Under the pieces are notes generated by a model. That model searched no databases, was not told where the DNA came from, and was given only the letters and a program-made list of their open reading frames with translations. 64,000 nucleotides of DNA from Pseudomonadota bacterium (GTDB taxonomy: Bacteria > Pseudomonadota > Gammaproteobacteria > Halothiobacillales > Halothiobacillaceae), in contig JAJYYE010000001.1 of assembly GCA_021801265.1 (NCBI GenBank), positions 496,001 to 560,000 on the forward strand. The letters run 5' to 3'. Shown piece after piece: positions 1 through 64,000 of the stretch (its first letter is position 1; each line of letters starts with the position of its first letter). Position numbers and translations under genes: made by a program.

Positions 1-2
1 CG

Positions 3-683
3 AAATTGATTATTCTCGGCGGTCGAACCGGGAGTGGAAAAACCCCATTCATTCAAACCTATTCAAAAATGATGGATCTTGAAGGAATTGCGAATCATAA
101 AGGGTCGGCGTTTGGACAAGAGATTGATCCACAACCGAGTCAAATCGACATTGATCACCAAGTAGCAATCCAATTACTCCGCATGAATACAAGGGGCGTA
201 GCTACGCCCATTTTGATCGAAGATGAAGGGGCCAATATTGGCGCACGACGCGTCCCTGATTCGCTGTGGCAACATATGCACAAATCACCAATAATTATTC
301 TGGAAATGCCAATAGAACAACGAATTAGCCAAGTTTTTAATGATTACATCCTGTCAAAGCGGCAGCAATTATCTCAACGCTTAGCCAATGAACAAACGAT
401 ACAAATCCATATGCGGGATGAGTTGCTTCAAAGCCTGACACAAATTCAACGCAGACTCGGGGATGAACGCTTTCGATCACTGAACATTTTGGCCGGTACC
501 GGCATGACCGAATACTTCGAACAAGGCAGGACGGAAATACTTAAGCTATTGATTAAAAGAATGTTAGTTGAATACTATGACCCAATGTATGACTACCAAA
601 TTAGCAAAAAGAACGAACGAATCCTATTTAGTGGCAATGAGCAAAGTGTACGTGAATGGCTAGTGGCACAATCTTTGGTATAA
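3..683 (+). CDS. mnmH: tRNA 2-selenouridine synthase, C-terminal part (cut by window edge)
   Basis: The reading frame is open at the left edge, so the N-terminal rhodanese-like domain lies outside the window. What is visible is the P-loop domain: Walker A GGRTGSGKT near the start, then a DLEGIANHKGSAFG segment and an IEDE-GA-IG-RR stretch typical of SelU/MnmH. MnmH replaces sulfur by selenium at the wobble uridine of certain tRNAs, through a geranylated intermediate. It is followed by two other wobble-uridine genes, cmoA and cmoB. Family recognition is confident; completeness cannot be judged. Confidence 0.85.
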   Translation, partial: KLIILGGRTGSGKTPFIQTYSKMMDLEGIANHKGSAFGQEIDPQPSQIDIDHQVAIQLLRMNTRGVATPILIEDEGANIGARRVPDSLWQHMHKSPIIILEMPIEQRISQVFNDYILSKRQQLSQRLANEQTIQIHMRDELLQSLTQIQRRLGDERFRSLNILAGTGMTEYFEQGRTEILKLLIKRMLVEYYDPMYDYQISKKNERILFSGNEQSVREWLVAQSLV

Positions 684-880
684 AATTCTGTCTTCCTGTG
701 GATGGAATAAAATGTCAAAACAGTCCACAGTTACGCTCGTGTTATCCACAAGTAAAAACAAACATCACAAACACCTTAAAATTATTATATCTTAATGAAT
801 TATATAGGTAATTATCAATTTTAACCGTTTTAGCCAATCACTAACTATCAACAATATCAACTGAATAAAAACATATTTAT
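684..880. promoter_or_regulatory. AT-rich intergenic region with DnaA-box-like sequences
   Basis: This gap holds a perfect DnaA box TTATCCACA at 742-750, a weaker reverse-orientation box TGTGGATGG at 698-706 and a poor one CAGTCCACA at about 721-729. About 120 bp of very AT-rich sequence follows, up to the cmoA start. It presumably also contains the cmoAB promoter. Whether the DnaA boxes act in regulation, DnaA titration or replication initiation cannot be told from sequence. Confidence 0.45.
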
Positions 881-1636
881 ATGAATCAAGAAATATCCAG
901 CACCCGCGATCGGCTTTTTAACACCCTTGAAAAACCTCAAGCTTTTTGTTTTAACGAAGCGGTTGCCGCCGTATTTCCCGATATGATTGCCCGATCGGTG
1001 CCCGGCTACACGTTTTGTCTTGAAGTGATTAAAGATGCGACCCAGCTCCTTGTTCAACCCAATTCGAATATTTATGATCTCGGCTGCTCGTCGGGAACAA
1101 TTACCTTAGCCTTGCGGGCAGGGGTACTCGCAGCAGGTATGGAGAATAGCAATGTCGTTATTCACGGTATTGATTCTTCAGCCGCAATGATTGACCGCGC
1201 TCAAGCACATATTTCAGCTTTTCAAGCACAAGTTCCGATTACATTCGCTTGTCAGGATATTAACGAGACCACACTGAATAACGCATCAATTATCGTTTTA
1301 GCGTACACGTTACAATTTATTTCACTTGAACGCAGAATGGAACTCATTAAAAAAATATACGCAGGCCTTAACTACGGTGGTGGTTTAATCCTGATTGAAA
1401 AAATTCATGAAGATAACCTTAAAATGCAAACATTAATTACTGAACTACATCATGAATTCAAACGACGAAATGGCTACTCCGAGTTGGAAATTTCACAAAA
1501 AAGACAGGCACTCGAAAATGTTTTAATTACAGAAACAGAATCAGCTCATCTTCAGAGATTCAATCAAGCCGGGTTTAAACAGGTATCATTAGTTGCCAAA
1601 AACTATGCCTTTGCTGCTTGGTTAGCGGTAAAATAA
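881..1636 (+). CDS. cmoA: carboxy-S-adenosyl-L-methionine synthase
   Basis: 251 residues, normal for CmoA. It has a class I methyltransferase fold with motif I IYDLGCSSGTITLALR at about 64-79 and a GIDSSAAMIDRA motif II at about 97-108. CmoA makes carboxy-SAM from SAM and prephenate, which CmoB uses to form 5-oxyacetyl uridine at tRNA position 34. The stop codon overlaps the ATG of cmoB (TAATG), so the two are translationally coupled. The ATG at 881 follows an AT-rich leader. Confidence 0.93.
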   Translation: MNQEISSTRDRLFNTLEKPQAFCFNEAVAAVFPDMIARSVPGYTFCLEVIKDATQLLVQPNSNIYDLGCSSGTITLALRAGVLAAGMENSNVVIHGIDSSAAMIDRAQAHISAFQAQVPITFACQDINETTLNNASIIVLAYTLQFISLERRMELIKKIYAGLNYGGGLILIEKIHEDNLKMQTLITELHHEFKRRNGYSELEISQKRQALENVLITETESAHLQRFNQAGFKQVSLVAKNYAFAAWLAVK

Positions 1637-2610
1637 TGGTTATTAAAAACCAGATCGATCAATTTTTTCAGGTGATAAATTCGGATATAAATAATGAATT
1701 TATTAGTTGGTTAATATTAAATTTAAGAACTTTTGATCAAATAACCCATGGACACTGGGCTGAATGGCTTAAGTTGTTGGCAACGATGCCAAAAATTCCT
1801 GATCAACGGGTTATCACAATAAATCAAGCCATCGTTGAAGTACACAGTCCTGATTTTTTTGATAAAGAGTCACTTAATCAGTTATTAAAAAAATTATCTC
1901 CTTGGCGAAAAGGACCTTTCTCACTTTATGGGATTTCGATTGATACAGAATGGCGATCAGATCTTAAATGGGATCGTTTGGCGTTACATATTACACCCTT
2001 AAAAGACCGACGCGTTTTGGATGTTGGTACGGGTAGCGGTTACCATCTATGGCGAATGTTAGGTTCTGGTGCGCGTTGTGCGGTCGGCGTAGAACCCACA
2101 GCTGCATTTATTGCACAATTTTATGCGGTGGCGCACCTATTGGGTGATCCACATGCATTGATTATTCCGACAACCTTAGAAAATATTTCTCGTAAACCAA
2201 TTTTTGATACCGTATTTTCGATGGGTGTTTTATATCATCGACGCAATCCGATTAGTCATCTACAGGAGTTAGGCGAATGCTTACGGCCTGGCGGTGAATT
2301 AGTGCTTGAAACCTTAATTATTGAAAGCGATGCACAGAATATATTAACCCCTGAAGATCGCTACGCGGCAATGCGTAATATTTGGTTTATTCCCAGTATT
2401 CCATTGTTAACCGTTTGGCTGAATCGCATTGGTTATACAGATGTTCGTATAGTCAACATCGAACGTACATCATTAAATGAACAACGTGCAACGGAATGGA
2501 CCGACTTTAAACCTTCGTTAGTTGATTTTTTAGATCCACAGGATCAAACAAAAACAATTGAAGGTTATCCATCCCCTCTGCGTGCGATCATTATCGCCAC
2601 TAAGATATAA
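1636..2610 (+). CDS. cmoB: tRNA U34 carboxymethyltransferase
   Basis: 324 residues from the ATG that overlaps the cmoA stop; an upstream TTG in frame would lie inside cmoA and is not needed. It has an N-terminal region typical of CmoB (SPWRKGPF and EWRSDLKWDR near residue 100), then the SAM-binding motif VLDVGTGSGYHLWRML and a VFSMGVLYHRRNP segment diagnostic of the family. It transfers the carboxymethyl group of carboxy-SAM to 5-hydroxyuridine at the wobble position of tRNA. It forms an operon with cmoA. Confidence 0.94.
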   Translation: MVIKNQIDQFFQVINSDINNEFISWLILNLRTFDQITHGHWAEWLKLLATMPKIPDQRVITINQAIVEVHSPDFFDKESLNQLLKKLSPWRKGPFSLYGISIDTEWRSDLKWDRLALHITPLKDRRVLDVGTGSGYHLWRMLGSGARCAVGVEPTAAFIAQFYAVAHLLGDPHALIIPTTLENISRKPIFDTVFSMGVLYHRRNPISHLQELGECLRPGGELVLETLIIESDAQNILTPEDRYAAMRNIWFIPSIPLLTVWLNRIGYTDVRIVNIERTSLNEQRATEWTDFKPSLVDFLDPQDQTKTIEGYPSPLRAIIIATKI

Positions 2611-2616
2611 AAATGG

Positions 2617-4128
2617 TTAGGGTGAACCAAATAATCGATCTAAACTTCGATAACCGATTGCTTCACTGAGTGCCAACATATCAATATCCATCTTCTGTTC
2701 TAAATCAGCGATCGTACGTGCCACTTTTAGAATACGACTCCGTGCCCGCCCTGAGAGTTTTAATTTTTCAATGGCCTGATTGAGAAACAGTTGGTCTTTG
2801 GGATTAAGTTTTGCTACCTCATTTAAAACACGCGGTGATAAATACGCATTAGCTATTTTTTGACGTTTTAACATGATTAACCGGGCAGCGGAAACGCGTT
2901 CACGAATAACGGCTGATGATTCTTCCAGGGCGGGTTCGCTTAATGCGGCGGCCGGTACGCGTGGAATTTCCAGATGCATATCAATTCGATCCAGTAAAGG
3001 GCCGGAAAGTTTGGCGCGGTAGCGTTGTGCGGCTAATGAATTGATTTCCACCCCTTGCGGTGATGGATTCATTGCCGCAATTAATTGAAATTGGGCGGGA
3101 AATTCGGCTTGTTGTGCCGCTCGTGAAATGGTAATTTTGCCATTTTCCAAGGGTTCGCGTAATGCTTCCAGAACCTTGCGATCGAACTCGGGCAGCTCAT
3201 CTAAAAAAAGAATGCCGCCATGCGCGAGCGAAATTTCACCCGGTTTTGGATTAGACCCCCCGCCAATAATGGCGACAGCAGAGGCGGAATGATGCGGATT
3301 ACGAAAACTGCGAATTCCAAAGTTTGTTGGTTTAAAGCCCGCATGAGAAACCGATGCAATTTTAGCCGACTCAATCGATTCCGCCTCGGTCATCGGAGGC
3401 AATATGCCAGGCAGGCGCTGGGCCAACATGCTTTTACCCGCGCCTGGCGGGCCAATCAGCAGCAGATTATGGCCGCCGGCTGCGGCGATGCAGAGAGCAC
3501 GTTTGGCCCGAGGTTGACCGCGCACTTCATCAAAATCGCCTTCTTGCGCGAAATCAATGGGCTGCGCTCCGCGGGGCAATATTTCCTCAAGTTTGGCTTG
3601 TCCCGCCAAATGCGCGATGAGTGCTGTGAGATGTGGTACTTTTAAAGCACATACATTTTGAATCACCGCAATTTCATCACTGCTCTGATTCGGCACTATT
3701 AATATGCGTTGGGCATCGCGCGCTGCAATGGCCGCAGAAAGCGTCCCGGCGACGGTACGTACACTGCCATCAAGCGAGAGTTCGCCCAGAAATTCATATC
3801 GTTTAAGTCGATTCAGTGATTCTTCGGCGTTTTGACCGGGAATTTGCCCGGTGACGGCAAGAATCGCGACCGCAATGGCCAAATCAAAGCGCGCACCCTC
3901 TTTGGGTAAATCCGCCGGTGCGAGGTTAATCGTGAGGCGCCTGGGCGGAAATTCATAGCCGGACGATAAAATTGCGGCACGTACCCGATCTCGACTTTCT
4001 CGCACCGCTGTTTCTGGCAGGCCGACAAGCGTAATTGCAGGTAAACCACTCGCCACATGCGCTTCCACGGTAATGAGCGGGGCATCAATACCCACCTGGG
4101 CGCGGCTGAATACTTTTGCGATAGACAT
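2617..4128 (-). CDS. comM: YifB/ComM family Mg chelatase-like AAA ATPase
   Basis: 503 residues, full length. The N-terminal Lon-protease-like ChlI domain is followed by the AAA core with Walker A LIGPPGAGKSMLA at about 225-237, a Walker B-like ILFLDELPEF and the C-terminal Mg-chelatase helical region. In bacteria studied so far ComM is a hexameric helicase that promotes branch migration during natural transformation. It converges on cmoB with only six bases between stops. The next gene upstream on the same strand is ubiK. Confidence 0.93.
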   Translation of the reverse strand: MSIAKVFSRAQVGIDAPLITVEAHVASGLPAITLVGLPETAVRESRDRVRAAILSSGYEFPPRRLTINLAPADLPKEGARFDLAIAVAILAVTGQIPGQNAEESLNRLKRYEFLGELSLDGSVRTVAGTLSAAIAARDAQRILIVPNQSSDEIAVIQNVCALKVPHLTALIAHLAGQAKLEEILPRGAQPIDFAQEGDFDEVRGQPRAKRALCIAAAGGHNLLLIGPPGAGKSMLAQRLPGILPPMTEAESIESAKIASVSHAGFKPTNFGIRSFRNPHHSASAVAIIGGGSNPKPGEISLAHGGILFLDELPEFDRKVLEALREPLENGKITISRAAQQAEFPAQFQLIAAMNPSPQGVEINSLAAQRYRAKLSGPLLDRIDMHLEIPRVPAAALSEPALEESSAVIRERVSAARLIMLKRQKIANAYLSPRVLNEVAKLNPKDQLFLNQAIEKLKLSGRARSRILKVARTIADLEQKMDIDMLALSEAIGYRSLDRLFGSP

Positions 4129-4168
4129 GACAATCCTTGTAAGGGCGCACTCAAAGCGTGCTTTATGC

Positions 4169-4435
4169 TTATTCTGGACGCGGCGAACCCGTGGATTTTA
4201 GGGCCTCGAGTACGCTAACCCGTTGTTCCAGGGCTTCGAGTTTCGCACGAGTGCGTGCGAGCACTTGGGTTTGAATGTCGAATTCATCACGGGTAACCAA
4301 TTCCATTTTTTGGAACGCATTCATCACCGCTTGGCGGATCGTTTTATCCAGTTCCATTTTGGTTTGACGCAGGCTCTCGGGCAGCGCTTGCTCTATGCGT
4401 TGGGATAATTCTTCAATAGTATGGGCGAGTGACAT
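4169..4435 (-). CDS. ubiK: ubiquinone biosynthesis accessory factor UbiK (BMFP family)
   Basis: 88 residues starting at MSLAHTIEEL. This start is preceded by an AGAGG ribosome-binding site eight bases away, whereas the longer frame upstream has no such site. The protein is almost entirely helical, with a C-terminal coiled coil (ARTRAKLEALEQRVSVLEAL), matching the BMFP/YqiC family. UbiK assists the aerobic ubiquinone assembly complex with UbiJ. It lies 40 bp upstream of comM and may share its transcript. Confidence 0.85.
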   Translation of the reverse strand: MSLAHTIEELSQRIEQALPESLRQTKMELDKTIRQAVMNAFQKMELVTRDEFDIQTQVLARTRAKLEALEQRVSVLEALKSTGSPRPE

Positions 4436-4626
4436 GGCATTAACCTCTTGAATAAGCACAGGGATTCTTAGCATTGATTCTTGGGGATTACGATCTTTCT
4501 TGCAAGGCAAGTTTATGCACAATTATAGAGCAAAGGCCCAATGATCGACGCACCAAATAAAAGCGTAGCTTCGCTTTTAAAAATAAATCCACAAATATAA
4601 ATAATAAATATCAACCAGTTAACTAT

Positions 4627-4644
4627 TTGGCACAGTTCCTGATA
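4627..4644 (+). promoter_or_regulatory. sigma54-type promoter candidate for the torF-glnK-amtB unit
   Basis: TTGGCAC matches the -24 element of RpoN promoters perfectly. The expected -12 dinucleotide falls in CTGAT rather than TTGCA/T, so this half is imperfect. It sits about 50 bp upstream of the start codon of a nitrogen-sensing gene set usually transcribed with sigma54 and NtrC, which supports the reading. No NtrC site was recognised. Confidence 0.5.
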
Positions 4645-4691
4645 TGACTCGAATGCAACTCGCACAATCTGACTTTATGAGGAATGGTTTC

Positions 4692-5495
4692 ATGAAAAAA
4701 TTTAAAATGACCCTGGTCGCTTCATCAGTCGTCGCTTCCCTCTCAGCGTTGGCAATGCCCGCTGTGTATGCAGACGATGCCGCCCCCGCCGTGAGTGTTT
4801 CTGGCAGTGCAGCGGTGGTGAGTGATTACCGATTCCGCGGAATTTCACAAACCTACAAAAAACCAGCGGTACAGGTAGGGATCAATCTGGGTTTACCTGC
4901 GGGGTTTTATGCGGGTTTCTGGGGTTCTAATGTTTCTACCAATGTGTACGCCAGCCCTGACAATGGGATGAGTATGGAAACCGATTGGTTTGGTGGATAC
5001 GTTTACAAACTGAATAACGATCTCTCCTTCGATGTGGGCGGTTTGTATTATTACTATCCAGGCTCTCAGGCGTCCAATTTGAATAAATATAATACGTTCG
5101 AGTTGCATGTGGCCGCGACCTACAAATGGTTGACTGCCAAATATAATGTCACCACAAACAATTTCTTTTCAACGCCAAATAGCAAAGGCTCAACTTACCT
5201 ACAGTTAGATGGTGCTTACCCCTTAACGGATACCGTAACGCTGAACGCACACGTAGGTCATCAATGGGTTAAAGGAGACACTCAGGGGGCGAGTAATGAT
5301 GTGTACAATTACACCGATTGGTTGCTTGGTGCAACCTACACACTGCCAGCGGGCACCTTTGCACCAGGTTGGGCTGTGAGTTTGGCGTATGTGGATACCA
5401 ATGCCAAAACATCCGCTTACACCTATTCGGGTGGAACAGGCAGCAAATTCTTGGGCGGCCCGACAGCGGTACTGTCTGTCAGCAAGAGCTTTTAA
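4692..5495 (+). CDS. TorF family putative porin (TIGR02001-type outer membrane protein)
   Basis: 267 residues from the ATG after the GAGGAA site; this start gives a clean signal peptide (MKKFKMTLVASSVVASLSAL, cleaved after VYADD region). The mature part is rich in alternating aromatic strands and contains the family signature SDYRFRGISQ near its beginning, and it ends in Phe as beta-barrels do. It precedes glnK and amtB with 27 bp spacing, an arrangement seen in many gammaproteobacteria, which suggests a role in outer-membrane passage of nitrogen compounds. The substrate is unknown. Confidence 0.82.
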   Translation: MKKFKMTLVASSVVASLSALAMPAVYADDAAPAVSVSGSAAVVSDYRFRGISQTYKKPAVQVGINLGLPAGFYAGFWGSNVSTNVYASPDNGMSMETDWFGGYVYKLNNDLSFDVGGLYYYYPGSQASNLNKYNTFELHVAATYKWLTAKYNVTTNNFFSTPNSKGSTYLQLDGAYPLTDTVTLNAHVGHQWVKGDTQGASNDVYNYTDWLLGATYTLPAGTFAPGWAVSLAYVDTNAKTSAYTYSGGTGSKFLGGPTAVLSVSKSF

Positions 5496-5861
<366 letters not shown>

Positions 5862-5873
5862 GGAGCATGTGAC

Positions 5874-7181
5874 ATGAGTAGTTTTAAAAAATTGCCCAGT
5901 GGTTCTCTGGGATTGATGGCGGTGCTGGGCATGCTGTTTTCAGCTGCGGCCAATGCCGACGTGCCCGCACCGGTACTCAATTCGGGCGATACCGCCTGGA
6001 TGCTGACTTCTACCGCGTTAGTGTTGATGATGACCATTCCCGGCGTGGCGTTGTTTTACGGCGGCATGGTGCGGCGTAAAAATTTGTTGTCGGTTGCCGC
6101 CGCAACCTTCGCAACGACCGCGCTCATCAGCGTGATTTGGGCCATTGTCGGCTACTCCCTTGCCTTTAAAGGCACCGGGGCTTATGTGGGTGATTTAAGT
6201 GCTTTATTTTTGAAAGGCATGGGTTACACCAGCTTAACGGGCACGATTCCTGAATCAGTTTTTATGACGTTCCAAATGACGTTTGCCATCATCACCCCGG
6301 CGTTGATTATCGGCGCGATTGTTGAACGGATGAAATTTTCCGCTTTATTGATCTTCATGGGTGCATGGTCGATTCTGGTCTATTCGCCCATTGCGCACAT
6401 GGTGTGGGGCGGTGGCTGGTTGATGGGCGATGGCGTGCAAGATTTCGCGGGCGGTACCGTGGTGCACATCAACGCCGGTGTGGCGGGTTTAGTGGCCGCC
6501 TTGGTATTGGGTAAGCGCAAGGGTTATGGCACGGAGCCAATGCCACCGGTTAATTTGGTGTACACCATGGCTGGCGCGGCGCTCTTGTGGGTGGGTTGGT
6601 TCGGGTTTAACGCAGGTTCTGCGGCTGCGGCCAATGGCACGGCAGGTATGGCCATGGCGGTGACCCAAATCGCGACTGCAGTTGCTGCGATGTCTTGGAT
6701 GCTGATCGAGTGGATGATGCGGGGCAAACCTACCCTGTTGGGTATGGCTTCGGGCGCGGTGGCTGGCTTGGTTGCCATTACGCCGGCTTCAGGTTTCGTC
6801 GGCCCCATGGGTGCCTTCGTGATCGGGATTGCCGCAGGGATTATTCCTTTCCTCGCCTCGGTATATCTCAAGCGATTGATGGGCTACGACGACTCGCTGG
6901 ATGCGTTTGGTGTGCACGCCGTGGGTGGTATTGTTGGCGCGCTGCTTACCGGTATCTTCTCGGCTGCGGTATTCGGCGGTGCGGGCTTGTCGGCTAATGC
7001 GAACGGCAGCATTCTGGCGCAATTTTTAATTCAGGTTAAAGGCGTTGGCTTCACGATTATTTACGATGCGGTTGTGACCTTTGCGATCCTGATGGTGTTG
7101 AAAATGACCATCGGCTTGCGCGTAACCGAAGAAGAAGAATCCGAAGGCCTGGATATTAACCAGCATGGAGAGCGTGTGTAA
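5874..7181 (+). CDS. amtB: ammonium transporter
   Basis: 435 residues with a cleavable signal peptide (ends near AANADVP) and eleven membrane segments. Family hallmarks are GVALFYGGMVRRKN, the FQMTFAIITPALI stretch and the twin pore histidines in HINAGVAGLVAAL and FGVHAVGGIVGALLTG. It conducts ammonium across the inner membrane and is blocked by GlnK, encoded just upstream. A strong hairpin terminator follows at 7211. Confidence 0.95.
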   Translation: MSSFKKLPSGSLGLMAVLGMLFSAAANADVPAPVLNSGDTAWMLTSTALVLMMTIPGVALFYGGMVRRKNLLSVAAATFATTALISVIWAIVGYSLAFKGTGAYVGDLSALFLKGMGYTSLTGTIPESVFMTFQMTFAIITPALIIGAIVERMKFSALLIFMGAWSILVYSPIAHMVWGGGWLMGDGVQDFAGGTVVHINAGVAGLVAALVLGKRKGYGTEPMPPVNLVYTMAGAALLWVGWFGFNAGSAAAANGTAGMAMAVTQIATAVAAMSWMLIEWMMRGKPTLLGMASGAVAGLVAITPASGFVGPMGAFVIGIAAGIIPFLASVYLKRLMGYDDSLDAFGVHAVGGIVGALLTGIFSAAVFGGAGLSANANGSILAQFLIQVKGVGFTIIYDAVVTFAILMVLKMTIGLRVTEEEESEGLDINQHGERV

Positions 7182-7210
7182 GCACGCAACACATCAAGGA
7201 TGACATGATC

Positions 7211-7236
7211 AACACCCGCGAAAGCGGGTGTTTTTT
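7211..7236 (+). terminator. Rho-independent terminator of the glnK-amtB operon
   Basis: Perfect 9-bp stem AACACCCGC / GCGGGTGTT with a GAAA tetraloop, continued by a T run. Confidence 0.92.
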
Positions 7237-7383
7237 ATTGATTGCTGAAAAGTTAAATCTAATTTATTGAAGCTTATTCATTAAACCGCCGAATTATTTG
7301 GACATATTGTCAAAATCACGAGATCAGTTTGCTTTGATTACGCAGGTCATGACACAAAGTCGCACCGGCTCGTTGTAGCCCCC

Positions 7384-7422
7384 GCTCACCCCCCGGATTG
7401 CTGCAATATCCGGGGGGTGAGC
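7384..7422 (+). other. perfect 15-bp inverted repeat hairpin
   Basis: Arms GCTCACCCCCCGGAT and ATCCGGGGGGTGAGC flank the 9-nt loop TGCTGCAAT. There is no T run after it, so it is not a terminator by itself. Confidence 0.85.
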
Positions 7423-7459
7423 CATTGTTACAATAAACGATCTTAAATGTATCGAATCC

Positions 7460-7497
7460 GACCTGATCTCTGTGCAAGCATGTCAGGTCTTTTTTTG
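7460..7497 (+). terminator. Rho-independent terminator, plus strand
   Basis: GACCTGA and TCAGGTC form a 7-bp stem followed by eight T residues. On the minus strand there is no T tract, so it does not serve the DJ-1 gene that ends at 7524. Confidence 0.65.
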
Positions 7498-7523
7498 CCT
7501 TGGGTTTGGTGATGGGCGAGGAA

Positions 7524-8078
7524 TCACCGCGCCAAACCTGCCTCAATGTGTTGGCGTGTTTCTATATTGGCGACGTGCTCAACCAAAGCCAAGGCGAAAT
7601 CCATCGCGGTGCCGGGGCTTCGGCCTGTAATCAGTTTTCCATCGATTTCAACCGGGTTGCCGGTGACGGTGGTGCCTTGTTGTTCTTGTGTGGTGAGCGC
7701 GCCGGGGTAGTGGGTAATCCGCTTGCCTTGGGTTAAACCGGCCTTGGCTAATACCTTGGGCGCGGCGCAGAGGGCGGCTATCCAGCGTCCGGCGGCGGCT
7801 TGGGTTTTGAGTAGGGTAATCACGCGCGGGTCGGCCGCTAGGTTATCGGCACCGGGTTGGCCGCCGGGGAGTACCACTAAATCAAATGCGGTTTGCTGAT
7901 CGAGCAAGGCCAGATTGCCATCGGTCATGATGCGGATGCCGCGTGAGCCGGTGGCTTCATCTTCGCGTAAACTTAAAACCGCCACTTGGAATTTGGCCCG
8001 GCGCAGTAAGTCAATGACGGTAACGGCTTCGAGTTCTTCAAAACCTTGTGCTAAGAGAATAAGGGCTTTAGGGGACAT
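7524..8078 (-). CDS. DJ-1/PfpI family protein (YajL-like)
   Basis: 184 residues from the ATG preceded by GGGAG; the longer frame starts in the leader. The fold signature ALILLAQGFEELEAVTVIDLLRRA opens the protein, and the nucleophile elbow AALCAAPKVLAKAGL carries the conserved reactive cysteine near residue 107. The family includes YajL (formerly ThiJ), protein deglycase and chaperone-like enzymes responding to oxidative or carbonyl stress. The exact activity is not settled by sequence. It is the last gene before the ctpA/envC block and probably has its own promoter. Confidence 0.85.
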   Translation of the reverse strand: MSPKALILLAQGFEELEAVTVIDLLRRAKFQVAVLSLREDEATGSRGIRIMTDGNLALLDQQTAFDLVVLPGGQPGADNLAADPRVITLLKTQAAAGRWIAALCAAPKVLAKAGLTQGKRITHYPGALTTQEQQGTTVTGNPVEIDGKLITGRSPGTAMDFALALVEHVANIETRQHIEAGLAR

Positions 8079-8181
8079 GATTGAAACTCCCTTGGTAAAA
8101 TTGTGGCAACCAAAAAAATACCCGCCCAAGGTACCTTGAGGCGGGATAAAATTAAACTCCAGGTCGGGTTACCTGATCGGA

Positions 8182-9558
8182 TTACTTGGTTTTCTCGATT
8201 CGCTGAGCGACGATCGACATGCCTTTGAGCAGATTTAAGCCCTCATACAGTTGATAATCCGTTTCAACCAGGGGTTTGCCATCGGTATCAATCAGTTGCT
8301 TGATTGGCGCTTCTTTGGGTGTGTTATCCGTTTTGCCATCGGCTGCGTTGCCCGATTTTTTGGTCGGATTACTGATATGCCCCGCAAGGTCGGCTTCTTT
8401 GATTGAGAACACTTTATCGATATCCGAAACCTTCAATTGGTGCACTTCCACATCCGGCTTAATGCCTTCACCTTGAATGGATCGACCGGCGGGCGTGAAG
8501 TAGCGCGCGGTGGTTAAGCGCAGGGCGCCGCCATTGGTCAGCGGCATAATGGACTGAACCGAGCCTTTGCCGAAGGTGCGCTCACCGGCGATGAGGGCGC
8601 GGCCATCGTCTTGCATTGCGCCGGCCACAATCTCAGAGGCTGAAGCCGAGCCACCGTTGACGAGCACCACAATCGGCGCGCCGTTCAACATATCGCCTTC
8701 GTGCGCCTTGAAGCTCATTTTGGAGTCTGCATCGCGGCCATCGGTATACACAATCAAGCCTTTGTTCACAAAGGTGTCTACCACGCCCACCGCCGCTTGC
8801 AGCACGCCGCCGGGGTTGTTGCGCAAATCGAGCACCAAGCCTTTGAGTGGTTTGTTGTCGTTATCTTTAACAAGCTGATTGAGCGCATCGTGCAGCTGTT
8901 CGGTGGTATCCGACTGGAATTGCGCAATCCGCACATAACCAAAATTGGAGTCGAGCATCCGTGCCTTGACGGACTTCACATTGATAATGGCGCGCTCAAG
9001 GGTGACATCAAACGGCTTATCCACGCCATCGCGCACGAGGGTCAAGGTGATTTTTGAACCTGGGTCGCCGCGCATTAGCTTGACCGCTTTTTCTAAATCA
9101 AGACTTTGAGTGAACTCGCCATTAATTTTGACGATTTTATCGCCGGCTTTAATGCCCGCTTTTTGCGCGGGGGTGTCATCAATGGGGGAAATGACGGTGA
9201 TGACTTTGTCTTTCATGCCCACTTGCAAACCCAGGCCGCCAAATTTTCCGGTGGTGGTTTCTTGCAAATCTTTGAATTCGGCTTTGTCCAGATAGTTGGA
9301 GTGCGGATCAAGGCGGTCAATCATGCCGCGAATGGCATTATCCATCAGGGTCTTATCGGTAACCGGGTCCACATAATCCGCTTTTACCCGGGTTAACACA
9401 TCGGTAAACGTGCGTAATTCGCTCAAAGGAATAGACGATTGATCGGCAGAAACACTGGCCTGGTCTTTGTCAGCCAGCGCATTGACGGCCAGGGCCACAG
9501 AAAACCCGAATACGGCGGCCACACCGAGGGCAGATGTTTTTCGTAACCATTGAGCCAT
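8182..9558 (-). CDS. ctpA: S41 family C-terminal processing peptidase
   Basis: 458 residues. An N-terminal hydrophobic segment (SALGVAAVFGFSVALAVNALA) exports or anchors it, followed by a PDZ domain (GLGLQVGMKD...IVKINGE) and the tail-specific protease core with the catalytic Ser/Lys motif GGSASASEIVAGAMQDDGRA and KGSVQ. Such enzymes trim or degrade periplasmic proteins, including murein endopeptidases. It lies downstream of envC on the same strand, the classical envC-ctpA order in gammaproteobacteria. Confidence 0.92.
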   Translation of the reverse strand: MAQWLRKTSALGVAAVFGFSVALAVNALADKDQASVSADQSSIPLSELRTFTDVLTRVKADYVDPVTDKTLMDNAIRGMIDRLDPHSNYLDKAEFKDLQETTTGKFGGLGLQVGMKDKVITVISPIDDTPAQKAGIKAGDKIVKINGEFTQSLDLEKAVKLMRGDPGSKITLTLVRDGVDKPFDVTLERAIINVKSVKARMLDSNFGYVRIAQFQSDTTEQLHDALNQLVKDNDNKPLKGLVLDLRNNPGGVLQAAVGVVDTFVNKGLIVYTDGRDADSKMSFKAHEGDMLNGAPIVVLVNGGSASASEIVAGAMQDDGRALIAGERTFGKGSVQSIMPLTNGGALRLTTARYFTPAGRSIQGEGIKPDVEVHQLKVSDIDKVFSIKEADLAGHISNPTKKSGNAADGKTDNTPKEAPIKQLIDTDGKPLVETDYQLYEGLNLLKGMSIVAQRIEKTK

Positions 9559-9745
9559 GAGAATATTTACTCCAAAAACAATTGATAAATTCAGCGCGAT
9601 GAATGAGTGATGCGCGCAACGTGATTCATACGGTATGGGTTAACGTGAAACCAGAGCACTCAGACCGAAAAATCGCAGGGTTGTTCACAAAAGGATAGCA
9701 AGGAATCAGGGCAGGATGAGCTTAAGCGGCGGTGATTGGCAAAAT

Positions 9746-11089
9746 TCATCGGGAAGCACTGCGATAGGCCGCCCAGCGAGCGGGATTAATCGTGTCGTTG
9801 CCGTGACGAACTTCAAAGTAGAGCCCCGTCTCACGGCCGTCAATTTGGCCGCTGAGTGCCAATTCTGTGCCTTGATTGACGCGTGTTCCGGTTTGTACCA
9901 ACAAGCGACTATTGTGGGCGTACAAAGATAAAAATCCACCCACATGGCGCACAATCACAAGATTTCCCCAGCCTTTCATCACATCAGCGTACACCACCTT
10001 TCCAGGCGCCACCGCCCGTACCGGGCTATTCATCGGTGCTGCAAATAAAATCCCTTGGGATTGCATATCGCCCTCTGCGATGGGGGCACCAAAGCCACGA
10101 ATAATCTTGCCCTGAATCGGAATGGCGCTGCCTCGGTTAACAATGACCGGGAGGCTTTGTGACTCATCCTCCTCAAGGGGTGCTGATCTGGTGGCGGGCG
10201 AGGTATTGGATTTCGAATCCCGGGCAATGTCTGTCTGCCGCGCATGTTCGGTACGATCCCTTTCGGTGGCGGCCTTCGCTTGCGCCTTTCGCTCAGCGCG
10301 TTCACGCGCAGCTTGTGCGTTGAGACTGGCAATTTGAGCATCTAGCGCTTTTTTCTGCTCCAGTAGCGCCGCTAGGTGCTGTGACTGCTGATCTGCCTGG
10401 CCGACGAGCGCTACAAGTAATTGATTTTGCTCTGCTTGCTGAGCGCGTCGTTGCATGAGGTTTTTTTCGAGATCCTCATGTGCCGCGCTCAGTTTGGCTT
10501 GCGTTTCCAGCAAACTTTGTTGATTGCTGATTTGATTGCGTTCGGCCTGTTTCAGTTGCGCCATTTGGTCTAACGATTTTGCAAGCAGAATTTTGATATA
10601 GACCAAATTTCTTTCGGTAACCAGCGTGTCGCCATGGGAAAAAAGCGAGCTCAACGTGGCCTGATCGCCCAAGGTGTAAGCCAATTTCAAGCTGTCTGCG
10701 ATTTGTGGCCTGAGTTGGGAAATAGACGTAGAAATACTGTTGGCATCATCTTCAAGGCGAGATTTTTCAATTTCTATTGCCGCAATTTGATCTTCAAGGG
10801 CATCTTGCGCCCGCGCTGTCTCGACTAACTGTTGCTGGGTTTTCTTGAGTGATTTGCGAATCTGGTCTTGTGCGGAGCGGGTTTTATCGAGTTCGGATTG
10901 CTGCTGGTCAATGGCATTTTTGAGTTGTTGGGGGTTATCAGCCGCATGGGCGAATCCCATGAGTCCCGCCAATAACGCCAATCCCATCAAACAAGCCCAG
11001 CGTCGTCCAGCGCCGACAATGCCCCGCCGAGCATTACCGAGAATGAGCACGGACGGGTAAAAACTCCTAAATCGAAAAAAAGCTGTCAT
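9746..11089 (-). CDS. envC: murein hydrolase activator EnvC-like protein
   Basis: Up to 447 residues; the start may lie further in (MGLALLAGLMGFAHA) because that segment is a signal peptide. A long coiled coil (about residues 50-270) is followed by a charged linker and a C-terminal LytM/M23 domain. In the LytM domain the usual HLHFE motif is GLYFEVRHG, so a metal ligand is missing: the domain is degenerate, as expected for an amidase activator rather than an endopeptidase. It acts in the periplasm at the division septum. It is encoded upstream of ctpA. Confidence 0.9.
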   Translation of the reverse strand: MTAFFRFRSFYPSVLILGNARRGIVGAGRRWACLMGLALLAGLMGFAHAADNPQQLKNAIDQQQSELDKTRSAQDQIRKSLKKTQQQLVETARAQDALEDQIAAIEIEKSRLEDDANSISTSISQLRPQIADSLKLAYTLGDQATLSSLFSHGDTLVTERNLVYIKILLAKSLDQMAQLKQAERNQISNQQSLLETQAKLSAAHEDLEKNLMQRRAQQAEQNQLLVALVGQADQQSQHLAALLEQKKALDAQIASLNAQAARERAERKAQAKAATERDRTEHARQTDIARDSKSNTSPATRSAPLEEDESQSLPVIVNRGSAIPIQGKIIRGFGAPIAEGDMQSQGILFAAPMNSPVRAVAPGKVVYADVMKGWGNLVIVRHVGGFLSLYAHNSRLLVQTGTRVNQGTELALSGQIDGRETGLYFEVRHGNDTINPARWAAYRSASR

Positions 11090-11310
11090 TGCCGATGTTT
11101 GTGCTCGAATTAACCTGAAATTTCAATTTTTGACGACACGCACTTTAAGTGTCGCTAATATACTTGCCCATAACCGATTGCTGACGGCTGTCCCGCCTGA
11201 TGTTAGATCCTGGCCCAGAGGCAAATCGTTGGGTGGGTGATTCTAACCTTCAACCCGCTCTGGTCTGGTAGCATATCGGAAGTTACTTATTTTTTGACCG
11301 GGAACAACGC
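11090..11310. promoter_or_regulatory. divergent intergenic region envC / ArsR-type regulator
   Basis: Both flanking genes point outward, so both promoters should lie here. An imperfect inverted repeat CGACAC...GTGTCG at about 11132-11152 could be an operator. Nothing else was recognised. Confidence 0.4.
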
Positions 11311-11640
11311 ATGATTCTTGAAATGACTGACTGCGGCACGGAACGCCTGATGGCACGAACCGAAGACATTGATCGTGCTTCTCGTTCGCTGAAAGCGATG
11401 TCGCACCCATTGCGGCTGAAAATTTTATGTGTTTTGGGTGATCGTGAGCTGCATGTGCAAGAAATTGTCGATGCTGTTGGCACCACGCAAAGCAATATCT
11501 CTCAACATTTGGCGATTTTGCGAGATAAGGGTATTTTAGCCTCGCGCAAAGAAGCCAATCGGGTGTTCTATCGCGTTTCTGACGCCAGAACTTTGCGTTT
11601 GATCAGCATGATGCAAGAAGTTTTCTGTCCGTTTAACTAA
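11311..11640 (+). CDS. ArsR family repressor, YgaV/BigR-like (persulfide-responsive)
   Basis: 109 residues. The winged-helix core includes LKAMSHPLRLKILCVLGDREL and the recognition helix TTQSNISQHLAILRDKG. Two cysteines, one in ILCVLG and one in EVFCPFN at the C-terminus, are placed as in YgaV, BigR and SqrR, where they form a disulfide or polysulfide bridge. Metal ligands of classical ArsR are absent. The next genes are DUF2892 and rhodanese, the two halves of YgaP, the known partner of YgaV. A role as repressor of this sulfur-transfer cluster is inferred from both lines of evidence. Confidence 0.8.
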   Translation: MILEMTDCGTERLMARTEDIDRASRSLKAMSHPLRLKILCVLGDRELHVQEIVDAVGTTQSNISQHLAILRDKGILASRKEANRVFYRVSDARTLRLISMMQEVFCPFN

Positions 11641-11701
11641 AATTTGATTTTCTGTTCGCGTGGGTTTGGCTACCGAATAGGCGTTGTTCATGAGGTGAAA
11701 A

Positions 11702-11914
11702 ATGACTACTGATCGTATTGTCCGCATTGTGGCGGGTTTAATGGTGTTAATTTCTTTAGCATTGGCGCATGTGACAGGCCAAGCGGATCTGGCCAGGCCC
11801 AGCTGGCTTTGGTTGACGGCGTTTGTTGGTCTGAATTTGTTTCAAAGTGGCATTACGTGTTTTTGCCCCATGGATTCTATTTTGGTGAAACTGGGCGTGC
11901 GTCGCGCGCAATAG
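11702..11914 (+). CDS. DUF2892 inner membrane protein
   Basis: 70 residues with two membrane segments and the family ending GITCFCPMDSILVKLG. In E. coli YgaP this domain is fused to rhodanese; here it is a separate gene ahead of the rhodanese gene. The ATG at 11702 follows GAGGTG. It may bring the rhodanese to the membrane or pass thiocyanate or sulfide; the function is unproven. Confidence 0.85.
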   Translation: MTTDRIVRIVAGLMVLISLALAHVTGQADLARPSWLWLTAFVGLNLFQSGITCFCPMDSILVKLGVRRAQ

Positions 11915-11950
11915 TCAGCGCGCGTTCAAACATTTAACGAAAGGTTATTC

Positions 11951-12376
11951 ATGCAGGTATTCATTAATTTTCTGATTCAGCACTGGGCTTTGTCCTTGGC
12001 GGCGTTAGTGCTGACGATCATGCTCCTCGCGAATGAAATGACGCGCGGTTTGCAGAAATTTCGTGATCTGTCAGCGGCCGAATTGGCCCGGATGATTGGC
12101 CGCGAGAATGTGCTTCTGCTGGATGTGCGCGAGACGGATGAGTTTCGGGGTGAACATATCAAGGGTGCCCGGCACATGGCGTTAGGCACGCTAGCCGCTA
12201 AACTGGGCGAGCTTGAATCACATAAAGCGGATCAAATTCTGCTTTACTGCCGTTCGGGGAATCGATCCGCATCGGCGGCCAGCATGTTGGTCAAAGCGGG
12301 GTTTCCCAATGTGGGGCATTTGGCGGGCGGGATTATTGCGTGGAAAGCTGAAAGCTATCCGGTCGCGCGCAAGTAA
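11951..12376 (+). CDS. membrane-anchored rhodanese-like sulfurtransferase
   Basis: 141 residues: an N-terminal membrane segment (HWALSLAALVLTIMLLA) and one rhodanese domain with LLDVRETDEFRGEHIKGA and the active-site loop YCRSGNRSASAA, whose cysteine carries the persulfide. The topology resembles YibN. It sits between DUF2892 and glutaredoxin genes, all on the same strand with short gaps, in a thiol and persulfide cluster. Confidence 0.9.
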   Translation: MQVFINFLIQHWALSLAALVLTIMLLANEMTRGLQKFRDLSAAELARMIGRENVLLLDVRETDEFRGEHIKGARHMALGTLAAKLGELESHKADQILLYCRSGNRSASAASMLVKAGFPNVGHLAGGIIAWKAESYPVARK

Positions 12377-12394
12377 GTGTCAAGCTGATTGTGC

Positions 12395-12754
12395 ATGTCG
12401 ACTTCATCAGGCGCCGCATTTAATTCACCACGGCACAATACCCCGTCTGACACGCTGCAGGCAGTGGTGTACCTCAGTGCTTTTTGTCCTTATTGTCATT
12501 TCGCCAAACGGTTATTAAGGCAGCAGGGACTTGATTTCATAGAGATTTCCGTGGATTTCAACGCATCGCGACGTGAAGAGATGGCGTTTCGTTCTGGGCG
12601 TGGGACCGTACCGCAAATCTTCATCGGCCAGGCCCATGTTGGCGGGTACGATGATCTATCGGCATTGGTTGCCTCAGGTGCACTGCCCGCACTGCTCGAG
12701 AAAGAACGACCAAAAAAACCGACTTGTGGCGAAGATCCTCTGGAAAAAGGCTGA
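12395..12754 (+). CDS. grxC: glutaredoxin 3-like protein
   Basis: 119 residues from the ATG at 12395; a TTG six bases earlier is an alternative. A roughly 25-residue N-terminal extension precedes the redox motif SAFCPYCHFAKRLL, the glutathione-binding TVPQIFI and GGYDDLSAL. This is the dithiol CPYC class, which reduces disulfides with glutathione in the cytoplasm. In many gammaproteobacteria grxC sits between a rhodanese gene and secB, as here, with a thioredoxin gene inserted. The C-terminal tail after LLEKERPKK is longer than usual and contains one extra cysteine. Confidence 0.88.
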   Translation: MSTSSGAAFNSPRHNTPSDTLQAVVYLSAFCPYCHFAKRLLRQQGLDFIEISVDFNASRREEMAFRSGRGTVPQIFIGQAHVGGYDDLSALVASGALPALLEKERPKKPTCGEDPLEKG

Positions 12755-12802
12755 CTCCGTCCCCACAACTCAGCATCCTTGTAGAATTCACGGAGTCACC
12801 CC

Positions 12803-13246
12803 ATGAGCGAAACCGCGTCAATCCATGTTGTTTGCCCGCAATGTAGTGCTGTTAACCGAATCCCCACCGAGCGCGCGGGATCTGGGCAGTGTGGTAAATG
12901 CGGTGCCGCGCTTTTTCCCGGTCAACCCATTGTGCTGAAAGATGATAATTTCACGCGGCAGGTCACGCGCAATGATTTGCCTGTGCTGGTTGATTTTTGG
13001 GCGACTTGGTGCGGACCTTGCCAAATGATGGCGCCGGTGTTTGAACAATTGGCTGTTCGCAAGCAGTCGACGCTGCGTGTCGGCAAACTGGATACTGAGC
13101 AGGCGCCCAAAACTGCCGCGCAGTTTGCTATCCGCAGTATTCCGACCTTGATTTTATTTAAAGGCGGACGCGAAGTGGCACGAACCTCTGGCGCAATGCA
13201 GCTTACGGCCCTAGAAAGCTGGTTGCAACAGCAGGGCGTGCGCTAA
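12803..13246 (+). CDS. trxC: thioredoxin 2 (zinc-ribbon thioredoxin)
   Basis: 147 residues. The N-terminal zinc ribbon has two CxxC pairs (VCPQCSA and QCGKCGA), followed by a thioredoxin fold with active site WATWCGPCQMM and cis-proline RSIPTLILF. This architecture defines TrxC, a cytoplasmic disulfide reductase induced by oxidative stress, often by OxyR; an oxyR gene lies at 20.4 kb. It ends the thiol cluster. Confidence 0.94.
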   Translation: MSETASIHVVCPQCSAVNRIPTERAGSGQCGKCGAALFPGQPIVLKDDNFTRQVTRNDLPVLVDFWATWCGPCQMMAPVFEQLAVRKQSTLRVGKLDTEQAPKTAAQFAIRSIPTLILFKGGREVARTSGAMQLTALESWLQQQGVR

Positions 13247-13349
13247 CAATTGCGGGGAATGTCATTGATTCGGCATATCGGCTTGTTATAACGTCTTCCT
13301 TTTTATTTTGCCCTTGCTTTTCTTCCCTTAGTACAACGGAGTTGTTTCC

Positions 13350-13844
13350 ATGACCGATCAACCGAACAATGGTGCCGCCCCACGCGCCGAAAATGCGACT
13401 GAGCAACAGTTTTTGATTCAAAAGATCTACTTGAAAGATGTTTCATTCGAGTCGCCCCAAGCCCCCGATATTTTTGTCGCGAGCGAGTGGTCGCCTGAGG
13501 TGAATGTCCAGGTTGCGAATAATGCGCGCAAACTGGGCGAGGGCGTGTTTGAAACGGCGCTTACCATAACGGCGACGGCCAGCGTCAATCATGAAACCGT
13601 GTATTTAGCCGAAGTCCAGTATGCGGGGATTTTTACGATTGCGGGTTTTGATGACGCCAGCGCCCAGCAAATTTTGGGTGCCTATTGCCCGAATTTACTC
13701 CAGCCGTATATCCGCGAAACGGTCAGCGATCTTGTGATGAAAGGCGGCTTCCCGCAATTGATTTTACAACCGATTAATTTTGATCAGTTGTATGCCCAGC
13801 ATCTTTTGGAGCAAACGGAACAAGCGCACGGACGTCCGCAATAA
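13350..13844 (+). CDS. secB: protein-export chaperone SecB
   Basis: 164 residues with the family core FLIQKIYLKDVSFESPQAP, a conserved FEVALTITA-like strand and the C-terminal region LYPYIRE-like (LLQPYIRETVSDLVMKGGFPQLILQPINF). The tetramer keeps preproteins unfolded and delivers them to SecA. It is followed by gpsA, a conserved secB-gpsA pair. The N-terminal tail is slightly longer than in E. coli. Confidence 0.96.
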   Translation: MTDQPNNGAAPRAENATEQQFLIQKIYLKDVSFESPQAPDIFVASEWSPEVNVQVANNARKLGEGVFETALTITATASVNHETVYLAEVQYAGIFTIAGFDDASAQQILGAYCPNLLQPYIRETVSDLVMKGGFPQLILQPINFDQLYAQHLLEQTEQAHGRPQ

Positions 13845-13880
13845 TGCAGGGCGATTAGTCCGTTTTATGAGCATTGAGCG

Positions 13881-14885
13881 ATGACCTCTCCGACATTTAT
13901 TACGGTTTTAGGTGCGGGCTCATGGGGTACCGCTTTGGCGATCGTGCTGGCGCAAAATGGTCATACGGTGAGGCTGTGGGCGCGTGATGCCGGCTTGGCC
14001 GCGCGCAGCGAACAGGATCGGATCAACGCCCGGTATCTGCCCGATTGCACTTTTCCCCCAAACTTAACAATCACCAGCGATCTTGACACCGCCTTGCAGC
14101 GTGCCAACCAAATTTGGTTGGTGCTGCCCACCAAGGCGCTGGCTGAGTTTTTAAGTGCTCACGCGGCAAAATTTCCTCCGCAGGCCATTATTGTGAATGC
14201 GTCCAAGGGGTTTGAGCAGGGCACGGGGCGACAAATCAGCCAAATGGTGTCGGCGCTGTTTAGCAGCCAAGCCTTTGTGGCGGTATCTGGCCCCACCTTC
14301 GCGCATGAAGTCGCCACGGGAAAGCCGTCAGCCATTACGGTGGCCAGTCAAGATACTGGCGCCGCTGAAGTGATTGCTGCCACATTGCGCAATGCCACAT
14401 TGCGCACCTACCCAACCCATGATGTGATTGGTGTGGAAATCGCGGGCGGCTTAAAAAACGTGTTGGCAATAGCCGCTGGCGTGGCCGATGGCTTTGGTTT
14501 CGGTGCCAATGCCCGCGCCGCGCTCATCACCCGAGGCTTGGCTGAGTTAATGCGCCTGGGCGCAGCCGTAGGCGCAAAACCCGAAACGTTTATGGGATTG
14601 GCCGGTGTGGGGGATCTGGTGCTCACCTGTACCGACGATCAATCGCGCAATCGCCGGTTTGGGCTAAAACTCGCGCAGGGTTATAGTCGGGATGAGGCGG
14701 TTGCTGCCATTGGCCAAGCTGTTGAAGGCATTGGCGCCGCGGCGGAAGGTCAGCGGCTGGCCACACGCTTTAGCGTTGATATGCCGATCGTGCATGCGGT
14801 GCATCAAGTGTTGTATGAGGGCGTGTTGGCGCGTGAAGCCGTCAGTCAATTGCTGGCGCGCGAACCGCGACATCACGAAATTTAA
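13881..14885 (+). CDS. gpsA: glycerol-3-phosphate dehydrogenase [NAD(P)+]
   Basis: 334 residues. The N-terminal Rossmann motif is VLGAGSWGTALAIVLAQNGH, and the substrate site includes SGPTFAHEV and the catalytic lysine in EIAGGLKNVLAIAAGVADG. It makes sn-glycerol-3-phosphate from dihydroxyacetone phosphate for phospholipids. It follows secB with 36 bp between them. Confidence 0.96.
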   Translation: MTSPTFITVLGAGSWGTALAIVLAQNGHTVRLWARDAGLAARSEQDRINARYLPDCTFPPNLTITSDLDTALQRANQIWLVLPTKALAEFLSAHAAKFPPQAIIVNASKGFEQGTGRQISQMVSALFSSQAFVAVSGPTFAHEVATGKPSAITVASQDTGAAEVIAATLRNATLRTYPTHDVIGVEIAGGLKNVLAIAAGVADGFGFGANARAALITRGLAELMRLGAAVGAKPETFMGLAGVGDLVLTCTDDQSRNRRFGLKLAQGYSRDEAVAAIGQAVEGIGAAAEGQRLATRFSVDMPIVHAVHQVLYEGVLAREAVSQLLAREPRHHEI

Positions 14886-15075
14886 CGTCGAGATATCCTC
14901 GGATGTCCCTCCACTGCGGCGTGTGGAGTGTCGCCGGTTTGGTCTTGTGCGGTGTGTACGCTGCACTGATTAAGGTGAGGGTTGCGATGGCCTGCCCTGC
15001 GGGTGCGGATTTCAAGGGATTATTCGTGTTTTTGCCATTGCCGTCGGCGTTGAAAATGGTGGGGGATGGGTTGGT

Positions 15076-15804
15076 TTAGCCGTTTGCCGGTTCGGAGCGC
15101 ATGTTGCTTAAGTTAATGATAAAAATGGTTTTCCCCTGAACCCGGAACCGTACATTAAACTCAAATATCGGGCAGCCATAGTGCCGCATGGGGTCATCAT
15201 GGAAGGCTGGTCGAGGGTCAAGCGCGAGGGTTTGCTCAATCACTCGGCGCTGATGTTCGTTGAGATGCGTTATGTGTTCTGGCGAAACTTCAGACCAATC
15301 CACGGCCAACCGAAAGGGTTCCTCACGGGCAAAGCCGCTGTCTGAACCCTTGGGGCAATCGGTGAAGCCAATATGCGGTTTAATATCGAAAATTGGCGTG
15401 CCGTCAAGCAAATCCAGGCCACTGATATGGATGCGAACGTGCCCTGCCGTGTTTTCCACGCGCATCAACCGCACCAAAGACAACCCCAGCGGATTGGGGC
15501 GGGCGGGTGAGCGCGTGGCGAATAGGCCCATTTTGCTATTGCCGCCTAACCGGGGTGGGCGCACGCTGGAAACCGGCTGGTGTGGGCGATCATGCACGTG
15601 CCAGATCAGCCATAAATGCGAGTATTGCTCGATGCCAAACCACGCCTCAGCCCGATCCCACGGGGTAATTGGCACAATCACGCCAGGTGCTTCCGGCACT
15701 AAACCCGATTGACGGGGAATCCCAAAACGGCTTTTGAACGGGCTCTGTACCGTGGCAACGGGGGTTAATTCGAGACGCGCCAATCCTACTCGGGACGGGC
15801 TCAT
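15076..15804 (-). CDS. trmO: tRNA (N6-threonylcarbamoyladenosine(37)-N6)-methyltransferase TrmO
   Basis: 242 residues from the ATG that overlaps the trmL stop (ATGA). The TsaA-like beta-barrel domain contains YSHLWLIWHVHD, RPPRLGG, the signature GLFATRSPARPNPLGLSLVRL and GLDLLDGTPIFDIKP. TrmO methylates t6A37 in threonine tRNAs. The C-terminal part is the family's short second domain (DPRPAFHDDP...FNVRF). Translational coupling to trmL makes a two-gene tRNA methylation operon. About 190 bp of sequence between it and the gpsA stop holds nothing recognised. Confidence 0.9.
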   Translation of the reverse strand: MSPSRVGLARLELTPVATVQSPFKSRFGIPRQSGLVPEAPGVIVPITPWDRAEAWFGIEQYSHLWLIWHVHDRPHQPVSSVRPPRLGGNSKMGLFATRSPARPNPLGLSLVRLMRVENTAGHVRIHISGLDLLDGTPIFDIKPHIGFTDCPKGSDSGFAREEPFRLAVDWSEVSPEHITHLNEHQRRVIEQTLALDPRPAFHDDPMRHYGCPIFEFNVRFRVQGKTIFIINLSNMRSEPANG

Positions 15805-16280
15805 GGCAAATCCCGCTCGGACGCGCCCACAAACGCCAGTTGCCGCCAAACTTCATACACCGCGATCGCGACGGTGTTCGATAAATTCAAACTGCGGGAA
15901 TCAGTCCGCATCGGCAGTCGCAGTCGTTTATCGGAAGCAAACTCTGCCAAGATCTCGGGCGGTAATCCGCGCGTTTCGGGACCGAAGACCAGAACGTCGT
16001 TCACCGCAAAATGGGTTTGGTGAAACGGCTGGCTGCCCTTGGTGGTGAGCGCAAACATCCGCCGATCCGCAAATGCGGCCCGCAAGGCCTGCCAATCCGG
16101 ATAGCGTTCGATTTGGGCAAACTCGTGATAATCCAATCCCGCTCGGCGCAGGGCTTTTTCATCCATCGAAAAGCTCAAGGGTTCAACCAAATGGAGCCGT
16201 GCGCCGGTATTCGCGCACAAACGAATAATATTGCCGGTATTTGGCGGAATTTCGGGTTCAAAGAGCACAATGTCAATCAT
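15801..16280 (-). CDS. trmL: tRNA (cytidine(34)-2'-O)-methyltransferase
   Basis: 159 residues from MIDIVLFEPEIPPNTGNIIRLC, the normal TrmL beginning; a longer frame upstream lies across the purD promoter and is rejected. SPOUT-fold motifs are present: NTGNIIRLCANTGARLHLVEP, LVFGPETRGLPPEIL and LPMRTDSRSLNLSNTVAIAVYE. It methylates the wobble ribose of leucine tRNAs. The gene is divergent from purD (75 bp between starts). Confidence 0.94.
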   Translation of the reverse strand: MIDIVLFEPEIPPNTGNIIRLCANTGARLHLVEPLSFSMDEKALRRAGLDYHEFAQIERYPDWQALRAAFADRRMFALTTKGSQPFHQTHFAVNDVLVFGPETRGLPPEILAEFASDKRLRLPMRTDSRSLNLSNTVAIAVYEVWRQLAFVGASERDLP

Positions 16281-16354
16281 GGCGGGATTATCCGGCGACT
16301 GTGGCAAAATGTCGCCAATTTTTCTGTTTTTAAGCATATTTTGGGGGCAATACA

Positions 16355-17641
16355 ATGAACATTTTAGTCATCGGTGGGGGCGGGCGTGAACATGCGCTGG
16401 CATGGAAATTGGCGCAGTCACCCCGAGTTTCCAAGGTATATGTTGCGCCGGGTAATCCAGGCACGGCGGCAGAGCCCAAATGTGAAAATGTGGCCATTGC
16501 TGCGACCGATATCGCGGGCTTGGTCGCCTTTGCTGGGCAGGCGGGCATTGCAATCACCGTGGTGGGGCCTGAAGCGCCGCTGGTACTGGGTGTGGTCGAT
16601 AGTTTCCGCGATGCCGGGCTGCCTATTTTTGGCCCAACCCAAGCGGCGGCGCAATTGGAAGGCTCCAAAGCCTTCACCAAGGAATTTTTGGCGCGCCACT
16701 GCATTCCGACCGCAGCGTACCGCGTCTTTACCCAGGCGGCGCCGGCGCTCGATTACGTGCGCGACCATGGCGCCCCCATTGTGGTCAAAGCTGATGGGTT
16801 GGCGGCGGGCAAGGGCGTGATCGTGGCACAAACCGTGGCCGAGGCGGAGGCTGCCATCATCGATATTTTCGGCGGCCAGTTTGGTGCTGCGGGTTCTCGG
16901 GTCGTGGTTGAAGCATTTTTAGCCGGCGAAGAAGCCAGCTTCATCGTGATGGTTGATGGCGATAACATTTTACCGATGGCGACGAGCCAGGATCACAAAG
17001 CCCGTGATCGGGGTGATACCGGCCCCAATACCGGCGGCATGGGCGCGTATTCACCTGCACCGGTCGTCACCCCAGAAATTGCCGACATCGTGATGCAAAC
17101 CGTGATCGAGCCCACCGTGCGCGGTATGGCGCTCGAAGGTATGCCCTATACCGGTTTTTTGTACGCGGGTTTGATGATTGATGACGCGGGCAAGCCAAGC
17201 GTACTGGAGTTTAATTGCCGGTTTGGCGATCCGGAAACCCAGCCTATCATGATGCGTCTGCAAACTGATTTGGTGAGTTTACTTGAATCGGGCATTGCGG
17301 GAACACTCGATCAACAACCGTGTGACTGGAATCCGCAAACGGCGGTGGGTGTGGTGATGGCCGCCGAAGGCTACCCTGCGGAAATTCGCACCGGCGATGT
17401 TATTTCTGGCCTAGATGCACTGCCTGCGGGCGTGAAAGCCTTTCAGGCAGGCACCAAGCAAGCGGGTGCGAATGTGGTCACGGCGGGCGGGCGCGTGTTA
17501 TGCGTGACTGCTTTGGGTGATACGGTTCGTGCTGCCCAGACGGCGGCGTATGCGGGGGTTAAAGCCATTGGTTTTAAAGGCGGGTTTTATCGCGATGATA
17601 TTGGCTGGCGGGCGGCGGCGCGGGCAGCGGGCGGGCAGTAA
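16355..17641 (+). CDS. purD: phosphoribosylamine-glycine ligase
   Basis: 428 residues, full length. The N-terminal domain opens with ILVIGGGGREHALAWKLAQS, the ATP-grasp core includes PIVVKADGLAAGKGVIVA and the metal ligands lie in VLEFNCRFGDPETQ. It catalyses the second step of de novo purine synthesis. It stands alone here, not with purH. The start follows a GGGGG stretch seven bases upstream. Confidence 0.96.
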   Translation: MNILVIGGGGREHALAWKLAQSPRVSKVYVAPGNPGTAAEPKCENVAIAATDIAGLVAFAGQAGIAITVVGPEAPLVLGVVDSFRDAGLPIFGPTQAAAQLEGSKAFTKEFLARHCIPTAAYRVFTQAAPALDYVRDHGAPIVVKADGLAAGKGVIVAQTVAEAEAAIIDIFGGQFGAAGSRVVVEAFLAGEEASFIVMVDGDNILPMATSQDHKARDRGDTGPNTGGMGAYSPAPVVTPEIADIVMQTVIEPTVRGMALEGMPYTGFLYAGLMIDDAGKPSVLEFNCRFGDPETQPIMMRLQTDLVSLLESGIAGTLDQQPCDWNPQTAVGVVMAAEGYPAEIRTGDVISGLDALPAGVKAFQAGTKQAGANVVTAGGRVLCVTALGDTVRAAQTAAYAGVKAIGFKGGFYRDDIGWRAAARAAGGQ

Positions 17642-17773
17642 AAGCGCCCCGTTACATCTTGTCACCTGTACGACATAAGCGGGATACCGTCTTCATTGAT
17701 ATTAGTCGAATTGGCCCTGGCAAAAATAAATTAATGTCGTGCCGATGGGTTTAATTTTTTGAGGGCGCACCGC

Positions 17774-18397
17774 TTGAGTCCTTTCCGTCTTTATCTCGCT
17801 ACTGCCCTGTTTTCGGCCATCTTACTGGTAACGGGGTGCGGTGGCGGTTCCACTCAGGCGGCGTCTGCCGCCGCACCTGCCGCTAAAGGGCCGAGCGAAT
17901 CGTATATCTCGTAGCTTGCCACCAACTATGCTGCTTATACGGAGGCGGGAACGACGAATTCGACGGCGACCTTCGATGATGCCAATATGAGTGTGCGCTG
18001 GGCGATTTCCGCCCAAACCACCGAGCAGGCCAATAATCTCAAAAGCCATGTCATTTACATGGAACAAGCCATGTAAAGCGGCCAGAATCCGCGCGCCTGG
18101 GATACGCTGTTCCTGATGGATGCGTATATGGATCAACAGTATACCTACACCACAACCCTCACCGTGCAGGGGCTGGAAGTTATTATCGACAAGGTGGCGC
18201 GCAATGCCTGCGCATATGGGCTGATTAAAACCCATGCGTTGGGGGGCTGCTGCTGGTTTTTCCATGGCAATATTCAAGTGAGTTTCAGCAATTTGGCCGA
18301 TCATCTGATCACTACCCCAGCTTGTGATGCGGAGCACGCGGGGCTTGAAGCCTATTTTGCAGTGAACCTGACGCTTTGCCCAAGGGGATTACTTTAA
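17774..18397 (+). pseudogene. lipoprotein gene interrupted by two in-frame stop codons
   Basis: Starting at TTG 17774 (GAGGG upstream) the frame encodes a signal peptide with lipobox LLVTGC, then a low-complexity linker. An in-frame TAG at 17912-17914 is followed by a continuous frame (LATNYAAYTEAG...), a TAA at 18074-18076, and again an open frame to the TAA at 18395. No frameshift occurs over 208 codons, and both stops could arise from CAG or CAA glutamine codons by C-to-T changes. The product family is unknown; the C-terminal part has several cysteines. A recently disabled gene is the simplest explanation. Confidence 0.7.
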
Positions 18398-18420
18398 TTC
18401 CGGCGCAGTAACCGAATGAA

Positions 18421-18452
18421 AAACCCCCGCAGCATGGCGGGGGTTTTTGTGG
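18421..18452. terminator. bidirectional terminator between the lipoprotein remnant and rho
   Basis: AAAAACCCCCGC and GCGGGGGTTTTT form a strong stem around a short loop, with A and T runs on the two sides so that it can stop transcription from both directions. Confidence 0.88.
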
Positions 18453-18465
18453 TGTGGTCGGTGGG

Positions 18466-19725
18466 TTATCCGCGCCGCATCGAATCGTAAAACTCGTTAT
18501 TGGTTTTCGTTTTTTGCAGTTTATCCAGCAAAAATTCCATCGACTCGAGTTCACTCATGGGGTGCAGGAACTTGCGCAGGATCCACATCTTTTGTAGCTC
18601 TTCGGTATCGGTCAACAGCTCTTCACGGCGTGTGCCAGAGCGGTTGATATTGATGGCCGGATACACCCGCTTCTCGGCAATTCGGCGATCCAGGTGCAAT
18701 TCCATGTTGCCGGTGCCTTTGAATTCCTCGTAAATGACCTCGTCCATCTTCGAGCCGGTATCAATCAGCGCGGTGGCAATAATCGTCAGGCTGCCGCCTT
18801 CTTCGATATTCCGCGCGGCGCCAAAAAAGCGCTTGGGGCGATGCAGTGCATTCGCATCCACGCCGCCCGTCAGCACCTTGCCGGAAGAGGGGACTACGGT
18901 GTTATAGGCGCGTGCCAAGCGGGTGATTGAATCGAGTAAAATCACCACATCGCGTTTGTGCTCAACCAGGCGCTTGGCTTTTTCGATTACCATCTCAGCG
19001 ACTTGCACATGGCGGGTGGCGGGCTCATCGAACGTCGATGCGACGACTTCACCGCGCACGGTGCGCTGCATCTCGGTCACTTCTTCCGGTCGCTCATCAA
19101 TCAACAGCACGATCAAATCACACTCGGGATAATTACTGGTGATGCTCTGGGCGATGTTCTGCAACATCATGGTCTTACCGGCCTTCGGTGGAGAAACCAC
19201 CAAGCCCCGCTGGCCCTTACCAATCGGCGAGACAATATCAATAATCCGGGCGGTGAGATCTTCGGTGGAGCCATTGCCGCGCTCCATCCGCATCCGCTGA
19301 TTCGCGTGCAGCGGGGTTAGGTTCTCGAACAGCACCTTGCCTTTGCTGACATTGGGCTGCTCAAAATTGATGGTGTCGATTTTAAGCAACGCAAAGTAGC
19401 GCTCGCCGTCTTTGGGCGCGCGCACAGTGCCCGCGATGGTATCGCCGGTTTGTAAATTGAAGCGGCGAATTTGCGATGGTGAGACATACACGTCGGCAGG
19501 GCCAGCCAGGTAGGAGGCATCGGCGCCACGTAAAAATCCGAAGCCATCGGGCAGGATTTCAAGTACCCCGTCACCAAAAATGGATTCGCCGGTTTTGGCG
19601 TGCGATTTGAGCAGCGCAAAAATGACATCTTGTTTACGCGTTCGGGCGATATTTTCAATGCCCAATGATTCGGCCATTGCGACAAGATCGGTAACGGGTT
19701 TTGCTTTGAGTTCGGTAAGATTCAT
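18466..19725 (-). CDS. rho: transcription termination factor Rho
   Basis: 419 residues, the standard length. The N-terminal helical and cold-shock RNA-binding domains ([24 protein letters not shown]) are followed by the hexameric ATPase core with P-loop [16 protein letters not shown], the Walker B region [16 protein letters not shown] and the R-loop [12 protein letters not shown]. Rho is an RNA-dependent helicase that ends transcription. trxA lies upstream on the same strand, the usual trxA-rho order. Confidence 0.97.
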
Positions 19726-19888
19726 CGGATGGATTTATGCAGCTATAGATAGAAGCTTTAACAGCTTGGGTGAGGAAAGAGTTGTGCTTGGCTGAGCGCC
19801 AGATGAAAGCGATGATAATCGCGAGAGTTTGATGATTGTGGCACAGATTCAGCGCACTGCCAACTGGCGGGCGCCGAGTAGCGATAAA

Positions 19889-20215
19889 TTACAGGGCGCC
19901 GTCGATAAATGCGGTGAGCTGTGATTTGGATACAGCGCCGACTTTGGTGCCTTCCACTTTGCCATTTTTAAACAACATCAACGTGGGGATGCCGCGAATG
20001 CCGTGTTGCCGAGGTGTCTCGGGATTTTCGTCGATGTTGAGCTTGGCTACTTTGATTTTGCCGGCATATTGCTCAGCAACTTCATCCAGAATTGGGGCAA
20101 TCATCCGGCAGGGGCCGCACCATTCCGCCCAATAATCAACCAGTACGGGTAGATCGTTTTGCAGAACTTCTTGGGCGAAGTTGCCATCATTGATATAGGC
20201 GATTTTGTCGCTCAC
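19889..20215 (-). CDS. trxA: thioredoxin 1
   Basis: 108 residues from a GTG start ([10 protein letters not shown]), preceded by AGGAG; this is the normal TrxA length, and the longer frame runs into the promoter. Active site [13 protein letters not shown] and cis-proline [12 protein letters not shown] are intact. It is the main cytoplasmic disulfide reductant. It is divergent from oxyR with about 155 bp between the starts. Confidence 0.96.
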
Positions 20216-20371
20216 GGTGATACTCCTAAATGTCAATCATTGCCCATGAAGATAGATCATGGATGCGCCATGGGTGATAATTGTTCATGGGCTGTCGTTG
20301 CTTTGCAAGTTTTAAGTGTGATCCGTGTATGAACTTATCTGAATTTTTCACCCGCGCCACGCGCAAGCCGC

Positions 20372-21295
20372 ATGACGCTAACTGAACTGCGGTACATCGT
20401 TGCCGTTGCGCGGGAGCGGCATTTTGGCCGGGCGGCGTCGGCGTGCTTTGTCAGCCAGCCGACGTTGAGCGTTGGCGTCAAGCGCATTGAAGACACGCTG
20501 GGTGTGCAGATATTTGAACGAGCCAGCCGCACGGAATTGCGGATAACCCCACGGGGTGAAGCGATTATTGAGCAAGCCCAGCGTGTTTTGCAGGAAGTGG
20601 CGCAGTTACAAACAATTGCAGATGCCGCTAAGGATCCCCTCGTGGGCACGTTGCGGATTGGCCTGATTTATACGATTGGCCCTTATTTATTGCCGTCACT
20701 CATCCCCGCGCTCCATCAGCGTGCGCCGCGTATGCCGATCGAGATTGTCGAGGGGTTCACGCACGACTTGGCTTATCGGTTGCAGCAAGGGTCATTGGAT
20801 GCGGTGGTGCTTTCGTTACCCTTTACTGCCCCCCGGCTCGTTATTACGCCGGTTTATCGGGAGCCCTTCACGGTGGCGGTTCCCCGTGAGCATCCGTTGG
20901 CAAACGAACTGGTGCACGGAGACGCCATCTCGGTTGAGCGTTTGGCTGAGCAAGATTTGCTGATGCTGGGACAGGGGCATTGCTTTCGCGATCAGGTGTT
21001 GAGCATGTGCCCGACGTGCGCGCAACCCGTCAGCACGGGATGCTTGCAGAAAACCTTGGAGGGCGGGTCGTTAGAAACGATGCGAATGATGGTGGCTTCG
21101 GGGGCTGGAATCACCGTACTGCCGTGTTCCTCAAATACCGCGCATGATTTGATTCGGTATTTGCCTTTTGATGGCCCCGTGCCCTTTCGTGACGTGGCCG
21201 TTGCCAGCCGGGCGCGTTTTGCCCGCTGTGCGGCGATTAATTTGCTCAGTGAACTGATCCGAGCGCAAAAACCCGCTTGCTGCCAAGCCATCTAG
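20372..21295 (+). CDS. oxyR: LysR family hydrogen peroxide sensor OxyR
   Basis: 307 residues. The N-terminal winged helix reads LTELRYIVAVARERHFGRAASACFVSQPTLS. The sensor domain contains the diagnostic GQGHCFRDQVLSMC, whose two cysteines correspond to the Cys199/Cys208 pair that forms the regulatory disulfide in E. coli. OxyR activates peroxide defence genes; trxA next door and trxC at 12.8 kb are plausible targets. The start ATG at 20372 lacks a strong ribosome-binding site. Confidence 0.93.
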   Translation: MTLTELRYIVAVARERHFGRAASACFVSQPTLSVGVKRIEDTLGVQIFERASRTELRITPRGEAIIEQAQRVLQEVAQLQTIADAAKDPLVGTLRIGLIYTIGPYLLPSLIPALHQRAPRMPIEIVEGFTHDLAYRLQQGSLDAVVLSLPFTAPRLVITPVYREPFTVAVPREHPLANELVHGDAISVERLAEQDLLMLGQGHCFRDQVLSMCPTCAQPVSTGCLQKTLEGGSLETMRMMVASGAGITVLPCSSNTAHDLIRYLPFDGPVPFRDVAVASRARFARCAAINLLSELIRAQKPACCQAI

Positions 21296-21311
21296 CCCAG
21301 TCAGTCGGAAT

Positions 21312-21758
21312 TTAATCCAGCACAACGACTTGTTCGGCTTGGGGGCCCTTTCGCCCCTGGCCAATATGGTATTCCACCTTTTGGCCTTCGACGAGTTGCA
21401 GCGTAGAGCCATCACCTACGGCGCGGAAGTGCACGAATAGATCTTCACCATTCTCCCGTACGATAAATCCAAAGCCCTTATCGGTATTGAACCACTTGAC
21501 ATGGCCGATTTCGCGGGCGGGCGGCTGATCAATCGCCTCGTCCATCGGGGTTGGTCGGCTTTCCGTCAGCGTTTTGCGCGGCAGAAGGTTCGTGAACAGG
21601 ATGACAATGAAAATAATGGCCGTGGTGGCGATGAAGCGCAGTACTGTGGATTCGATTAATTGAGCGGATTGGATTTGGGAGATCGCGAGCGCGGCGATCA
21701 AGGCGATACCGAGTGCAATCAGCGTGGAAAAAATACGGGATTTAGTCAATGTGTTCAT
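21312..21758 (-). CDS. membrane protein with C-terminal cold-shock domain
   Basis: 148 residues. Two membrane segments (about residues 10-28 and 42-60) precede a linker and a complete cold-shock domain with RNP1-like KGFGFI and RNP2-like LFVHF motifs (about 85-148). Cold-shock proteins bind single-stranded RNA or DNA; the membrane anchor would place this one at the inner membrane with the domain in the cytoplasm. It converges on oxyR. Comparable fusions exist in other proteobacteria, but their role is not known. Confidence 0.82.
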   Translation of the reverse strand: MNTLTKSRIFSTLIALGIALIAALAISQIQSAQLIESTVLRFIATTAIIFIVILFTNLLPRKTLTESRPTPMDEAIDQPPAREIGHVKWFNTDKGFGFIVRENGEDLFVHFRAVGDGSTLQLVEGQKVEYHIGQGRKGPQAEQVVVLD

Positions 21759-22220
21759 TCTTGCCTTGTTCGAAAAAATATTTAAGCGGTGAGTTTTGAT
21801 TCAGTGTTTCTACAGTTTGGCCGTGGCATTCGTTTTATGCCTAGCGTGTTTATTGTGAGCAACGCATGTGTTTCAGTCGGATGACTCAGAGCCTATGGGC
21901 GTGAATCGTGACTTTTCCCATTCATTTTTTATGAATGAGCCGGGTATTCTGCCCGAAAAAAAGGCCCGTATAAATAGGGACATTGACGCCAGCTCAAGCC
22001 GCCTTGTCTCCGCTGGCATTCCGGGGTTGGAGGCAGGGCCAATCAGGGCGTGGGTGGAGGATAATCTATCACCCTGTTTTTCTGAGGAATTTCTGTTATT
22101 TCTCTCGATTTTATGCGCTGTTGGTCGTAAAATGCACAGCCCAAAACAATGAATGCCACGCATTTTGGGTGCGGTGAAGCATTGTGTTTACGTTATGTTA
22201 TTGATTGATCGGAGTTGTCC
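21759..22220. other. 460-bp intergenic region upstream of mnmG, no gene recognised
   Basis: It lies between the divergent cold-shock gene and mnmG and should hold both promoters. Short overlapping frames on both strands resemble nothing known and lack ribosome-binding sites. No DnaA boxes matching TTATCCACA were seen, so this is not an obvious replication origin despite its position beside mnmG. Confidence 0.5.
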
Positions 22221-24101
22221 GTGCGTTATCCTGAAGTTTTTGATGTGATCGTTGTCGGCGGTGGTCATGCGGGCGCAGAGGCCGCCTTGGCCGCCGCGCG
22301 CATGGGTGCCAATACCTTGTTGGTGACGCACAATATCGAAACTTTGGGGCAAATGAGCTGCAATCCGGCGATTGGCGGGATTGGGAAAGGCCATCTTGTG
22401 CGAGAAATCGATGCCTTGGGCGGGGCGATGGCGTTGGCCGCAGATCAGGGCGGTATTCAATTTCGCACCTTGAACGCGCGCAAGGGGCCCGCCGTGCGCG
22501 CCACGCGGGCACAGGCGGATCGCATTCTGTACAAAGCCGCCATTCGTGCCATGCTGGAAAACCAACCCAACTTGATGCTATTCCAGCAGGCAATTGATGA
22601 TTTGTTGCTGGATGGGGGCCGGGTCGTTGGCGTGCGTACCCAGGCGGGCATCGAATTTTCAGGGCGAACGGTTGTCCTGACTGCCGGTACATTTCTGGCA
22701 GGCCAGATTCATATCGGCATGCAAAATTATCAAGGTGGGCGAGCCGGCGATCCGCCGGCGCTGCGTCTTGCCGAGCGGTTGCGTGATTTATCCTTGGGGG
22801 TTGGCAGGCTAAAAACCGGCACACCACCGCGCATTGATATTCGTTCGATTGATTTATCCGTGATGCAAGTGCAGCCCGGCGATACACCGGAGCCGGTATT
22901 CTCGTTCATGGGATCGGTGAAAGATCATCCCCGTCAAATTGACTGTTACATCACCCACACCAACGAACGCACCCACGAAATTATTCGCGGCGGGCTGGAT
23001 CGCTCGCCCATGTTTACGGGTGTGATAGAAGGCGTGGGGCCGCGATATTGCCCGTCAATCGAAGATAAAATCCACCGGTTTGCCGATAAAGATTCGCATC
23101 AGGTGTTTGTTGAACCCGAAGGATTAACCACCAACGAAATCTACCCGAACGGCATTTCCACCAGCCTACCGTTTGATATTCAATTGGCTTATGTCCGCTC
23201 AATTCGCGGCTTTGAAAACGCCATCATCACCCGCCCCGGCTACGCGATTGAGTACGATTTTTTCGATCCGCGTGGCCTGCGGCCCACCTTGGAGACCCGT
23301 GCCATTGAGGGATTGTTTTTTGCCGGTCAAATTAATGGTACCACCGGTTATGAAGAAGCAGCTGCGCAAGGTTTGATGGCGGGTGCGAACGCGGCGGCAT
23401 CTGTGCTTGGGCGTGAACCGCTCACCCTGCGCCGTGATGAAGCGTACATTGGCGTGATGGTCGATGATTTGACAACGCAAGGTACGCTAGAACCCTATCG
23501 CATGTTCACCAGTCGCGCTGAATATCGTCTCATGCTGCGGGAAGATAATGCGGATCAACGCCTGACGCCCCAAGGGTTTGCAATGGGCTTGGTTTCCGAA
23601 GACCGCTGGCGCGCTTTCAACGAAAAAATGGAGGCGATTGTTCGCGAGCAAAGCCGATTATCCGGGCTGTGGCTGCATCCTGAGCACCCGGATGCCGCTC
23701 GGTTGCCCGGCGTGATTAGTCGGGGTGTGAATGCATTGGATTTATTACGCCGCCCAGAAATTGATTATTCACTTTTGGCTGAGTTACCGAGTCTCGCGCC
23801 CGAGCGGCCCTTGCCTTTGGCTGTTACAGAACAAATTGAAATCGAAGTGAAATATGCCGGTTATGTTGATCGGCAACGTGATGAAGTCAGCCGTTCCATT
23901 AAGCAAGAGGGCCAAATTTTGCCCGATGATTTGGATTATGATCAAATTCATGGGTTATCCAACGAGGTGCGCAGCAAGTTTATCGCCCATCGACCCAGCA
24001 CCATTGGACAGGCGGGGCGATTGCCTGGCGTCACCCCCGCGGCGATTTCGTTGCTGTTAGTGCATCTCAAGCGGCGCAGTTTATTGGTGGCATCTGCTTG
24101 A
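22221..24101 (+). CDS. mnmG: tRNA uridine-5-carboxymethylaminomethyl(34) synthesis enzyme MnmG
   Basis: 626 residues from GTG 22221, six bases after CGGAG; a TTG two codons earlier overlaps that site. The N-terminal FAD motif is [22 protein letters not shown], followed by [17 protein letters not shown] and the C-terminal helical domain. With MnmE it installs cmnm5 at the wobble uridine. It leads the mnmG-rsmG-parA-parB run and overlaps rsmG (TGATG). Confidence 0.97.
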
Positions 24102-24763
24102 TGGTTTTGGCGCAGCTGTCACCCCCGCGTCCCTTTGCCGAGCAGATTGTTGCCGATACGGCGCTCATGCAGCAAACGTTGCTGCCGCTGGCGTCAGAGC
24201 GCATCGCTGCCTATATTCAGTTACTGGCCAAATGGAATCGAACCTATAACCTCACGGCGGTACGTGATGTGCAAGACATGCGGGTACGACACGTGCTGGA
24301 TTCGCTGGCAGTGCGTCCGTGGATCAAGCCAGGGGGCAGCCTGGTGGATGTGGGGAGCGGCCCCGGCCTTCCTGGTATCCTGTTGGCCTTAGCCGATGCC
24401 ACACTGGATGTGACCTTGATCGACTCCAACTTGAAAATGACCCGGTTTGCCGAAGCCGCCGTACGCACGTTATCTATCGACAATGTGCGGGTGATTCGGG
24501 GCCGTGTTGAGGCAATTCCGGCCTCCTCTTACGATCAGGTGATTTCGCGCGCGTTTGCCACCCCCAGCGATTTTTTAAAACTCACCGCCCACTTAGCAAG
24601 ACCCGGCGGCGAATGGTTGGCCATGAAGGGACGCCAGGATCATTGTAAGGATGACCCCGCGCTGCCATCGCGGTTCATTTGCCGAAAAACCATTCCGCTC
24701 GTCGTGCCGGGCTTGAATGCCCAGCGTCATCTGCAGATTTATCAACAAGAGGTCGCATCATGA
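24101..24763 (+). CDS. rsmG: 16S rRNA (guanine(527)-N7)-methyltransferase
   Basis: 220 residues from the ATG overlapping the mnmG stop. The SAM motif is LVDVGSGPGLPGILLALA; WNRTYNLTAVRD and RHVLDSLAV are family signatures. It methylates G527 in the 530 loop of 16S rRNA. Its stop overlaps the parA start (ATGA), so mnmG, rsmG and parA are translationally coupled. Confidence 0.96.
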   Translation: MVLAQLSPPRPFAEQIVADTALMQQTLLPLASERIAAYIQLLAKWNRTYNLTAVRDVQDMRVRHVLDSLAVRPWIKPGGSLVDVGSGPGLPGILLALADATLDVTLIDSNLKMTRFAEAAVRTLSIDNVRVIRGRVEAIPASSYDQVISRAFATPSDFLKLTAHLARPGGEWLAMKGRQDHCKDDPALPSRFICRKTIPLVVPGLNAQRHLQIYQQEVAS

Positions 24764-25557
24764 GCTGGACGCTCGCCATTACCAATCAAAAAGGGGGCGT
24801 CGGTAAAACGACAACGGCCGTCAATCTCGCCGCCGCGTTGCAGGCCCTCGGGCAGCGCGTACTATTAATCGATATGGATCCACAGGGGAATGCGACGGTC
24901 AGCTCGGGGTTGGATAAATCTACGCTAGAGCGCAGCATGGCAGACGTTTTGCTCGATGAAGCGACTATCGACGAGGTGATGGTTAAGAGTGAGCCAGCCG
25001 GCTTCGGTCTGCTGCCGGCTAACATTGAGCTGGCGGGGGCGGAGTTCCAGCTCGTTAGTCGCATTGGCCGCGAGATTAAATTGCGCCGGGCGCTGGCCCC
25101 TCAATTGCCGAATTTCGATTTCATCCTGATCGATTGCCCCCCCGCGTTAAACACCCTAACGATTAATGCCCTTGTGGCGGCCGATGATGTGTTAATCCCC
25201 GTGCAGTGTGAGTATTTTGCACTCGAAGGCTTGAGTTCATTATTGGAAACCATTGAACAAGTTCGGCTCGCTTTGCAACCTTCCTTGGGCGTGGCGGGTG
25301 TGCTCCGCACCCTGTACGACGCTCGGAATTTACTCGCGCAACAAGTATCCGAACAGCTGCAGGCACACTTCGGCGCGCAGGTATTTAACACGCTGATTCC
25401 TCGAAATGTTCGGTTGGCGGAGGCGCCGAGCCACGGCCTGCCTGCCCTGTTTTACGACCGCAATTCAGCAGGCGCACAAGCCTATGATGAGCTCGCGCGG
25501 GAGTTAATCGATCGATTGTCACTGCGAGCCGAACGGGTCAGCTTACGGTCATCATGA
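24760..25557 (+). CDS. parA: chromosome partitioning ATPase ParA
   Basis: 265 residues starting at MSWTLAITNQ, preceded by GAGGT; the longer frame would lie inside rsmG. The deviant Walker A KGGVGKTTTAVNLAAAL, the A' box LLIDMDPQGNATVSSG and the B motif FILIDCPPALN are complete. It is a Soj-type ATPase that binds DNA and positions ParB-parS complexes. parB follows after 30 bp. Confidence 0.96.
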   Translation: MSWTLAITNQKGGVGKTTTAVNLAAALQALGQRVLLIDMDPQGNATVSSGLDKSTLERSMADVLLDEATIDEVMVKSEPAGFGLLPANIELAGAEFQLVSRIGREIKLRRALAPQLPNFDFILIDCPPALNTLTINALVAADDVLIPVQCEYFALEGLSSLLETIEQVRLALQPSLGVAGVLRTLYDARNLLAQQVSEQLQAHFGAQVFNTLIPRNVRLAEAPSHGLPALFYDRNSAGAQAYDELARELIDRLSLRAERVSLRSS

Positions 25558-25587
25558 ACCAATGGAAAAAATAACGAGAAGCAGGCG

Positions 25588-26445
25588 ATGACAGTCAAGA
25601 AAAAAGGGTTAGGACGCGGTTTGGATGCATTGCTCCGCTCCAGCGAATCTCACGAGGCGCTGGAGGCGCAATACCGCGAAGTCGCATTGGAATTGATTCA
25701 TCCCAGCCCGTTTCAGCCACGTACCCATTTCGATCAGGACGCACTGCAAGGCCTGGCGGACTCGATCCGTGCGCAAGGCTTGATCCAGCCGGTGGTTCTG
25801 CGCCGTCGATCAGGTGAGTACGAATTAATCGCGGGCGAGCGCCGCTGGCGAGCCGCGCAAATGGCGGGATTGCAGCAAATTCCCGCCATCGTCAGGGAAA
25901 TTGATGATCATCAGGCGGCCGCGCTCGCGCTAATCGAAAACTTGCAGCGGGAAGACCTTGATCCCATCGAGCAAGCAGAAGCGATGCGGCGGTTGATTCT
26001 TGAGTTTCAAATGACCCACCAGCAAGTAGCGGATATTTTGGGTGTTTCTCGTCCGGTTGTCAGTAATGCGTTGCGGTTGCTGGATCTCGCCGAACCGGTG
26101 CGCACATTACTGCAGCGCAATCAATTGGATGCCGGGCATGCGCGCGCGTTGGCAGCCCTGCCCGTGGAGCAGCAGCTATTGCTGGCGGAAAAAATCATCG
26201 CCAAGGCACTGACGGTTCGACAGGTTGAAACCATGGTGCGTAAGCTCAATGAGCCCGCGCCAGATTCGACTTTGACAGATAAATCAGACCCGGATACCGA
26301 GGCTTTGCGGCGGCGCATTACGGATCTATTAGGCGTACACGTCGATATACAGATGAAAACCGGCGGACGGGGGGCGATAAGCCTGCGCTTTGAGGATCCC
26401 CATCAATTGGATCGGATTTTGCAACGATTGCTGGTGGAAGATTAA
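25588..26445 (+). CDS. parB: chromosome partitioning protein ParB
   Basis: 285 residues. Start region KKKGLGRGLDALL is typical; the CTP-binding N-terminal domain contains PFQPRTHF and GERRWRAAQMAG, the helix-turn-helix is HQQVADILGVSRPVVSNALRLL and a C-terminal dimerisation domain follows. It clamps onto DNA at parS. No parS consensus (TGTTTCACGTGAAACA) was noticed within the window, but a full search was not possible. Confidence 0.96.
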   Translation: MTVKKKGLGRGLDALLRSSESHEALEAQYREVALELIHPSPFQPRTHFDQDALQGLADSIRAQGLIQPVVLRRRSGEYELIAGERRWRAAQMAGLQQIPAIVREIDDHQAAALALIENLQREDLDPIEQAEAMRRLILEFQMTHQQVADILGVSRPVVSNALRLLDLAEPVRTLLQRNQLDAGHARALAALPVEQQLLLAEKIIAKALTVRQVETMVRKLNEPAPDSTLTDKSDPDTEALRRRITDLLGVHVDIQMKTGGRGAISLRFEDPHQLDRILQRLLVED

Positions 26446-26565
26446 TGCCCCAACGTTCATATCGGTGTCGCAACTTAATCCTTAGCCTTGCCAACAGTTG
26501 TTGATGGATGAATATGTCGTTACACTAGCCACCAAATTTTGGCCGTTAAAATCGTGAGAATTCTT

Positions 26566-26829
26566 ATGGCCGAGCGAAATAAGGAAAGGTCCGCTGAAAC
26601 GCAGCAGGAGGGCTACTTGGCCATTCGCTTGCGGGGCTTGATGAGCGTGGGCGCGGGCAACGTGTTTGCCTCTACCGTGATTGCGGGCTTATTGCTTGGT
26701 TTTCTGGTTGACCGTTGGCTCGATATCGCACCAATCGCGATGTTGCTCGGTGGTCTGCTTGGATTTATCGGTGGGATGCGCAATGCGCATCGTTTAATGA
26801 TAGCGAAACACAATGACGATAATGTCTGA
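26566..26829 (+). CDS. AtpZ/AtpI-family protein of the ATP synthase operon
   Basis: 87 residues with two membrane segments (NVFASTVIAGLLLGFLVDRWL and PIAMLLGGLLGFIGGMRNA), matching the small F0F1-ATPase gene-1 (AtpZ) family. It is the first gene of the operon; the start at 26566 is chosen because the upstream part of the frame is not conserved in character. It may help ion supply or assembly of the synthase. It overlaps the next gene. Confidence 0.78.
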   Translation: MAERNKERSAETQQEGYLAIRLRGLMSVGAGNVFASTVIAGLLLGFLVDRWLDIAPIAMLLGGLLGFIGGMRNAHRLMIAKHNDDNV

Positions 26830-27226
26830 AGGGATCGCGCGACGCGGAAAGCGAGTGATAGCGGTTCAGTTAATCGTAGCCACACTGTCTGCCGCATTAA
26901 GTTATGTGCTAGCTGGCACGCAAGCCCTAGCGGGCGTAATCGGTGGTTCCGCCATTGCGATGGTATTAATGCTGATGCTGAGGGTTACGATGCAGCGCGC
27001 CAGTGAGCTTGCCGTCGAAGCCCCGCAAGCCAGCATGAATATCATGTACGTTGGCGCAGTGATGCGCTTTGTTATGGTTCTTGTGCTTTTTGGCATTGCG
27101 CTCGGCGGGTTGAGATTATTGCCAACATATACCGTTGGTGGGTTTATCGGAATCATGATCGTGGGCGTATTGTTCTCACGAGGGAATGACTCTGGTCGGC
27201 CACCCAGTAAAACAGATTTGAACTAG
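26813..27226 (+). CDS. atpI: ATP synthase subunit I
   Basis: 134-137 residues; ATG at 26813 or 26822, both overlapping the preceding gene. Four membrane segments and the basic N-terminus (RRGKRVIAVQLIVATLSAALSY) fit the AtpI family, which assists c-ring assembly. Together with the upstream AtpZ-like gene this operon has both small membrane accessory proteins. Confidence 0.85.
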   Translation: MTIMSEGIARRGKRVIAVQLIVATLSAALSYVLAGTQALAGVIGGSAIAMVLMLMLRVTMQRASELAVEAPQASMNIMYVGAVMRFVMVLVLFGIALGGLRLLPTYTVGGFIGIMIVGVLFSRGNDSGRPPSKTDLN

Positions 27227-28066
<840 letters not shown>

Positions 28067-28121
28067 TTTTCAATTGGATTTTTTGTTTCGTTTTTTAACT
28101 GTTCGTCTGAGGAGACTCTAA

Positions 28122-28409
28122 ATGACCCCTGATATGCTCGCGACAATTTATGCCTACACAGCAGTAGGCGTTGGTGTGATTCTGGCTGCGGCTGGCTTGG
28201 GCTCAGCGATTGGCTGGGGCTTGATCTGTTCTAAAACATTGGAAGGGATCGCACGTCAACCAGAAATGCGCCCACAATTGATGACAAATATGTTCATTTT
28301 CGCGGGCTTGATGGAGTCTTTCCCTTTCATCATTTTGGCATTTGCAATGTGGTTCCTGTTTGCTAACCCGTTTGTTGGCGCACTGAAAGCCGCGATTGGT
28401 GCAATCTAA
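28122..28409 (+). CDS. atpE: ATP synthase Fo subunit c
   Basis: 95 residues in two membrane helices joined by a polar loop (ARQPE). The ion-binding glutamate lies in [20 protein letters not shown]. The residues around it (no Q-ES-T sodium set) indicate a proton-driven rotor. It has a strong GAGGAG ribosome-binding site, in line with the high copy number needed. Confidence 0.96.
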
Positions 28410-28506
28410 TCTGTCGAGACAAGCGCTGAGGTGACCGGGGCAGCAATGCGCCGGCCATTTGGCTGGGTGTCTAACACTATGAAACCGCAACAATCGAGGG
28501 AAAGCT

Positions 28507-28977
28507 GTGAATATTAATATCACACTCGTAGCTCAAATTATCGCTTTTGTGATACTTGTTTGGTTGGTCAGCAAATATCTCTGGACCCCGCTATCCGCAT
28601 TGATGGAAGCGCGTCGCCAGAAAATTGCTGATGGCCTTTCTGCATCTGAACGCGGTAAGCATGAGCTGAAATTAGCGCAAGAGCGCTCAGCAGAAATGCT
28701 GCGTGACACTAAAGAAAAAGCGAACGATATCGTCGCTCAGGCCAATGCCCGTGCCAATCAAATTCTTGAAGATGCGCGGGTGAATGCGAAAGCAGAAGCT
28801 GAGCGAATCGTGGCGCAGGCATCTGCAGAAATTGATCGCGAAGTGAATCGTGCCAAGGAGGTTTTGCGCACCCAGGTATCGGCTATCGCGATTACGGGCG
28901 CAGAGCGGATTTTGAAGCGTGAAGTCACGGTCAAGGATCATGAAGCGGCACTTGCTGATTTGATTGCGCACATCTAA
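28507..28977 (+). CDS. atpF: ATP synthase Fo subunit b
   Basis: 156 residues from GTG. One N-terminal membrane helix ([22 protein letters not shown]) is followed by a long charged coiled coil with [17 protein letters not shown]. As a homodimer it forms the peripheral stalk that holds the F1 head still. Confidence 0.95.
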
Positions 28978-28996
28978 AGGATATTAAGGTAAGCAT

Positions 28997-29533
28997 ATGT
29001 CCGAAAATATCCAAGTTGCCCAATCATACGCAAAAGCGGTTAATGAACTGAGCATGACGGCAAACGCTGCGGCAGCGTGGTCCAGGCAGCTTCAGTTTCT
29101 GGCTGAAGTCGTCAACAATGCCGACATGCAACGTTACCTTGACGATGTGTCACGGGCTTCAGATGCGCGCACGCGGGGATTTTTGGCTGTGGTATCTAGT
29201 GAACTGGATGCGCATGCTCTTAATCTCGTGCGGCTCATGGGTGAAAACGGACGCATTGGGCTTATTCCCGATGTTGCCACACAGTTTGAGCTGCTGCGTG
29301 CAGAAGCTGAGCAGAGAATATCCGCGACCGTCGTCTCTGCGCATCCATTAACGGAAAGCGAAATTACCCATATTAAATCTGCGCTGAACAAGCGATTGAG
29401 TCGTTCCATCGATCTTTCGACACATGTGGATACCGCCTTAATTGGGGGTGCCATTATTCGTGCGGGAGATTTGGTGATTGACGGCTCAATGCGCGGCGGC
29501 ATCGATAAACTGGCCACTCAGTTGAGTCGCTAA
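28997..29533 (+). CDS. atpH: ATP synthase F1 subunit delta
   Basis: 178 residues, all helical at the N-terminus (VAQSYAKAVNELS) with the conserved C-terminal GGAIIRAGDLVIDGSMRGGIDKL. It links subunit b to the top of the F1 head. Confidence 0.95.
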   Translation: MSENIQVAQSYAKAVNELSMTANAAAAWSRQLQFLAEVVNNADMQRYLDDVSRASDARTRGFLAVVSSELDAHALNLVRLMGENGRIGLIPDVATQFELLRAEAEQRISATVVSAHPLTESEITHIKSALNKRLSRSIDLSTHVDTALIGGAIIRAGDLVIDGSMRGGIDKLATQLSR

Positions 29534-29542
29534 GGAGATCAC

Positions 29543-31081
29543 ATGATCAATCCCTCTGAAATTAGTAGTCTGATTAAGCAACGCATTGAGAACTTTGATC
29601 AAAGTGCGGATGCTCAAACCGTTGGTACCATCGTTTCTGTGAGCGATGGCATTGTGCGCATTCACGGCCTGAACGAAGTCATGCTCGGCGAGATGGTCGA
29701 ACTGCCGGGTGGCGGCTTTGCCGTTGCCATGAACCTGGAGCGTGATTCCGTTGGTGCCATCGTGCTGGGTGGTTACGATCATCTGCGTGAAGGCGATCAA
29801 GTTAAATGCACACAACGGATTCTCGAAGTCCCCATTGGTAAGGAATTGCTCGGCCGCGTGGTCAATACCTTGGGTCAACCCATTGATGGCAAAGGCGACA
29901 TTCCTGCCAGAATGACCGCGCCCATTGAAAAAATTGCGCCGGGCGTAATTGAGCGTCAAAGTGTTGATCAACCCCTATTGACTGGTATCAAGGCGCTGGA
30001 TGCCATGGTTCCGATTGGTCGTGGTCAGCGCGAATTGATTATCGGCGACCGCCAAACCGGCAAAACTGCTGTGGCCATTGATGCCATCATCAACCAAAAG
30101 GGCAAGGGCGTATTCTGCGTATACGTTGCTATTGGTCAAAAGGCTTCATCGATTGCCAACGTCGTTCGTAAACTCGAAGAATATGGCGCGATGGAATATA
30201 CCATTGTGGTTGCTGCGACCGCTTCCGACCCGGCGGCTATGCAATATCTGGCCGCTTATGCGGGTTGCACCATGGGTGAGTACTTCCGTGATCGTGGGAT
30301 GGACGCTCTGATTGTTTATGATGATTTGACCAAGCAGGCTTGGGCCTACCGTCAAATCTCCCTGCTGCTGCGTCGTCCGCCGGGACGTGAAGCGTATCCT
30401 GGCGATGTGTTCTATTTGCACTCCCGTTTGCTGGAGCGTGCGTCTCGTGTGAATGCGGACTATGTGGCTGAATTCACCAAAGGTGAAGTTCAAGGCCAAA
30501 CGGGTTCATTGACGGCACTCCCGATCATCGAAACTCAAGGCGGTGACGTTTCTGCATTTGTTCCGACCAACGTGATTTCAATCACCGATGGTCAGATTTT
30601 CCTTGAAACCGATTTGTTCAACTCAGGGATTCGTCCTGCGATTAACCCCGGTATTTCAGTATCTCGGGTCGGTGGCGCAGCGCAAACCAAGGCGATTAAA
30701 AAACTGGCAGGGGGTATTCGTACCGACTTGGCTCAGTATCGTGAACTTGCCGCGTTCTCACAATTCGCCTCTGATTTGGATGAGGTGACGCGTAACCAAC
30801 TTGAACGGGGCAAGCGCGTGACCGAGTTGATGAAGCAGAAACAATTCAAGCCCTTGTCTGTTGCTGAAATGGCGCTGTCGCTCACCGCTGCCAACGAAGG
30901 TTATTTGGATGATGTCGCGGTTGAAAAAATCAATGATTTTGAAACCGCTCTGCATGAGTATGCGGCAGCGAATGCCAAAGATCTTGCCGACAAGATTGGT
31001 AATAGCGGCGCTTATAACGATGAAATTGCAGCCCAAATCAAGCACGTGATCGAGACCTTCAAGTCGAAGGGCGTTTATTAA
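29543..31081 (+). CDS. atpA: ATP synthase F1 subunit alpha
   Basis: 512 residues with P-loop [15 protein letters not shown] and the arginine finger region [18 protein letters not shown]. It is the regulatory nucleotide-binding subunit of the hexamer, in the normal position between atpH and atpG. Confidence 0.97.
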
Positions 31082-31096
31082 TCAGGGGGCGATGTC

Positions 31097-31957
31097 ATGG
31101 CCGTAGGCAAAGAGATTCGCACCAAGATTAAGAGCGTGCAAAACACGCGCAAAATCACCAAGGCGATGGAAATGGTCGCTGCATCTAAAATGCGGCGCGC
31201 GCAGGAGGCGATGGAAGCCACTCGGCCTTACGCCGAGAAGTTTCTGGAGGTTGTTGGTCATATCACCAACGCGCATCCTGAATTCCGTCATCCCCTCATG
31301 ATTGAGCGTGATGTGAAGCGGGTGTTAATGATTGTTGTCACAACCGATCGCGGATTGTGCGGTGGTCTTAACGTCAACCTTCTTAAGCAGGTGCTTTTAA
31401 AGATCAAGGAATACCAGAAACACGGTATTGAAGTGGATGTCATTCCTGTTGGCACCAAGGGTCGATCATTCTTCAAACGCTATGGTGGCAATGTGTTGGC
31501 TTCGGTCACGCACATGGGCGACAAGCCCAGCTATGCGAAAATGCGTGGTGTCATTACAGCGGCGATGGGTGCTTTCGAGCAAGGTCATGTTGACCGGATC
31601 GAAATTGCGCGCAACACGTTTGTGAATTCGATGGTGCAGCGCCCGGCCATCGAGCAAATTGCACCGCTGGTGTACCAAGAGGCACCTGAGCTTAAGCATC
31701 ACTGGGATTATTTGTATGAGCCTGATTCTCATGCGGTGTTAACAGCGGTTTTGAAGCGATATATCACAGGTCAAATTGTCTCCTGTGGCATTGAAAACGT
31801 GGCTTGCGAAATGGCAGCTCGTCGCGTTGCGATGAAGAATGCGACAGACAATGCGGGTGACATGATCAAATCATTGAAGCTGGTATATAACAAGGCGCGT
31901 CAAGCTGCGATTACGCAAGAAATTTCTGAAATCGTATCGGGTGCCGCAGCGGTTTAA
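31097..31957 (+). CDS. atpG: ATP synthase F1 subunit gamma
   Basis: 286 residues. N-terminal IRTKIKSVQNTRKITKAMEMV and C-terminal KLVYNKARQAAITQEISEIVSGA form the rotating coiled coil inside the head. Spacing to atpA is 15 bp. Confidence 0.97.
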   Translation: MAVGKEIRTKIKSVQNTRKITKAMEMVAASKMRRAQEAMEATRPYAEKFLEVVGHITNAHPEFRHPLMIERDVKRVLMIVVTTDRGLCGGLNVNLLKQVLLKIKEYQKHGIEVDVIPVGTKGRSFFKRYGGNVLASVTHMGDKPSYAKMRGVITAAMGAFEQGHVDRIEIARNTFVNSMVQRPAIEQIAPLVYQEAPELKHHWDYLYEPDSHAVLTAVLKRYITGQIVSCGIENVACEMAARRVAMKNATDNAGDMIKSLKLVYNKARQAAITQEISEIVSGAAAV

Positions 31958-31973
31958 TCGCGGAACGGGTTAG

Positions 31974-33389
<1,416 letters not shown>

Positions 33390-33403
33390 TTGGAGGTGCC
33401 GAT

Positions 33404-33850
33404 ATGGCTATGACCATTCGTGTAGACATCGTGAGTATGGAGCGCCCCATTTTTAGTGGGGAAGCGACTTTTGTATCGATTCCTACAGAAGCGGGTGAAA
33501 TGGGTATTACGCCATTGCACACACAGACGTTGTCGATTCTGCGACCTGGCGAGGTGCGCGTGCACCTGGCCGATGGCACAGTCGTTCGTTATTACGTCGG
33601 TTTTGGCATTCTTGAGGTTCAGCCGATGGTCGTCAGCGTGATTGCTGACTGGGCGTTGACTGAAGCCGATGCGCACGGAATTGATGCTAATGAACTCGAA
33701 GCTAAATTGGCCGAAGAAAGCACGTACATGCGTGACTATGAGCAACGCGGACAGCTCGATTTCACGTCAGCGCAATCGATTATGATTGAAGCGTCTGAAC
33801 GCTTGAAATGGGTGCGTTCCATGCGAGGCTTGGGCAGCGGACGTCACTAA
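33404..33850 (+). CDS. atpC: ATP synthase F1 subunit epsilon
   Basis: 148 residues: N-terminal beta-barrel (TIRVDIVSMERPIFSGEA, TEAGEMGITPLHT) and a C-terminal helical pair. It ends the operon; a terminator-like hairpin follows before glmU. Confidence 0.94.
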   Translation: MAMTIRVDIVSMERPIFSGEATFVSIPTEAGEMGITPLHTQTLSILRPGEVRVHLADGTVVRYYVGFGILEVQPMVVSVIADWALTEADAHGIDANELEAKLAEESTYMRDYEQRGQLDFTSAQSIMIEASERLKWVRSMRGLGSGRH

Positions 33851-33911
33851 CGATCAATTGCTCTTGGTGAATCTTCTGCGGAAACCTCACGGTTAATTCA
33901 TCGATATTACT

Positions 33912-33934
33912 AAGGAGCTTCGGCTCCTTTTTTA
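33912..33934 (+). terminator. terminator after the ATP synthase operon
   Basis: AAGGAGC-TTCG-GCTCCTT, a 7-bp stem with a stable UUCG loop, runs into TTTTTTA. It ends just 12 bp before the glmU start. Confidence 0.85.
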
Positions 33935-33945
33935 TTGAGGTACCT

Positions 33946-35373
33946 ATGTCAAATTATTCTGGGTCAAATCGTTCTGTATTGCACGTGGTTGTGTTGGCGG
34001 CGGGAAAGGGCACTCGGATGCGCTCAGCCCGCCCGAAGGTATTGCACCCTATTGCGGGGAGAAGCATGCTGGATCGCGTATTGGACGCTGCCGAGTCGCT
34101 GCACCCTGCTTCAGTTCGGGTGGTTATTGGGTTTGCGGCAGAACAAATCCAAGCGGCATGTGCACGCCCTGGCATTGATTGGGTGGTGCAGGCGGAACAA
34201 TTGGGTACAGGTCATGCCGTTGCCTGTGCGGTGGCCAATTTAGAACAAACGGATCTTGGCGTCACCGATGAGGATCGTGTCCTTGTACTTTATGGCGATG
34301 TGCCGTTATTGGCACAGGATGTCCTTGAACCACTGCTCGCAACCGCGTGGGATCACGCCCTCAGCGTGCTCACCACGATCTTGGATGAGCCCGGTGGGTA
34401 CGGTCGCATTATCCGTAATTCGGATGGCCAGTTGGTTGCAATTCGCGAGCACCGAGATGCGTCACCCGACGAGCACGCCATTTCTGAAATCAATACCGGG
34501 ATGCTGGTCGCCCGGTTGGGCGATTTGCGTCAATGGTTGCCTCAATTGGCGCCACATAACGCGCAGGGTGAGTTGTACTTAACCGATATCGTGAGTATGG
34601 CCGAGGCGCAAAATAAAACGATAGCGACAAGAACCGAGCCTGACCCATTGCGTGTGGCCGGGGTGAATGATCGTTGGGCGCTGGCCGAGATCGAGCGTGC
34701 GTGGCAACGGCGACAAGCCCAGCAATTGGCACTGGCGGGGACCACGATTATCGATCCCAGCCGTTTGGATATTCGGGGTGTGGTGACCAGCGGTATCGAT
34801 AACGTGATTGACATCAATGTGGTACTGGAAGGGGTAGTGAATCTCGGTAACAACGTGATGATTGAGCCCAATTGTGTGCTGCGGAATGTCACCTTAGGTG
34901 ATGGGGTGCGGATTCGGGCGTTTAGTCATCTGGATGGCGCAGAGCTGGCCGCAGGCGTAGAAGTGGGGCCGTTTGCGCGCTTACGGCCCGGAACCCGCCT
35001 CGCGGCAGGGAGTCGCGTGGGTAATTTTGTTGAGATTAAAGCCAGCTTTATCGGGAAGGGCTCTAAAATCAATCACTTGTCATATATCGGTGATACCACG
35101 ATGGGTGCAGAGTGCAACATCGGCGCAGGCACAATCACCTGTAATTATGATGGGGCGAACAAGCATCACACCGAGATTGGGGATGCGGTATTCGTGGGCT
35201 CCAGCACCCAGCTGGTCGCGCCGGTCCGGATTGGTGATGGGGCGACAATTGGTGCCGGCTCTACCATCACGAATGACGTTCCGGCGGGGCATTTGGCTAT
35301 TGCCCGTGCGCGCCAGGTCGTGCGCGGTGGTTGGCTGCGCCCCCAGAAAATCCCAAAGAAAACCCAGGATTAA
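33946..35373 (+). CDS. glmU: bifunctional N-acetylglucosamine-1-phosphate uridyltransferase / glucosamine-1-phosphate acetyltransferase
   Basis: 475 residues. The N-terminal pyrophosphorylase domain opens with VVLAAGKGTRMRSARPKVLHP, and the C-terminal left-handed beta-helix contains hexapeptide repeats and the acetyltransferase site GAGTITCNYDGANKHHTEIGD. It makes UDP-GlcNAc for cell wall and lipopolysaccharide. Its place after atpC is conserved in gammaproteobacteria. Confidence 0.97.
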   Translation: MSNYSGSNRSVLHVVVLAAGKGTRMRSARPKVLHPIAGRSMLDRVLDAAESLHPASVRVVIGFAAEQIQAACARPGIDWVVQAEQLGTGHAVACAVANLEQTDLGVTDEDRVLVLYGDVPLLAQDVLEPLLATAWDHALSVLTTILDEPGGYGRIIRNSDGQLVAIREHRDASPDEHAISEINTGMLVARLGDLRQWLPQLAPHNAQGELYLTDIVSMAEAQNKTIATRTEPDPLRVAGVNDRWALAEIERAWQRRQAQQLALAGTTIIDPSRLDIRGVVTSGIDNVIDINVVLEGVVNLGNNVMIEPNCVLRNVTLGDGVRIRAFSHLDGAELAAGVEVGPFARLRPGTRLAAGSRVGNFVEIKASFIGKGSKINHLSYIGDTTMGAECNIGAGTITCNYDGANKHHTEIGDAVFVGSSTQLVAPVRIGDGATIGAGSTITNDVPAGHLAIARARQVVRGGWLRPQKIPKKTQD

Positions 35374-35389
35374 ACCGGGTGATTTTTTG

Positions 35390-36559
35390 TCATCCTTCGG
35401 GGATGAATCGCTGCAAAACATCATTTAAATACCGCGCACCGCGCGCGGTGGGTTGAATGCGGGCGATACTCCATGTCATGAGTTCATCTTGCTCTAATTG
35501 ACGTAGTGTCTCGCTAATCACCTTGATGGACAGGCCCGTGCGCGCAGAAAAGAGCGGCACATCAAATCCCGCCATCAATCGCAAGGCATTGAGCATAAAT
35601 TCAAAAGGCAGCTCGTCCGTGGGGACGGTATGGGCGCTAATGGCGGCCTCCGTGCCGGCCTGTGCCAAAAAAGCGGATGGATGCTGCGTGCGGATGCGGC
35701 GTTCAATCCGGTTTTCGCCCGCCAAGGTGATTTTGCCGTGTGCGCCGGCGCCAATACCCAAATAATCACCAAATTCCCAATAGTTGCGATTATGTTGGCA
35801 TTGATGCCTGGGCTGGGCGAAGGCCGAGACCTCGTAGTGATCAAAACCCGCCTGCTGTAATAATGTGAGCCCGTCCGCCTGCATGGCATCCAGCGTTTCA
35901 TCATCGGGCAAAACAGGCGGAAATGCCGCGAACGGCGTGTTGGGTTCCAGGGTGAGTTGATACCACGACAGATGCGGCGGCTTGAAACTCAGGGCGGTTT
36001 TAAGATCAGCCAACGCTTCGGTGCTTGATTGCTCTGGTAAACCGAACATCAAATCGATATTAAAACTATCCAGCCCTGCCGCCTGTGCCGCCTCAATCGT
36101 GCGATAGGCCGCCTTGGCGTCGTGGATTCGCCCCAAGCGCTTGAGGTGCCGCTCATTAAAACTCTGCACTCCAATGGAAGCCCGCGTCACACCAGCCGCA
36201 CGATAATCGGCTAATTGCCCAGCCATTTCCGTGCCCGGATTCACTTCAATTGTTACCTCGGTGCAAAAACGCAAATCGAGCAGGGCGCGTAATCCGCCCA
36301 TGAGCCGGTCAATCGCTTCGGGGCTGAACAGGCTCGGTGTGCCACCGCCCATAAAGATCGTTTCAATGGGCCGCCCCCAAATCAGTGGCAATTCACGCTC
36401 CACATCGCGTAGCAGGGCGTCGATATAATCACGCTCGGGAATGCTGCCGCCCTTGAGTCCATGCGAGTTAAAGTCGCAATACGGACATTTTTCAACACAC
36501 CAAGGCAGATGAATATAAAGCGCGAGTGGCGGGTTTTCAGTAAATTGCAAGAGTTGCAT
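35390..36559 (-). CDS. hemW: radical SAM heme chaperone HemW
   Basis: 389 residues. The [4Fe-4S] cluster ligands lie in LPWCVEKCPYCDFNSHG (CxxxCxxC plus a neighbouring cysteine), and GGGTPSLF and the C-terminal HemN-like domain are present. HemW belongs to the coproporphyrinogen dehydrogenase family but carries heme to target proteins. It is transcribed after rdgB with touching ends, a conserved pair. Confidence 0.93.
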   Translation of the reverse strand: MQLLQFTENPPLALYIHLPWCVEKCPYCDFNSHGLKGGSIPERDYIDALLRDVERELPLIWGRPIETIFMGGGTPSLFSPEAIDRLMGGLRALLDLRFCTEVTIEVNPGTEMAGQLADYRAAGVTRASIGVQSFNERHLKRLGRIHDAKAAYRTIEAAQAAGLDSFNIDLMFGLPEQSSTEALADLKTALSFKPPHLSWYQLTLEPNTPFAAFPPVLPDDETLDAMQADGLTLLQQAGFDHYEVSAFAQPRHQCQHNRNYWEFGDYLGIGAGAHGKITLAGENRIERRIRTQHPSAFLAQAGTEAAISAHTVPTDELPFEFMLNALRLMAGFDVPLFSARTGLSIKVISETLRQLEQDELMTWSIARIQPTARGARYLNDVLQRFIPEG

Positions 36560-37182
36560 TAGAACGGAGTACTTCCCAGTTGAGTCATGAGATTGGCCAG
36601 CGCGTGGGCGCGATGGCTGATGCGATTTTTCAGTTCGGCGGGCAGTTCGGCTGCGCTTTTTCCCTGATCGGCCAAGAAAAAGAGCGGGTCATAACCAAAA
36701 CCCTGTTCGCCGCGCGGGTGATTAAGGAGTTCGCCCGCCCAGAACCCCGAGGCGATTAACGGTGCGGGGTCATCGACGGTGCGAACCATCGCCAAGACGC
36801 AGACAAATCGTGCCGAGCGGTCGGCCTGCGCTATGGCCGAAAGTTCGGCCAAGAGTTGCGTATTGTTATCCGCATCAGACGCGTTGACCCCGGCGTAGCG
36901 TGCGGAAAAAATGCCCGGAGCGCCACCGAGTGCGGCGACTTCGAGTCCGGAGTCGTCGGCGATGGCTGGCAGCCCGGTCAGGGCCGCTGCCGCCCGTGCC
37001 TTAATTAGCGCATTGGCTAAAAAACTTGTGCCCGTTTCTTCCGGTGGCCCGCCTGCCCATGTCGAAATTGGCACGAATTCGAGGTGGTTCAGCGCCGGAA
37101 ACTCAGGACTCATCATGAGGCGCATGGCCTCAAATTCACGCAATTTGCCTTTGTTGTGGGTGGCGATAACAATCTGGGTCAT
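36559..37182 (-). CDS. rdgB: non-canonical purine NTP pyrophosphatase (RdgB/HAM1)
   Basis: 207 residues with ATHNKGKLREFEAM, the core DDSGLEVAALGGAPGIFSARYAG and GYDPLFFL. It hydrolyses dITP, XTP and similar bases before they enter DNA. The stop codon touches the hemW start. Confidence 0.95.
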   Translation of the reverse strand: MTQIVIATHNKGKLREFEAMRLMMSPEFPALNHLEFVPISTWAGGPPEETGTSFLANALIKARAAAALTGLPAIADDSGLEVAALGGAPGIFSARYAGVNASDADNNTQLLAELSAIAQADRSARFVCVLAMVRTVDDPAPLIASGFWAGELLNHPRGEQGFGYDPLFFLADQGKSAAELPAELKNRISHRAHALANLMTQLGSTPF

Positions 37183-37356
37183 GGGGGGGCGTCACAGGGG
37201 CGGAAATAGGGCCCCTAGTATAGTGAAAGTCAGCGGCATCTTGGTGGCCCCACCTTCCCCAAGTCGGTAAAACAGAATCATTTCTTGCATTTAGCTCGGG
37301 TTTGCGATAATTTGCCCAACCTATTTTGGTTCGAATTCGATTAGGCTGAGGCTGTT

Positions 37357-37482
37357 ATGAAAATTTTATCTTCTCTGAAGTCTGCCAAGACGCGGCATAA
37401 AGATTGTCAGATCGTGCGTCGTCGTGGCAAGGTTTATGTTATTAACAAAACCAATCCCCGTTTTAAGGCGCGTCAGCGTTAG
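37357..37482 (+). CDS. rpmJ: 50S ribosomal protein L36, zinc-free paralogue (type B, YkgO-like)
   Basis: 41 residues: [20 protein letters not shown] at the N-terminus, then [21 protein letters not shown]. The four zinc ligands of ordinary L36 are absent (only one cysteine remains), so this is the zinc-independent form, which replaces the zinc form when zinc is scarce and is often repressed by Zur. It stands alone; a GAGG site lies 8 bp upstream. No clear Zur box was seen. Confidence 0.92.
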
Positions 37483-37526
37483 GCCCATGTCCGTATTGGG
37501 TCGGATGGTTCCCATCCACTGCGCTT

Positions 37527-37552
37527 AACCCGCCGCTTGGCGGGTTTTTTTC
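37527..37552 (+). terminator. terminator after rpmJ
   Basis: AACCCGCC-GCTT-GGCGGGTT forms an 8-bp stem followed by a run of T. Confidence 0.93.
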
Positions 37553-37653
37553 GTCTGGCAGATCGGCTTGGCATGATAAGCTCAGCTTGAAATTTGGTCG
37601 AAAGCGCCCCACAAATATCCCCATAATCATTCGGTGCTGATGAGGTTATTCCC

Positions 37654-38547
37654 TTGAAATTCCACGACTATTACGCCACGCTCGGCGTCGAACGCAGCGC
37701 GACTCAAGACGAAATAAAAAAAGCGTATCGCAAAGCCGCGCAAAAATCGCATCCTGACCGCAATAAAGAAGCCGGTTCCGAGGAAAAATTCAAAGAAATC
37801 AACGAAGCTTATGATGTATTGAGTGATGCGGAAAAACGTCAACGCTACGATACGTTGGGTTCAAATTATCACGCCGGTGAGGATTTCCGCCCGCCACCGG
37901 GATTTGATCCCAGTCAATTCGGCGGGCAATATGGCGGCTCGGGTTTTTCTGACTTTTTTAGCAGCATGTTCGGTGATCGCGGTTTTGAGCAAGGCGGCGG
38001 TCACTCACGCCGGGCACGTGTGGCGCGCGGTTCGGATTTTGAAATGGTTTTGCCTTTGAGTATTCAGGAAATGATTGAAGGCGGTGGCAAGTCTCTCGCG
38101 ATAGATCATCCCGAAACGGGGCGCAAAACCCTCAAAATCAACATCCCCAAAGACAGCGCGCCGGGCAAACGGATTCGATTAACCGGCCAGGGCGGTGCCG
38201 GAGTGAATGGCGGGCCGGCGGGTGACCTGTATTTGGTGGTGCAATTAGCGGGCGATAGTCCATTCAAGCTTGATGAAAACCATGTTTTGTACGATTTACC
38301 CGTGACACCGTGGGAAGCGGCATTGGGCGAAAAGGTCAACGTGCCCACGCCAACGGGCGGAAAAATCAACATGACCATCCCGGCGGGATCGCAATCGGGC
38401 GCGCGGTTGCGCGTGCGTGGGCGCGGCTTGGCGGGTGGCGACTATTTCGTGACGATCATGATCCACACACCACCAGCTAAAACCGACGAAGCACGGGCTT
38501 TTTATCAGGAGATGAAAGTGTCTATGCCGTACGAGCCGCGAACCTGA
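37654..38547 (+). CDS. cbpA: curved DNA-binding protein / J-domain co-chaperone
   Basis: 297 residues from a TTG start eight bases after [24 protein letters not shown] is the natural beginning of the family. The J-domain has the HPD motif in [11 protein letters not shown], followed by a Gly/Phe-rich linker and the two DnaJ C-terminal substrate domains. There is no zinc-finger domain, so this is a CbpA-type rather than DnaJ-type protein. It stimulates DnaK; no cbpM follows. Confidence 0.9.
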
Positions 38548-38947
38548 TTAATGCCGACGATGCGAAAACGCCTTCCCCTTTGACGGCATAAGTATCTTCA
38601 CAAGTGCACATCAAAATGGCATGGTTTAGCAAGAAACCCCGATGAAGCCTTGGCGTAATCGGGGCGCCCTTGTGGGGGAAGTATCTACAGATTGGGGTTT
38701 CCCCAATTCAAGCGCAGTGTAGAAGGAGATTGATCTCCGACAGTACGGCCAGATCCCGTTGCAGGGTGCCATCGTTCATCCGCCACCGCCGCATGGCGCG
38801 AAATGGAGTCATCGCATGAGGTACAAACGCACAGCTGGCGTAGCCCGCGTCGGGGTTGAACCCCTCCTGCCGAGCATCAGCATCTGCGCCGGTTTTAAAA
38901 CCCGCTACTCTGGCAATTCCTGTCGGGATGGTAGGGTGTATAGATAC
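38548..38947. other. 400-bp intergenic region between convergent cbpA and feo operon
   Basis: Both neighbours end here. It contains an ATTGGGG-TTT-CCCCAAT palindrome at 38691-38707 and a CCCCGAT...ATCGGGG repeat at about 38637-38667, but no T run that would make them clear terminators. Short frames on the plus strand have no recognisable product. No gene is called. Confidence 0.5.
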
Positions 38948-39355
38948 TCATGCTTCGAAGGGGGCGGGTAGGTTTGGCCTGCGGGGGGATGCCCTCGGCA
39001 AGTCAGGCTGCCAGGACTCTTCGAAGTCGGCCAGCACGTCAAAGCCGACGGGTACCGCATCCGGTGTTATCCACTCAAATAAATCATTGACCGGCACCGA
39101 GGTTTGGCAGGCGCCAGTGGCCTCGGGCGTGGTGCTGCAACTGCGGCAACCCGAGCCGCAGCTGGCGGCGGGTGAGGCAGAAATTCGCCGCACGAGCCCG
39201 CGTTGCTGCCAAAAGCTCAGAATAGCGATAACCGCATCAGACCGGGCATCGAACCGATGAATCACATCACTCAAGGGCGCCATGCCACGCTGTTGCAGGT
39301 AGTGTTTGACGCTGCTGGGCGTCAGCACTCTGCTCTCTGTATCGGGGTGCATCAT
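38948..39355 (-). CDS. feoC: FeoC-like transcriptional regulator
   Basis: 135 residues from the ATG preceded by GGGAG; the longer frame overlaps feoB out of frame. The N-terminal winged helix (SVKHYLQQRGMAPLSDVIHRF) is followed by a cysteine cluster CGSGCRSC plus GAC about ten residues on, as in FeoC proteins that bind an Fe-S cluster. An extra C-terminal tail of about 45 residues is unlike E. coli FeoC. It is the last gene of the feo operon and may regulate FeoB turnover or transcription. Confidence 0.75.
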   Translation of the reverse strand: MMHPDTESRVLTPSSVKHYLQQRGMAPLSDVIHRFDARSDAVIAILSFWQQRGLVRRISASPAASCGSGCRSCSTTPEATGACQTSVPVNDLFEWITPDAVPVGFDVLADFEESWQPDLPRASPRRPNLPAPFEA

Positions 39356-39381
39356 GTCGATTGTCTCCCGTGCTGTTGTCG

Positions 39382-41721
39382 TCAGTTCGCGATATTTTGG
39401 GCGCGCCGCGTGCCGTTTTGGCGCAATGCCCAGATGGTCGCAATGAGTGCCGCGGCGATGACGGCCAGCCACATCAACGATTGTGTGGGATGTGCGGTGA
39501 AGTTCGCGAATTGGTAATACAGCACGGCCAAACCATAGGCCAGCCCAATGCCCCAGACAATCGAGAATGCCGTCCACGCCCGGCTGCCGGTTTCCCGGTA
39601 AATTGCGGCCATGGTGTTCACGCAGGGAATGTACAGCAGAATGAAAATCAGGTAGGCAATCGCCGCCGATTCGGTGAATAGGCTGCCCATCCGCGCCAAC
39701 GTCGTGGTATTGATTTTTTGTTGTTCAGCGGCTTGTTGCAGATTACTGGTTTGCGCCTGTTTGACGCCACCAAAGCCGAGCGGGTCAAAAAATCCGTGGG
39801 CGAAGGCATCGACATTGGTGGGAATGGTGGCAACAGCCTTGCTTAAATCACCCCAAAAATCGAAGGCGACTTTCTTGGGTTCTGCCGCTTGGGCTTTGGC
39901 CGCATCGCCCGCATCCATGCGGGTGTACACGCCGTTGAGTGTGCCCATCACAATCTCCTTGACGACCACGCCCGACAGCAAACCGACCGCCGCAGGCCAG
40001 TTCTCATCGCTAATACCCATCGGGTGAAACACCGGGGTAATGGTTTTGCCAATCGCACCCAGCATCGAGTCGCCCACTTCGCCTTCACCCAACGGTTTAC
40101 CGCTGGTGCTGAAGCTCGACAACAGCGTGACGATCACGGATGCGACGATAATGACCTTACCCACCCGCAGGATGAAGACCGAAAGTCGCTCCCAGGTGGT
40201 GAGCAGCAGGCCGCGCAGGGTGGGTACGTGGTAGGTCGGCAATTCCATGATAAACGGCGTCGCTTCGCCACGCAGGGCGGTCTTTTTCAGCAACAGTGCC
40301 GTGAGGATGGCGAGCACAATACCCAGCACGTACAGCCCGAAGACGATCTGCCCGCCATTTTCGCGGAAAAATACGGCAACAAACGCCATGTAAATCACCA
40401 GCCGCGCACTGCACGACATAAACGGCTGCATCAACGCGGAGATCAAACGCTCGCGCGGATCTTCCAGTGTGCGCGTCGCCATGACCGCGGGCACATTGCA
40501 ACCAAAACCGACAATCATCGGCACGAAGGCCTTGCCCGGCAGGCCGATTTTGCGCATGAAGCGATCCATCACAAACGCCGCGCGCGCCATGTAGCCCGAG
40601 TCTTCGAGTAGGGATAAAAATAAAAAAGTCATGCCAATCGGCGCGATGAACGTTGCAACGAGCTGAATCGCGCCGCCCACCGAGGTCGCCAAAAAGGTGA
40701 TGAGCCAGTCGGGCGCATCCACGCGGTGCAACACATGCGCAAAGCCGCTGACGAAAATCGTGTGGGCGGTTTGATCGAAAAAATCGAGAAAGATACTGCC
40801 GCCGTTGAAGCTCATCACAAACAGCAAGTACATCATGAGCAAAAAAACGGGAATGCCGAGAAAGCGGTTCAGCACAATCGCGTCGATGCGATCGGTGAGC
40901 GAACGGCGCAATTGTCCGCGTTGCGTGACGCTGCCGTGCGTGACTTGATGAATAAAGGTATAGCGCGCGTCGGCAATAAACACATCGGCTTCTTCATCGA
41001 GGTGTGCATGAATCCGGGCTTGGGCGGCTTCGACCTCGGCGCGCAAGGCACCATCGACCGTGGCGAGCGTGAGCCGGTCACTTTCCAAGAGCTTGACCCC
41101 CATCCAGCGCGGGTCGACGTTTTGTGCAGCGGCCAAGGGTTCCAGCTTGGGCATCAGTTCCCGCAGAGCGGTTTCGATCAAGGCGGCGTATTCAATCTTG
41201 ATGCCCGGTTCATCGGCATGGGCAGCGCGCTCGATCAGGCGGCGCTTCAGCGCATCCAGCCCCTGTTTTTTGGCGGCAGTAATGGGTACTACCGGGCAGC
41301 CGATGCGTTTTTCCAATTCCGCACAATCAATGCGAATACCGGCTTCTTCGGCCAGATCGAGCATGTTGATGGCCAAAATCAGCGGCACTCGCATCTCCAA
41401 CAGCTGCGTGGTGAGATACAAATTGCGCTCGAGATTACTGGCATCGAGGATATTGATGATGACATCGGCTTCGCCCGATAGGGCATATTCCCGCGCGATG
41501 GCTTCATCGAGTGAGGCGCTGGAGGCCGCATCCAACGAATAGGTACCGGGTAAATCGACGAGCTCGATCCGATCGGCACCCGCATCAAACAGACCGGTTT
41601 TTCGATCAACTGTGACACCCGGCCAGTTGCCCACCTTCTGCCGCATCCCTGTCAAGGCATTGAACAGCGTGGTTTTGCCGCAGTTGGGATTACCGATTAA
41701 GCCGACGGTATAAGTGGCCAT
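39382..41721 (-). CDS. feoB: ferrous iron transporter FeoB
   Basis: 779 residues. The N-terminal GTPase domain has G1 GNPNCGKTTLFNAL and G3 DLPGTYSL, then a guanine dissociation inhibitor helix region and a membrane domain with two Gate motifs, including FGCNVPAVMATRTLED. It imports ferrous iron across the inner membrane. Two feoA genes precede it and a feoC-like gene follows. Confidence 0.96.
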   Translation of the reverse strand: MATYTVGLIGNPNCGKTTLFNALTGMRQKVGNWPGVTVDRKTGLFDAGADRIELVDLPGTYSLDAASSASLDEAIAREYALSGEADVIINILDASNLERNLYLTTQLLEMRVPLILAINMLDLAEEAGIRIDCAELEKRIGCPVVPITAAKKQGLDALKRRLIERAAHADEPGIKIEYAALIETALRELMPKLEPLAAAQNVDPRWMGVKLLESDRLTLATVDGALRAEVEAAQARIHAHLDEEADVFIADARYTFIHQVTHGSVTQRGQLRRSLTDRIDAIVLNRFLGIPVFLLMMYLLFVMSFNGGSIFLDFFDQTAHTIFVSGFAHVLHRVDAPDWLITFLATSVGGAIQLVATFIAPIGMTFLFLSLLEDSGYMARAAFVMDRFMRKIGLPGKAFVPMIVGFGCNVPAVMATRTLEDPRERLISALMQPFMSCSARLVIYMAFVAVFFRENGGQIVFGLYVLGIVLAILTALLLKKTALRGEATPFIMELPTYHVPTLRGLLLTTWERLSVFILRVGKVIIVASVIVTLLSSFSTSGKPLGEGEVGDSMLGAIGKTITPVFHPMGISDENWPAAVGLLSGVVVKEIVMGTLNGVYTRMDAGDAAKAQAAEPKKVAFDFWGDLSKAVATIPTNVDAFAHGFFDPLGFGGVKQAQTSNLQQAAEQQKINTTTLARMGSLFTESAAIAYLIFILLYIPCVNTMAAIYRETGSRAWTAFSIVWGIGLAYGLAVLYYQFANFTAHPTQSLMWLAVIAAALIATIWALRQNGTRRAQNIAN

Positions 41722-41779
41722 AAGTGCTCACATCAAAAAATAAATAAAGCGACGGCGAGAAGGCCATTGCCCCCAGGGA

Positions 41780-42028
41780 CTAGGTTGGATCCGCACGCAC
41801 GATGCGCAACAATGTCGCCTCATCTTTACGCAACGTAAGCGCCGAATGACGTACTTGGAGTTGAATTGGGTCACCGAGGGGCGCTAAGCGGGTAACCGTA
41901 AACGGTGTGCCGGGCGTTAAGCCCATCGCCATTAACCGGCGGCGGTAATCCGCATTGCCCGGCGCAAAACCCTTAACGATGCCGCTGTCACCGGGTTTGA
42001 GATCCAGTAGCGTAACGACTTCGTTCAC
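41780..42028 (-). CDS. feoA: ferrous iron transport protein A (second copy)
   Basis: 82 residues with an SH3-like fold: GDSGIVKGFAPGNADYRRRLMAMGLTPGTPF is typical of FeoA. It overlaps the upstream feoA-type gene by four bases and lies 58 bp before feoB. FeoA is a cytoplasmic partner of the FeoB G-domain. Confidence 0.9.
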   Translation of the reverse strand: MNEVVTLLDLKPGDSGIVKGFAPGNADYRRRLMAMGLTPGTPFTVTRLAPLGDPIQLQVRHSALTLRKDEATLLRIVRADPT

Positions 42029-42339
42029 GACGGCACAGTGACCAGAATTTTATGCGTCATGCCCGCACCCAGCGCAACCCGCATATTGCCCACGCGAACA
42101 ACCAGTGTACCGCCTTCACGCTGCATAATTTCCAACTCGCTACCGGCGTGAATACCCATACCTTCCAACCGTTTCGCCAGCGCCGGATGTGCCCCCGTCA
42201 AGCCGACGACGCGCACCCGCGCGCCCCGGGCCGCCAAACCAATGCCAAAACTGCCGGTTTCCGGCGTGCTGGCGGGCAAAGAGTGGAGAGTCATCGCGTG
42301 TGCATCGCTCCGAGTAAGCAATTGAGAAATCGTCAGCAT
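42025..42339 (-). CDS. feoA: ferrous iron transport protein A (first copy)
   Basis: About 104 residues if started at MLTISQLLTRSD (AAGG upstream); a shorter start at MTLHSLPAS is possible. The C-terminal SH3-like half reads VVGLTGAHPALAKRLEGMGIHAGSELEI. The two different FeoA proteins may act together on FeoB. A Fur-like box lies about 70 bp upstream. Confidence 0.85.
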   Translation of the reverse strand: MLTISQLLTRSDAHAMTLHSLPASTPETGSFGIGLAARGARVRVVGLTGAHPALAKRLEGMGIHAGSELEIMQREGGTLVVRVGNMRVALGAGMTHKILVTVPS

Positions 42340-42406
42340 GGCAATTACCTTATTGTACCAAGGGTTGGAAACAAACCGAGCAAGGCGAATTGTAGCATGC
42401 AAACCC

Positions 42407-42427
42407 AAATGAGAACAATAGTCATTT
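42407..42427 (-). promoter_or_regulatory. Fur box candidate of the feo operon
   Basis: AATGAGAACAATAGTCATT has the inverted AATGA...TCATT ends and spacing of the 19-bp Fur consensus. It is placed upstream of the feoA genes, which Fur normally represses. Confidence 0.6.
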
Positions 42428-42468
42428 GCGAGAGGCGCAAATCTGCAGCAACCAAAAGGCAGCCATCG

Positions 42469-43083
42469 TTAAATGTCGATGATTGATATTTTCAAGCCCA
42501 CCGCGTGGCTCACAAACCCCATGCCCGCGTGGCCGGGGCCTTCTTCAAGACGGGTCTCCCCTTCGGCGATTAGCCACCAGTCTAAGGCATCAAAATCCCC
42601 CGCAAGTTCAGCCGAGGTATTGAGCATCTCGCGGTTTTTTGGCCCGCCGCTTGTGTAAGCCAGTTGATTGGGGTGAAACAGCTCGATGATCAACCAACCG
42701 CCGGGTACCAAAGCGGCCTGCATTTTGGCGTGTATCATCCGGCGATCGGCGGGCATAAAATGCAAAAATACTGATACTACGGCATCAAAGGTGGCGACGG
42801 GCCAGTCCCAAGTCAGGAGATCGGCGCAATGTGTCGTGAGCGACACATTCTTTTGCAGGGCCAGCGCGCGGGATTTTTCGCATCCCACTTCGGAGAAGTC
42901 GACCGTGGTCACATCAAAGCCCTGCGACGCCAGCCAAACGCCGTTGCGCCCCTCGCCGTCACCCACCACCAATACCCGTGCGCCAGGTCGCAAGCGAAAC
43001 ACCTGCGAGCGCAAAAAATCATTCGGCGCATCGCCGTAGAAATAATCATCCCCTGCGTATTTTTGGTTCCAGAAATCAGACAT
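42469..43083 (-). CDS. class I SAM-dependent methyltransferase, TehB-like
   Basis: 204 residues from MSDFWNQKYAGDDYFYG, the usual beginning of this family. SAM motif VLVVGDGEGRNGVWLASQGFDVTTVDFS is intact. Such proteins have been linked to thiopurine or tellurite methylation, but the substrate here is unknown. It lies between the feo operon and the integron and ends 46 bp before the intI stop. Confidence 0.78.
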   Translation of the reverse strand: MSDFWNQKYAGDDYFYGDAPNDFLRSQVFRLRPGARVLVVGDGEGRNGVWLASQGFDVTTVDFSEVGCEKSRALALQKNVSLTTHCADLLTWDWPVATFDAVVSVFLHFMPADRRMIHAKMQAALVPGGWLIIELFHPNQLAYTSGGPKNREMLNTSAELAGDFDALDWWLIAEGETRLEEGPGHAGMGFVSHAVGLKISIIDI

Positions 43084-43128
43084 AGCAGCCAACCTAATAG
43101 ATAGAGCACCCAATCATAGCGCGTAAAA

Positions 43129-44109
43129 CTAAAAATCCAACGGGCTGACCACCCCGCGCCCGCCTTTATTCAGCACATGCGTATAAATCATCGTCGTTGC
43201 CACATCCTTATGCCCCAACAATTCCTGAATGGTGCGAATATCCTGTCCGCGCTCCAATAAATGCGTCGCAAACGAATGGCGCAAGGTGTGCGGCGTAGCC
43301 GGTTTCGCCAACCCCGCCGCCTGCACCGCCTTTTTCATCGCCCGCTGCAATAACTTCTCATCCACATGATGCCGCCGCTCAGCACCGCTACGCGGATCGA
43401 CCGAATAACTGCCCGCAGGGAAAATATATTGCCACCCCCATTCACTGGGGGCATGGGGATACTTCACCGCCAACGCATCGGGTAAATACACTGCGGCCAT
43501 CCCCGCACGCGCATCATCCTCAAACAGGGTGCGGCGTTTTTGCAGATGCGCCTGCAACGCGGGGACTACCGACTCCGGCAACATCGTCATCCGATCCTTC
43601 GTGCCCTTGCCCTCGCGAATCACAATCTCGCCGCGGCCGAAATCCACATCCTTCACCCGTAAACGCACACACTCCATCAGCCGCATCCCCGTACCGTACA
43701 GAAGTGTCGCCATCAAACCATATGTGCCGATCATCCGATCCAAAACAGCCCGTACCTCCTCCCGCGTCAACACCACCGGCAAACGCTGCGGTAACTTCGC
43801 CCGCGTCACGTTATCCAGCCACGGCAACTCAACCCCCAGCACCTCGCGATACAAAAACAAGAGTGCCGACAACGCCTGATTTTGCGTTGAGGCCGACACA
43901 TGCCCCACCACGGCCAAATGGGTTAAAAACGCCTCCACTTCCGGCGCACCCATATCACGTGGGTGTTTTTTATCGTGAAACAGGATGAATCGTTTAATCC
44001 ATTGAAGATATAGTGTTTCCGTGCGGATGCTGTAATGCTTCACCCGAATCAAATCGCGCACCTGATCGAGCAATTTCGGTGGCGGAGCAATCGGTGTGTT
44101 TGAATCCAT
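43129..44109 (-). CDS. intI: integron integrase IntI
   Basis: 326 residues from [10 protein letters not shown]; a longer frame adds 24 residues of unlikely sequence across the promoter. Tyrosine recombinase residues are all present: Arg in [10 protein letters not shown] (about 143), Lys in GKGTKDR (about 171), HTLRHS (about 274-279), His in LLGHKD (about 300) and Tyr in MIYTHV (about 309). The extra IntI helix [21 protein letters not shown] is also present, which separates integron integrases from XerC/D. It folds bottom-strand attC hairpins and inserts cassettes at attI. It appears intact and is transcribed away from the array. Confidence 0.97.
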
Positions 44110-44232
44110 GGTAAATCCCCGATACCTTAAATTTGCATCATTAAAAACAAATGGATAGGATAAGCTAATGTTTTTATACACCGAACAACCAAAAAAATAT
44201 ACACCCGACAGGGTGTATATTGCACGTTAGGT
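44110..44232. promoter_or_regulatory. attI region with intI promoter and cassette insertion point
   Basis: The insertion point is GTTAGGT at 44226-44232, recombination occurring after the G. Just upstream is a perfect 10-bp inverted repeat (ATATACACCC / GGGTGTATAT) around GACA at 44197-44220. The region must also hold the intI promoter (minus) and probably the cassette promoter Pc; a weak plus-strand candidate is TTGCAT at 44133 and TAGGAT at 44156 with 17 bp between. No CTGT-N8-ACAG LexA box was found. Confidence 0.75.
44197..44220. repeat. perfect 10-bp palindrome beside attI
   Basis: ATATACACCC and GGGTGTATAT are separated by GACA. It lies 5 bp before the ACGTTAGG core. It may be an integrase-binding site or an operator for intI. 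Confidence 0.85.
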
Positions 44233-44491
44233 CTTTTCATTTGCAAATTTGTGGAAAGTTAAAAAGGGTCAGGGCTACCGCCAGCCTGAAAGTTTAATTC
44301 GTTGAGGACAGTTTGCTGTCCGTTTGCATCACGCCACTGAAAGTTTTTTGCCCTGTTCGGCGTTCATTTGTGTGGCGCGATGCAAGCCGGAAACCCGTAC
44401 TGGCTGGGCCAAGTGTTCTTTTGTAACATATTGATTGTATTGAATAATTTGTTTTGTTATGTAGCGCTGTGGTAGAGTGCAAATTAACTTC
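44227..44491 (+). other. cassette 1: ORF-less cassette, copy A
   Basis: The first cassette after attI starts with GTTAGGT and ends with its complement ACCTAAC. No reading frame is kept between this and the near-identical copy at 48442: the minus-strand frame here is broken there by stops and indels. A promoter-like pair TTGTAA (44421) and AATAAT (44443), 16 bp apart, points to the next cassette, whose GTG start is about 110 bp downstream. Confidence 0.85.
44421..44448 (+). promoter_or_regulatory. promoter-like pair in ORF-less cassette copy A
   Basis: TTGTAA and AATAAT with a 16-bp spacer, conserved in position in the related cassettes at 45178 and 48635. Confidence 0.45.
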
Positions 44492-44554
44492 ACCTAACCT
44501 GGCGTTCGAGCGGGACGCCGCAAAAGCGCGGCGCCCCTCAACTTTACGTTAGGG
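44492..44554 (+). other. attC site 1
   Basis: Left box ACCTAAC, hairpin core GACGCCGC-AAAA-GCGCGGCGCC, right box GTTAGGG. The left box complements the GTTAGGT at attI, confirming that it closes the ORF-less cassette 1. Confidence 0.93.
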
Positions 44555-44565
44555 AAATATATCCC

Positions 44566-44907
44566 GTGAAAGATAATGCCGGAAAGAAACTCGCTTGGTT
44601 CATTGTTGGGTCATGTTCTGTTGCAAGCGTGATGCTACTTGGAGGTGCTGTTGTGCTGCCATCTCTGCTGGGCATCTATCAAATCCAAAAGGATATTGGT
44701 CTCTATTTCATCTTGAGTGGGGTCAGTGTTCTGAGTATTATCGTTTTCCTTGCGGCTGTTGCTGTATCTCTGTCGGTTAAAGACAGAGCCAAAGGGCTGA
44801 GTGGTGTGCTTCAATGGAATCATGGTATCTGCATTGTAGCTTTTGTTAATGGCCTTATCCCATTGCTTATTTTGTGTGTGTTAGCACCGACATTATGGAA
44901 GCACTGA
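44566..44907 (+). CDS. cassette 2: small membrane protein of unknown family
   Basis: 113 residues from GTG 44566, 15 bp after the attC core. Three membrane segments are visible (about residues 10-37, 45-68 and 85-108), with a short lysine-rich N-terminus. I do not recognise the family. It is the first protein-coding cassette behind attI and may be transcribed from the element in the ORF-less cassette just upstream. Confidence 0.75.
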   Translation: MKDNAGKKLAWFIVGSCSVASVMLLGGAVVLPSLLGIYQIQKDIGLYFILSGVSVLSIIVFLAAVAVSLSVKDRAKGLSGVLQWNHGICIVAFVNGLIPLLILCVLAPTLWKH

Positions 44908-44916
44908 ACAATATTT

Positions 44917-44979
44917 CCCTAACCCTACGCTCAAGCGGGACTGCGCAAAAGCGCGCAGCCCCTTAGCTTCACGTTAGAG
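44917..44979 (+). other. attC site 2
   Basis: Left box CCCTAAC complements GTTAGGG at the beginning of cassette 2. Core GACTGCGC-AAAA-GCGCGCAGCC; right box GTTAGAG. Confidence 0.93.
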
Positions 44980-45249
44980 GTGAGCAAACCCAGTGCAGTG
45001 AAATTTAATTTTTCCTGTGGGGTCAGTTGGTTTTGAAAGTGCCGTTCTTTGATGATTCTGCCTCATCCGTTTGCGCCACGCTGTCAGTTCTTTTTTTCAG
45101 TGCGGTGGTAACGTAGCTTCATCAAAATATGTGGCGTGGTGCAAGCCGGTCACGCAGTTGTTGGGTTTCGTGGTTTATTGCAAGTTATTGATTTTATTGA
45201 ATAATTTTTACATTGCTGCGGCGATTCGTTGAGCGTGTGGTGTAGGCTC
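44980..45249 (+). other. cassette 3: ORF-less cassette, diverged relative
   Basis: No coding frame is seen. The second half is alignable with cassettes 1 and 7: GTGGCG-GG-TGCAAGCCGG, then a TTGCAA element at 45178 and AATAAT at 45200, again 16 bp apart. The first half is only faintly similar. The next cassette is coded on the opposite strand, so a promoter here would not express it. Confidence 0.75.
45178..45205 (+). promoter_or_regulatory. promoter-like pair in diverged ORF-less cassette
   Basis: TTGCAA and AATAAT with a 16-bp spacer; the same layout as at 44421 and 48635. Confidence 0.4.
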
Positions 45250-45312
45250 TTCTAACCCGTCGTTCGAGCGGGACGCCGCAAAAGCGCGGCGCCCCTCAAC
45301 TTTACGTTAGCC
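45250..45312 (+). other. attC site 3
   Basis: Left box TTCTAAC, core GACGCCGC-AAAA-GCGCGGCGCC, right box GTTAGCC. The left box pairs with GTTAGAG of cassette 3 except at one base. Confidence 0.92.
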
Positions 45313-45504
45313 CTCATTGTTATCTGCCAAATATGCCCCGCATTCAATGCCGCTATTCCACATAAAATCCGTTCCAATTTCTTCAAGATATTTTTCTTTC
45401 TCTTCCGCATTTAAAGCGTTCCAGAATTCATCGTCGATATATTCTTCATCCTCATGTTTTGCTCCAGCAAAACCAGTTTCACAGTACAATTTAATCAGCG
45501 GCAT
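45307..45504 (-). CDS. cassette 4: small acidic protein, coded against the array
   Basis: 65 residues, AGAGG ribosome-binding site before the ATG. The sequence (IKLYCETGFAGAKHEDEEYI, then a DDEFW...KEKYLEEIG helix and GIECGAYL) resembles a family of small acidic proteins found in phages and cassettes (DUF7167-like, from memory). The TAA stop is supplied by the TTA of the attC core GTTAGCC, so the gene uses the cassette junction itself as its end. Being reversed, it needs its own promoter. Function unknown. Confidence 0.7.
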   Translation of the reverse strand: MPLIKLYCETGFAGAKHEDEEYIDDEFWNALNAEEKEKYLEEIGTDFMWNSGIECGAYLADNNEG

Positions 45505-45527
45505 TTTTATCCTCTTTTATTCTGCCG

Positions 45528-45586
45528 GGCTAACCCAGCGTTCAACACGGACTCGCTAACGCGAGCCGGTTAACTTTACGTTAGCC
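45528..45586 (+). other. attC site 4
   Basis: Left box GGCTAAC complements GTTAGCC at the beginning of cassette 4. The core differs from the others: GACTCGC-TAAC-GCGAGCC; right box GTTAGCC. Confidence 0.92.
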
Positions 45587-45633
45587 ATCCATCAACATTT
45601 GATCCTCGCACACAAAATTACATGATGTACTAG

Positions 45634-45662
45634 TTGAGTATTTGCGCTAAAATGCATACTAT
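45634..45662 (+). promoter_or_regulatory. promoter of the cassette methyltransferase gene
   Basis: TTGAGT and TACTAT with a 17-bp spacer. The -10 overlaps ACTATGAGTA (45658-45667), which is identical to one half of the C-box at 47379-47388, so the C protein may also act on this promoter. Confidence 0.6.
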
Positions 45663-45682
45663 GAGTATCGTTTTACGAGGCT

Positions 45683-46615
45683 ATGATGGAAAAATTTAAG
45701 AATAAAGTGTTATTGGGTGATTGCAGAAATGTCTTAAAAGAGCTGCCTGATAATGCTATTTCTGCATGCATTACAGATCCACCATATAACTATGAATTTA
45801 TTGGTCACAAATGGGATGACTCTGAAATTCAACGCAGAAAAGATCGCGTCAAAGACAGTAAAACGCTAGTTAAAAATATCCCCTATGGTAGTGGTTTAGC
45901 TGGAGGGGTTAGAAATGAACGTTGGTATAAGAAAAATAGAGACAATATTCTTGAGTATGAAGATTGGTGTTTAGAGTGGGCTACAGAATTATTTCGAGTA
46001 TGTAAGCCTGGAGCTTCCGTTCTTGTTTTTAATAGCACTAGAACTATTGCTCATGTTCAAGTGGCTTTAGAAAAAGCTGGATTTTATGCCAGAGACATAA
46101 TTGTGTATCGACGTTCAAGTGGAATACCCAAGGGTATCAATATGGAAAAAAATCTTGAGCAAAAAGGCTATGCGAATCCCGAAAATTGGGAAGGCTGGCA
46201 TAGCTGCTTAAGAAGTGAATGGGAGGCTATTTGCGTTGTGCAAAAACCACTTGTAAATAACTATACTCAAACTCTTCTTGAGTATGGAACTGGGCTCTTT
46301 TACGCAAAACAAGAAAATGGTGGATTCCAATCAAATATATTGGAAAACATTAAACGTGATAAAACTCCTGACTACAATATCCATTGCACAGTTAAGCCGT
46401 TAGAGCTTATGAAAAAACTGGTCGATATTTTCGTTCCACGAGTAGAAGGAACTATTGTGATTGATCCCTTTGCAGGATCAGGTACGACTTTAGTTGCAGC
46501 TAAACAAGCTGGGATTGATTATATCGGTATAGAAGTGGAGTCGTCCTATATCGAGATAATAGAAAAAAGACTTCAATCGATTAGCGAACAACAAGAAATG
46601 CTTTCGCTTTTCTAA
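45683..46615 (+). CDS. cassette 5: type II DNA methyltransferase (beta class)
   Basis: Up to 310 residues; ATG at 45683 directly followed by a second ATG. The catalytic motif TDPPYNYEF is at residues 31-39 and the SAM-binding motif IDPFAGSGTTLVAAKQAG is C-terminal, an order typical of beta-class amino-methyltransferases; DPPY favours N6-adenine. A C-terminal short helix follows. It converges with the restriction endonuclease gene and the two overlap by 35 bp at their 3' ends. It protects host DNA from the endonuclease of the same cassette. Confidence 0.9.
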   Translation: MMEKFKNKVLLGDCRNVLKELPDNAISACITDPPYNYEFIGHKWDDSEIQRRKDRVKDSKTLVKNIPYGSGLAGGVRNERWYKKNRDNILEYEDWCLEWATELFRVCKPGASVLVFNSTRTIAHVQVALEKAGFYARDIIVYRRSSGIPKGINMEKNLEQKGYANPENWEGWHSCLRSEWEAICVVQKPLVNNYTQTLLEYGTGLFYAKQENGGFQSNILENIKRDKTPDYNIHCTVKPLELMKKLVDIFVPRVEGTIVIDPFAGSGTTLVAAKQAGIDYIGIEVESSYIEIIEKRLQSISEQQEMLSLF

Positions 46616-47129
46616 TAAGGTAGTCCTCCATGTCAAATCCAGAAATGTCCCTAATGAAATCAAATGACTGTTTGCCAATGTATATTTTCCAAGTCCCACT
46701 TTGGCATGCTGTCATTGCAGCAGGTAGGTTATCTTCCCGAAGGAATAAAAAAACAGGTTCATATCCCCGCGACCGTAATAAAGGGCCATATGATTTAAAC
46801 TTTTTCAAAGTCCCAGAATCACCAGACCCAATTCGATATTTCGTGTCAATAGCGTAATTTTGAACAATAAGATCACATGGCTCATCACCGCCGATTCGCA
46901 AGGCCGGCTGGTATGTTGGTACTCTTTTACATGCTTCAATGACCAGCGATTCCCAGCACTTCCCTAGTTCTCGACCCCAATACTGGCGATTTTCGCGTTT
47001 AAGTAACGGGGAAATACCAAACGCTTCCATTAAAAGATCATGGTCATCATTCTCGTCTGAGTAAACCTTCTCGATAAATGATGTTTTATACCGCTCAAGT
47101 ACTGCGTCTAAATTTTGTTCAATTGACAC
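46581..47129 (-). CDS. cassette 5: type II restriction endonuclease, ApaLI-like
   Basis: 182 residues. A PD-(D/E)xK core is visible as Asp86 in EPCDLIVQNYAIDTKYR with D95-T-K97, and Glu60 in GKCWESLVIEA. The order D-L-I-x-N-x-A-I-D-x-K and the C-terminal GYEPVFLFLREDN...FDFIRDISGFD recall the ApaLI family (GTGCAC cutters), by memory of the family pattern. It follows the C regulator with an 11-bp overlap, the common C-R operon. The recognition sequence cannot be derived from the sequence alone. Confidence 0.8.
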   Translation of the reverse strand: MSIEQNLDAVLERYKTSFIEKVYSDENDDHDLLMEAFGISPLLKRENRQYWGRELGKCWESLVIEACKRVPTYQPALRIGGDEPCDLIVQNYAIDTKYRIGSGDSGTLKKFKSYGPLLRSRGYEPVFLFLREDNLPAAMTACQSGTWKIYIGKQSFDFIRDISGFDMEDYLIRKAKAFLVVR

Positions 47130-47355
47130 TAGATTTCTCCAAGAAAAATGAGGCGAGCGGTTGCTCTAATGCGTTTGCAATTTTTTCGGCATTTATAAGG
47201 GTTATATTTCGTTCGCCACGTTCAACCGAACCAATATATGTCCTGTGTAAGCCACAAAGATCAGCAAGCTCCTCTTGAGAGAGCCTTTTCAAGCTCCGAA
47301 AATGCCTTACTTTTTGACCGAAAGATTGTGTTATTGTCATAAGCTGATAATCCAT
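47119..47355 (-). CDS. cassette 5: restriction-modification controller (C) protein
   Basis: 73-78 residues; ATG at 47355 or 47340. It is a single XRE helix-turn-helix domain (LSQEELADLCGLHRTYIGSVERGERN) with the characteristic C-protein ending ANALEQPLASFF. It overlaps the endonuclease gene. C proteins delay endonuclease expression until DNA is methylated and then regulate their own promoter through C-boxes; a perfect C-box pair lies 6 bp upstream of the first ATG, so the mRNA may be leaderless. Confidence 0.9.
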   Translation of the reverse strand: MDYQLMTITQSFGQKVRHFRSLKRLSQEELADLCGLHRTYIGSVERGERNITLINAEKIANALEQPLASFFLEKSSVN

Positions 47356-47361
47356 AAATAC

Positions 47362-47387
47362 ACTCTATAAGTCGACAGACTATGAGT
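47362..47387 (-). promoter_or_regulatory. C-box operator of the restriction-modification system
   Basis: Read on the minus strand it is ACTCATAGTC-TGTC-GACTTATAGAGT, matching the published C-box layout (ACTYATAGTC, TG-rich spacer, GACTATRAGT). It is squeezed between the C gene and the attC left box at 47395, so the whole regulatory circuit is inside the cassette. Confidence 0.88.
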
Positions 47388-47394
47388 AGCGAAT

Positions 47395-47459
47395 GGCTAA
47401 CCCGGCGTTCGAGCGGGACTCGCCCAGAAGCGGGCGAGCCCCTCAACTTTACGTTATGC
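47395..47459 (+). other. attC site 5
   Basis: Left box GGCTAAC complements GTTAGCC at 45580, proving that methyltransferase, endonuclease and C gene form a single 1.8-kb cassette. Core GACTCGCCC-AGAA-GCGGGCGAGCC; right box GTTATGC. Confidence 0.93.
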
Positions 47460-47474
47460 CGCTCATACCTAGCC

Positions 47475-48386
47475 ATGGCTACTATTAGACAGTACTTTGA
47501 AACTGACTTCGACTATTGCCTCCGGGTAAAGATTAAGTACGACCTTGGTGGCGATTCATATGAAGGTGCTGTCCTATACGACGCCAGCGCGAAATCGGCC
47601 TTTGTCGCGTTCTACTTTCCTGGCACCGCGCATACCTATGAAGGCTTTCTGAGCTTTCTCAGGTCGCTCAACTACGGGGAGACCGGCCTCAATCTCAATG
47701 GAGGAATAGTTCTCCCTAGCGCCAAACAATTCCCTGGGCAACTGCGAGTGGAAAACTCCAATCCATTCGTAATTCATTATCAGCTGTTTGGCGACCCGTC
47801 TTGGAGAGACCTCTTCTCAATACACACCAGTCGCCGCGTATTTTTCTACTCCGAGACCAGTTTGTCCCCTTCTGATATTGAGAGGCTTCAAGTCGAGGCC
47901 AACACAATGGGCCATGACTTACAGTTCCGCTCAGATGGGTACGCTTTCAGCCGCAGTCAGTTTGAGAAGCCACAAGCCTTCATCAGCCACGACTCGAAGG
48001 ACAAAGAGTCGATTGCAAGGCCAATAGCCTTAAACCTGCAAAGAAAGTTGTGTCCGGTTTGGTACGATGAGTTTTCCTTGAAGCTCGGTGACAACTTGCG
48101 GCAAAGCATTGAAAAGGGCTTGAAGGAGTGCAGTAAGTGCGTTCTTATCCTGAGCCCAAACTTCTTCGCCAATAGCGGGTGGGGAAAGAAGGAGTTCGAA
48201 TCCATATTCACTCGCGAAATACTTGAAGACGCACGGCTCGTATTGCCAATTTGGTGTGGCGTCACAAAGCATGAGGTGTACGAGTACAGCCCCAGCCTAT
48301 TAAATGTGAAAGGCGTTGACTGGAATGCCCTCGGAGAGGACGAAGTGTGCAGACAAATCTATCTTGCCGTTACCACCGCAGCATAA
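47475..48386 (+). CDS. cassette 6: TIR-domain protein with N-terminal unknown domain
   Basis: 303 residues from MATIRQYFET; the longer upstream frame is translated attC and is rejected. Residues 1 to about 165 form a domain I do not recognise. The C-terminal TIR domain (about 167-303) reads QAFISHDSKDKESIARPIAL, VWYDEFSLKLGDNLRQSI, VLILSPNFFANSGWGKKEF and VLPIWCGVTKHEV, close to bacterial TIR effectors with Glu in the DEFSLKLG loop. Such domains often cleave NAD in anti-phage systems. It stands alone as a cassette, with its stop inside the next attC. Confidence 0.85.
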   Translation: MATIRQYFETDFDYCLRVKIKYDLGGDSYEGAVLYDASAKSAFVAFYFPGTAHTYEGFLSFLRSLNYGETGLNLNGGIVLPSAKQFPGQLRVENSNPFVIHYQLFGDPSWRDLFSIHTSRRVFFYSETSLSPSDIERLQVEANTMGHDLQFRSDGYAFSRSQFEKPQAFISHDSKDKESIARPIALNLQRKLCPVWYDEFSLKLGDNLRQSIEKGLKECSKCVLILSPNFFANSGWGKKEFESIFTREILEDARLVLPIWCGVTKHEVYEYSPSLLNVKGVDWNALGEDEVCRQIYLAVTTAA

Positions 48387-48447
48387 CCCATCATTCCACC
48401 GGACCTGCGCGAAAAGCCGCGCAGGCCGGTGAATTCAGACGTTAGGT
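48381..48447 (+). other. attC site 6
   Basis: Left box GCATAAC complements GTTATGC. It has a different core: GGACCTGCGCG-AAA-GCCGCGCAGGCCGG; right box GTTAGGT. It is also closely similar to attC 15. Confidence 0.92.
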
Positions 48448-48705
48448 CTTTTCATTGTCAGGTTTATGGAAAGTTTAAAAGGGTCAGGGCTACCGCCAGC
48501 CTGAAAGTTTAATTCGTTGAGGATGGTTTGCTGTCCGTTTGCATCACGCCACTGAAAGCTTTTCGCCCTGTTCGGCGTTCATTTGTGTGGCGCGATGCAA
48601 GCCGGAAACCCGTGCTGGCTGTGCCAGTGTTATTTTGTAACTTATTGATTATATTTAATTATTTGTTTTGTTATGTAGCGCTGTGGTAGAGTGCAAATTA
48701 ACTTC
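48448..48705 (+). other. cassette 7: ORF-less cassette, copy B
   Basis: This is a second copy of cassette 1. Both start with GTTAGGTCTTTTCATT, end with ACCTAAC, are 266-267 bp long to that box, and share nearly the whole sequence, with scattered substitutions and small indels that disrupt any frame. TTGTAA at 48635 and AATTAT at 48657 keep the 16-bp spacing. The following cassette 8 starts about 115 bp downstream. Confidence 0.87.
48635..48662 (+). promoter_or_regulatory. promoter-like pair in ORF-less cassette copy B
   Basis: TTGTAA and AATTAT with a 16-bp spacer, at the same place as in cassettes 1 and 3. Confidence 0.4.
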
Positions 48706-48768
48706 ACCTAACCTTGCGTTCGAGCGGGACGCCGCAAAAGTGCGGCGCCCCTCAACTTTACGTTAGAG
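48706..48768 (+). other. attC site 7
   Basis: ACCTAAC to GTTAGAG; it differs from attC 1 by only a few bases in the core (TTGCG, AAAAGTGCGG), as expected for a duplicated cassette. Confidence 0.93.
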
Positions 48769-48778
48769 AGCACATCAT

Positions 48779-49204
48779 ATGGCACAGGAAACTCATGACA
48801 GCTTCATCCGTTGGCAAGATATTACGCGCAGCCAATTTAGTGCCGTGTGCAATCTTATACTTGCTCTTTCCACTGGTCTTTTGGCATTTAATTCAACGCT
48901 TCTGCTTGACCACAAGCTGTCATTGGGCTGCGCTTTCGGCTTTGCCATCACATCGATATTCTTTCTTGCTGCATCTGTTATTTTTGCGTTGTGGTGTTCC
49001 GTCAACCGCTTGCGCGACTTTCGGTTAACAACACAGATTGCACGCCGCCGAGAGAAAGACGAAACTGACCTCCAGGTTTTACGCGATGAGGCAAAATCAT
49101 TGGGTAGTTTCACTTGGGGTTTGTTCTGGTTTCAAGTCGCGTCGTTTGGCCTCGGCGCAGGCTGTGGCGCTATTGCAGTTGTAATTCAGGTATGGCCAAG
49201 GTAG
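48779..49204 (+). CDS. cassette 8: membrane protein of unknown family
   Basis: 141 residues, ATG 11 bp after the attC. There are two adjacent membrane segments (about residues 22-39 and 47-69), a charged cytoplasmic helix (RRREKDETDLQVLRDEAKSL) and a third segment near the C-terminus (about 112-136). The layout recalls SLATT-like pore proteins but the family is not recognised. It may be expressed from the element in the preceding ORF-less cassette. Confidence 0.72.
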   Translation: MAQETHDSFIRWQDITRSQFSAVCNLILALSTGLLAFNSTLLLDHKLSLGCAFGFAITSIFFLAASVIFALWCSVNRLRDFRLTTQIARRREKDETDLQVLRDEAKSLGSFTWGLFWFQVASFGLGAGCGAIAVVIQVWPR

Positions 49205-49208
49205 TGCT

Positions 49209-49271
49209 CTCTAACCCTGCGCTCAAGCGGGACGCCGCAAAAGCGCGGCGCCCCTTAGCTTTACGTTGGGC
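49209..49271 (+). other. attC site 8
   Basis: Left box CTCTAAC complements GTTAGAG. Core GACGCCGC-AAAA-GCGCGGCGCC; right box GTTGGGC. Confidence 0.93.
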
Positions 49272-49298
49272 GTCAACATTTACTGACAAGGAGTGTTC

Positions 49299-49991
49299 TT
49301 GAAGACAATCGGACTAATCGGCGGTATGAGTTGGGAGTCAACTGTCCCGTACTACCGACAGATCAACGAGACGATCAAGAATCGCTTGGGCGGGCTGCAT
49401 TCGGCGAAGATCGTTCTGTACAGCGTCGACTTCCATGACATCGAGCAACTACAGCACGCTGGCGATTGGGAAGCTGCAGGAGCTATGTTGGCCGAAGCTG
49501 CCCGCTCGCTCGAAACGGCGGGTTCGGATTTTTTGGTCTTATGCACGAACACCATGCACAAAGTGGCCCCCAGCATCGAGGCGGCTGTCACCATTCCACT
49601 ACTTCATATTGCCGATCCAACCGCTGGAGAAATCAAACAAGCAGGCCACTCCACCGTCGGTCTGCTCGGGACGCGGTTCACGATGGAAGAGGACTTCTAC
49701 CGCGACCGCTTAAGCGAACATCACGGGCTTCAAGTGCTCGTCCCGAACGCGGAAGACCGCCATACTATCCACCGTATCATTTACGAAGAACTGTGCTTGG
49801 GGGTTGTCTTGCCTGAGTCCCGTAGCGAGTATCGGCGGATCATGGACAGCCTGGCATCGCAAGGCGCAGAAGGCATTATTCTTGGGTGCACAGAAATATC
49901 CCTTCTTGTCAGCCAGCAAGACTCCGGGGTTCCGCTGTTTGACACCACGGCCATTCACGCGCGGGCGGCTGCAGAAGAGGCGCTTGCCTAA
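49299..49991 (+). CDS. cassette 9: aspartate/glutamate racemase family protein
   Basis: 230 residues from TTG 49299, seven bases after AAGGAG; the start KTIGLIGGMSWEST matches YgeA-type racemases, whereas an upstream GTG overlaps the ribosome-binding site. Both catalytic cysteine motifs are present: VLCTNTMHK (about 83) and GIILGCTEISLL (about 194). It probably interconverts L and D forms of aspartate, glutamate or another amino acid; substrate not deducible. D-amino acid metabolism as integron cargo is known from other arrays. Confidence 0.88.
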   Translation: MKTIGLIGGMSWESTVPYYRQINETIKNRLGGLHSAKIVLYSVDFHDIEQLQHAGDWEAAGAMLAEAARSLETAGSDFLVLCTNTMHKVAPSIEAAVTIPLLHIADPTAGEIKQAGHSTVGLLGTRFTMEEDFYRDRLSEHHGLQVLVPNAEDRHTIHRIIYEELCLGVVLPESRSEYRRIMDSLASQGAEGIILGCTEISLLVSQQDSGVPLFDTTAIHARAAAEEALA

Positions 49992-49995
49992 TGAC

Positions 49996-50059
49996 GCCCA
50001 ACCCTGCATTCGAGAGGGACGCGCCAAAAGCGGCGCGCCCCTCAATTTGAACGTTGGGC
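49996..50059 (+). other. attC site 9
   Basis: Left box GCCCAAC complements GTTGGGC. Core GACGCGCC-AAAA-GCGGCGCGCC; right box GTTGGGC. Confidence 0.92.
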
Positions 50060-50068
50060 ATCTTGACG

Positions 50069-50584
50069 ATGGTATCCACTGAATTCGAGATACAACAACT
50101 TTCTCAGTTCCTGAGCGAGTTCAACAAAGAGAGTGATCGAGGCGCTGCTCTCGTAGCAGCGTCCATGATCGACGAACGACTCGAAGAAATGCTCGGCAGT
50201 TTTTTTACGGATGCACCTGCATCAAAAGATTTGTTGTCTGGGTTCAACGCCCCGCTCGGAACATTCGCGGCTAGAGCCTCTGCCGCAATGGCTCTTGGAC
50301 TATTGCAAGAGAACGAATTCAAAGAGATCACGCTCATCCGAAAGATCAGAAACGAATTCGGGCACGGTTGGCAAACCATATCGTTTGAGTCAGGTCGCGT
50401 AGCCGATTTTTGCCGTCAGCTACCGTGGCTCGGCCCATCGGAGTACGAAAATGGTGCAACCGCTAGGGCTAGATTTAATGCTGCCGTAGCCATCTTGCTT
50501 ACCGATTTACTTTGGCGTGTACGCTTAGTTGCAAGTGAACGGCGCAGTATCAAAACATGGCCAAACAGAGCGCGCAGTGAGTAA
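50069..50584 (+). CDS. cassette 10: MltR-like protein
   Basis: 171 residues from ATG 50069; the upstream TTG codons are part of the attC end. The core ESDRGAALVAASMIDERLEEML...GTFAARASAAMALGLL...LIRKIRNEFGHGW fits the MltR family, first named after the mannitol operon repressor. Most members are stand-alone and lack a DNA-binding motif, so a regulator function is unproven. All-helical. No ribosome-binding site is obvious. Confidence 0.75.
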   Translation: MVSTEFEIQQLSQFLSEFNKESDRGAALVAASMIDERLEEMLGSFFTDAPASKDLLSGFNAPLGTFAARASAAMALGLLQENEFKEITLIRKIRNEFGHGWQTISFESGRVADFCRQLPWLGPSEYENGATARARFNAAVAILLTDLLWRVRLVASERRSIKTWPNRARSE

Positions 50585-50587
50585 GAT

Positions 50588-50650
50588 GCCCAACCCGGCA
50601 GTCAAGAGGGACTGCGCAAAAGCGCGCAGCCCCTTACTTTTACGTTAGAT
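50588..50650 (+). other. attC site 10
   Basis: Left box GCCCAAC complements GTTGGGC. Core GACTGCGC-AAAA-GCGCGCAGCC; right box GTTAGAT. Confidence 0.93.
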
Positions 50651-50670
50651 TTCAAAAACAAGAGGTATCC

Positions 50671-51129
50671 ATGCCTGACGTTTTTATTAGCTACTCAGCC
50701 AAAGATGAAAATCTCGCGCAGTTTGTGCGCAGCCATCTTGTCGCACAGGAGCTGGATGTATTTCTTGCATCCATCAGCCTTAACACTGGAGAGCACTGGA
50801 CACCCCAGATAATCGAATCTCTGAGAGCATCGGAATGGGTGTTTCTTCTCGCAAGCAAGAACGCTCTCGCTTCCCCGAACGTTCAGCAAGAAATTGGAGG
50901 CGCGATCTTCGGGAAAAAGAAACTTGTTCCAATCATGTGGGATGTCCAGCCAAGTGATCTACCTCGATGGGTTGGCGACTATCAGGGTCTCGTACTTACG
51001 GGCGCAACCATGGAGAATATCAACATTCAGGTTTCTCAGTTGGCTGCAAATGTGAAGGCAAGCAAAGTTAAGGGGCAGCTTGTTGCGGGCGCTGTTTTCG
51101 CCGGGCTGCTCTTCCTTCTAGCGAAATGA
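50671..51129 (+). CDS. cassette 11: TIR-domain protein with C-terminal membrane helix
   Basis: 152 residues with AGAGG upstream. TIR domain at about 1-125: PDVFISYSAKDENLAQFVRS, LDVFLASISLNTGEHW, SEWVFLLASKNALASPNVQQEIGGA and VPIMWDVQPSDLP. A hydrophobic tail (LVAGAVFAGLLFLLAK) anchors it in the membrane. It lacks a separate sensor domain, so it may work with another protein or oligomerise at the membrane. The glutamate usually required for NAD cleavage is not obvious in the FLASISLNTGEHW loop, so it could bind rather than cleave. Confidence 0.82.
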   Translation: MPDVFISYSAKDENLAQFVRSHLVAQELDVFLASISLNTGEHWTPQIIESLRASEWVFLLASKNALASPNVQQEIGGAIFGKKKLVPIMWDVQPSDLPRWVGDYQGLVLTGATMENINIQVSQLAANVKASKVKGQLVAGAVFAGLLFLLAK

Positions 51130-51130
51130 A

Positions 51131-51193
51131 ATCTAACCCTACGCTCAAGCGGGACTGCGCAAAAGCGCGCAGCCCCTTAGCTCCACGTTAGCG
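51131..51193 (+). other. attC site 11
   Basis: Left box ATCTAAC complements GTTAGAT. Core GACTGCGC-AAAA-GCGCGCAGCC; right box GTTAGCG. Confidence 0.93.
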
Positions 51194-51201
51194 AGCACAA
51201 C

Positions 51202-51989
<788 letters not shown>

Positions 51990-52009
51990 TTATGTCACAG
52001 CTAAAAACT

Positions 52010-52071
52010 TCTAACCCTACGTTCAACCCGGACGGCGCAAAAGCGCGCCGCCGGTTAACTTCACGTTATGC
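52010..52071 (+). other. attC site 13
   Basis: Left box TTCTAAC complements GTTAGAA. Core GACGGCGC-AAAA-GCGCGCCGCC; right box GTTATGC. Confidence 0.93.
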
Positions 52072-52089
52072 CTTCGAAGAGCAGCCTTC

Positions 52090-53526
52090 ATGACCGCTCC
52101 AAAAGTATTTATTTCATATAGCTGGTCTGCTTCCGAGCACGAGCAGTGGGTTGTGGACTTGGCTACTGGACTTCGCGAATCTGGCGTCGACGTGATTCTG
52201 GACAAATGGGATCTTAAAGAAGGTCACGATGCGGTTGCGTTCATGGAACAGATGGTCACCAACAAAGACATTACAAAAGTTGCAATCATCTGTGACGAGA
52301 CTTATGCCGCGAAAGCAGATGGCCGAGCTGGAGGCGTAGGCACAGAAACCCAGATCATTTCAAAAGAGGTTTATGAAAACCAAGCCCAAGAGAAATTTGT
52401 AGCGATAGTTTCTGAGAAGGATGGCAACGGAAAATCATACCTTCCGACCTATTACAAATCTCGGATTTATATTGACCTGAGTGAAGCCGACAAGTACTCA
52501 GAAAACTTTGAGAAGCTCTTACGATGGATTTTTGATAAGCCACTTTACGTCAAACCAGAACTCGGTAACAAACCATCATTCCTTGAAGAAGGAGAGCACA
52601 TATCACTTGGTACTACGGCGACATTCAAGCGCTGTGTTGAAGCTTTAAAGAACAACAAGCCATATGCTGCGGGCGCTTACGACGAGTACTGTAATACGTT
52701 TACTTTGAATCTGGAGCGTTTCAGGCTATCGAAACCTGACGGTGAATTTGACGACGCAGTAATCAGGAGTATTGAAGAGTTTCTGCCATTTCGTAATGAA
52801 GCGATACAGCTCTTCACCACAATTGCTCAATACTCCCCAACAACTGAGTTTGTGCAGAGGACTCATCGCTTTTTCGAAAGCCTTATCCCATACATGCACC
52901 GGCCAAGCAACATTAACCAGTGCAACGAATGGGACTTTGATAACTTCAAGTTCTTGGTCCACGAGCTGTTCTTGTATGCGTTGGCCGTGTTCATTAAGCA
53001 TGACCGATTGGCCCAAGCAAAATATCTCCTAGAACAACACTATTACCTTCCGGGCAACTCTGATCATGGGCGAAATATCATGGTCAGCTATGTTGTACTC
53101 AGGGAGTACCTACGCTCCCTAGAGCACCGTAACAAGCGACTGGGTCTTCGCAGGCTGTCACTTAGGGCGGACCTATTGAAAGAGCGATGCAACGGTACTG
53201 GAATCGAATTTCGGTACTTAATGCAGGCAGACTTTATCGCCTTCATGCGAGCCGAAGTGGAAGCCGAGAACGACTACAAGAAGTGGTGGCCAGAAACATT
53301 GCTTTGGCTTGGGCATTTCAATGGCGCTTTCGAGGTGTTCGCACGGTCAGTTTCAATGGCTTATTTCAACAATGCGAAAGGCCTAATCGCAATTGAATCT
53401 GCGAAAGACCTAGAGCCTTTGCTCATGAGCTACCAAGATGGCACGCGACAACTTCCAAGGTGGGAGTTCGAAGGTTTTAGTCCTTCTGTACTCCTCGGAT
53501 ATGAGCAGTTGGCTACGCGACCATAA
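52090..53526 (+). CDS. cassette 14: SEFIR/TIR-like protein with large C-terminal domain
   Basis: 478 residues. The N-terminal SEFIR-type domain (about 1-155) reads KVFISYSWSASEHEQWVVDLATGL, VDVILDKWDLKEGHDAVAFME and KADGRAGGVGTETQII. The remaining 320 residues are helical and of unknown family, possibly a sensor or effector platform. Proteins with an N-terminal SEFIR domain and a helical C-terminal part are candidates for abortive-infection defence. It is the longest single gene of the array; its attC is unusually long. Confidence 0.82.
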   Translation: MTAPKVFISYSWSASEHEQWVVDLATGLRESGVDVILDKWDLKEGHDAVAFMEQMVTNKDITKVAIICDETYAAKADGRAGGVGTETQIISKEVYENQAQEKFVAIVSEKDGNGKSYLPTYYKSRIYIDLSEADKYSENFEKLLRWIFDKPLYVKPELGNKPSFLEEGEHISLGTTATFKRCVEALKNNKPYAAGAYDEYCNTFTLNLERFRLSKPDGEFDDAVIRSIEEFLPFRNEAIQLFTTIAQYSPTTEFVQRTHRFFESLIPYMHRPSNINQCNEWDFDNFKFLVHELFLYALAVFIKHDRLAQAKYLLEQHYYLPGNSDHGRNIMVSYVVLREYLRSLEHRNKRLGLRRLSLRADLLKERCNGTGIEFRYLMQADFIAFMRAEVEAENDYKKWWPETLLWLGHFNGAFEVFARSVSMAYFNNAKGLIAIESAKDLEPLLMSYQDGTRQLPRWEFEGFSPSVLLGYEQLATRP

Positions 53527-53539
53527 TGGCCACGCCGAG

Positions 53540-53617
53540 GTATAACACTACGCTCAACCTGACTCGCTACGTCGGCGCTTCGCGCCTCGTAGCTCGCAGG
53601 TTAGCTAGGCGTTATGC
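53540..53617 (+). other. attC site 14 (78 bp)
   Basis: Left box GTATAAC is one mismatch from the complement of GTTATGC. The hairpin arm is longer than in the other sites (CTGACTCGCTACG...CGTAGCTCGCAGG); right box GTTATGC. Confidence 0.88.
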
Positions 53618-53675
53618 ACCGTCTCGTCAGCGCTGACTTTCACCACCCTTGTAACCTCACACCCTCGGAGACGAA

Positions 53676-54098
53676 ATGAAGGAATCTCTCAAGCCCGGCA
53701 TCAAATACAAGCACAAGTTCAAAGTACCCCCATCAAAAACGGTTCCTGCGCTTTATCCCGAGTCCGAAGAGTTCGTCGCAATGCCCGAAGTCTTTGCCAC
53801 GGGCTTCCTTGTCGGCTTTCTTGAGTGGGCGTGCATCAAGGCAATCAACCCCCACCTCGACTGGCCGAAAGAACAAACCGTTGGAACCCACATCGACGTA
53901 AGTCACGAGGCCGCTACGCCACCTGGGCTTGAGGTTACGGCAACAGTTGAGCTGATTGCCGTTGAAGGAAAGAAACTCATCTTTGCTGTTGAGGCACACG
54001 ATGGCATAGACCTCATCTCAAAAGGCCGTCACGAGCGCTTCGTCATCAATAAAGAGAAATTCGATGCTAGGGTTGGCTCAAAGGCAGCCGGTGCATAA
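53676..54098 (+). CDS. cassette 15: hotdog-fold thioesterase, FlK-like
   Basis: 140 residues, GGAG site upstream. The family pattern is visible in KTVPALYPESEEFVAMPEVFATGFLVGFLEWACI, GTHIDVSHEAATPPG and GRHERFVINKEKF, where threonine/serine, glutamate and histidine correspond to active-site positions of fluoroacetyl-CoA thioesterase-like proteins. It should hydrolyse an acyl-CoA of unknown identity. The TAA stop is part of the attC left box. Confidence 0.8.
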   Translation: MKESLKPGIKYKHKFKVPPSKTVPALYPESEEFVAMPEVFATGFLVGFLEWACIKAINPHLDWPKEQTVGTHIDVSHEAATPPGLEVTATVELIAVEGKKLIFAVEAHDGIDLISKGRHERFVINKEKFDARVGSKAAGA

Positions 54099-54158
54099 CA
54101 TGGCGCTCAACCGGACCTGCGCGAAAAGCCGCGCAGGCCGGTTAGCTTCACGTTATGC
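54093..54158 (+). other. attC site 15
   Basis: Left box GCATAAC complements GTTATGC. Core GGACCTGCGCG-AAA-GCCGCGCAGGCCGG, the same type as attC 6; right box GTTATGC. Confidence 0.92.
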
Positions 54159-54185
54159 ACCCATTATCAGATAGAGGAGTCTTTT

Positions 54186-54599
54186 ATGAATGCAAAGTAT
54201 TCTGGGCAGTGTCTTTGTGGGGAAATCAGCTATTCAGTTGATATTGAGCCAGTGTTTACTGGAAATTGTCATTGCAAAGACTGTCAAAGATCATCAGGCA
54301 GTGCATTCATTCCGGCGATGATTTTCCCTGAAAAAGATGTTGTTGTTTCTGGTGAAGTAAAATATTTCGAGTCCCAGGCAGACAGCGGAAATATGCACAA
54401 AAGAGGTTTCTGCCCGAATTGTGGTTCTCAATTGTTCGCTCGGTTCAGCAATATGCCAGGAATACTGGGCATAAAGGCTGGAACTTTAAATAACACATCG
54501 AATTATGTTCCAAAGTTAGATTTCTATGTAGGTAGTGCTGCACCTTGGGATTTTATGAACCCAGAGCTACCTAAAAAGCAGGGGGCAGCACAAAGCTAA
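54186..54599 (+). CDS. cassette 16: GFA/CENP-V family zinc protein
   Basis: 137 residues with GAGGAG upstream. Zinc ligands lie in GQCLCGEISY, NCHCKDCQRSSGSAF and RGFCPNCGSQLF, the full set of the glutathione-dependent formaldehyde-activating (GFA) fold. Most family members have no known substrate. It is one of two GFA genes in the array, but the two are not close to each other in sequence. Confidence 0.88.
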   Translation: MNAKYSGQCLCGEISYSVDIEPVFTGNCHCKDCQRSSGSAFIPAMIFPEKDVVVSGEVKYFESQADSGNMHKRGFCPNCGSQLFARFSNMPGILGIKAGTLNNTSNYVPKLDFYVGSAAPWDFMNPELPKKQGAAQS

Positions 54600-54606
54600 C
54601 GATAAT

Positions 54607-54666
54607 GCATAACAATTCATTCAAGCCGACATCGCTTCGCGGCGCGGCTTAATTCAAACGTTATAC
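54607..54666 (+). other. attC site 16
   Basis: Left box GCATAAC complements GTTATGC. Core CAAGCCGACATCGC-TTCG-CGGCGCGGCTT is of a different type; right box GTTATAC. Confidence 0.9.
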
Positions 54667-54688
54667 ATTTTCAGAAAGGAATTAACTT

Positions 54689-55102
54689 ATGCTTTCCGTA
54701 TTCAAAAAACCGATAGTCTTGTTAAAGCTCGAAGGCTTCGCTGTCTTTCTCTTAGCGCTCGTCATTTATTGGCAGCAGTCTTTCGGATGGACACTGTTTT
54801 GGTCAACCGTATTACTTCCAGACCTTGCCCTCCTTGGGTATCTCGTTAATGCCAAGGTTGGCGCAACGGCGTACAACATCACGCACTCAAAATTGTTACC
54901 CAGCGCATTAGCTGTTGTTGCCATCGTAACGGGCAATGCCTTGTTCTCTGCCTTGGCTCTTATTTGGTTTGTTCACATTGGCGTAGATAGGATGTTGGGT
55001 TACGGCCTAAAGTACCCGGAGGGATTTAAAGTCACCCATCTTGGCACCATTGGACAAATGGGTGGTGAACCACGCGGCAGCTATTTACCTTGTGGAAAAT
55101 AA
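54689..55102 (+). CDS. cassette 17: DUF4260 membrane protein
   Basis: 137 residues with four membrane segments. VLLKLEGFAVFLLALVIY at the N-terminus and HIGVDRMLGYGLKYPEGFKVTHLG near the end match DUF4260. Its function is unknown; members are found widely as single genes. AAAGGAA lies upstream of the ATG. Confidence 0.82.
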   Translation: MLSVFKKPIVLLKLEGFAVFLLALVIYWQQSFGWTLFWSTVLLPDLALLGYLVNAKVGATAYNITHSKLLPSALAVVAIVTGNALFSALALIWFVHIGVDRMLGYGLKYPEGFKVTHLGTIGQMGGEPRGSYLPCGK

Positions 55103-55106
55103 AAAT

Positions 55107-55169
55107 GTATAACCCTGCGCTCAAGCGGGGCTGCGCAAAAGCGCGCAGCCCCTTAGCTCCACGTTAGCT
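55107..55169 (+). other. attC site 17
   Basis: Left box GTATAAC complements GTTATAC. Core GGCTGCGC-AAAA-GCGCGCAGCC; right box GTTAGCT. Confidence 0.93.
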
Positions 55170-55190
55170 ATCAAGAAAATTCGCACATCG

Positions 55191-55205
55191 TAAACATTAT
55201 GTTTA
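55191..55205. promoter_or_regulatory. palindromic operator upstream of higBA
   Basis: TAAACATTATGTTTA is a perfect 7-1-7 palindrome ending 10 bp before the higB ATG. Position and symmetry suit an operator for the HigA antitoxin. Confidence 0.7.
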
Positions 55206-55215
55206 TTATTGGCGC

Positions 55216-55497
55216 ATGATTCAAACATTCGCCAACACTGAAACCGAAGGCTTTTTCGTTACAGGTAAATCGCGTCGTTTACCTTCGGAAATTCTCAAGC
55301 GTGCGGCCATGCGTCTCAATCAGTTGCATGCCGCTACAGAGTTGAATGATCTACGTTTGCCACCATCTAATTACTTGGAGGCTCTTTCAGGTAATCGCGT
55401 TGGTCAATGGAGTATACGTATAAACCAACAGTGGCGTGTCTGTTTCAAGTTTGAAAATGGTGACGCATTTAATGTCGAAATAGTGGATTACCACTAG
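55216..55497 (+). CDS. higB: cassette 18: HigB/RelE family toxin
   Basis: 93 residues. The family pattern FFVTGKSRRLPSEILKRAAMRLNQL, LRLPPSNYLEALSGNRVGQWSIRINQQWRVCF and VEIVDYH is complete, with the basic residues and C-terminal His used for ribosome-dependent mRNA cleavage. Toxin precedes antitoxin, the HigBA order, with 10 bp between them. The unit has its own operator, as usual for toxin-antitoxin cassettes, which stabilise arrays. Confidence 0.92.
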   Translation: MIQTFANTETEGFFVTGKSRRLPSEILKRAAMRLNQLHAATELNDLRLPPSNYLEALSGNRVGQWSIRINQQWRVCFKFENGDAFNVEIVDYH

Positions 55498-55507
55498 GAG
55501 GAATAAC

Positions 55508-55804
55508 ATGATCTACAATGGTTTAACACCTATCCATCCCGGCGAGTACCTCGCCGAGCTCCTTGAAGAGCTTCATATCTCTCAAGCGTTGTTCGCTCGT
55601 ACCATTGGTGTGTCGCCCATGCGCATTTCCCATATCGTTAAAGGCAAGCGCCCTGTTACGGCTGAACTAGCATTGCTGTTTGCAAAAGCTTTTGAGCAAA
55701 CTCCACAGTATTGGCTCAATTTGCAAGCCAGCTATGATCTAAAAACTGCTGAGAAAAGCATCGCCAATCGTCTCTTCTCCATTCATAGCTTGGCCCATGC
55801 TTAA
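55508..55804 (+). CDS. higA: cassette 18: HigA family antitoxin
   Basis: 98 residues. IHPGEYLAELLEELHISQALFARTIGVSPMRISHIVKGKRPVT is the XRE-type HigA/VapI helix-turn-helix, and TPQYWLNLQASYDL follows. It neutralises HigB and binds the operator upstream. Its TAA stop is followed within 6 bp by the next cassette's GTTAGGC box without a complete attC. Confidence 0.92.
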   Translation: MIYNGLTPIHPGEYLAELLEELHISQALFARTIGVSPMRISHIVKGKRPVTAELALLFAKAFEQTPQYWLNLQASYDLKTAEKSIANRLFSIHSLAHA

Positions 55805-55816
55805 TTTATGTTAGGC
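55804..55816 (+). other. attC remnant 18 (only the right end left)
   Basis: TTTATGTTAGGC corresponds to the last bases of a normal attC (TTTACGTTAGGC). The left box AGCTAAC, needed to pair with GTTAGCT of the higBA cassette, and the hairpin are missing, so the higBA cassette is fused to the next one. Confidence 0.75.
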
Positions 55817-55831
55817 GCCAAAAACATGGGT

Positions 55832-56278
55832 ATGGCCACACATAAATACATAGGCGGGTGTCATTGCGGAAACATCGCACTTGAGATGGAAATTACGGGC
55901 AAACCAGACTCTTACAATCCGAGAGCGTGTGATTGCGACTTCTGTCGTAAACATGCCGCCTCGTACGTATCGGATCCACACGGAAAATTGGTAATCCTGG
56001 TCAAGAATGAAGCCAACCTAGGCAAGTACCGGCAAGGTAGCGAGATTGCGAGTTGCCTTATTTGCAAAATCTGTGGTGTGTTAGTAGGCGTCTGTTATGA
56101 GGAACATGGACATCTATACGCCACGGTCAACAGTAAGGCAATTGGAAATGGCGCTGACTTTGGTGAGGAAACAATAGTCTCGCCAAAGACACTTAATGAT
56201 CAAGAAAAGATTCAGCGGTGGAAAAACGTCTGGTTTGCCGACGTCGGTATCAAATGGATTGGCGCACATGAACGTTGA
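55832..56278 (+). CDS. cassette 19: GFA family zinc protein
   Basis: 148 residues from MATHKYIGGCHCGN (an ATG two codons earlier is also possible). Zinc ligands are in GGCHCGNIALEME, RACDCDFCRKHAASY and CLICKICGVLVG. The variant CDCDFC and the longer C-terminus separate it from the GFA protein of cassette 16. It overlaps the VOC gene by 11 bp; both lie in one cassette. Confidence 0.82.
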   Translation: MATHKYIGGCHCGNIALEMEITGKPDSYNPRACDCDFCRKHAASYVSDPHGKLVILVKNEANLGKYRQGSEIASCLICKICGVLVGVCYEEHGHLYATVNSKAIGNGADFGEETIVSPKTLNDQEKIQRWKNVWFADVGIKWIGAHER

Positions 56279-56654
56279 CGGAATCGACCACTTGGTCTTG
56301 ACGGTAAAAGACATTGATACAACGTGCACCTTTTACGCGACGGTGCTCGGAATGAACGTCATTAGCTTCGGTGGCGGCAGAAGTGCACTGTCGTTTGGTG
56401 CCCAAAAGATCAATTTGCATCAGCACGGAAACGAGTACGAGCCAAAGGCTAAAAAACCAACGCCTGGCTCTGCCGATGTATGTTTTGTTACGTCAGTTCC
56501 GCTCCCTGACGTAATCACACATTTGGCATCATGTGGTGTCGCTGTGCTTGAAGGGCCAGTTCAACGAACCGGCGCGAGAGGTCAAATCGCATCGGTGTAT
56601 TTTCGAGACCCTGACCTGAATTTGATTGAGGTTTCAAACTATGAGCGCGCCTAA
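56268..56654 (+). CDS. cassette 19: VOC family (glyoxalase-like) protein
   Basis: 128 residues from MNVDGIDHLVLTV; the longer frame would lie inside the GFA gene. One vicinal oxygen chelate domain: HLVLTVKDIDTTCTFYATVLGM, INLHQHGNE and YFRDPDLNLIEVSNY, with His and Glu metal ligands. It could be a lyase, dioxygenase or resistance protein; substrate unknown. The stop lies in the attC left box. Confidence 0.85.
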   Translation: MNVDGIDHLVLTVKDIDTTCTFYATVLGMNVISFGGGRSALSFGAQKINLHQHGNEYEPKAKKPTPGSADVCFVTSVPLPDVITHLASCGVAVLEGPVQRTGARGQIASVYFRDPDLNLIEVSNYERA

Positions 56655-56729
56655 CAACGCCATCAACGCGGACGGGCAAAAGCGCCGCTTCGCTCTGCTT
56701 TTGCCCGCCGGTTATGGCGAACGTTGAGG
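56649..56729 (+). other. attC site 19 (81 bp)
   Basis: Left box GCCTAAC complements GTTAGGC at 55810, showing that GFA and VOC genes form one cassette. The arm is GACGGGCAAAAGC and GCTTTTGCCCGCC with a longer loop; right box GTTGAGG. Confidence 0.88.
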
Positions 56730-56884
56730 CTGTAGAAAAACCCCATTGGTAAAAATTTTCATGACCATGAGCAAAAACCGACTTCCCAAAACGCTCTATA
56801 ATCGACTATCGTCCTGTCGGGAAGGGGCAAGGCACCCCTTGAAAATGGCTATTTTTCCCCTTCAAGGGGTTTTTCTACAGCGTC
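56726..56884. mobile_element. MITE-like hairpin element, copy 1
   Basis: About 159 bp with terminal inverted repeats GCTGTAGAAAAACCCC / GGGGTTTTTCTACAGC, perfect over 16 bp and extending with a mismatch, and GTT on both sides. It holds no gene. Inside is TATAAT at 56797 and a CCCCTTGAA/TTCAAGGGG stem followed by T5, so a short transcript with its own terminator is possible. A diverged relative lies at 61502. The ends recall those of some insertion sequences, but this is from memory. Confidence 0.65.
56834..56875 (+). terminator. terminator-like hairpin inside the MITE-like element
   Basis: CCCCTTGAA and TTCAAGGGG pair across a 19-nt loop and are followed by TTTTTC. It could stop read-through along the array. 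Confidence 0.55.
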
Positions 56885-56899
56885 GTTAGGCCAAATAAA

Positions 56900-57379
56900 A
56901 TTAGCACATCCATCTCAATCCATAGAGCGACTGCCGACGATGCGCAAGAAGTCGCCGTAATGGTTGGCGAGTTGCTGGCTGAAATCATGAATGCTATTGG
57001 TGTTCAGGCATTCAATTTTGACCTTGATGAAACGACGGCCCGACTCAAAGACTTTCTCAACCATGAGAAATACTTTGTGTTTGTCGCTCGCAGCGGGAGT
57101 CTGAGTCCGGCAGGGTTTATTGCACTCTATGAAAGTTATGCCCTTTACGCCGAAGGCGCTTTCGGCACCATACCCGAGCTTTACGTTCGCCCAGCGTACC
57201 GCACAAATAAATTGGGGCTTCATCTGGTGTCTCAAGCAAAGTCCTTTGGTTCATCGCGTGGCTGGACACGTTTAGAGGTTACGACTCCGCCGCTTCCCCA
57301 GTTCGACAGAACCTTGGCGTTTTATGAGCGTGAGGGTTTTGCCGTAACCGGCGGACGCAAACTGAAAATTGCCCTATGA
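56900..57379 (+). CDS. cassette 20: GNAT acetyltransferase without an ordinary start codon
   Basis: GNAT domain with ELYVRPAYRTNKLGLHLVSQA and LAFYEREGFAVTGGR. The first ATG is at 56960, but the frame upstream translates into the normal first strand and helix of a GNAT (ISIHRATADDAQEVAV) and contains no ATG, GTG or TTG back to a stop at 56840. ATT at 56900, nine bases after AGG, is the best placed start, giving 159 residues; otherwise the gene has lost its start and makes a shortened protein of 139 residues. Confidence 0.65.
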   Translation: MSTSISIHRATADDAQEVAVMVGELLAEIMNAIGVQAFNFDLDETTARLKDFLNHEKYFVFVARSGSLSPAGFIALYESYALYAEGAFGTIPELYVRPAYRTNKLGLHLVSQAKSFGSSRGWTRLEVTTPPLPQFDRTLAFYEREGFAVTGGRKLKIAL

Positions 57380-57383
57380 ACGG

Positions 57384-57410
57384 TTGCCCTAATTCCAGCG
57401 TCAGGTGCTT
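57384..57410 (+). other. attC remnant 20
   Basis: CCCTAAT-TCCAGCGTCAGGTGC keeps the left part of an attC; the hairpin and right box GTTRRRY are gone. The cassettes on either side are therefore joined. Confidence 0.55.
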
Positions 57411-57881
57411 ATGAAGCCTGTTACCCAAGAAGAAATCTCAGGTTGCGGTATAGCCCGTGTGGCCGCGCTTTCTGGCCTCTCATACCAGGAGGCTAAAACT
57501 GTTGCAAATAGCCTTGGCATCTTCGCCGAAGACAGCAGTCTTTGGTCGGATACGCGCTATGTGCGTATCCTTCTCGGCCATTTTGGCATTTCAGCCGGTG
57601 AAGGCGAACTGTCCTTTTCATCATGGGAAATTCTTCCCAACTTGGCGCTACTTTCCATTAAGTGGTACCGGGAACATGGGCAGCCCTTTTGGCATTGGGT
57701 TGTTTTTTGGCACAGCCCAAACGGCCCGGTGGTTTTTGACCCTAAGAAATCACTCAAAACAAACACACGTACCGATTTTTGGCGAATCAAACCAAAGTGG
57801 TTTATTCCCATTGAAGCCAGGCCTAACCCTGCATTCAAGCGGGATGGGGCAAAAGCGCGCAGCCTCTTGGCTCCACATTAG
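57411..57881 (+). CDS. cassette 21: C39-like cysteine peptidase-fold protein reading through attC
   Basis: 156 residues from ATG 57411. GCGIARVAALSGLSYQEAKTVA near the N-terminus and HWVVFWHSPNGPVVFDPKK near residue 100 give a Cys, His and Asp pattern like that of C39-type papain-fold proteins. The last 18 residues (PNPAFKRDGAKARSLLAPH) are translated attC: the stop is the TAG of the mutated right box ATTAGGG. No maturation target is nearby, so peptidase function is uncertain. Confidence 0.68.
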   Translation: MKPVTQEEISGCGIARVAALSGLSYQEAKTVANSLGIFAEDSSLWSDTRYVRILLGHFGISAGEGELSFSSWEILPNLALLSIKWYREHGQPFWHWVVFWHSPNGPVVFDPKKSLKTNTRTDFWRIKPKWFIPIEARPNPAFKRDGAKARSLLAPH

Positions 57882-57883
57882 GG
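57831..57883 (+). other. attC site 21, degenerate
   Basis: Left box GCCTAAC is normal, but the core has lost about ten bases of symmetry (GATGGGGC-AAAA-GCGCGCAGCC) and the right box reads ATTAGGG. The changed G is at the crossover position, so the site is probably inactive. Confidence 0.8.
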
Positions 57884-57895
57884 TTTTCCACACTG

Positions 57896-58474
57896 ATGAA
57901 TGACCTGACTAATCTGAACGAACCGAAATCCATTCAGGCCATAGGGGCCGATACGCGCGCCGCTGGGTTCACCATGGCGTCGGAACCGCTTGCGTGCTCC
58001 TTGTTGCGTACCCTGGCTGCATCTAAGCCGGGCGGTCGTTTTCTTGAGCTTGGCTCTGGCACCGGCCTGTCTACCGCGTGGCTTCTCGACGGCATGGACA
58101 TAAACGCTCGCCTCATTACCGTCGATAACGATGACCGTCTCCTGTCCATCCTCAGAAACACTCTCGGCAAGGATCAACGGCTGACGGTTGTTTGTGCCGA
58201 TGGCGATGAATTTCTTCGATCACTTAACGGCCAAAGTTTCGACTTTATCTTTGCCGATACCTGGTCTGGGAAATATCGCCTCCTTGACGAAGCGTTGTCG
58301 CTTGTCCGACCCTCAGGGCTGTATGTCATTGACGATATGCTGCCCCAGCCCAATTGGCCAGAAGGGCACGCCAAAAAAGTTGCTCACCTTATTGCCACGC
58401 TTGAACAACGTAGCGACTTTCATATCACCAAAATGTCTTGGGCAAGCGGGGTCATCCTTGCAACCAAGCGCTAA
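57896..58474 (+). CDS. cassette 22: class I SAM-dependent methyltransferase
   Basis: 192 residues. Motif I FLELGSGTGLSTAWLLDGMD at about 52, the acidic VDNDDRL after the second strand and FDFIFADTWSGKYRLLDEAL fit the O-methyltransferase-like group. Substrate unknown. The stop is inside the truncated attC that ends the main array. Confidence 0.82.
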   Translation: MNDLTNLNEPKSIQAIGADTRAAGFTMASEPLACSLLRTLAASKPGGRFLELGSGTGLSTAWLLDGMDINARLITVDNDDRLLSILRNTLGKDQRLTVVCADGDEFLRSLNGQSFDFIFADTWSGKYRLLDEALSLVRPSGLYVIDDMLPQPNWPEGHAKKVAHLIATLEQRSDFHITKMSWASGVILATKR

Positions 58475-58512
58475 CCCTGCGCTCAAGCGGGACGGCGCAA
58501 AAGTACGTCGCC
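58469..58512 (+). other. attC site 22, truncated
   Basis: CGCTAACCCTGCGCTCAAGC continues into GACGGCGC-AAAA-GTACGTCGCC and then into unrelated AT-rich sequence. The right third, with GTTRRRY, is missing. The continuous array ends here. Confidence 0.8.
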
Positions 58513-58716
58513 GCAAAAATATTTGTTTTTACCACACCCCGTGCATCCATTCGGGTAGTGGCCATAGGGTACTTAACCCATTTGAGCACCGATTTCGTCA
58601 CCATGCCTAACATACTGCCCGGTTTTTGTTGCCATGACACATCCCTGGTGCGGGAAGATCCCTCGCCAGGGTGACGGCCTGATGAGGGAGACGCGCACTC
58701 ACGGCGCGATGTGTTA

Positions 58717-59451
58717 TCAGAATTCATACTCGACCTGCAGGCGAACGTTACGATTGGGCGCGGCGGAAGAGGTGCCCACTAAAAAGGCCGCGTTGTATTT
58801 GATTGCCTGTCGCCCGCCGAGCGGGATTTTACCGAATATGGCCGGACCCACACGACTGGCGCGCTGCTCTGCAGGTGCCCAGTCGTTCCATTTTCCGACC
58901 TGACCGAATCCCTGCAGGCCGAACTCAAATATCGGCATCCAGCGATACTTGGCCTGCCATTGATAGTGCATTTCCGTCACGCTGGGCAAGTCTGATCGAT
59001 ATTTTTTCTCAAACAAAAAATTGGTATTTAATTGAAGCAGACCGAAATCCGTTTGAAATAGAGGCCCGTATTTAACCTCCCAGCCTTCCGAGTGGTCAGC
59101 AGGGCGCTCGATTTCCAGCAAGAATCCTACATCGACAGGGTACCGCCCCGTTTCAGTGAGTTGGAACTTGTTTTCCCACTCGGCGGCTTCATATTTGGTC
59201 GCGTCGTGGTTTATTTTCCGGCCTTTCATATAGATTTCGGTAAACCACCACGGCGTCACACCGTAACCCAGCCCCAGTGAGTGATCAGCCTGAGACTGAT
59301 CGTTATTCTGTTGCCAGGTGCCGAATTTGAAATCAAGTTCACGTTCGCCGTACTCCACGTTTGGGGTGTATACGTAGTCGGCAGGGCCAGCGATGGCCAT
59401 ATTGCAGGCGAACAAGGCCCCGGCGGCTGAGAGGGATGCCAGTTTTTTCAT
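58717..59451 (-). CDS. outer membrane beta-barrel-like protein of the iron operon
   Basis: 244 residues with a signal peptide (MKKLASLSAAGALFACNMAIA, cleaved after AIA). The mature protein alternates aromatic strands (YGERELDFKFGTWQ, WWFTEIYMKGRK) and ends in VEYEF, as barrel proteins do. I do not recognise a specific family. It is 12 bp downstream of the FTR1 gene, so it may let iron or its complexes through the outer membrane. About 200 bp with no feature separates it from the integron end. Confidence 0.7.
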   Translation of the reverse strand: MKKLASLSAAGALFACNMAIAGPADYVYTPNVEYGERELDFKFGTWQQNNDQSQADHSLGLGYGVTPWWFTEIYMKGRKINHDATKYEAAEWENKFQLTETGRYPVDVGFLLEIERPADHSEGWEVKYGPLFQTDFGLLQLNTNFLFEKKYRSDLPSVTEMHYQWQAKYRWMPIFEFGLQGFGQVGKWNDWAPAEQRASRVGPAIFGKIPLGGRQAIKYNAAFLVGTSSAAPNRNVRLQVEYEF

Positions 59452-59463
59452 GTTTTTTCTCTT

Positions 59464-60282
59464 TTAGTGCTTGATGGAAGGGGATTTTTTAGCCCATTGC
59501 ATACCCATTACGATGAGGATGAATGTGCTGACATAAAAAACAACCTGTATCCCGGCCGGGCTTGCGTCATAACCCAGCAACGTATGAAGCAGGGTGCCGA
59601 CGGCCGAACTGTTGGACAGTAGATGTGAGGTATCCCAGAGCGGACTGGCAAGGCTGGGTAAAATATCGCCTTGTGCCAATAGTCGCGCGACCTGGCTGGC
59701 CATTGCTGCGGCAAGAAACAGGATCAGACCGCTTGTGACCGCGAAGAACCATTTCGATGGAATCCGGAGAAATCCCAGGTAGAGGGCGACGCCTGCGGCA
59801 GCCCCAGCGGCAAGACCCAGCAGGGCACCATTGAGGACGGTGATCAAACCTTGATCACTGCCCATGGCGAGGCCGTACAGGAACAAGGCGGTTTCGGATC
59901 CCTCGCGAAGCACGGCCAACGCAATCACCACAAACATGATCGGGAGTTCCCGGGTGCCTGCGCGCACATCCTGGCCCAGTTGCCTGGCATCCCGCGCCAG
60001 ATGGGCGCCATGGCGCGCCATCCAGATGTTATGCCCGGCCAGCATGACGACGACGATGCTCAACACCAGGGCATTGAACAGTTCTTGACCGATGCCATGG
60101 GCCATTGCCGCAATCTGCTCGGTCATGCTCGCTACGAGCAGGGCACCGACGACGCCTGCCACGACACCCGCTATCAGCCAGATTCCGCGTTTGGGGATGC
60201 CTTTCGTCGCGGCGGCGATGATGCCGAGGATCAAAGCGGCTTCCAGCGTTTCTCTGAAGACGATAATGGCGGCACTGATCAT
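59464..60282 (-). CDS. FTR1 family iron permease
   Basis: 272 residues starting at MISAAIIVFRETLEAA (a GTG one codon earlier is possible). Seven membrane segments are visible, and both REXXE iron-binding motifs are present: RETLE in the first and REGSE in the fourth. It moves iron across the inner membrane, as in EfeU or FetM-like systems, with a cupredoxin partner encoded directly upstream. Multicopper oxidase is not encoded here. Confidence 0.92.
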   Translation of the reverse strand: MISAAIIVFRETLEAALILGIIAAATKGIPKRGIWLIAGVVAGVVGALLVASMTEQIAAMAHGIGQELFNALVLSIVVVMLAGHNIWMARHGAHLARDARQLGQDVRAGTRELPIMFVVIALAVLREGSETALFLYGLAMGSDQGLITVLNGALLGLAAGAAAGVALYLGFLRIPSKWFFAVTSGLILFLAAAMASQVARLLAQGDILPSLASPLWDTSHLLSNSSAVGTLLHTLLGYDASPAGIQVVFYVSTFILIVMGMQWAKKSPSIKH

Positions 60283-60285
60283 CAC

Positions 60286-60612
60286 TTACTCCACGATGAC
60301 CGCGCCTTGGGCGGTTTTCTCGTTGAATTCGCCGAAGAAGGGGTAGCGACCGGGTTCCAGCGGCCCGATGTAGATCGTCGCTTTGCTTTTACCCGCGATG
60401 ATTTTTTCCCGGTTCAATGCATAACTCTCGAATTCCTCGGGCGTATCGTCCTGGTTCTCGACGATGAGCTTGACCTTCTTGCCGGCCGGAACCTGAATTT
60501 CCGCGGGCTCGAAACGATGATCCTTGATGATCAGATGAATATCGCCGCCATTGGCGGCAAGGGCGGTCGAAGGAAGTGCGATCAGTAACACGCAGGTTTT
60601 CAAGAACGACAT
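60286..60612 (-). CDS. cupredoxin-like periplasmic protein
   Basis: 108 residues from MSFLKTCVLL, with GGAG eight bases upstream; the longer frame would run across the Fur box. The signal peptide ends near ALAANGG. The mature domain (FEPAEIQVPAGKKVKLIVENQDDTPEEFES, GRYPFFGEF) is cupredoxin-like but lacks the full Cys-His-Met blue-copper set, as in EfeO-type domains. It probably helps present iron to FTR1, whose gene follows after a 3-bp gap. Confidence 0.87.
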   Translation of the reverse strand: MSFLKTCVLLIALPSTALAANGGDIHLIIKDHRFEPAEIQVPAGKKVKLIVENQDDTPEEFESYALNREKIIAGKSKATIYIGPLEPGRYPFFGEFNEKTAQGAVIVE

Positions 60613-60650
60613 GGGCATGACTCCGGAAGCGATAAAGAGGAACGACAGCA

Positions 60651-60669
60651 AATGCAAACGATAATGATT
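60651..60669 (-). promoter_or_regulatory. Fur box candidate of the FTR1 operon
   Basis: AATGCAAACGATAATGATT, on the minus strand AATCATTATCGTTTGCATT, is close to the 19-bp Fur consensus. It lies about 40 bp upstream of the cupredoxin start. Confidence 0.75.
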
Positions 60670-60672
60670 CAC

Positions 60673-61033
60673 ATAAAGAATGTCAATAGGTCTGATTCGG
60701 AATTAAAGGGGGCAAAGCCCTTTAGTTTGCAAAATCTTTAGACCTTATTTAAGGGCTTGGGCCCCTTTGACCCGGTGTTTTCACCTGATCAACACGCAGG
60801 TGAACGTTTTTCTCATCTTCAATCGGGGGCACAAATAACGGTGATACGATAGGTGAGTTCACACTCGCCACAGAGTCAGGTCACCGTACCGTCGACGGCT
60901 TCATGGACGGTGATGATGGCGCCCCGGAGCCGATAGCTCGTGCCTCGGCCCTGAATCTGGTCGCTACGGTTTTTGAACTGGTGGCTCACGTTTTTGGGGA
61001 GGGTGCGGGCGTGAATTACTGCTGCATGAAAGT
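60673..61033. other. 360-bp region with no intact gene
   Basis: It contains the upstream part of the FTR1 operon promoter, a GGGGCAAAGCCC palindromic patch at 60710, and a transposase-like remnant on the minus strand. No complete gene is seen. Confidence 0.5.
60879..61025 (-). pseudogene. transposase C-terminal remnant
   Basis: The minus frame gives VSHQFKNRSDQIQGRGTSYRLRGAIITVHEAVDGTVT and then a stop, with a TYRI-like continuation after the stop. LRG-x3-TV-x-E-x2-DGT resembles the end of ISNCY-type transposases by memory of the pattern. It has no upstream part, so it is a fragment. Its presence suggests that an insertion event shaped this junction. Confidence 0.4.
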
Positions 61034-61090
61034 GCTTAACCCGGCAGTCAAGTGGGTCTGCACAGTAGTACGCAGTTCCGTACTTTGATA
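61034..61090 (+). other. attC remnant before cassette 23
   Basis: GCTTAACCCGGCAGTCAAG, then GTCTGCACAGTAGTACGCAG and CTTTGATAG: an attC (compare site 10, GGCAGTCAAGAGGGACTGCGC) with many substitutions. The right box is no longer GTTRRRY. Confidence 0.7.
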
Positions 61091-61101
61091 GCGAGATAAC
61101 C

Positions 61102-61455
61102 ATGATCGACAAGGCATTCGCGGATCGTTTTGCAACTGATTGGATTGACTCATGGAACAACCATGACCTTGATCGCATTCTGTCGCATTACATGGATGAT
61201 TTTGAAATGACGTCACCGGTAATTATCAGGGTGGCCGGTGAACCGTCAGGCACCTTAAAGGGCAAGGAAGCTGTCGGTTCCTATTGGGCCAAAGCCCTTC
61301 AATTGGTTCCGACGCTTCATTTTGAGTTGGTGTCCACGCTTGTCGGCATAAACAGCATCACCCTCTACTACAATGGTGTCCGCGGCCCATCCGCAGAGGT
61401 GTTCCATTTCAACCAGGAGGGTAAGGTTACGAGGGCATATGCACATTACCTCTAA
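61102..61455 (+). CDS. cassette 23: SnoaL/NTF2-like protein
   Basis: 117 residues. FATDWIDSWNNHDLDRILSHYMDDFEMTSP at the N-terminus and the small beta-barrel (GKEAVGSYWAKAL, AEVFHFNQEGKVTRAYAHYL) fit the SnoaL-like NTF2 superfamily, which includes isomerases and many proteins of unknown role. It is flanked by attC remnants on both sides and so is a former integron cassette now about 2.6 kb from the main array. Confidence 0.82.
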   Translation: MIDKAFADRFATDWIDSWNNHDLDRILSHYMDDFEMTSPVIIRVAGEPSGTLKGKEAVGSYWAKALQLVPTLHFELVSTLVGINSITLYYNGVRGPSAEVFHFNQEGKVTRAYAHYL

Positions 61456-61505
61456 GCGCTGCGCTCAAGCGGGACTGCACGCAGCCCCTTCGCCCCGCGT
61501 TGAGG
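61448..61505 (+). other. attC site 23, degenerate
   Basis: CTCTAAGCGCTGCGCTCAAG, GGGACTGC-ACGCAGCCCC and GTTGAGG; the left box ends in AAG instead of AAC and the loop is shortened. The right box is the same as in site 19, where the same hairpin element follows. Confidence 0.8.
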
Positions 61506-61652
61506 CGGTAGAAAACCCCATTGCCAAGAACATGAGCAAAAGTCGACCTTCCCCGGCATGCCCCAATAGCTGACGATGAAAGGCAAGCCCCCCGAGAAAA
61601 TGCGACTTCGACCCCTCAAGGGGATTTCCTGTCACTTCATTCGCTGCATTAA
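61502..61652. mobile_element. MITE-like hairpin element, copy 2 (diverged)
   Basis: It begins GAGGCGGTAGAAAACCCCATTG and carries CATGAGCAAAAGTCGACCTT and CCCCTCAAGGGGATTTCCTG, each matching the element at 56726 with substitutions. The right inverted repeat is eroded. Like copy 1 it sits directly after GTT of an attC. Confidence 0.6.
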
Positions 61653-61663
61653 GGAAGAGAAGC

Positions 61664-62080
61664 ATGAGCATAGAGTTCAAAGTGAACGCACCGGTCACCT
61701 CAGATCAATTCATCGAACTGCTGCGCGAATCAACACTTGGCGAACGCAGGCCGATTGATGATCGGGATTGCATGGAAGGGATGGTGAAAAATTCCAATCT
61801 AATGGTTACGGCCTGGCATGATGGAAACCTGATAGGCATGGCGCGCTCAATGACGGACTTTCATTATGCCTGTTATCTTTCCGATCTTGCCGTTCACAGG
61901 GCATATCAGAAAAGAGGCATCGGTAAAAGGCTCCAGATCATCACGCAAGAGAAATTGGGCCCAAAATGCAAACTGATACTAGTTGCTGCGCCCGCCGCCA
62001 ATTCATACTACGAGCATATTGGGTTTAAGAACAATCCAAGATGCTGGGTGCTTGATCGTGAGCAAAACATCAGCCGCTAA
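61664..62080 (+). CDS. cassette 24: GNAT family N-acetyltransferase
   Basis: 138 residues. DLAVHRAYQKRGIGKRLQIITQ is the acetyl-CoA loop, and ANSYYEHIGFKNN closes the fold; a YjhQ/YhhY-like group is possible. Substrate unknown. It follows the second hairpin element and is followed by another attC-like remnant, so it is probably a former cassette. Confidence 0.82.
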   Translation: MSIEFKVNAPVTSDQFIELLRESTLGERRPIDDRDCMEGMVKNSNLMVTAWHDGNLIGMARSMTDFHYACYLSDLAVHRAYQKRGIGKRLQIITQEKLGPKCKLILVAAPAANSYYEHIGFKNNPRCWVLDREQNISR

Positions 62081-62102
62081 CAAGACGCTCACGCCTGAGG
62101 TG
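62074..62102 (+). other. attC remnant 24 (left end)
   Basis: CGCTAACAAGACGCTCACGCC resembles the left arm of an attC; nothing like the right half follows. It marks the outermost trace of the array. Confidence 0.5.
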
Positions 62103-62175
62103 ATTCATTGTCTCATCCGTGAAGTGCAAAACGACGAACCCTTGGTGGAGGGGGGCTGAAGCCGCATTTGAATGA

Positions 62176-62475
62176 TGGACAGGATCCACGATTTCGGTGA
62201 TGGATGTACTGGAAACGTATCGTGATACGGTGACAGGCTTGATTGATATTCATCTTTCCAGCGTGAGTAATCGGTTGAATGAAACCAGGCATGCCTTGAC
62301 GACAATTTCGACGTTCTTCATCCCGTTGACCTTGATTTCTGGGGTTTATGGGATGAATTTCGGCAATAACGCCGATAGGCTCCTTGGCCATGCCGGAGTT
62401 GCGGATGTTTTTGGGTGTCCCTCGATTGTGTTGCTGATGCGGTCGGCATGTTTTTTTACCCGCGATCGTCTGTAG
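62176..62475 (+). pseudogene. CorA-type magnesium transporter remnant
   Basis: The fragment VMDVLETYRDTVTGLIDIHLSSVSNRLNE and FIPLTLISGVYGMNF covers the last cytoplasmic helix, first membrane segment and YGMNF signature of CorA. The N-terminal 200 or more residues are absent and the part after YGMNF loses the second membrane helix in an altered frame. It is truncated at both ends and cannot be functional. Confidence 0.8.
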
Positions 62476-62701
62476 GTTGCGGTTTACAATCATCATTAGC
62501 GCGGCAGCTTCTTTTACAGTCGAGTCAATTTGCTTGACGGGAAATGTCAGCGCGGACTCATCCCCTGCCATGTGGCGCAAGGTCGCACGTGTCTTGTTTT
62601 ATTCAAAAAATCGTCATGGGCTTGTCATGTCACCCCTCTAAGGTTAGATTCGAATGTGCTGGTTGTCTAATTCGTGTTTATTCAAACCCTTGGGGCCGAC
62701 G
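62476..62701. other. 226-bp intergenic region before the glycosyltransferase
   Basis: It should contain the promoter of the glycosyltransferase gene. No other feature was recognised. Confidence 0.4.
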
Positions 62702-63910
62702 ATGTTTATCAGTCTGGTGACCGAAACTTTTTATCCCGATATCAATGGTGTGGCGACAACACTCACCCAGTTGCACGCCGCTTTGCTGTCAGCGGGGCAT
62801 CGTGTGCAGGTGATTTGCCCGCGTGCTGATGAATCACGCGTGCTTGATGATGGCATCGAGGTCCCGGGGTTTGCTTTGCCCTTTTATCATTCGGTGCGTC
62901 TGGGGTTGCCTGCGTCAGGCCGGCTACTGAAATCGTGGCGGCAGGATCGCCCCGATTTGGTGCATGTTGCCACAGAAGGTCCGCTGGGGTTTTCTGCCTT
63001 GCGTATGGCGCGCCGATTGGGCGTTCCCGTTACCTCTTCACTGCACACCAATTTTCATACTTATATGACGCATTACCGGGTGGGCTGGCTGGCTAATCCG
63101 GTAATGCGGTATTTGCGCTGGTTTCATAACCGTACCGCGCTCACGTTCATCCCCACCGATCAGCAGGCCTCTGAGTTGGGGGGCATGGGGTTTGAGCGGC
63201 TAACCGTATTGGGTCGTGGGGTGGATACGCAGTTATTTAATCCCGATCAGCGTGATTCGGGCTTACGGAATCAATGGCAGCAGATGGCGGGTGGTCAGCG
63301 AGTGGCCGAGCCCTTGGTTGCGCTTCATGTCGGGCGGTTGGCGGCAGAGAAGAATCTGGATTTGCTGATTGCCGCGTTCACTGCCATGCGGGTCGCGCGT
63401 CCCGATCTGGTGGCGGTGGTGGTGGGGGATGGGCCGGAGCGTGCGCGCTTGGAAAGGGCGTTGCCGTGGGTTGTGTTTGTCGGGATGAAACGTGGGGAGG
63501 CCTTGGCGCGGCATTATGCGAGCGCCGATTTCTTTGTTTTCCCGAGTAAAAGCGAAACGTTCGGCAACGTGGTGCTGGAGGCCATGGCCAGCGGCTTAGC
63601 TTGTATCAGTTTTAATTATGCCGCTGGATGTCGATTGATCCAGCATGGCATCAATGGCTATCTTGCCGCTTGCGATGATGAAGCGGGATTTATCGAAATC
63701 GCTGAGGCGATTTCGATCCAGGGCGTGGGTTCAATGGGCGTCCGAGCCCGCCACACTGCGGCGGCATTCGATTGGGGATTAATTACCCAAACGTTTGAGC
63801 AGCATTTGCGGGATGTGGTGGCCACGCACGCCACCGTGGTATGGACGCAACCTGAGGCGGTGCATAGGGCGCCGGGCGGGTTGGCGAGTCGGGGCAAACC
63901 GGGAGGCTGA
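62702..63910 (+). CDS. GT4 family glycosyltransferase
   Basis: 402 residues from MFISLVTETFYPDINGVATT, the typical start of this group; an ATG 16 codons earlier is less likely. The GT-B fold is complete: N-terminal nucleotide-like domain with HTNFHTYMTHYRVGW, and the donor domain with ALHVGRLAAEKNLDLLI and KSETFGNVVLEAMASGL. It resembles mannosyl- or glucosyl-transferases acting on glycolipids. The following gene starts one base after the stop. Confidence 0.87.
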   Translation: MFISLVTETFYPDINGVATTLTQLHAALLSAGHRVQVICPRADESRVLDDGIEVPGFALPFYHSVRLGLPASGRLLKSWRQDRPDLVHVATEGPLGFSALRMARRLGVPVTSSLHTNFHTYMTHYRVGWLANPVMRYLRWFHNRTALTFIPTDQQASELGGMGFERLTVLGRGVDTQLFNPDQRDSGLRNQWQQMAGGQRVAEPLVALHVGRLAAEKNLDLLIAAFTAMRVARPDLVAVVVGDGPERARLERALPWVVFVGMKRGEALARHYASADFFVFPSKSETFGNVVLEAMASGLACISFNYAAGCRLIQHGINGYLAACDDEAGFIEIAEAISIQGVGSMGVRARHTAAAFDWGLITQTFEQHLRDVVATHATVVWTQPEAVHRAPGGLASRGKPGG

Positions 63911-63911
63911 A

Positions 63912-64000
63912 ATGTCCACATTTATCCGTTCTTTTCGTAGGCTGTCTTTGTTAAATAAATACCTGCACTGGGAAGAGGGTGTTATGTACCGCCTTAACCA
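63912..64000 (+). CDS. start of a further gene, cut by the window edge
   Basis: ATG at 63912 is preceded by GGGAGG and the frame stays open to the end of the window (MSTFIRSFRRLSLLNKYLHW...). In other genomes a PAP2-type phosphatase follows such a glycosyltransferase, but 29 codons are too few to decide. Confidence 0.5.
   Translation, partial: MSTFIRSFRRLSLLNKYLHWEEGVMYRLN

Follow-up and report, generated by a model that had tools for sequence, protein, structure and literature searches.

The usual picture of an integron cassette is that of a short element without a promoter. The locus analysed here lies within a stretch of 64,000 nucleotides (the window) from a genome of 2.66 Mb in 12 contigs, and it raises the question whether an entire type II restriction-modification (R-M) system, i.e. 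a methyltransferase (M), an endonuclease (R) and the associated controller protein (C), can be carried by one such cassette. The preliminary description of the window had claimed precisely this. Because the gene families, the conservation of the neighbourhood, the operators and the attC sites agree on the point, the reading of a type II R-M system that is complete, C-controlled and enclosed in a single integron cassette is supported at the level of sequence. In our view it is very probable that the cassette constitutes a complete, self-regulated system that can be moved as one piece by integron recombination.

The borders of the cassette are defined by the following features:

43132-44181, minus strand: full-length integron integrase IntI (TIGR02249 at E 5.7e-146, covering positions 1-313 of the 315 in the profile)

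45528-45586, plus strand: attC of the preceding cassette (attC model 61.5 bits, E 3.1e-13; folding scan)

45581-47453, plus strand: R-M cassette between two predicted crossover points (G^TT), with an attC on either side and a similar 5' edge in two copies from other genomes (loci L002 and L004, see below)

47395-47459, plus strand: 65-bp attC belonging to the R-M cassette, at a distance of 6 bp from the operator OL (attC model 73.6 bits, E 2e-16)

A cassette array, i.e. a chromosomal integron, extends rightward from IntI, and its attC sites all have the same orientation according to a covariance model. This model was trained on 13 array sites, both border attCs of the R-M cassette included, and it recovered sites at 44917, 49209, 51628 and 55107 on which it had not been trained. 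The R-M unit is preceded by the attCs at 44492, 44917, 45250 and 45528, which makes it the fifth cassette when attCs are counted (attI was read by eye). Both boxes that had been proposed to bound it lie inside attCs matched by the covariance model: GTTAGCC (45580-45586) is the last box of the attC at 45528-45586 and forms the 5' border of the cassette, and GGCTAAC (at 47395) is the first box of its own attC. The unit thus carries a 3' attC and follows another attC that points the same way, within the array next to intI. Crossover takes place within G^TTRRRY, which implies that the mobile unit would extend from about 45581 to 47453. The bottom strand of the R-M attC folds at -14.9 kcal/mol (z -1.94), a modest advantage over shuffled sequence, as 8 of 200 shuffles fold equally well.

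Three genes are enclosed:

45683-46615, plus strand: M, DNA methyltransferase of 310 aa with DPPY followed by FxGxG (PF01555, 3e-35; PADLOC MTase_II, 5.3e-46)

46581-47129, minus strand: R, predicted restriction endonuclease of 182 aa with a GTG start (residue conservation, fold, PADLOC REase_II 4.6e-5)

47119-47340, minus strand: C, controller protein of 73 aa from the ATG at 47340 (C.BclI, 1.5e-19; C.AhdI, 7e-15; PADLOC Control_protein, 7.8e-23; start aligned in relatives)

All three are open frames, and they bear out the convergent arrangement described earlier, with C and R running together against M, as well as the tail-to-tail overlap of 35 bp between M and R; R furthermore overlaps the tail of C by 11 bp. 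The methyltransferase gene adjacent to R is of a known family and represents the sole PF01555 match in the genome. Upstream of R lies C, a member of the HTH controller family whose nearest relative is C.BclI, followed by C.AhdI. The ATG at 47340 is more likely to be its start than 47355, because the starts of its relatives align there.

The identity of R was approached via conserved residues and predicted structure. Its PADLOC match is weak; it has no Pfam or NCBIfam match at E 0.01 and no PDB sequence match at E 1. In an alignment of 54 sequences (the window and 53 of 62 loci, leaving aside L066, two loci on plasmids and six for which there is a stop or the match is short) the residues E54, D86, D95 and K97 are invariant, which we read as a PD-(D/E)xK pattern. 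The AlphaFold model (pLDDT 85.6) finds its best fold match in EcoO109I, at a moderate level (Z 9.7, 161 residues aligned, rmsd 4.0, 9% identity), and Foldseek is led by PspGI (probability 0.99, E 1.6e-3, the best value) and Ecl18kI, with none below E 0.001. A restriction-enzyme active site (D86, D95-x-K97) and a corresponding predicted fold are hence found with moderate scores. The earlier label 'ApaLI-like' found no support in these searches, which gave no family match for R at the above threshold and EcoO109I as its best fold match. M.EcoO109I is a C5 enzyme, whereas the M of the window belongs to PF01555. EcoO109I likewise has an associated C protein, which nevertheless has a C-box of a class other than that of the window (both according to passages of PMC4824078).

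A recognition site could not be derived from palindrome counts in the flanks of the 62 loci (508,710 bases, order-2 model): the depletion was broad, extending to GGGCCC, RGGNCCY, GGWCC and many more, and indicated no single site in the absence of control genomes. R has no match in phage records at E 0.01; three viral contigs carry relatives.

The regulatory elements that would connect these genes are the following:

45634-45662, plus strand: inferred M promoter, -35 TTGAGT (45634-45639), 17 bp, -10 TACTAT (45657-45662) (sequence reading; alignment with close relatives)

45657-45667, plus strand: OM, single putative C operator TACTATGAGTA over the -10 of M (8 of 8 operator positions)

47347-47375, minus strand: inferred weak C-R promoter, -35 TCGACT (47375-47370), 17 bp, -10 GATTAT (47352-47347) (sequence and spacing)

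47363-47388, minus strand: C-box, consisting of OL TACTCATAGTC (47388-47378), TGTC and OR GACTTATAGAG (47373-47363) (comparison with relatives; form of the class)

The C-box scores 14 of 16 against GACTnnnAGTC-N4-GACTnnnAGTC, a score matched by none of 200 shuffles of the upstream stretch. A looser pattern has two matches in the window, which are one site read on both strands; as 5 of 100 shuffles do equally well, that pattern is not rare enough by itself. The known class of C-boxes is described in parts of PMC4824078 as two copies of GACT-tat-AGTC around a GT-centred spacer, and judged by its sequence the C-box of the window is a member of this PvuII/Esp1396I class. Its location between C and the attC is as described before, the distance to the recombination box being 6 bp with an 11-bp operator (47378-47388) rather than the 8 bp given earlier. 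When at most one mismatch is allowed, TACTATGAGTA has two matches in the 64-kb window, one per promoter, against an expectation of 0.12, and none of 100 shuffles contains two. Both predicted promoters are weak by consensus, and neither was listed by a generic promoter scan, which yielded 2 promoter-like sites, i.e. fewer than the shuffles (mean 5.2). Transcription from the C-R promoter would start near 47340, on the A of the ATG, and the C mRNA would then be leaderless, which is common in these C operons according to the portions of PMC4824078 consulted here.

The organization resembles that of Esp1396I, in which C operators are located upstream of both C-R and M, three in all (PMC3758141 and PMC4824078, in the passages available). 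The window likewise has three putative operators, among them a separate predicted one at the M promoter (45657-45667), and by its sequence the cassette carries an Esp1396I-like circuit. It differs in that its C is closest to C.BclI, its R has no match among PDB sequences and the system is located in an integron cassette. By analogy with the PvuII/AhdI/Esp1396I class we infer C binding, activation, repression and delay as follows. On arrival in a cell, M would be expressed immediately, having a promoter of its own, whereas the weak promoter of C and R would depend on C. Accumulating C would bind OL and activate the C-R promoter, such that endonuclease would appear only once the host DNA has been methylated. 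At high levels of C the weak OR would also be occupied, which would limit C-R, and C on the single operator over the -10 of M would lower M. Since M is transcribed in the direction of the array, read-through from upstream can add only M transcript or antisense RNA to C-R. The cassette appears to pack three genes, two inferred promoters and three putative operators in 1.87 kb; with promoters and operators of its own it could defend the cell from any position in the array and establish itself safely in a new host.

XbaI and other R-M cases from super-integrons are known. In the parts of the literature available to us, PMC3874152 notes integron-borne R-M genes, PMC12409362, on the basis of Darracq et al., counts size-reduced type II systems among the defence genes of integrons, and PMC12444791 mentions R-M in Xanthomonas arrays. 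Among the matches listed in the open-access literature, in so far as their text was available, we saw no C-regulated R-M system in an integron. Type II R-M in integrons is thus already known, and it is the C-controlled member that is new.

A genome contig search recovered relatives of R at 57 loci from many phyla. Within the fetched DNA, M is present at 59 of 63 R loci (window included), in convergent orientation at 50 and on the same strand at 9. Of the 50 convergent pairs 43 have overlapping tails, and in 23 the overlap measures 35 or 38 bp. (L066 duplicates L039; it was counted among the 63 loci, the 50 convergent pairs, in the tree and in the operator scoring.) The operators follow the presence of C: a C-box of at least 14/16 is found at 20 of the 27 loci with an adjacent C versus 0 of the 32 scored without, and a perfect M operator at 15 of 27 (window included; 15-28 bp upstream of the M start) versus 2 of 32. 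One of these two exceptions, L052, does carry C and a C-box and was misfiled as C-less because its R match is partial; the other, L064, is on a contig that begins at R and belongs, with a few others, to the loci that have no upstream DNA. As C was sought with the C of the window only, some of the 32 C-less loci may hold a divergent C. Among the 27 loci with C, 12 are without a perfect M operator and 7 without a strong C-box; in 20 of the 27 the C-box ends 22-25 bp upstream of the C start.

A close counterpart is the plasmid-borne system of Shewanella sp. FDAARGOS_354 (WP_088587036, WP_088587037), which has the same C-R-M order, 80-81% identity, the 35-bp overlap, a C-box of 16/16 and an M operator of 8/8; it differs in being on a plasmid, and no attC was found in the 12.5 kb fetched.

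The comparison also bears on whether the system is alive. The R frame is interrupted by a stop codon in L014, L023, L043 and L058, and restriction may have been lost in some hosts. Together with the presumption that many V. cholerae integron cassettes are little expressed (stated in parts of PMC12409362), this gives some ground to suppose that the window holds a decayed or restriction-negative system, with a working M and a silent or dead R and C retained by the array. We consider that very unlikely: M, R and C of the window are open, R retains the residues that are invariant in 54 sequences, and C-box, M operator and 35-bp overlap have been kept in many relatives.

A complete system being the preferred reading, its mobility can be judged from its distribution. 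That the R-M unit would be mobile as one piece had been proposed earlier, and comparison speaks for it: the unit is located between attCs in L002 (Methylobacter), L004 (Methyloglobulus) and L019 (an Azonexus record), and beside one attC, after which the contig ends, in L013 (a Burkholderiaceae record). The array of L002 is adjoined by a gene for a tyrosine integrase, whose Pfam domains are those of the window's IntI. Over 1833 bp the window and L002 share 88.9% DNA identity; this aligned stretch ends 2 bp before the attC on the C side and enters the preceding attC by about 20 bp on the M side. These four loci are the only ones with an attC model match at E 0.001 or better among the 59 scanned (L002-L060; L065 and L066 were left out, and L064 was included only in a later scan). 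Such a low number is what could be expected if the R-M genes of the window were ordinary chromosomal genes with attC-like edges that arose by chance, and no cassette. Nevertheless, that explanation is extremely unlikely, as either border has an attC match and the unit is part of an array adjoining a full-length IntI, as both borders are again attCs in L002, L004 and L019, and as R was not found in any of the 9 same-genus genomes searched, 5 of which have a full-length integron integrase. R was likewise not found in the 17 other same-family genomes searched. In the search of 96 genomes and that of 369 genomes of the class (window's genome included in each), two other genomes only gave R matches, weak and partial (E 5e-4 to 6e-4). 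L018, where a GCCTAAC box lies at a distance of 7 bp from the C-box, was considered as a further cassette and rejected, since no attC model match was found beside R, even with filters off.

A tree was built from R and M for 52 of the 59 loci that have both genes (the window among them); rows with stops or short matches were omitted. It groups the window, L002, L003, L004 and L064 as clade A (UFboot 100), and L019, L013 and L018 as clade B (100). Clade A joins L005, for which no attC was found, at 97. As the attC-bearing copies are split over both clades and have relatives with no attC match, cassette status was gained at least twice or lost repeatedly. The nearest relative of L002 is L003 (3478-7847, Methylobacter tundripaludum OWC-G53F), where the R-M unit is flanked on one side by a gene weakly matching an IS200-like element and on the other by one for alcohol dehydrogenase; no attC was found in its 10.5-kb locus, and the same genome has 17 attC model matches elsewhere.

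There is as yet no settled account of how a cassette acquires its attC, and L002 and L004 are informative in this respect: the sequence ATCCAT(T/C)AA(C/T)ATT directly follows the attC box in the window, L002 and L004, and because of these near-identical letters (the argument rests mainly on the edge itself) the three are probably one cassette, with three kinds of attC. The attCs measure 65 bp in the window, 90 bp in L002 and 124 bp in L004, and are alike at only 0.40-0.61 among each other. The R-M attC of the window has an identity of 0.85-0.86 to its closest matches within the home array, versus 0.52 to that of L002 and 0.40 to that of L004; the R-M attC of L004 shows 0.88-0.89 to two neighbours in its own array, and that of L002 shows 0.91 to an own-array neighbour and 0.92 to another attC of L004. 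The attCs within a chromosomal integron resemble each other, according to sections of PMC8352920. Taken together, the identities suggest that the attC of the R-M cassette has been exchanged within clade A. That every copy of the cassette bears an attC of its own array holds for clade A only: it fails for L019 and L013, where the closest counterparts of the R-M attC are attCs of the window (0.81 and 0.65) instead of its own neighbours. For the 3' form seen in the window, the simplest route that we infer is a deletion that began immediately beyond OL and extended into a downstream attC.

Alternatively, the copies in the window, L002 and L004 could have originated as separate cassette births at one spot, without any replacement of attC. 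The attC and the spacer on the C side indeed differ in length and sequence, L003, the nearest relative of L002, has no attC within its 10.5-kb locus, and alignment of the upstream edges discriminates poorly: all three pairs of the window, L002 and L004 beat 1000 of 1000 shuffles, but so do window-L003 and L004-L064, in which no attC was found, because the tested stretch reaches towards the M promoter. We nevertheless regard separate births as unlikely, given that the conserved letters abut the attC box in all three copies, that three of three pairs pass the shuffle test and that the spacers of L002 and L004 align (a fraction of 0.003 of 2000 shuffles reaches the score). Replacement of the attC of one cassette is therefore the reading that we prefer.

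OL and the attC box are separated by 6 bp in the window and by 7 bp in L019 and L013. Because of this proximity one could imagine that C bound to OL hinders attC folding or integrase binding, such that a cassette expressing C would be locked in the array and only a low-C cassette would leave; the timing regulator would then double as an excision switch. With gaps of 42 bp in L002 and 45 bp in L004 arguing against it, this idea is highly doubtful.

Several other elements of the genome deserve mention. Searched with Rfam at gathering scores, the window gave no match. Far from the array there are single attC-like sites at C9:148291-149024, C8:680207, C8:682324, C6:60092 and C12:40456; the one on contig C9 is near an open fragment of 45 codons that matches the C-terminus of integron integrases, and the two are perhaps a decayed second integron. 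A HigB-like toxin (8.3e-20) and an HTH antitoxin (2e-10) form a pair at 55216-55804. The cassette next to the R-M unit (47475-48386) encodes a TIR-domain protein (TIR_2, 1.5e-16; PADLOC PDC-S66, 6.8e-37, and ThsB, 9e-23), and the array further contains a TIR_2 domain protein of 152 aa (50671-51129; 1.8e-16) and a SEFIR protein (52090-53526; 1.1e-17; PADLOC bSEFIR, 7e-125). The R-M cassette and these three TIR/SEFIR cassettes possibly represent four defence cassettes within about 8 kb.
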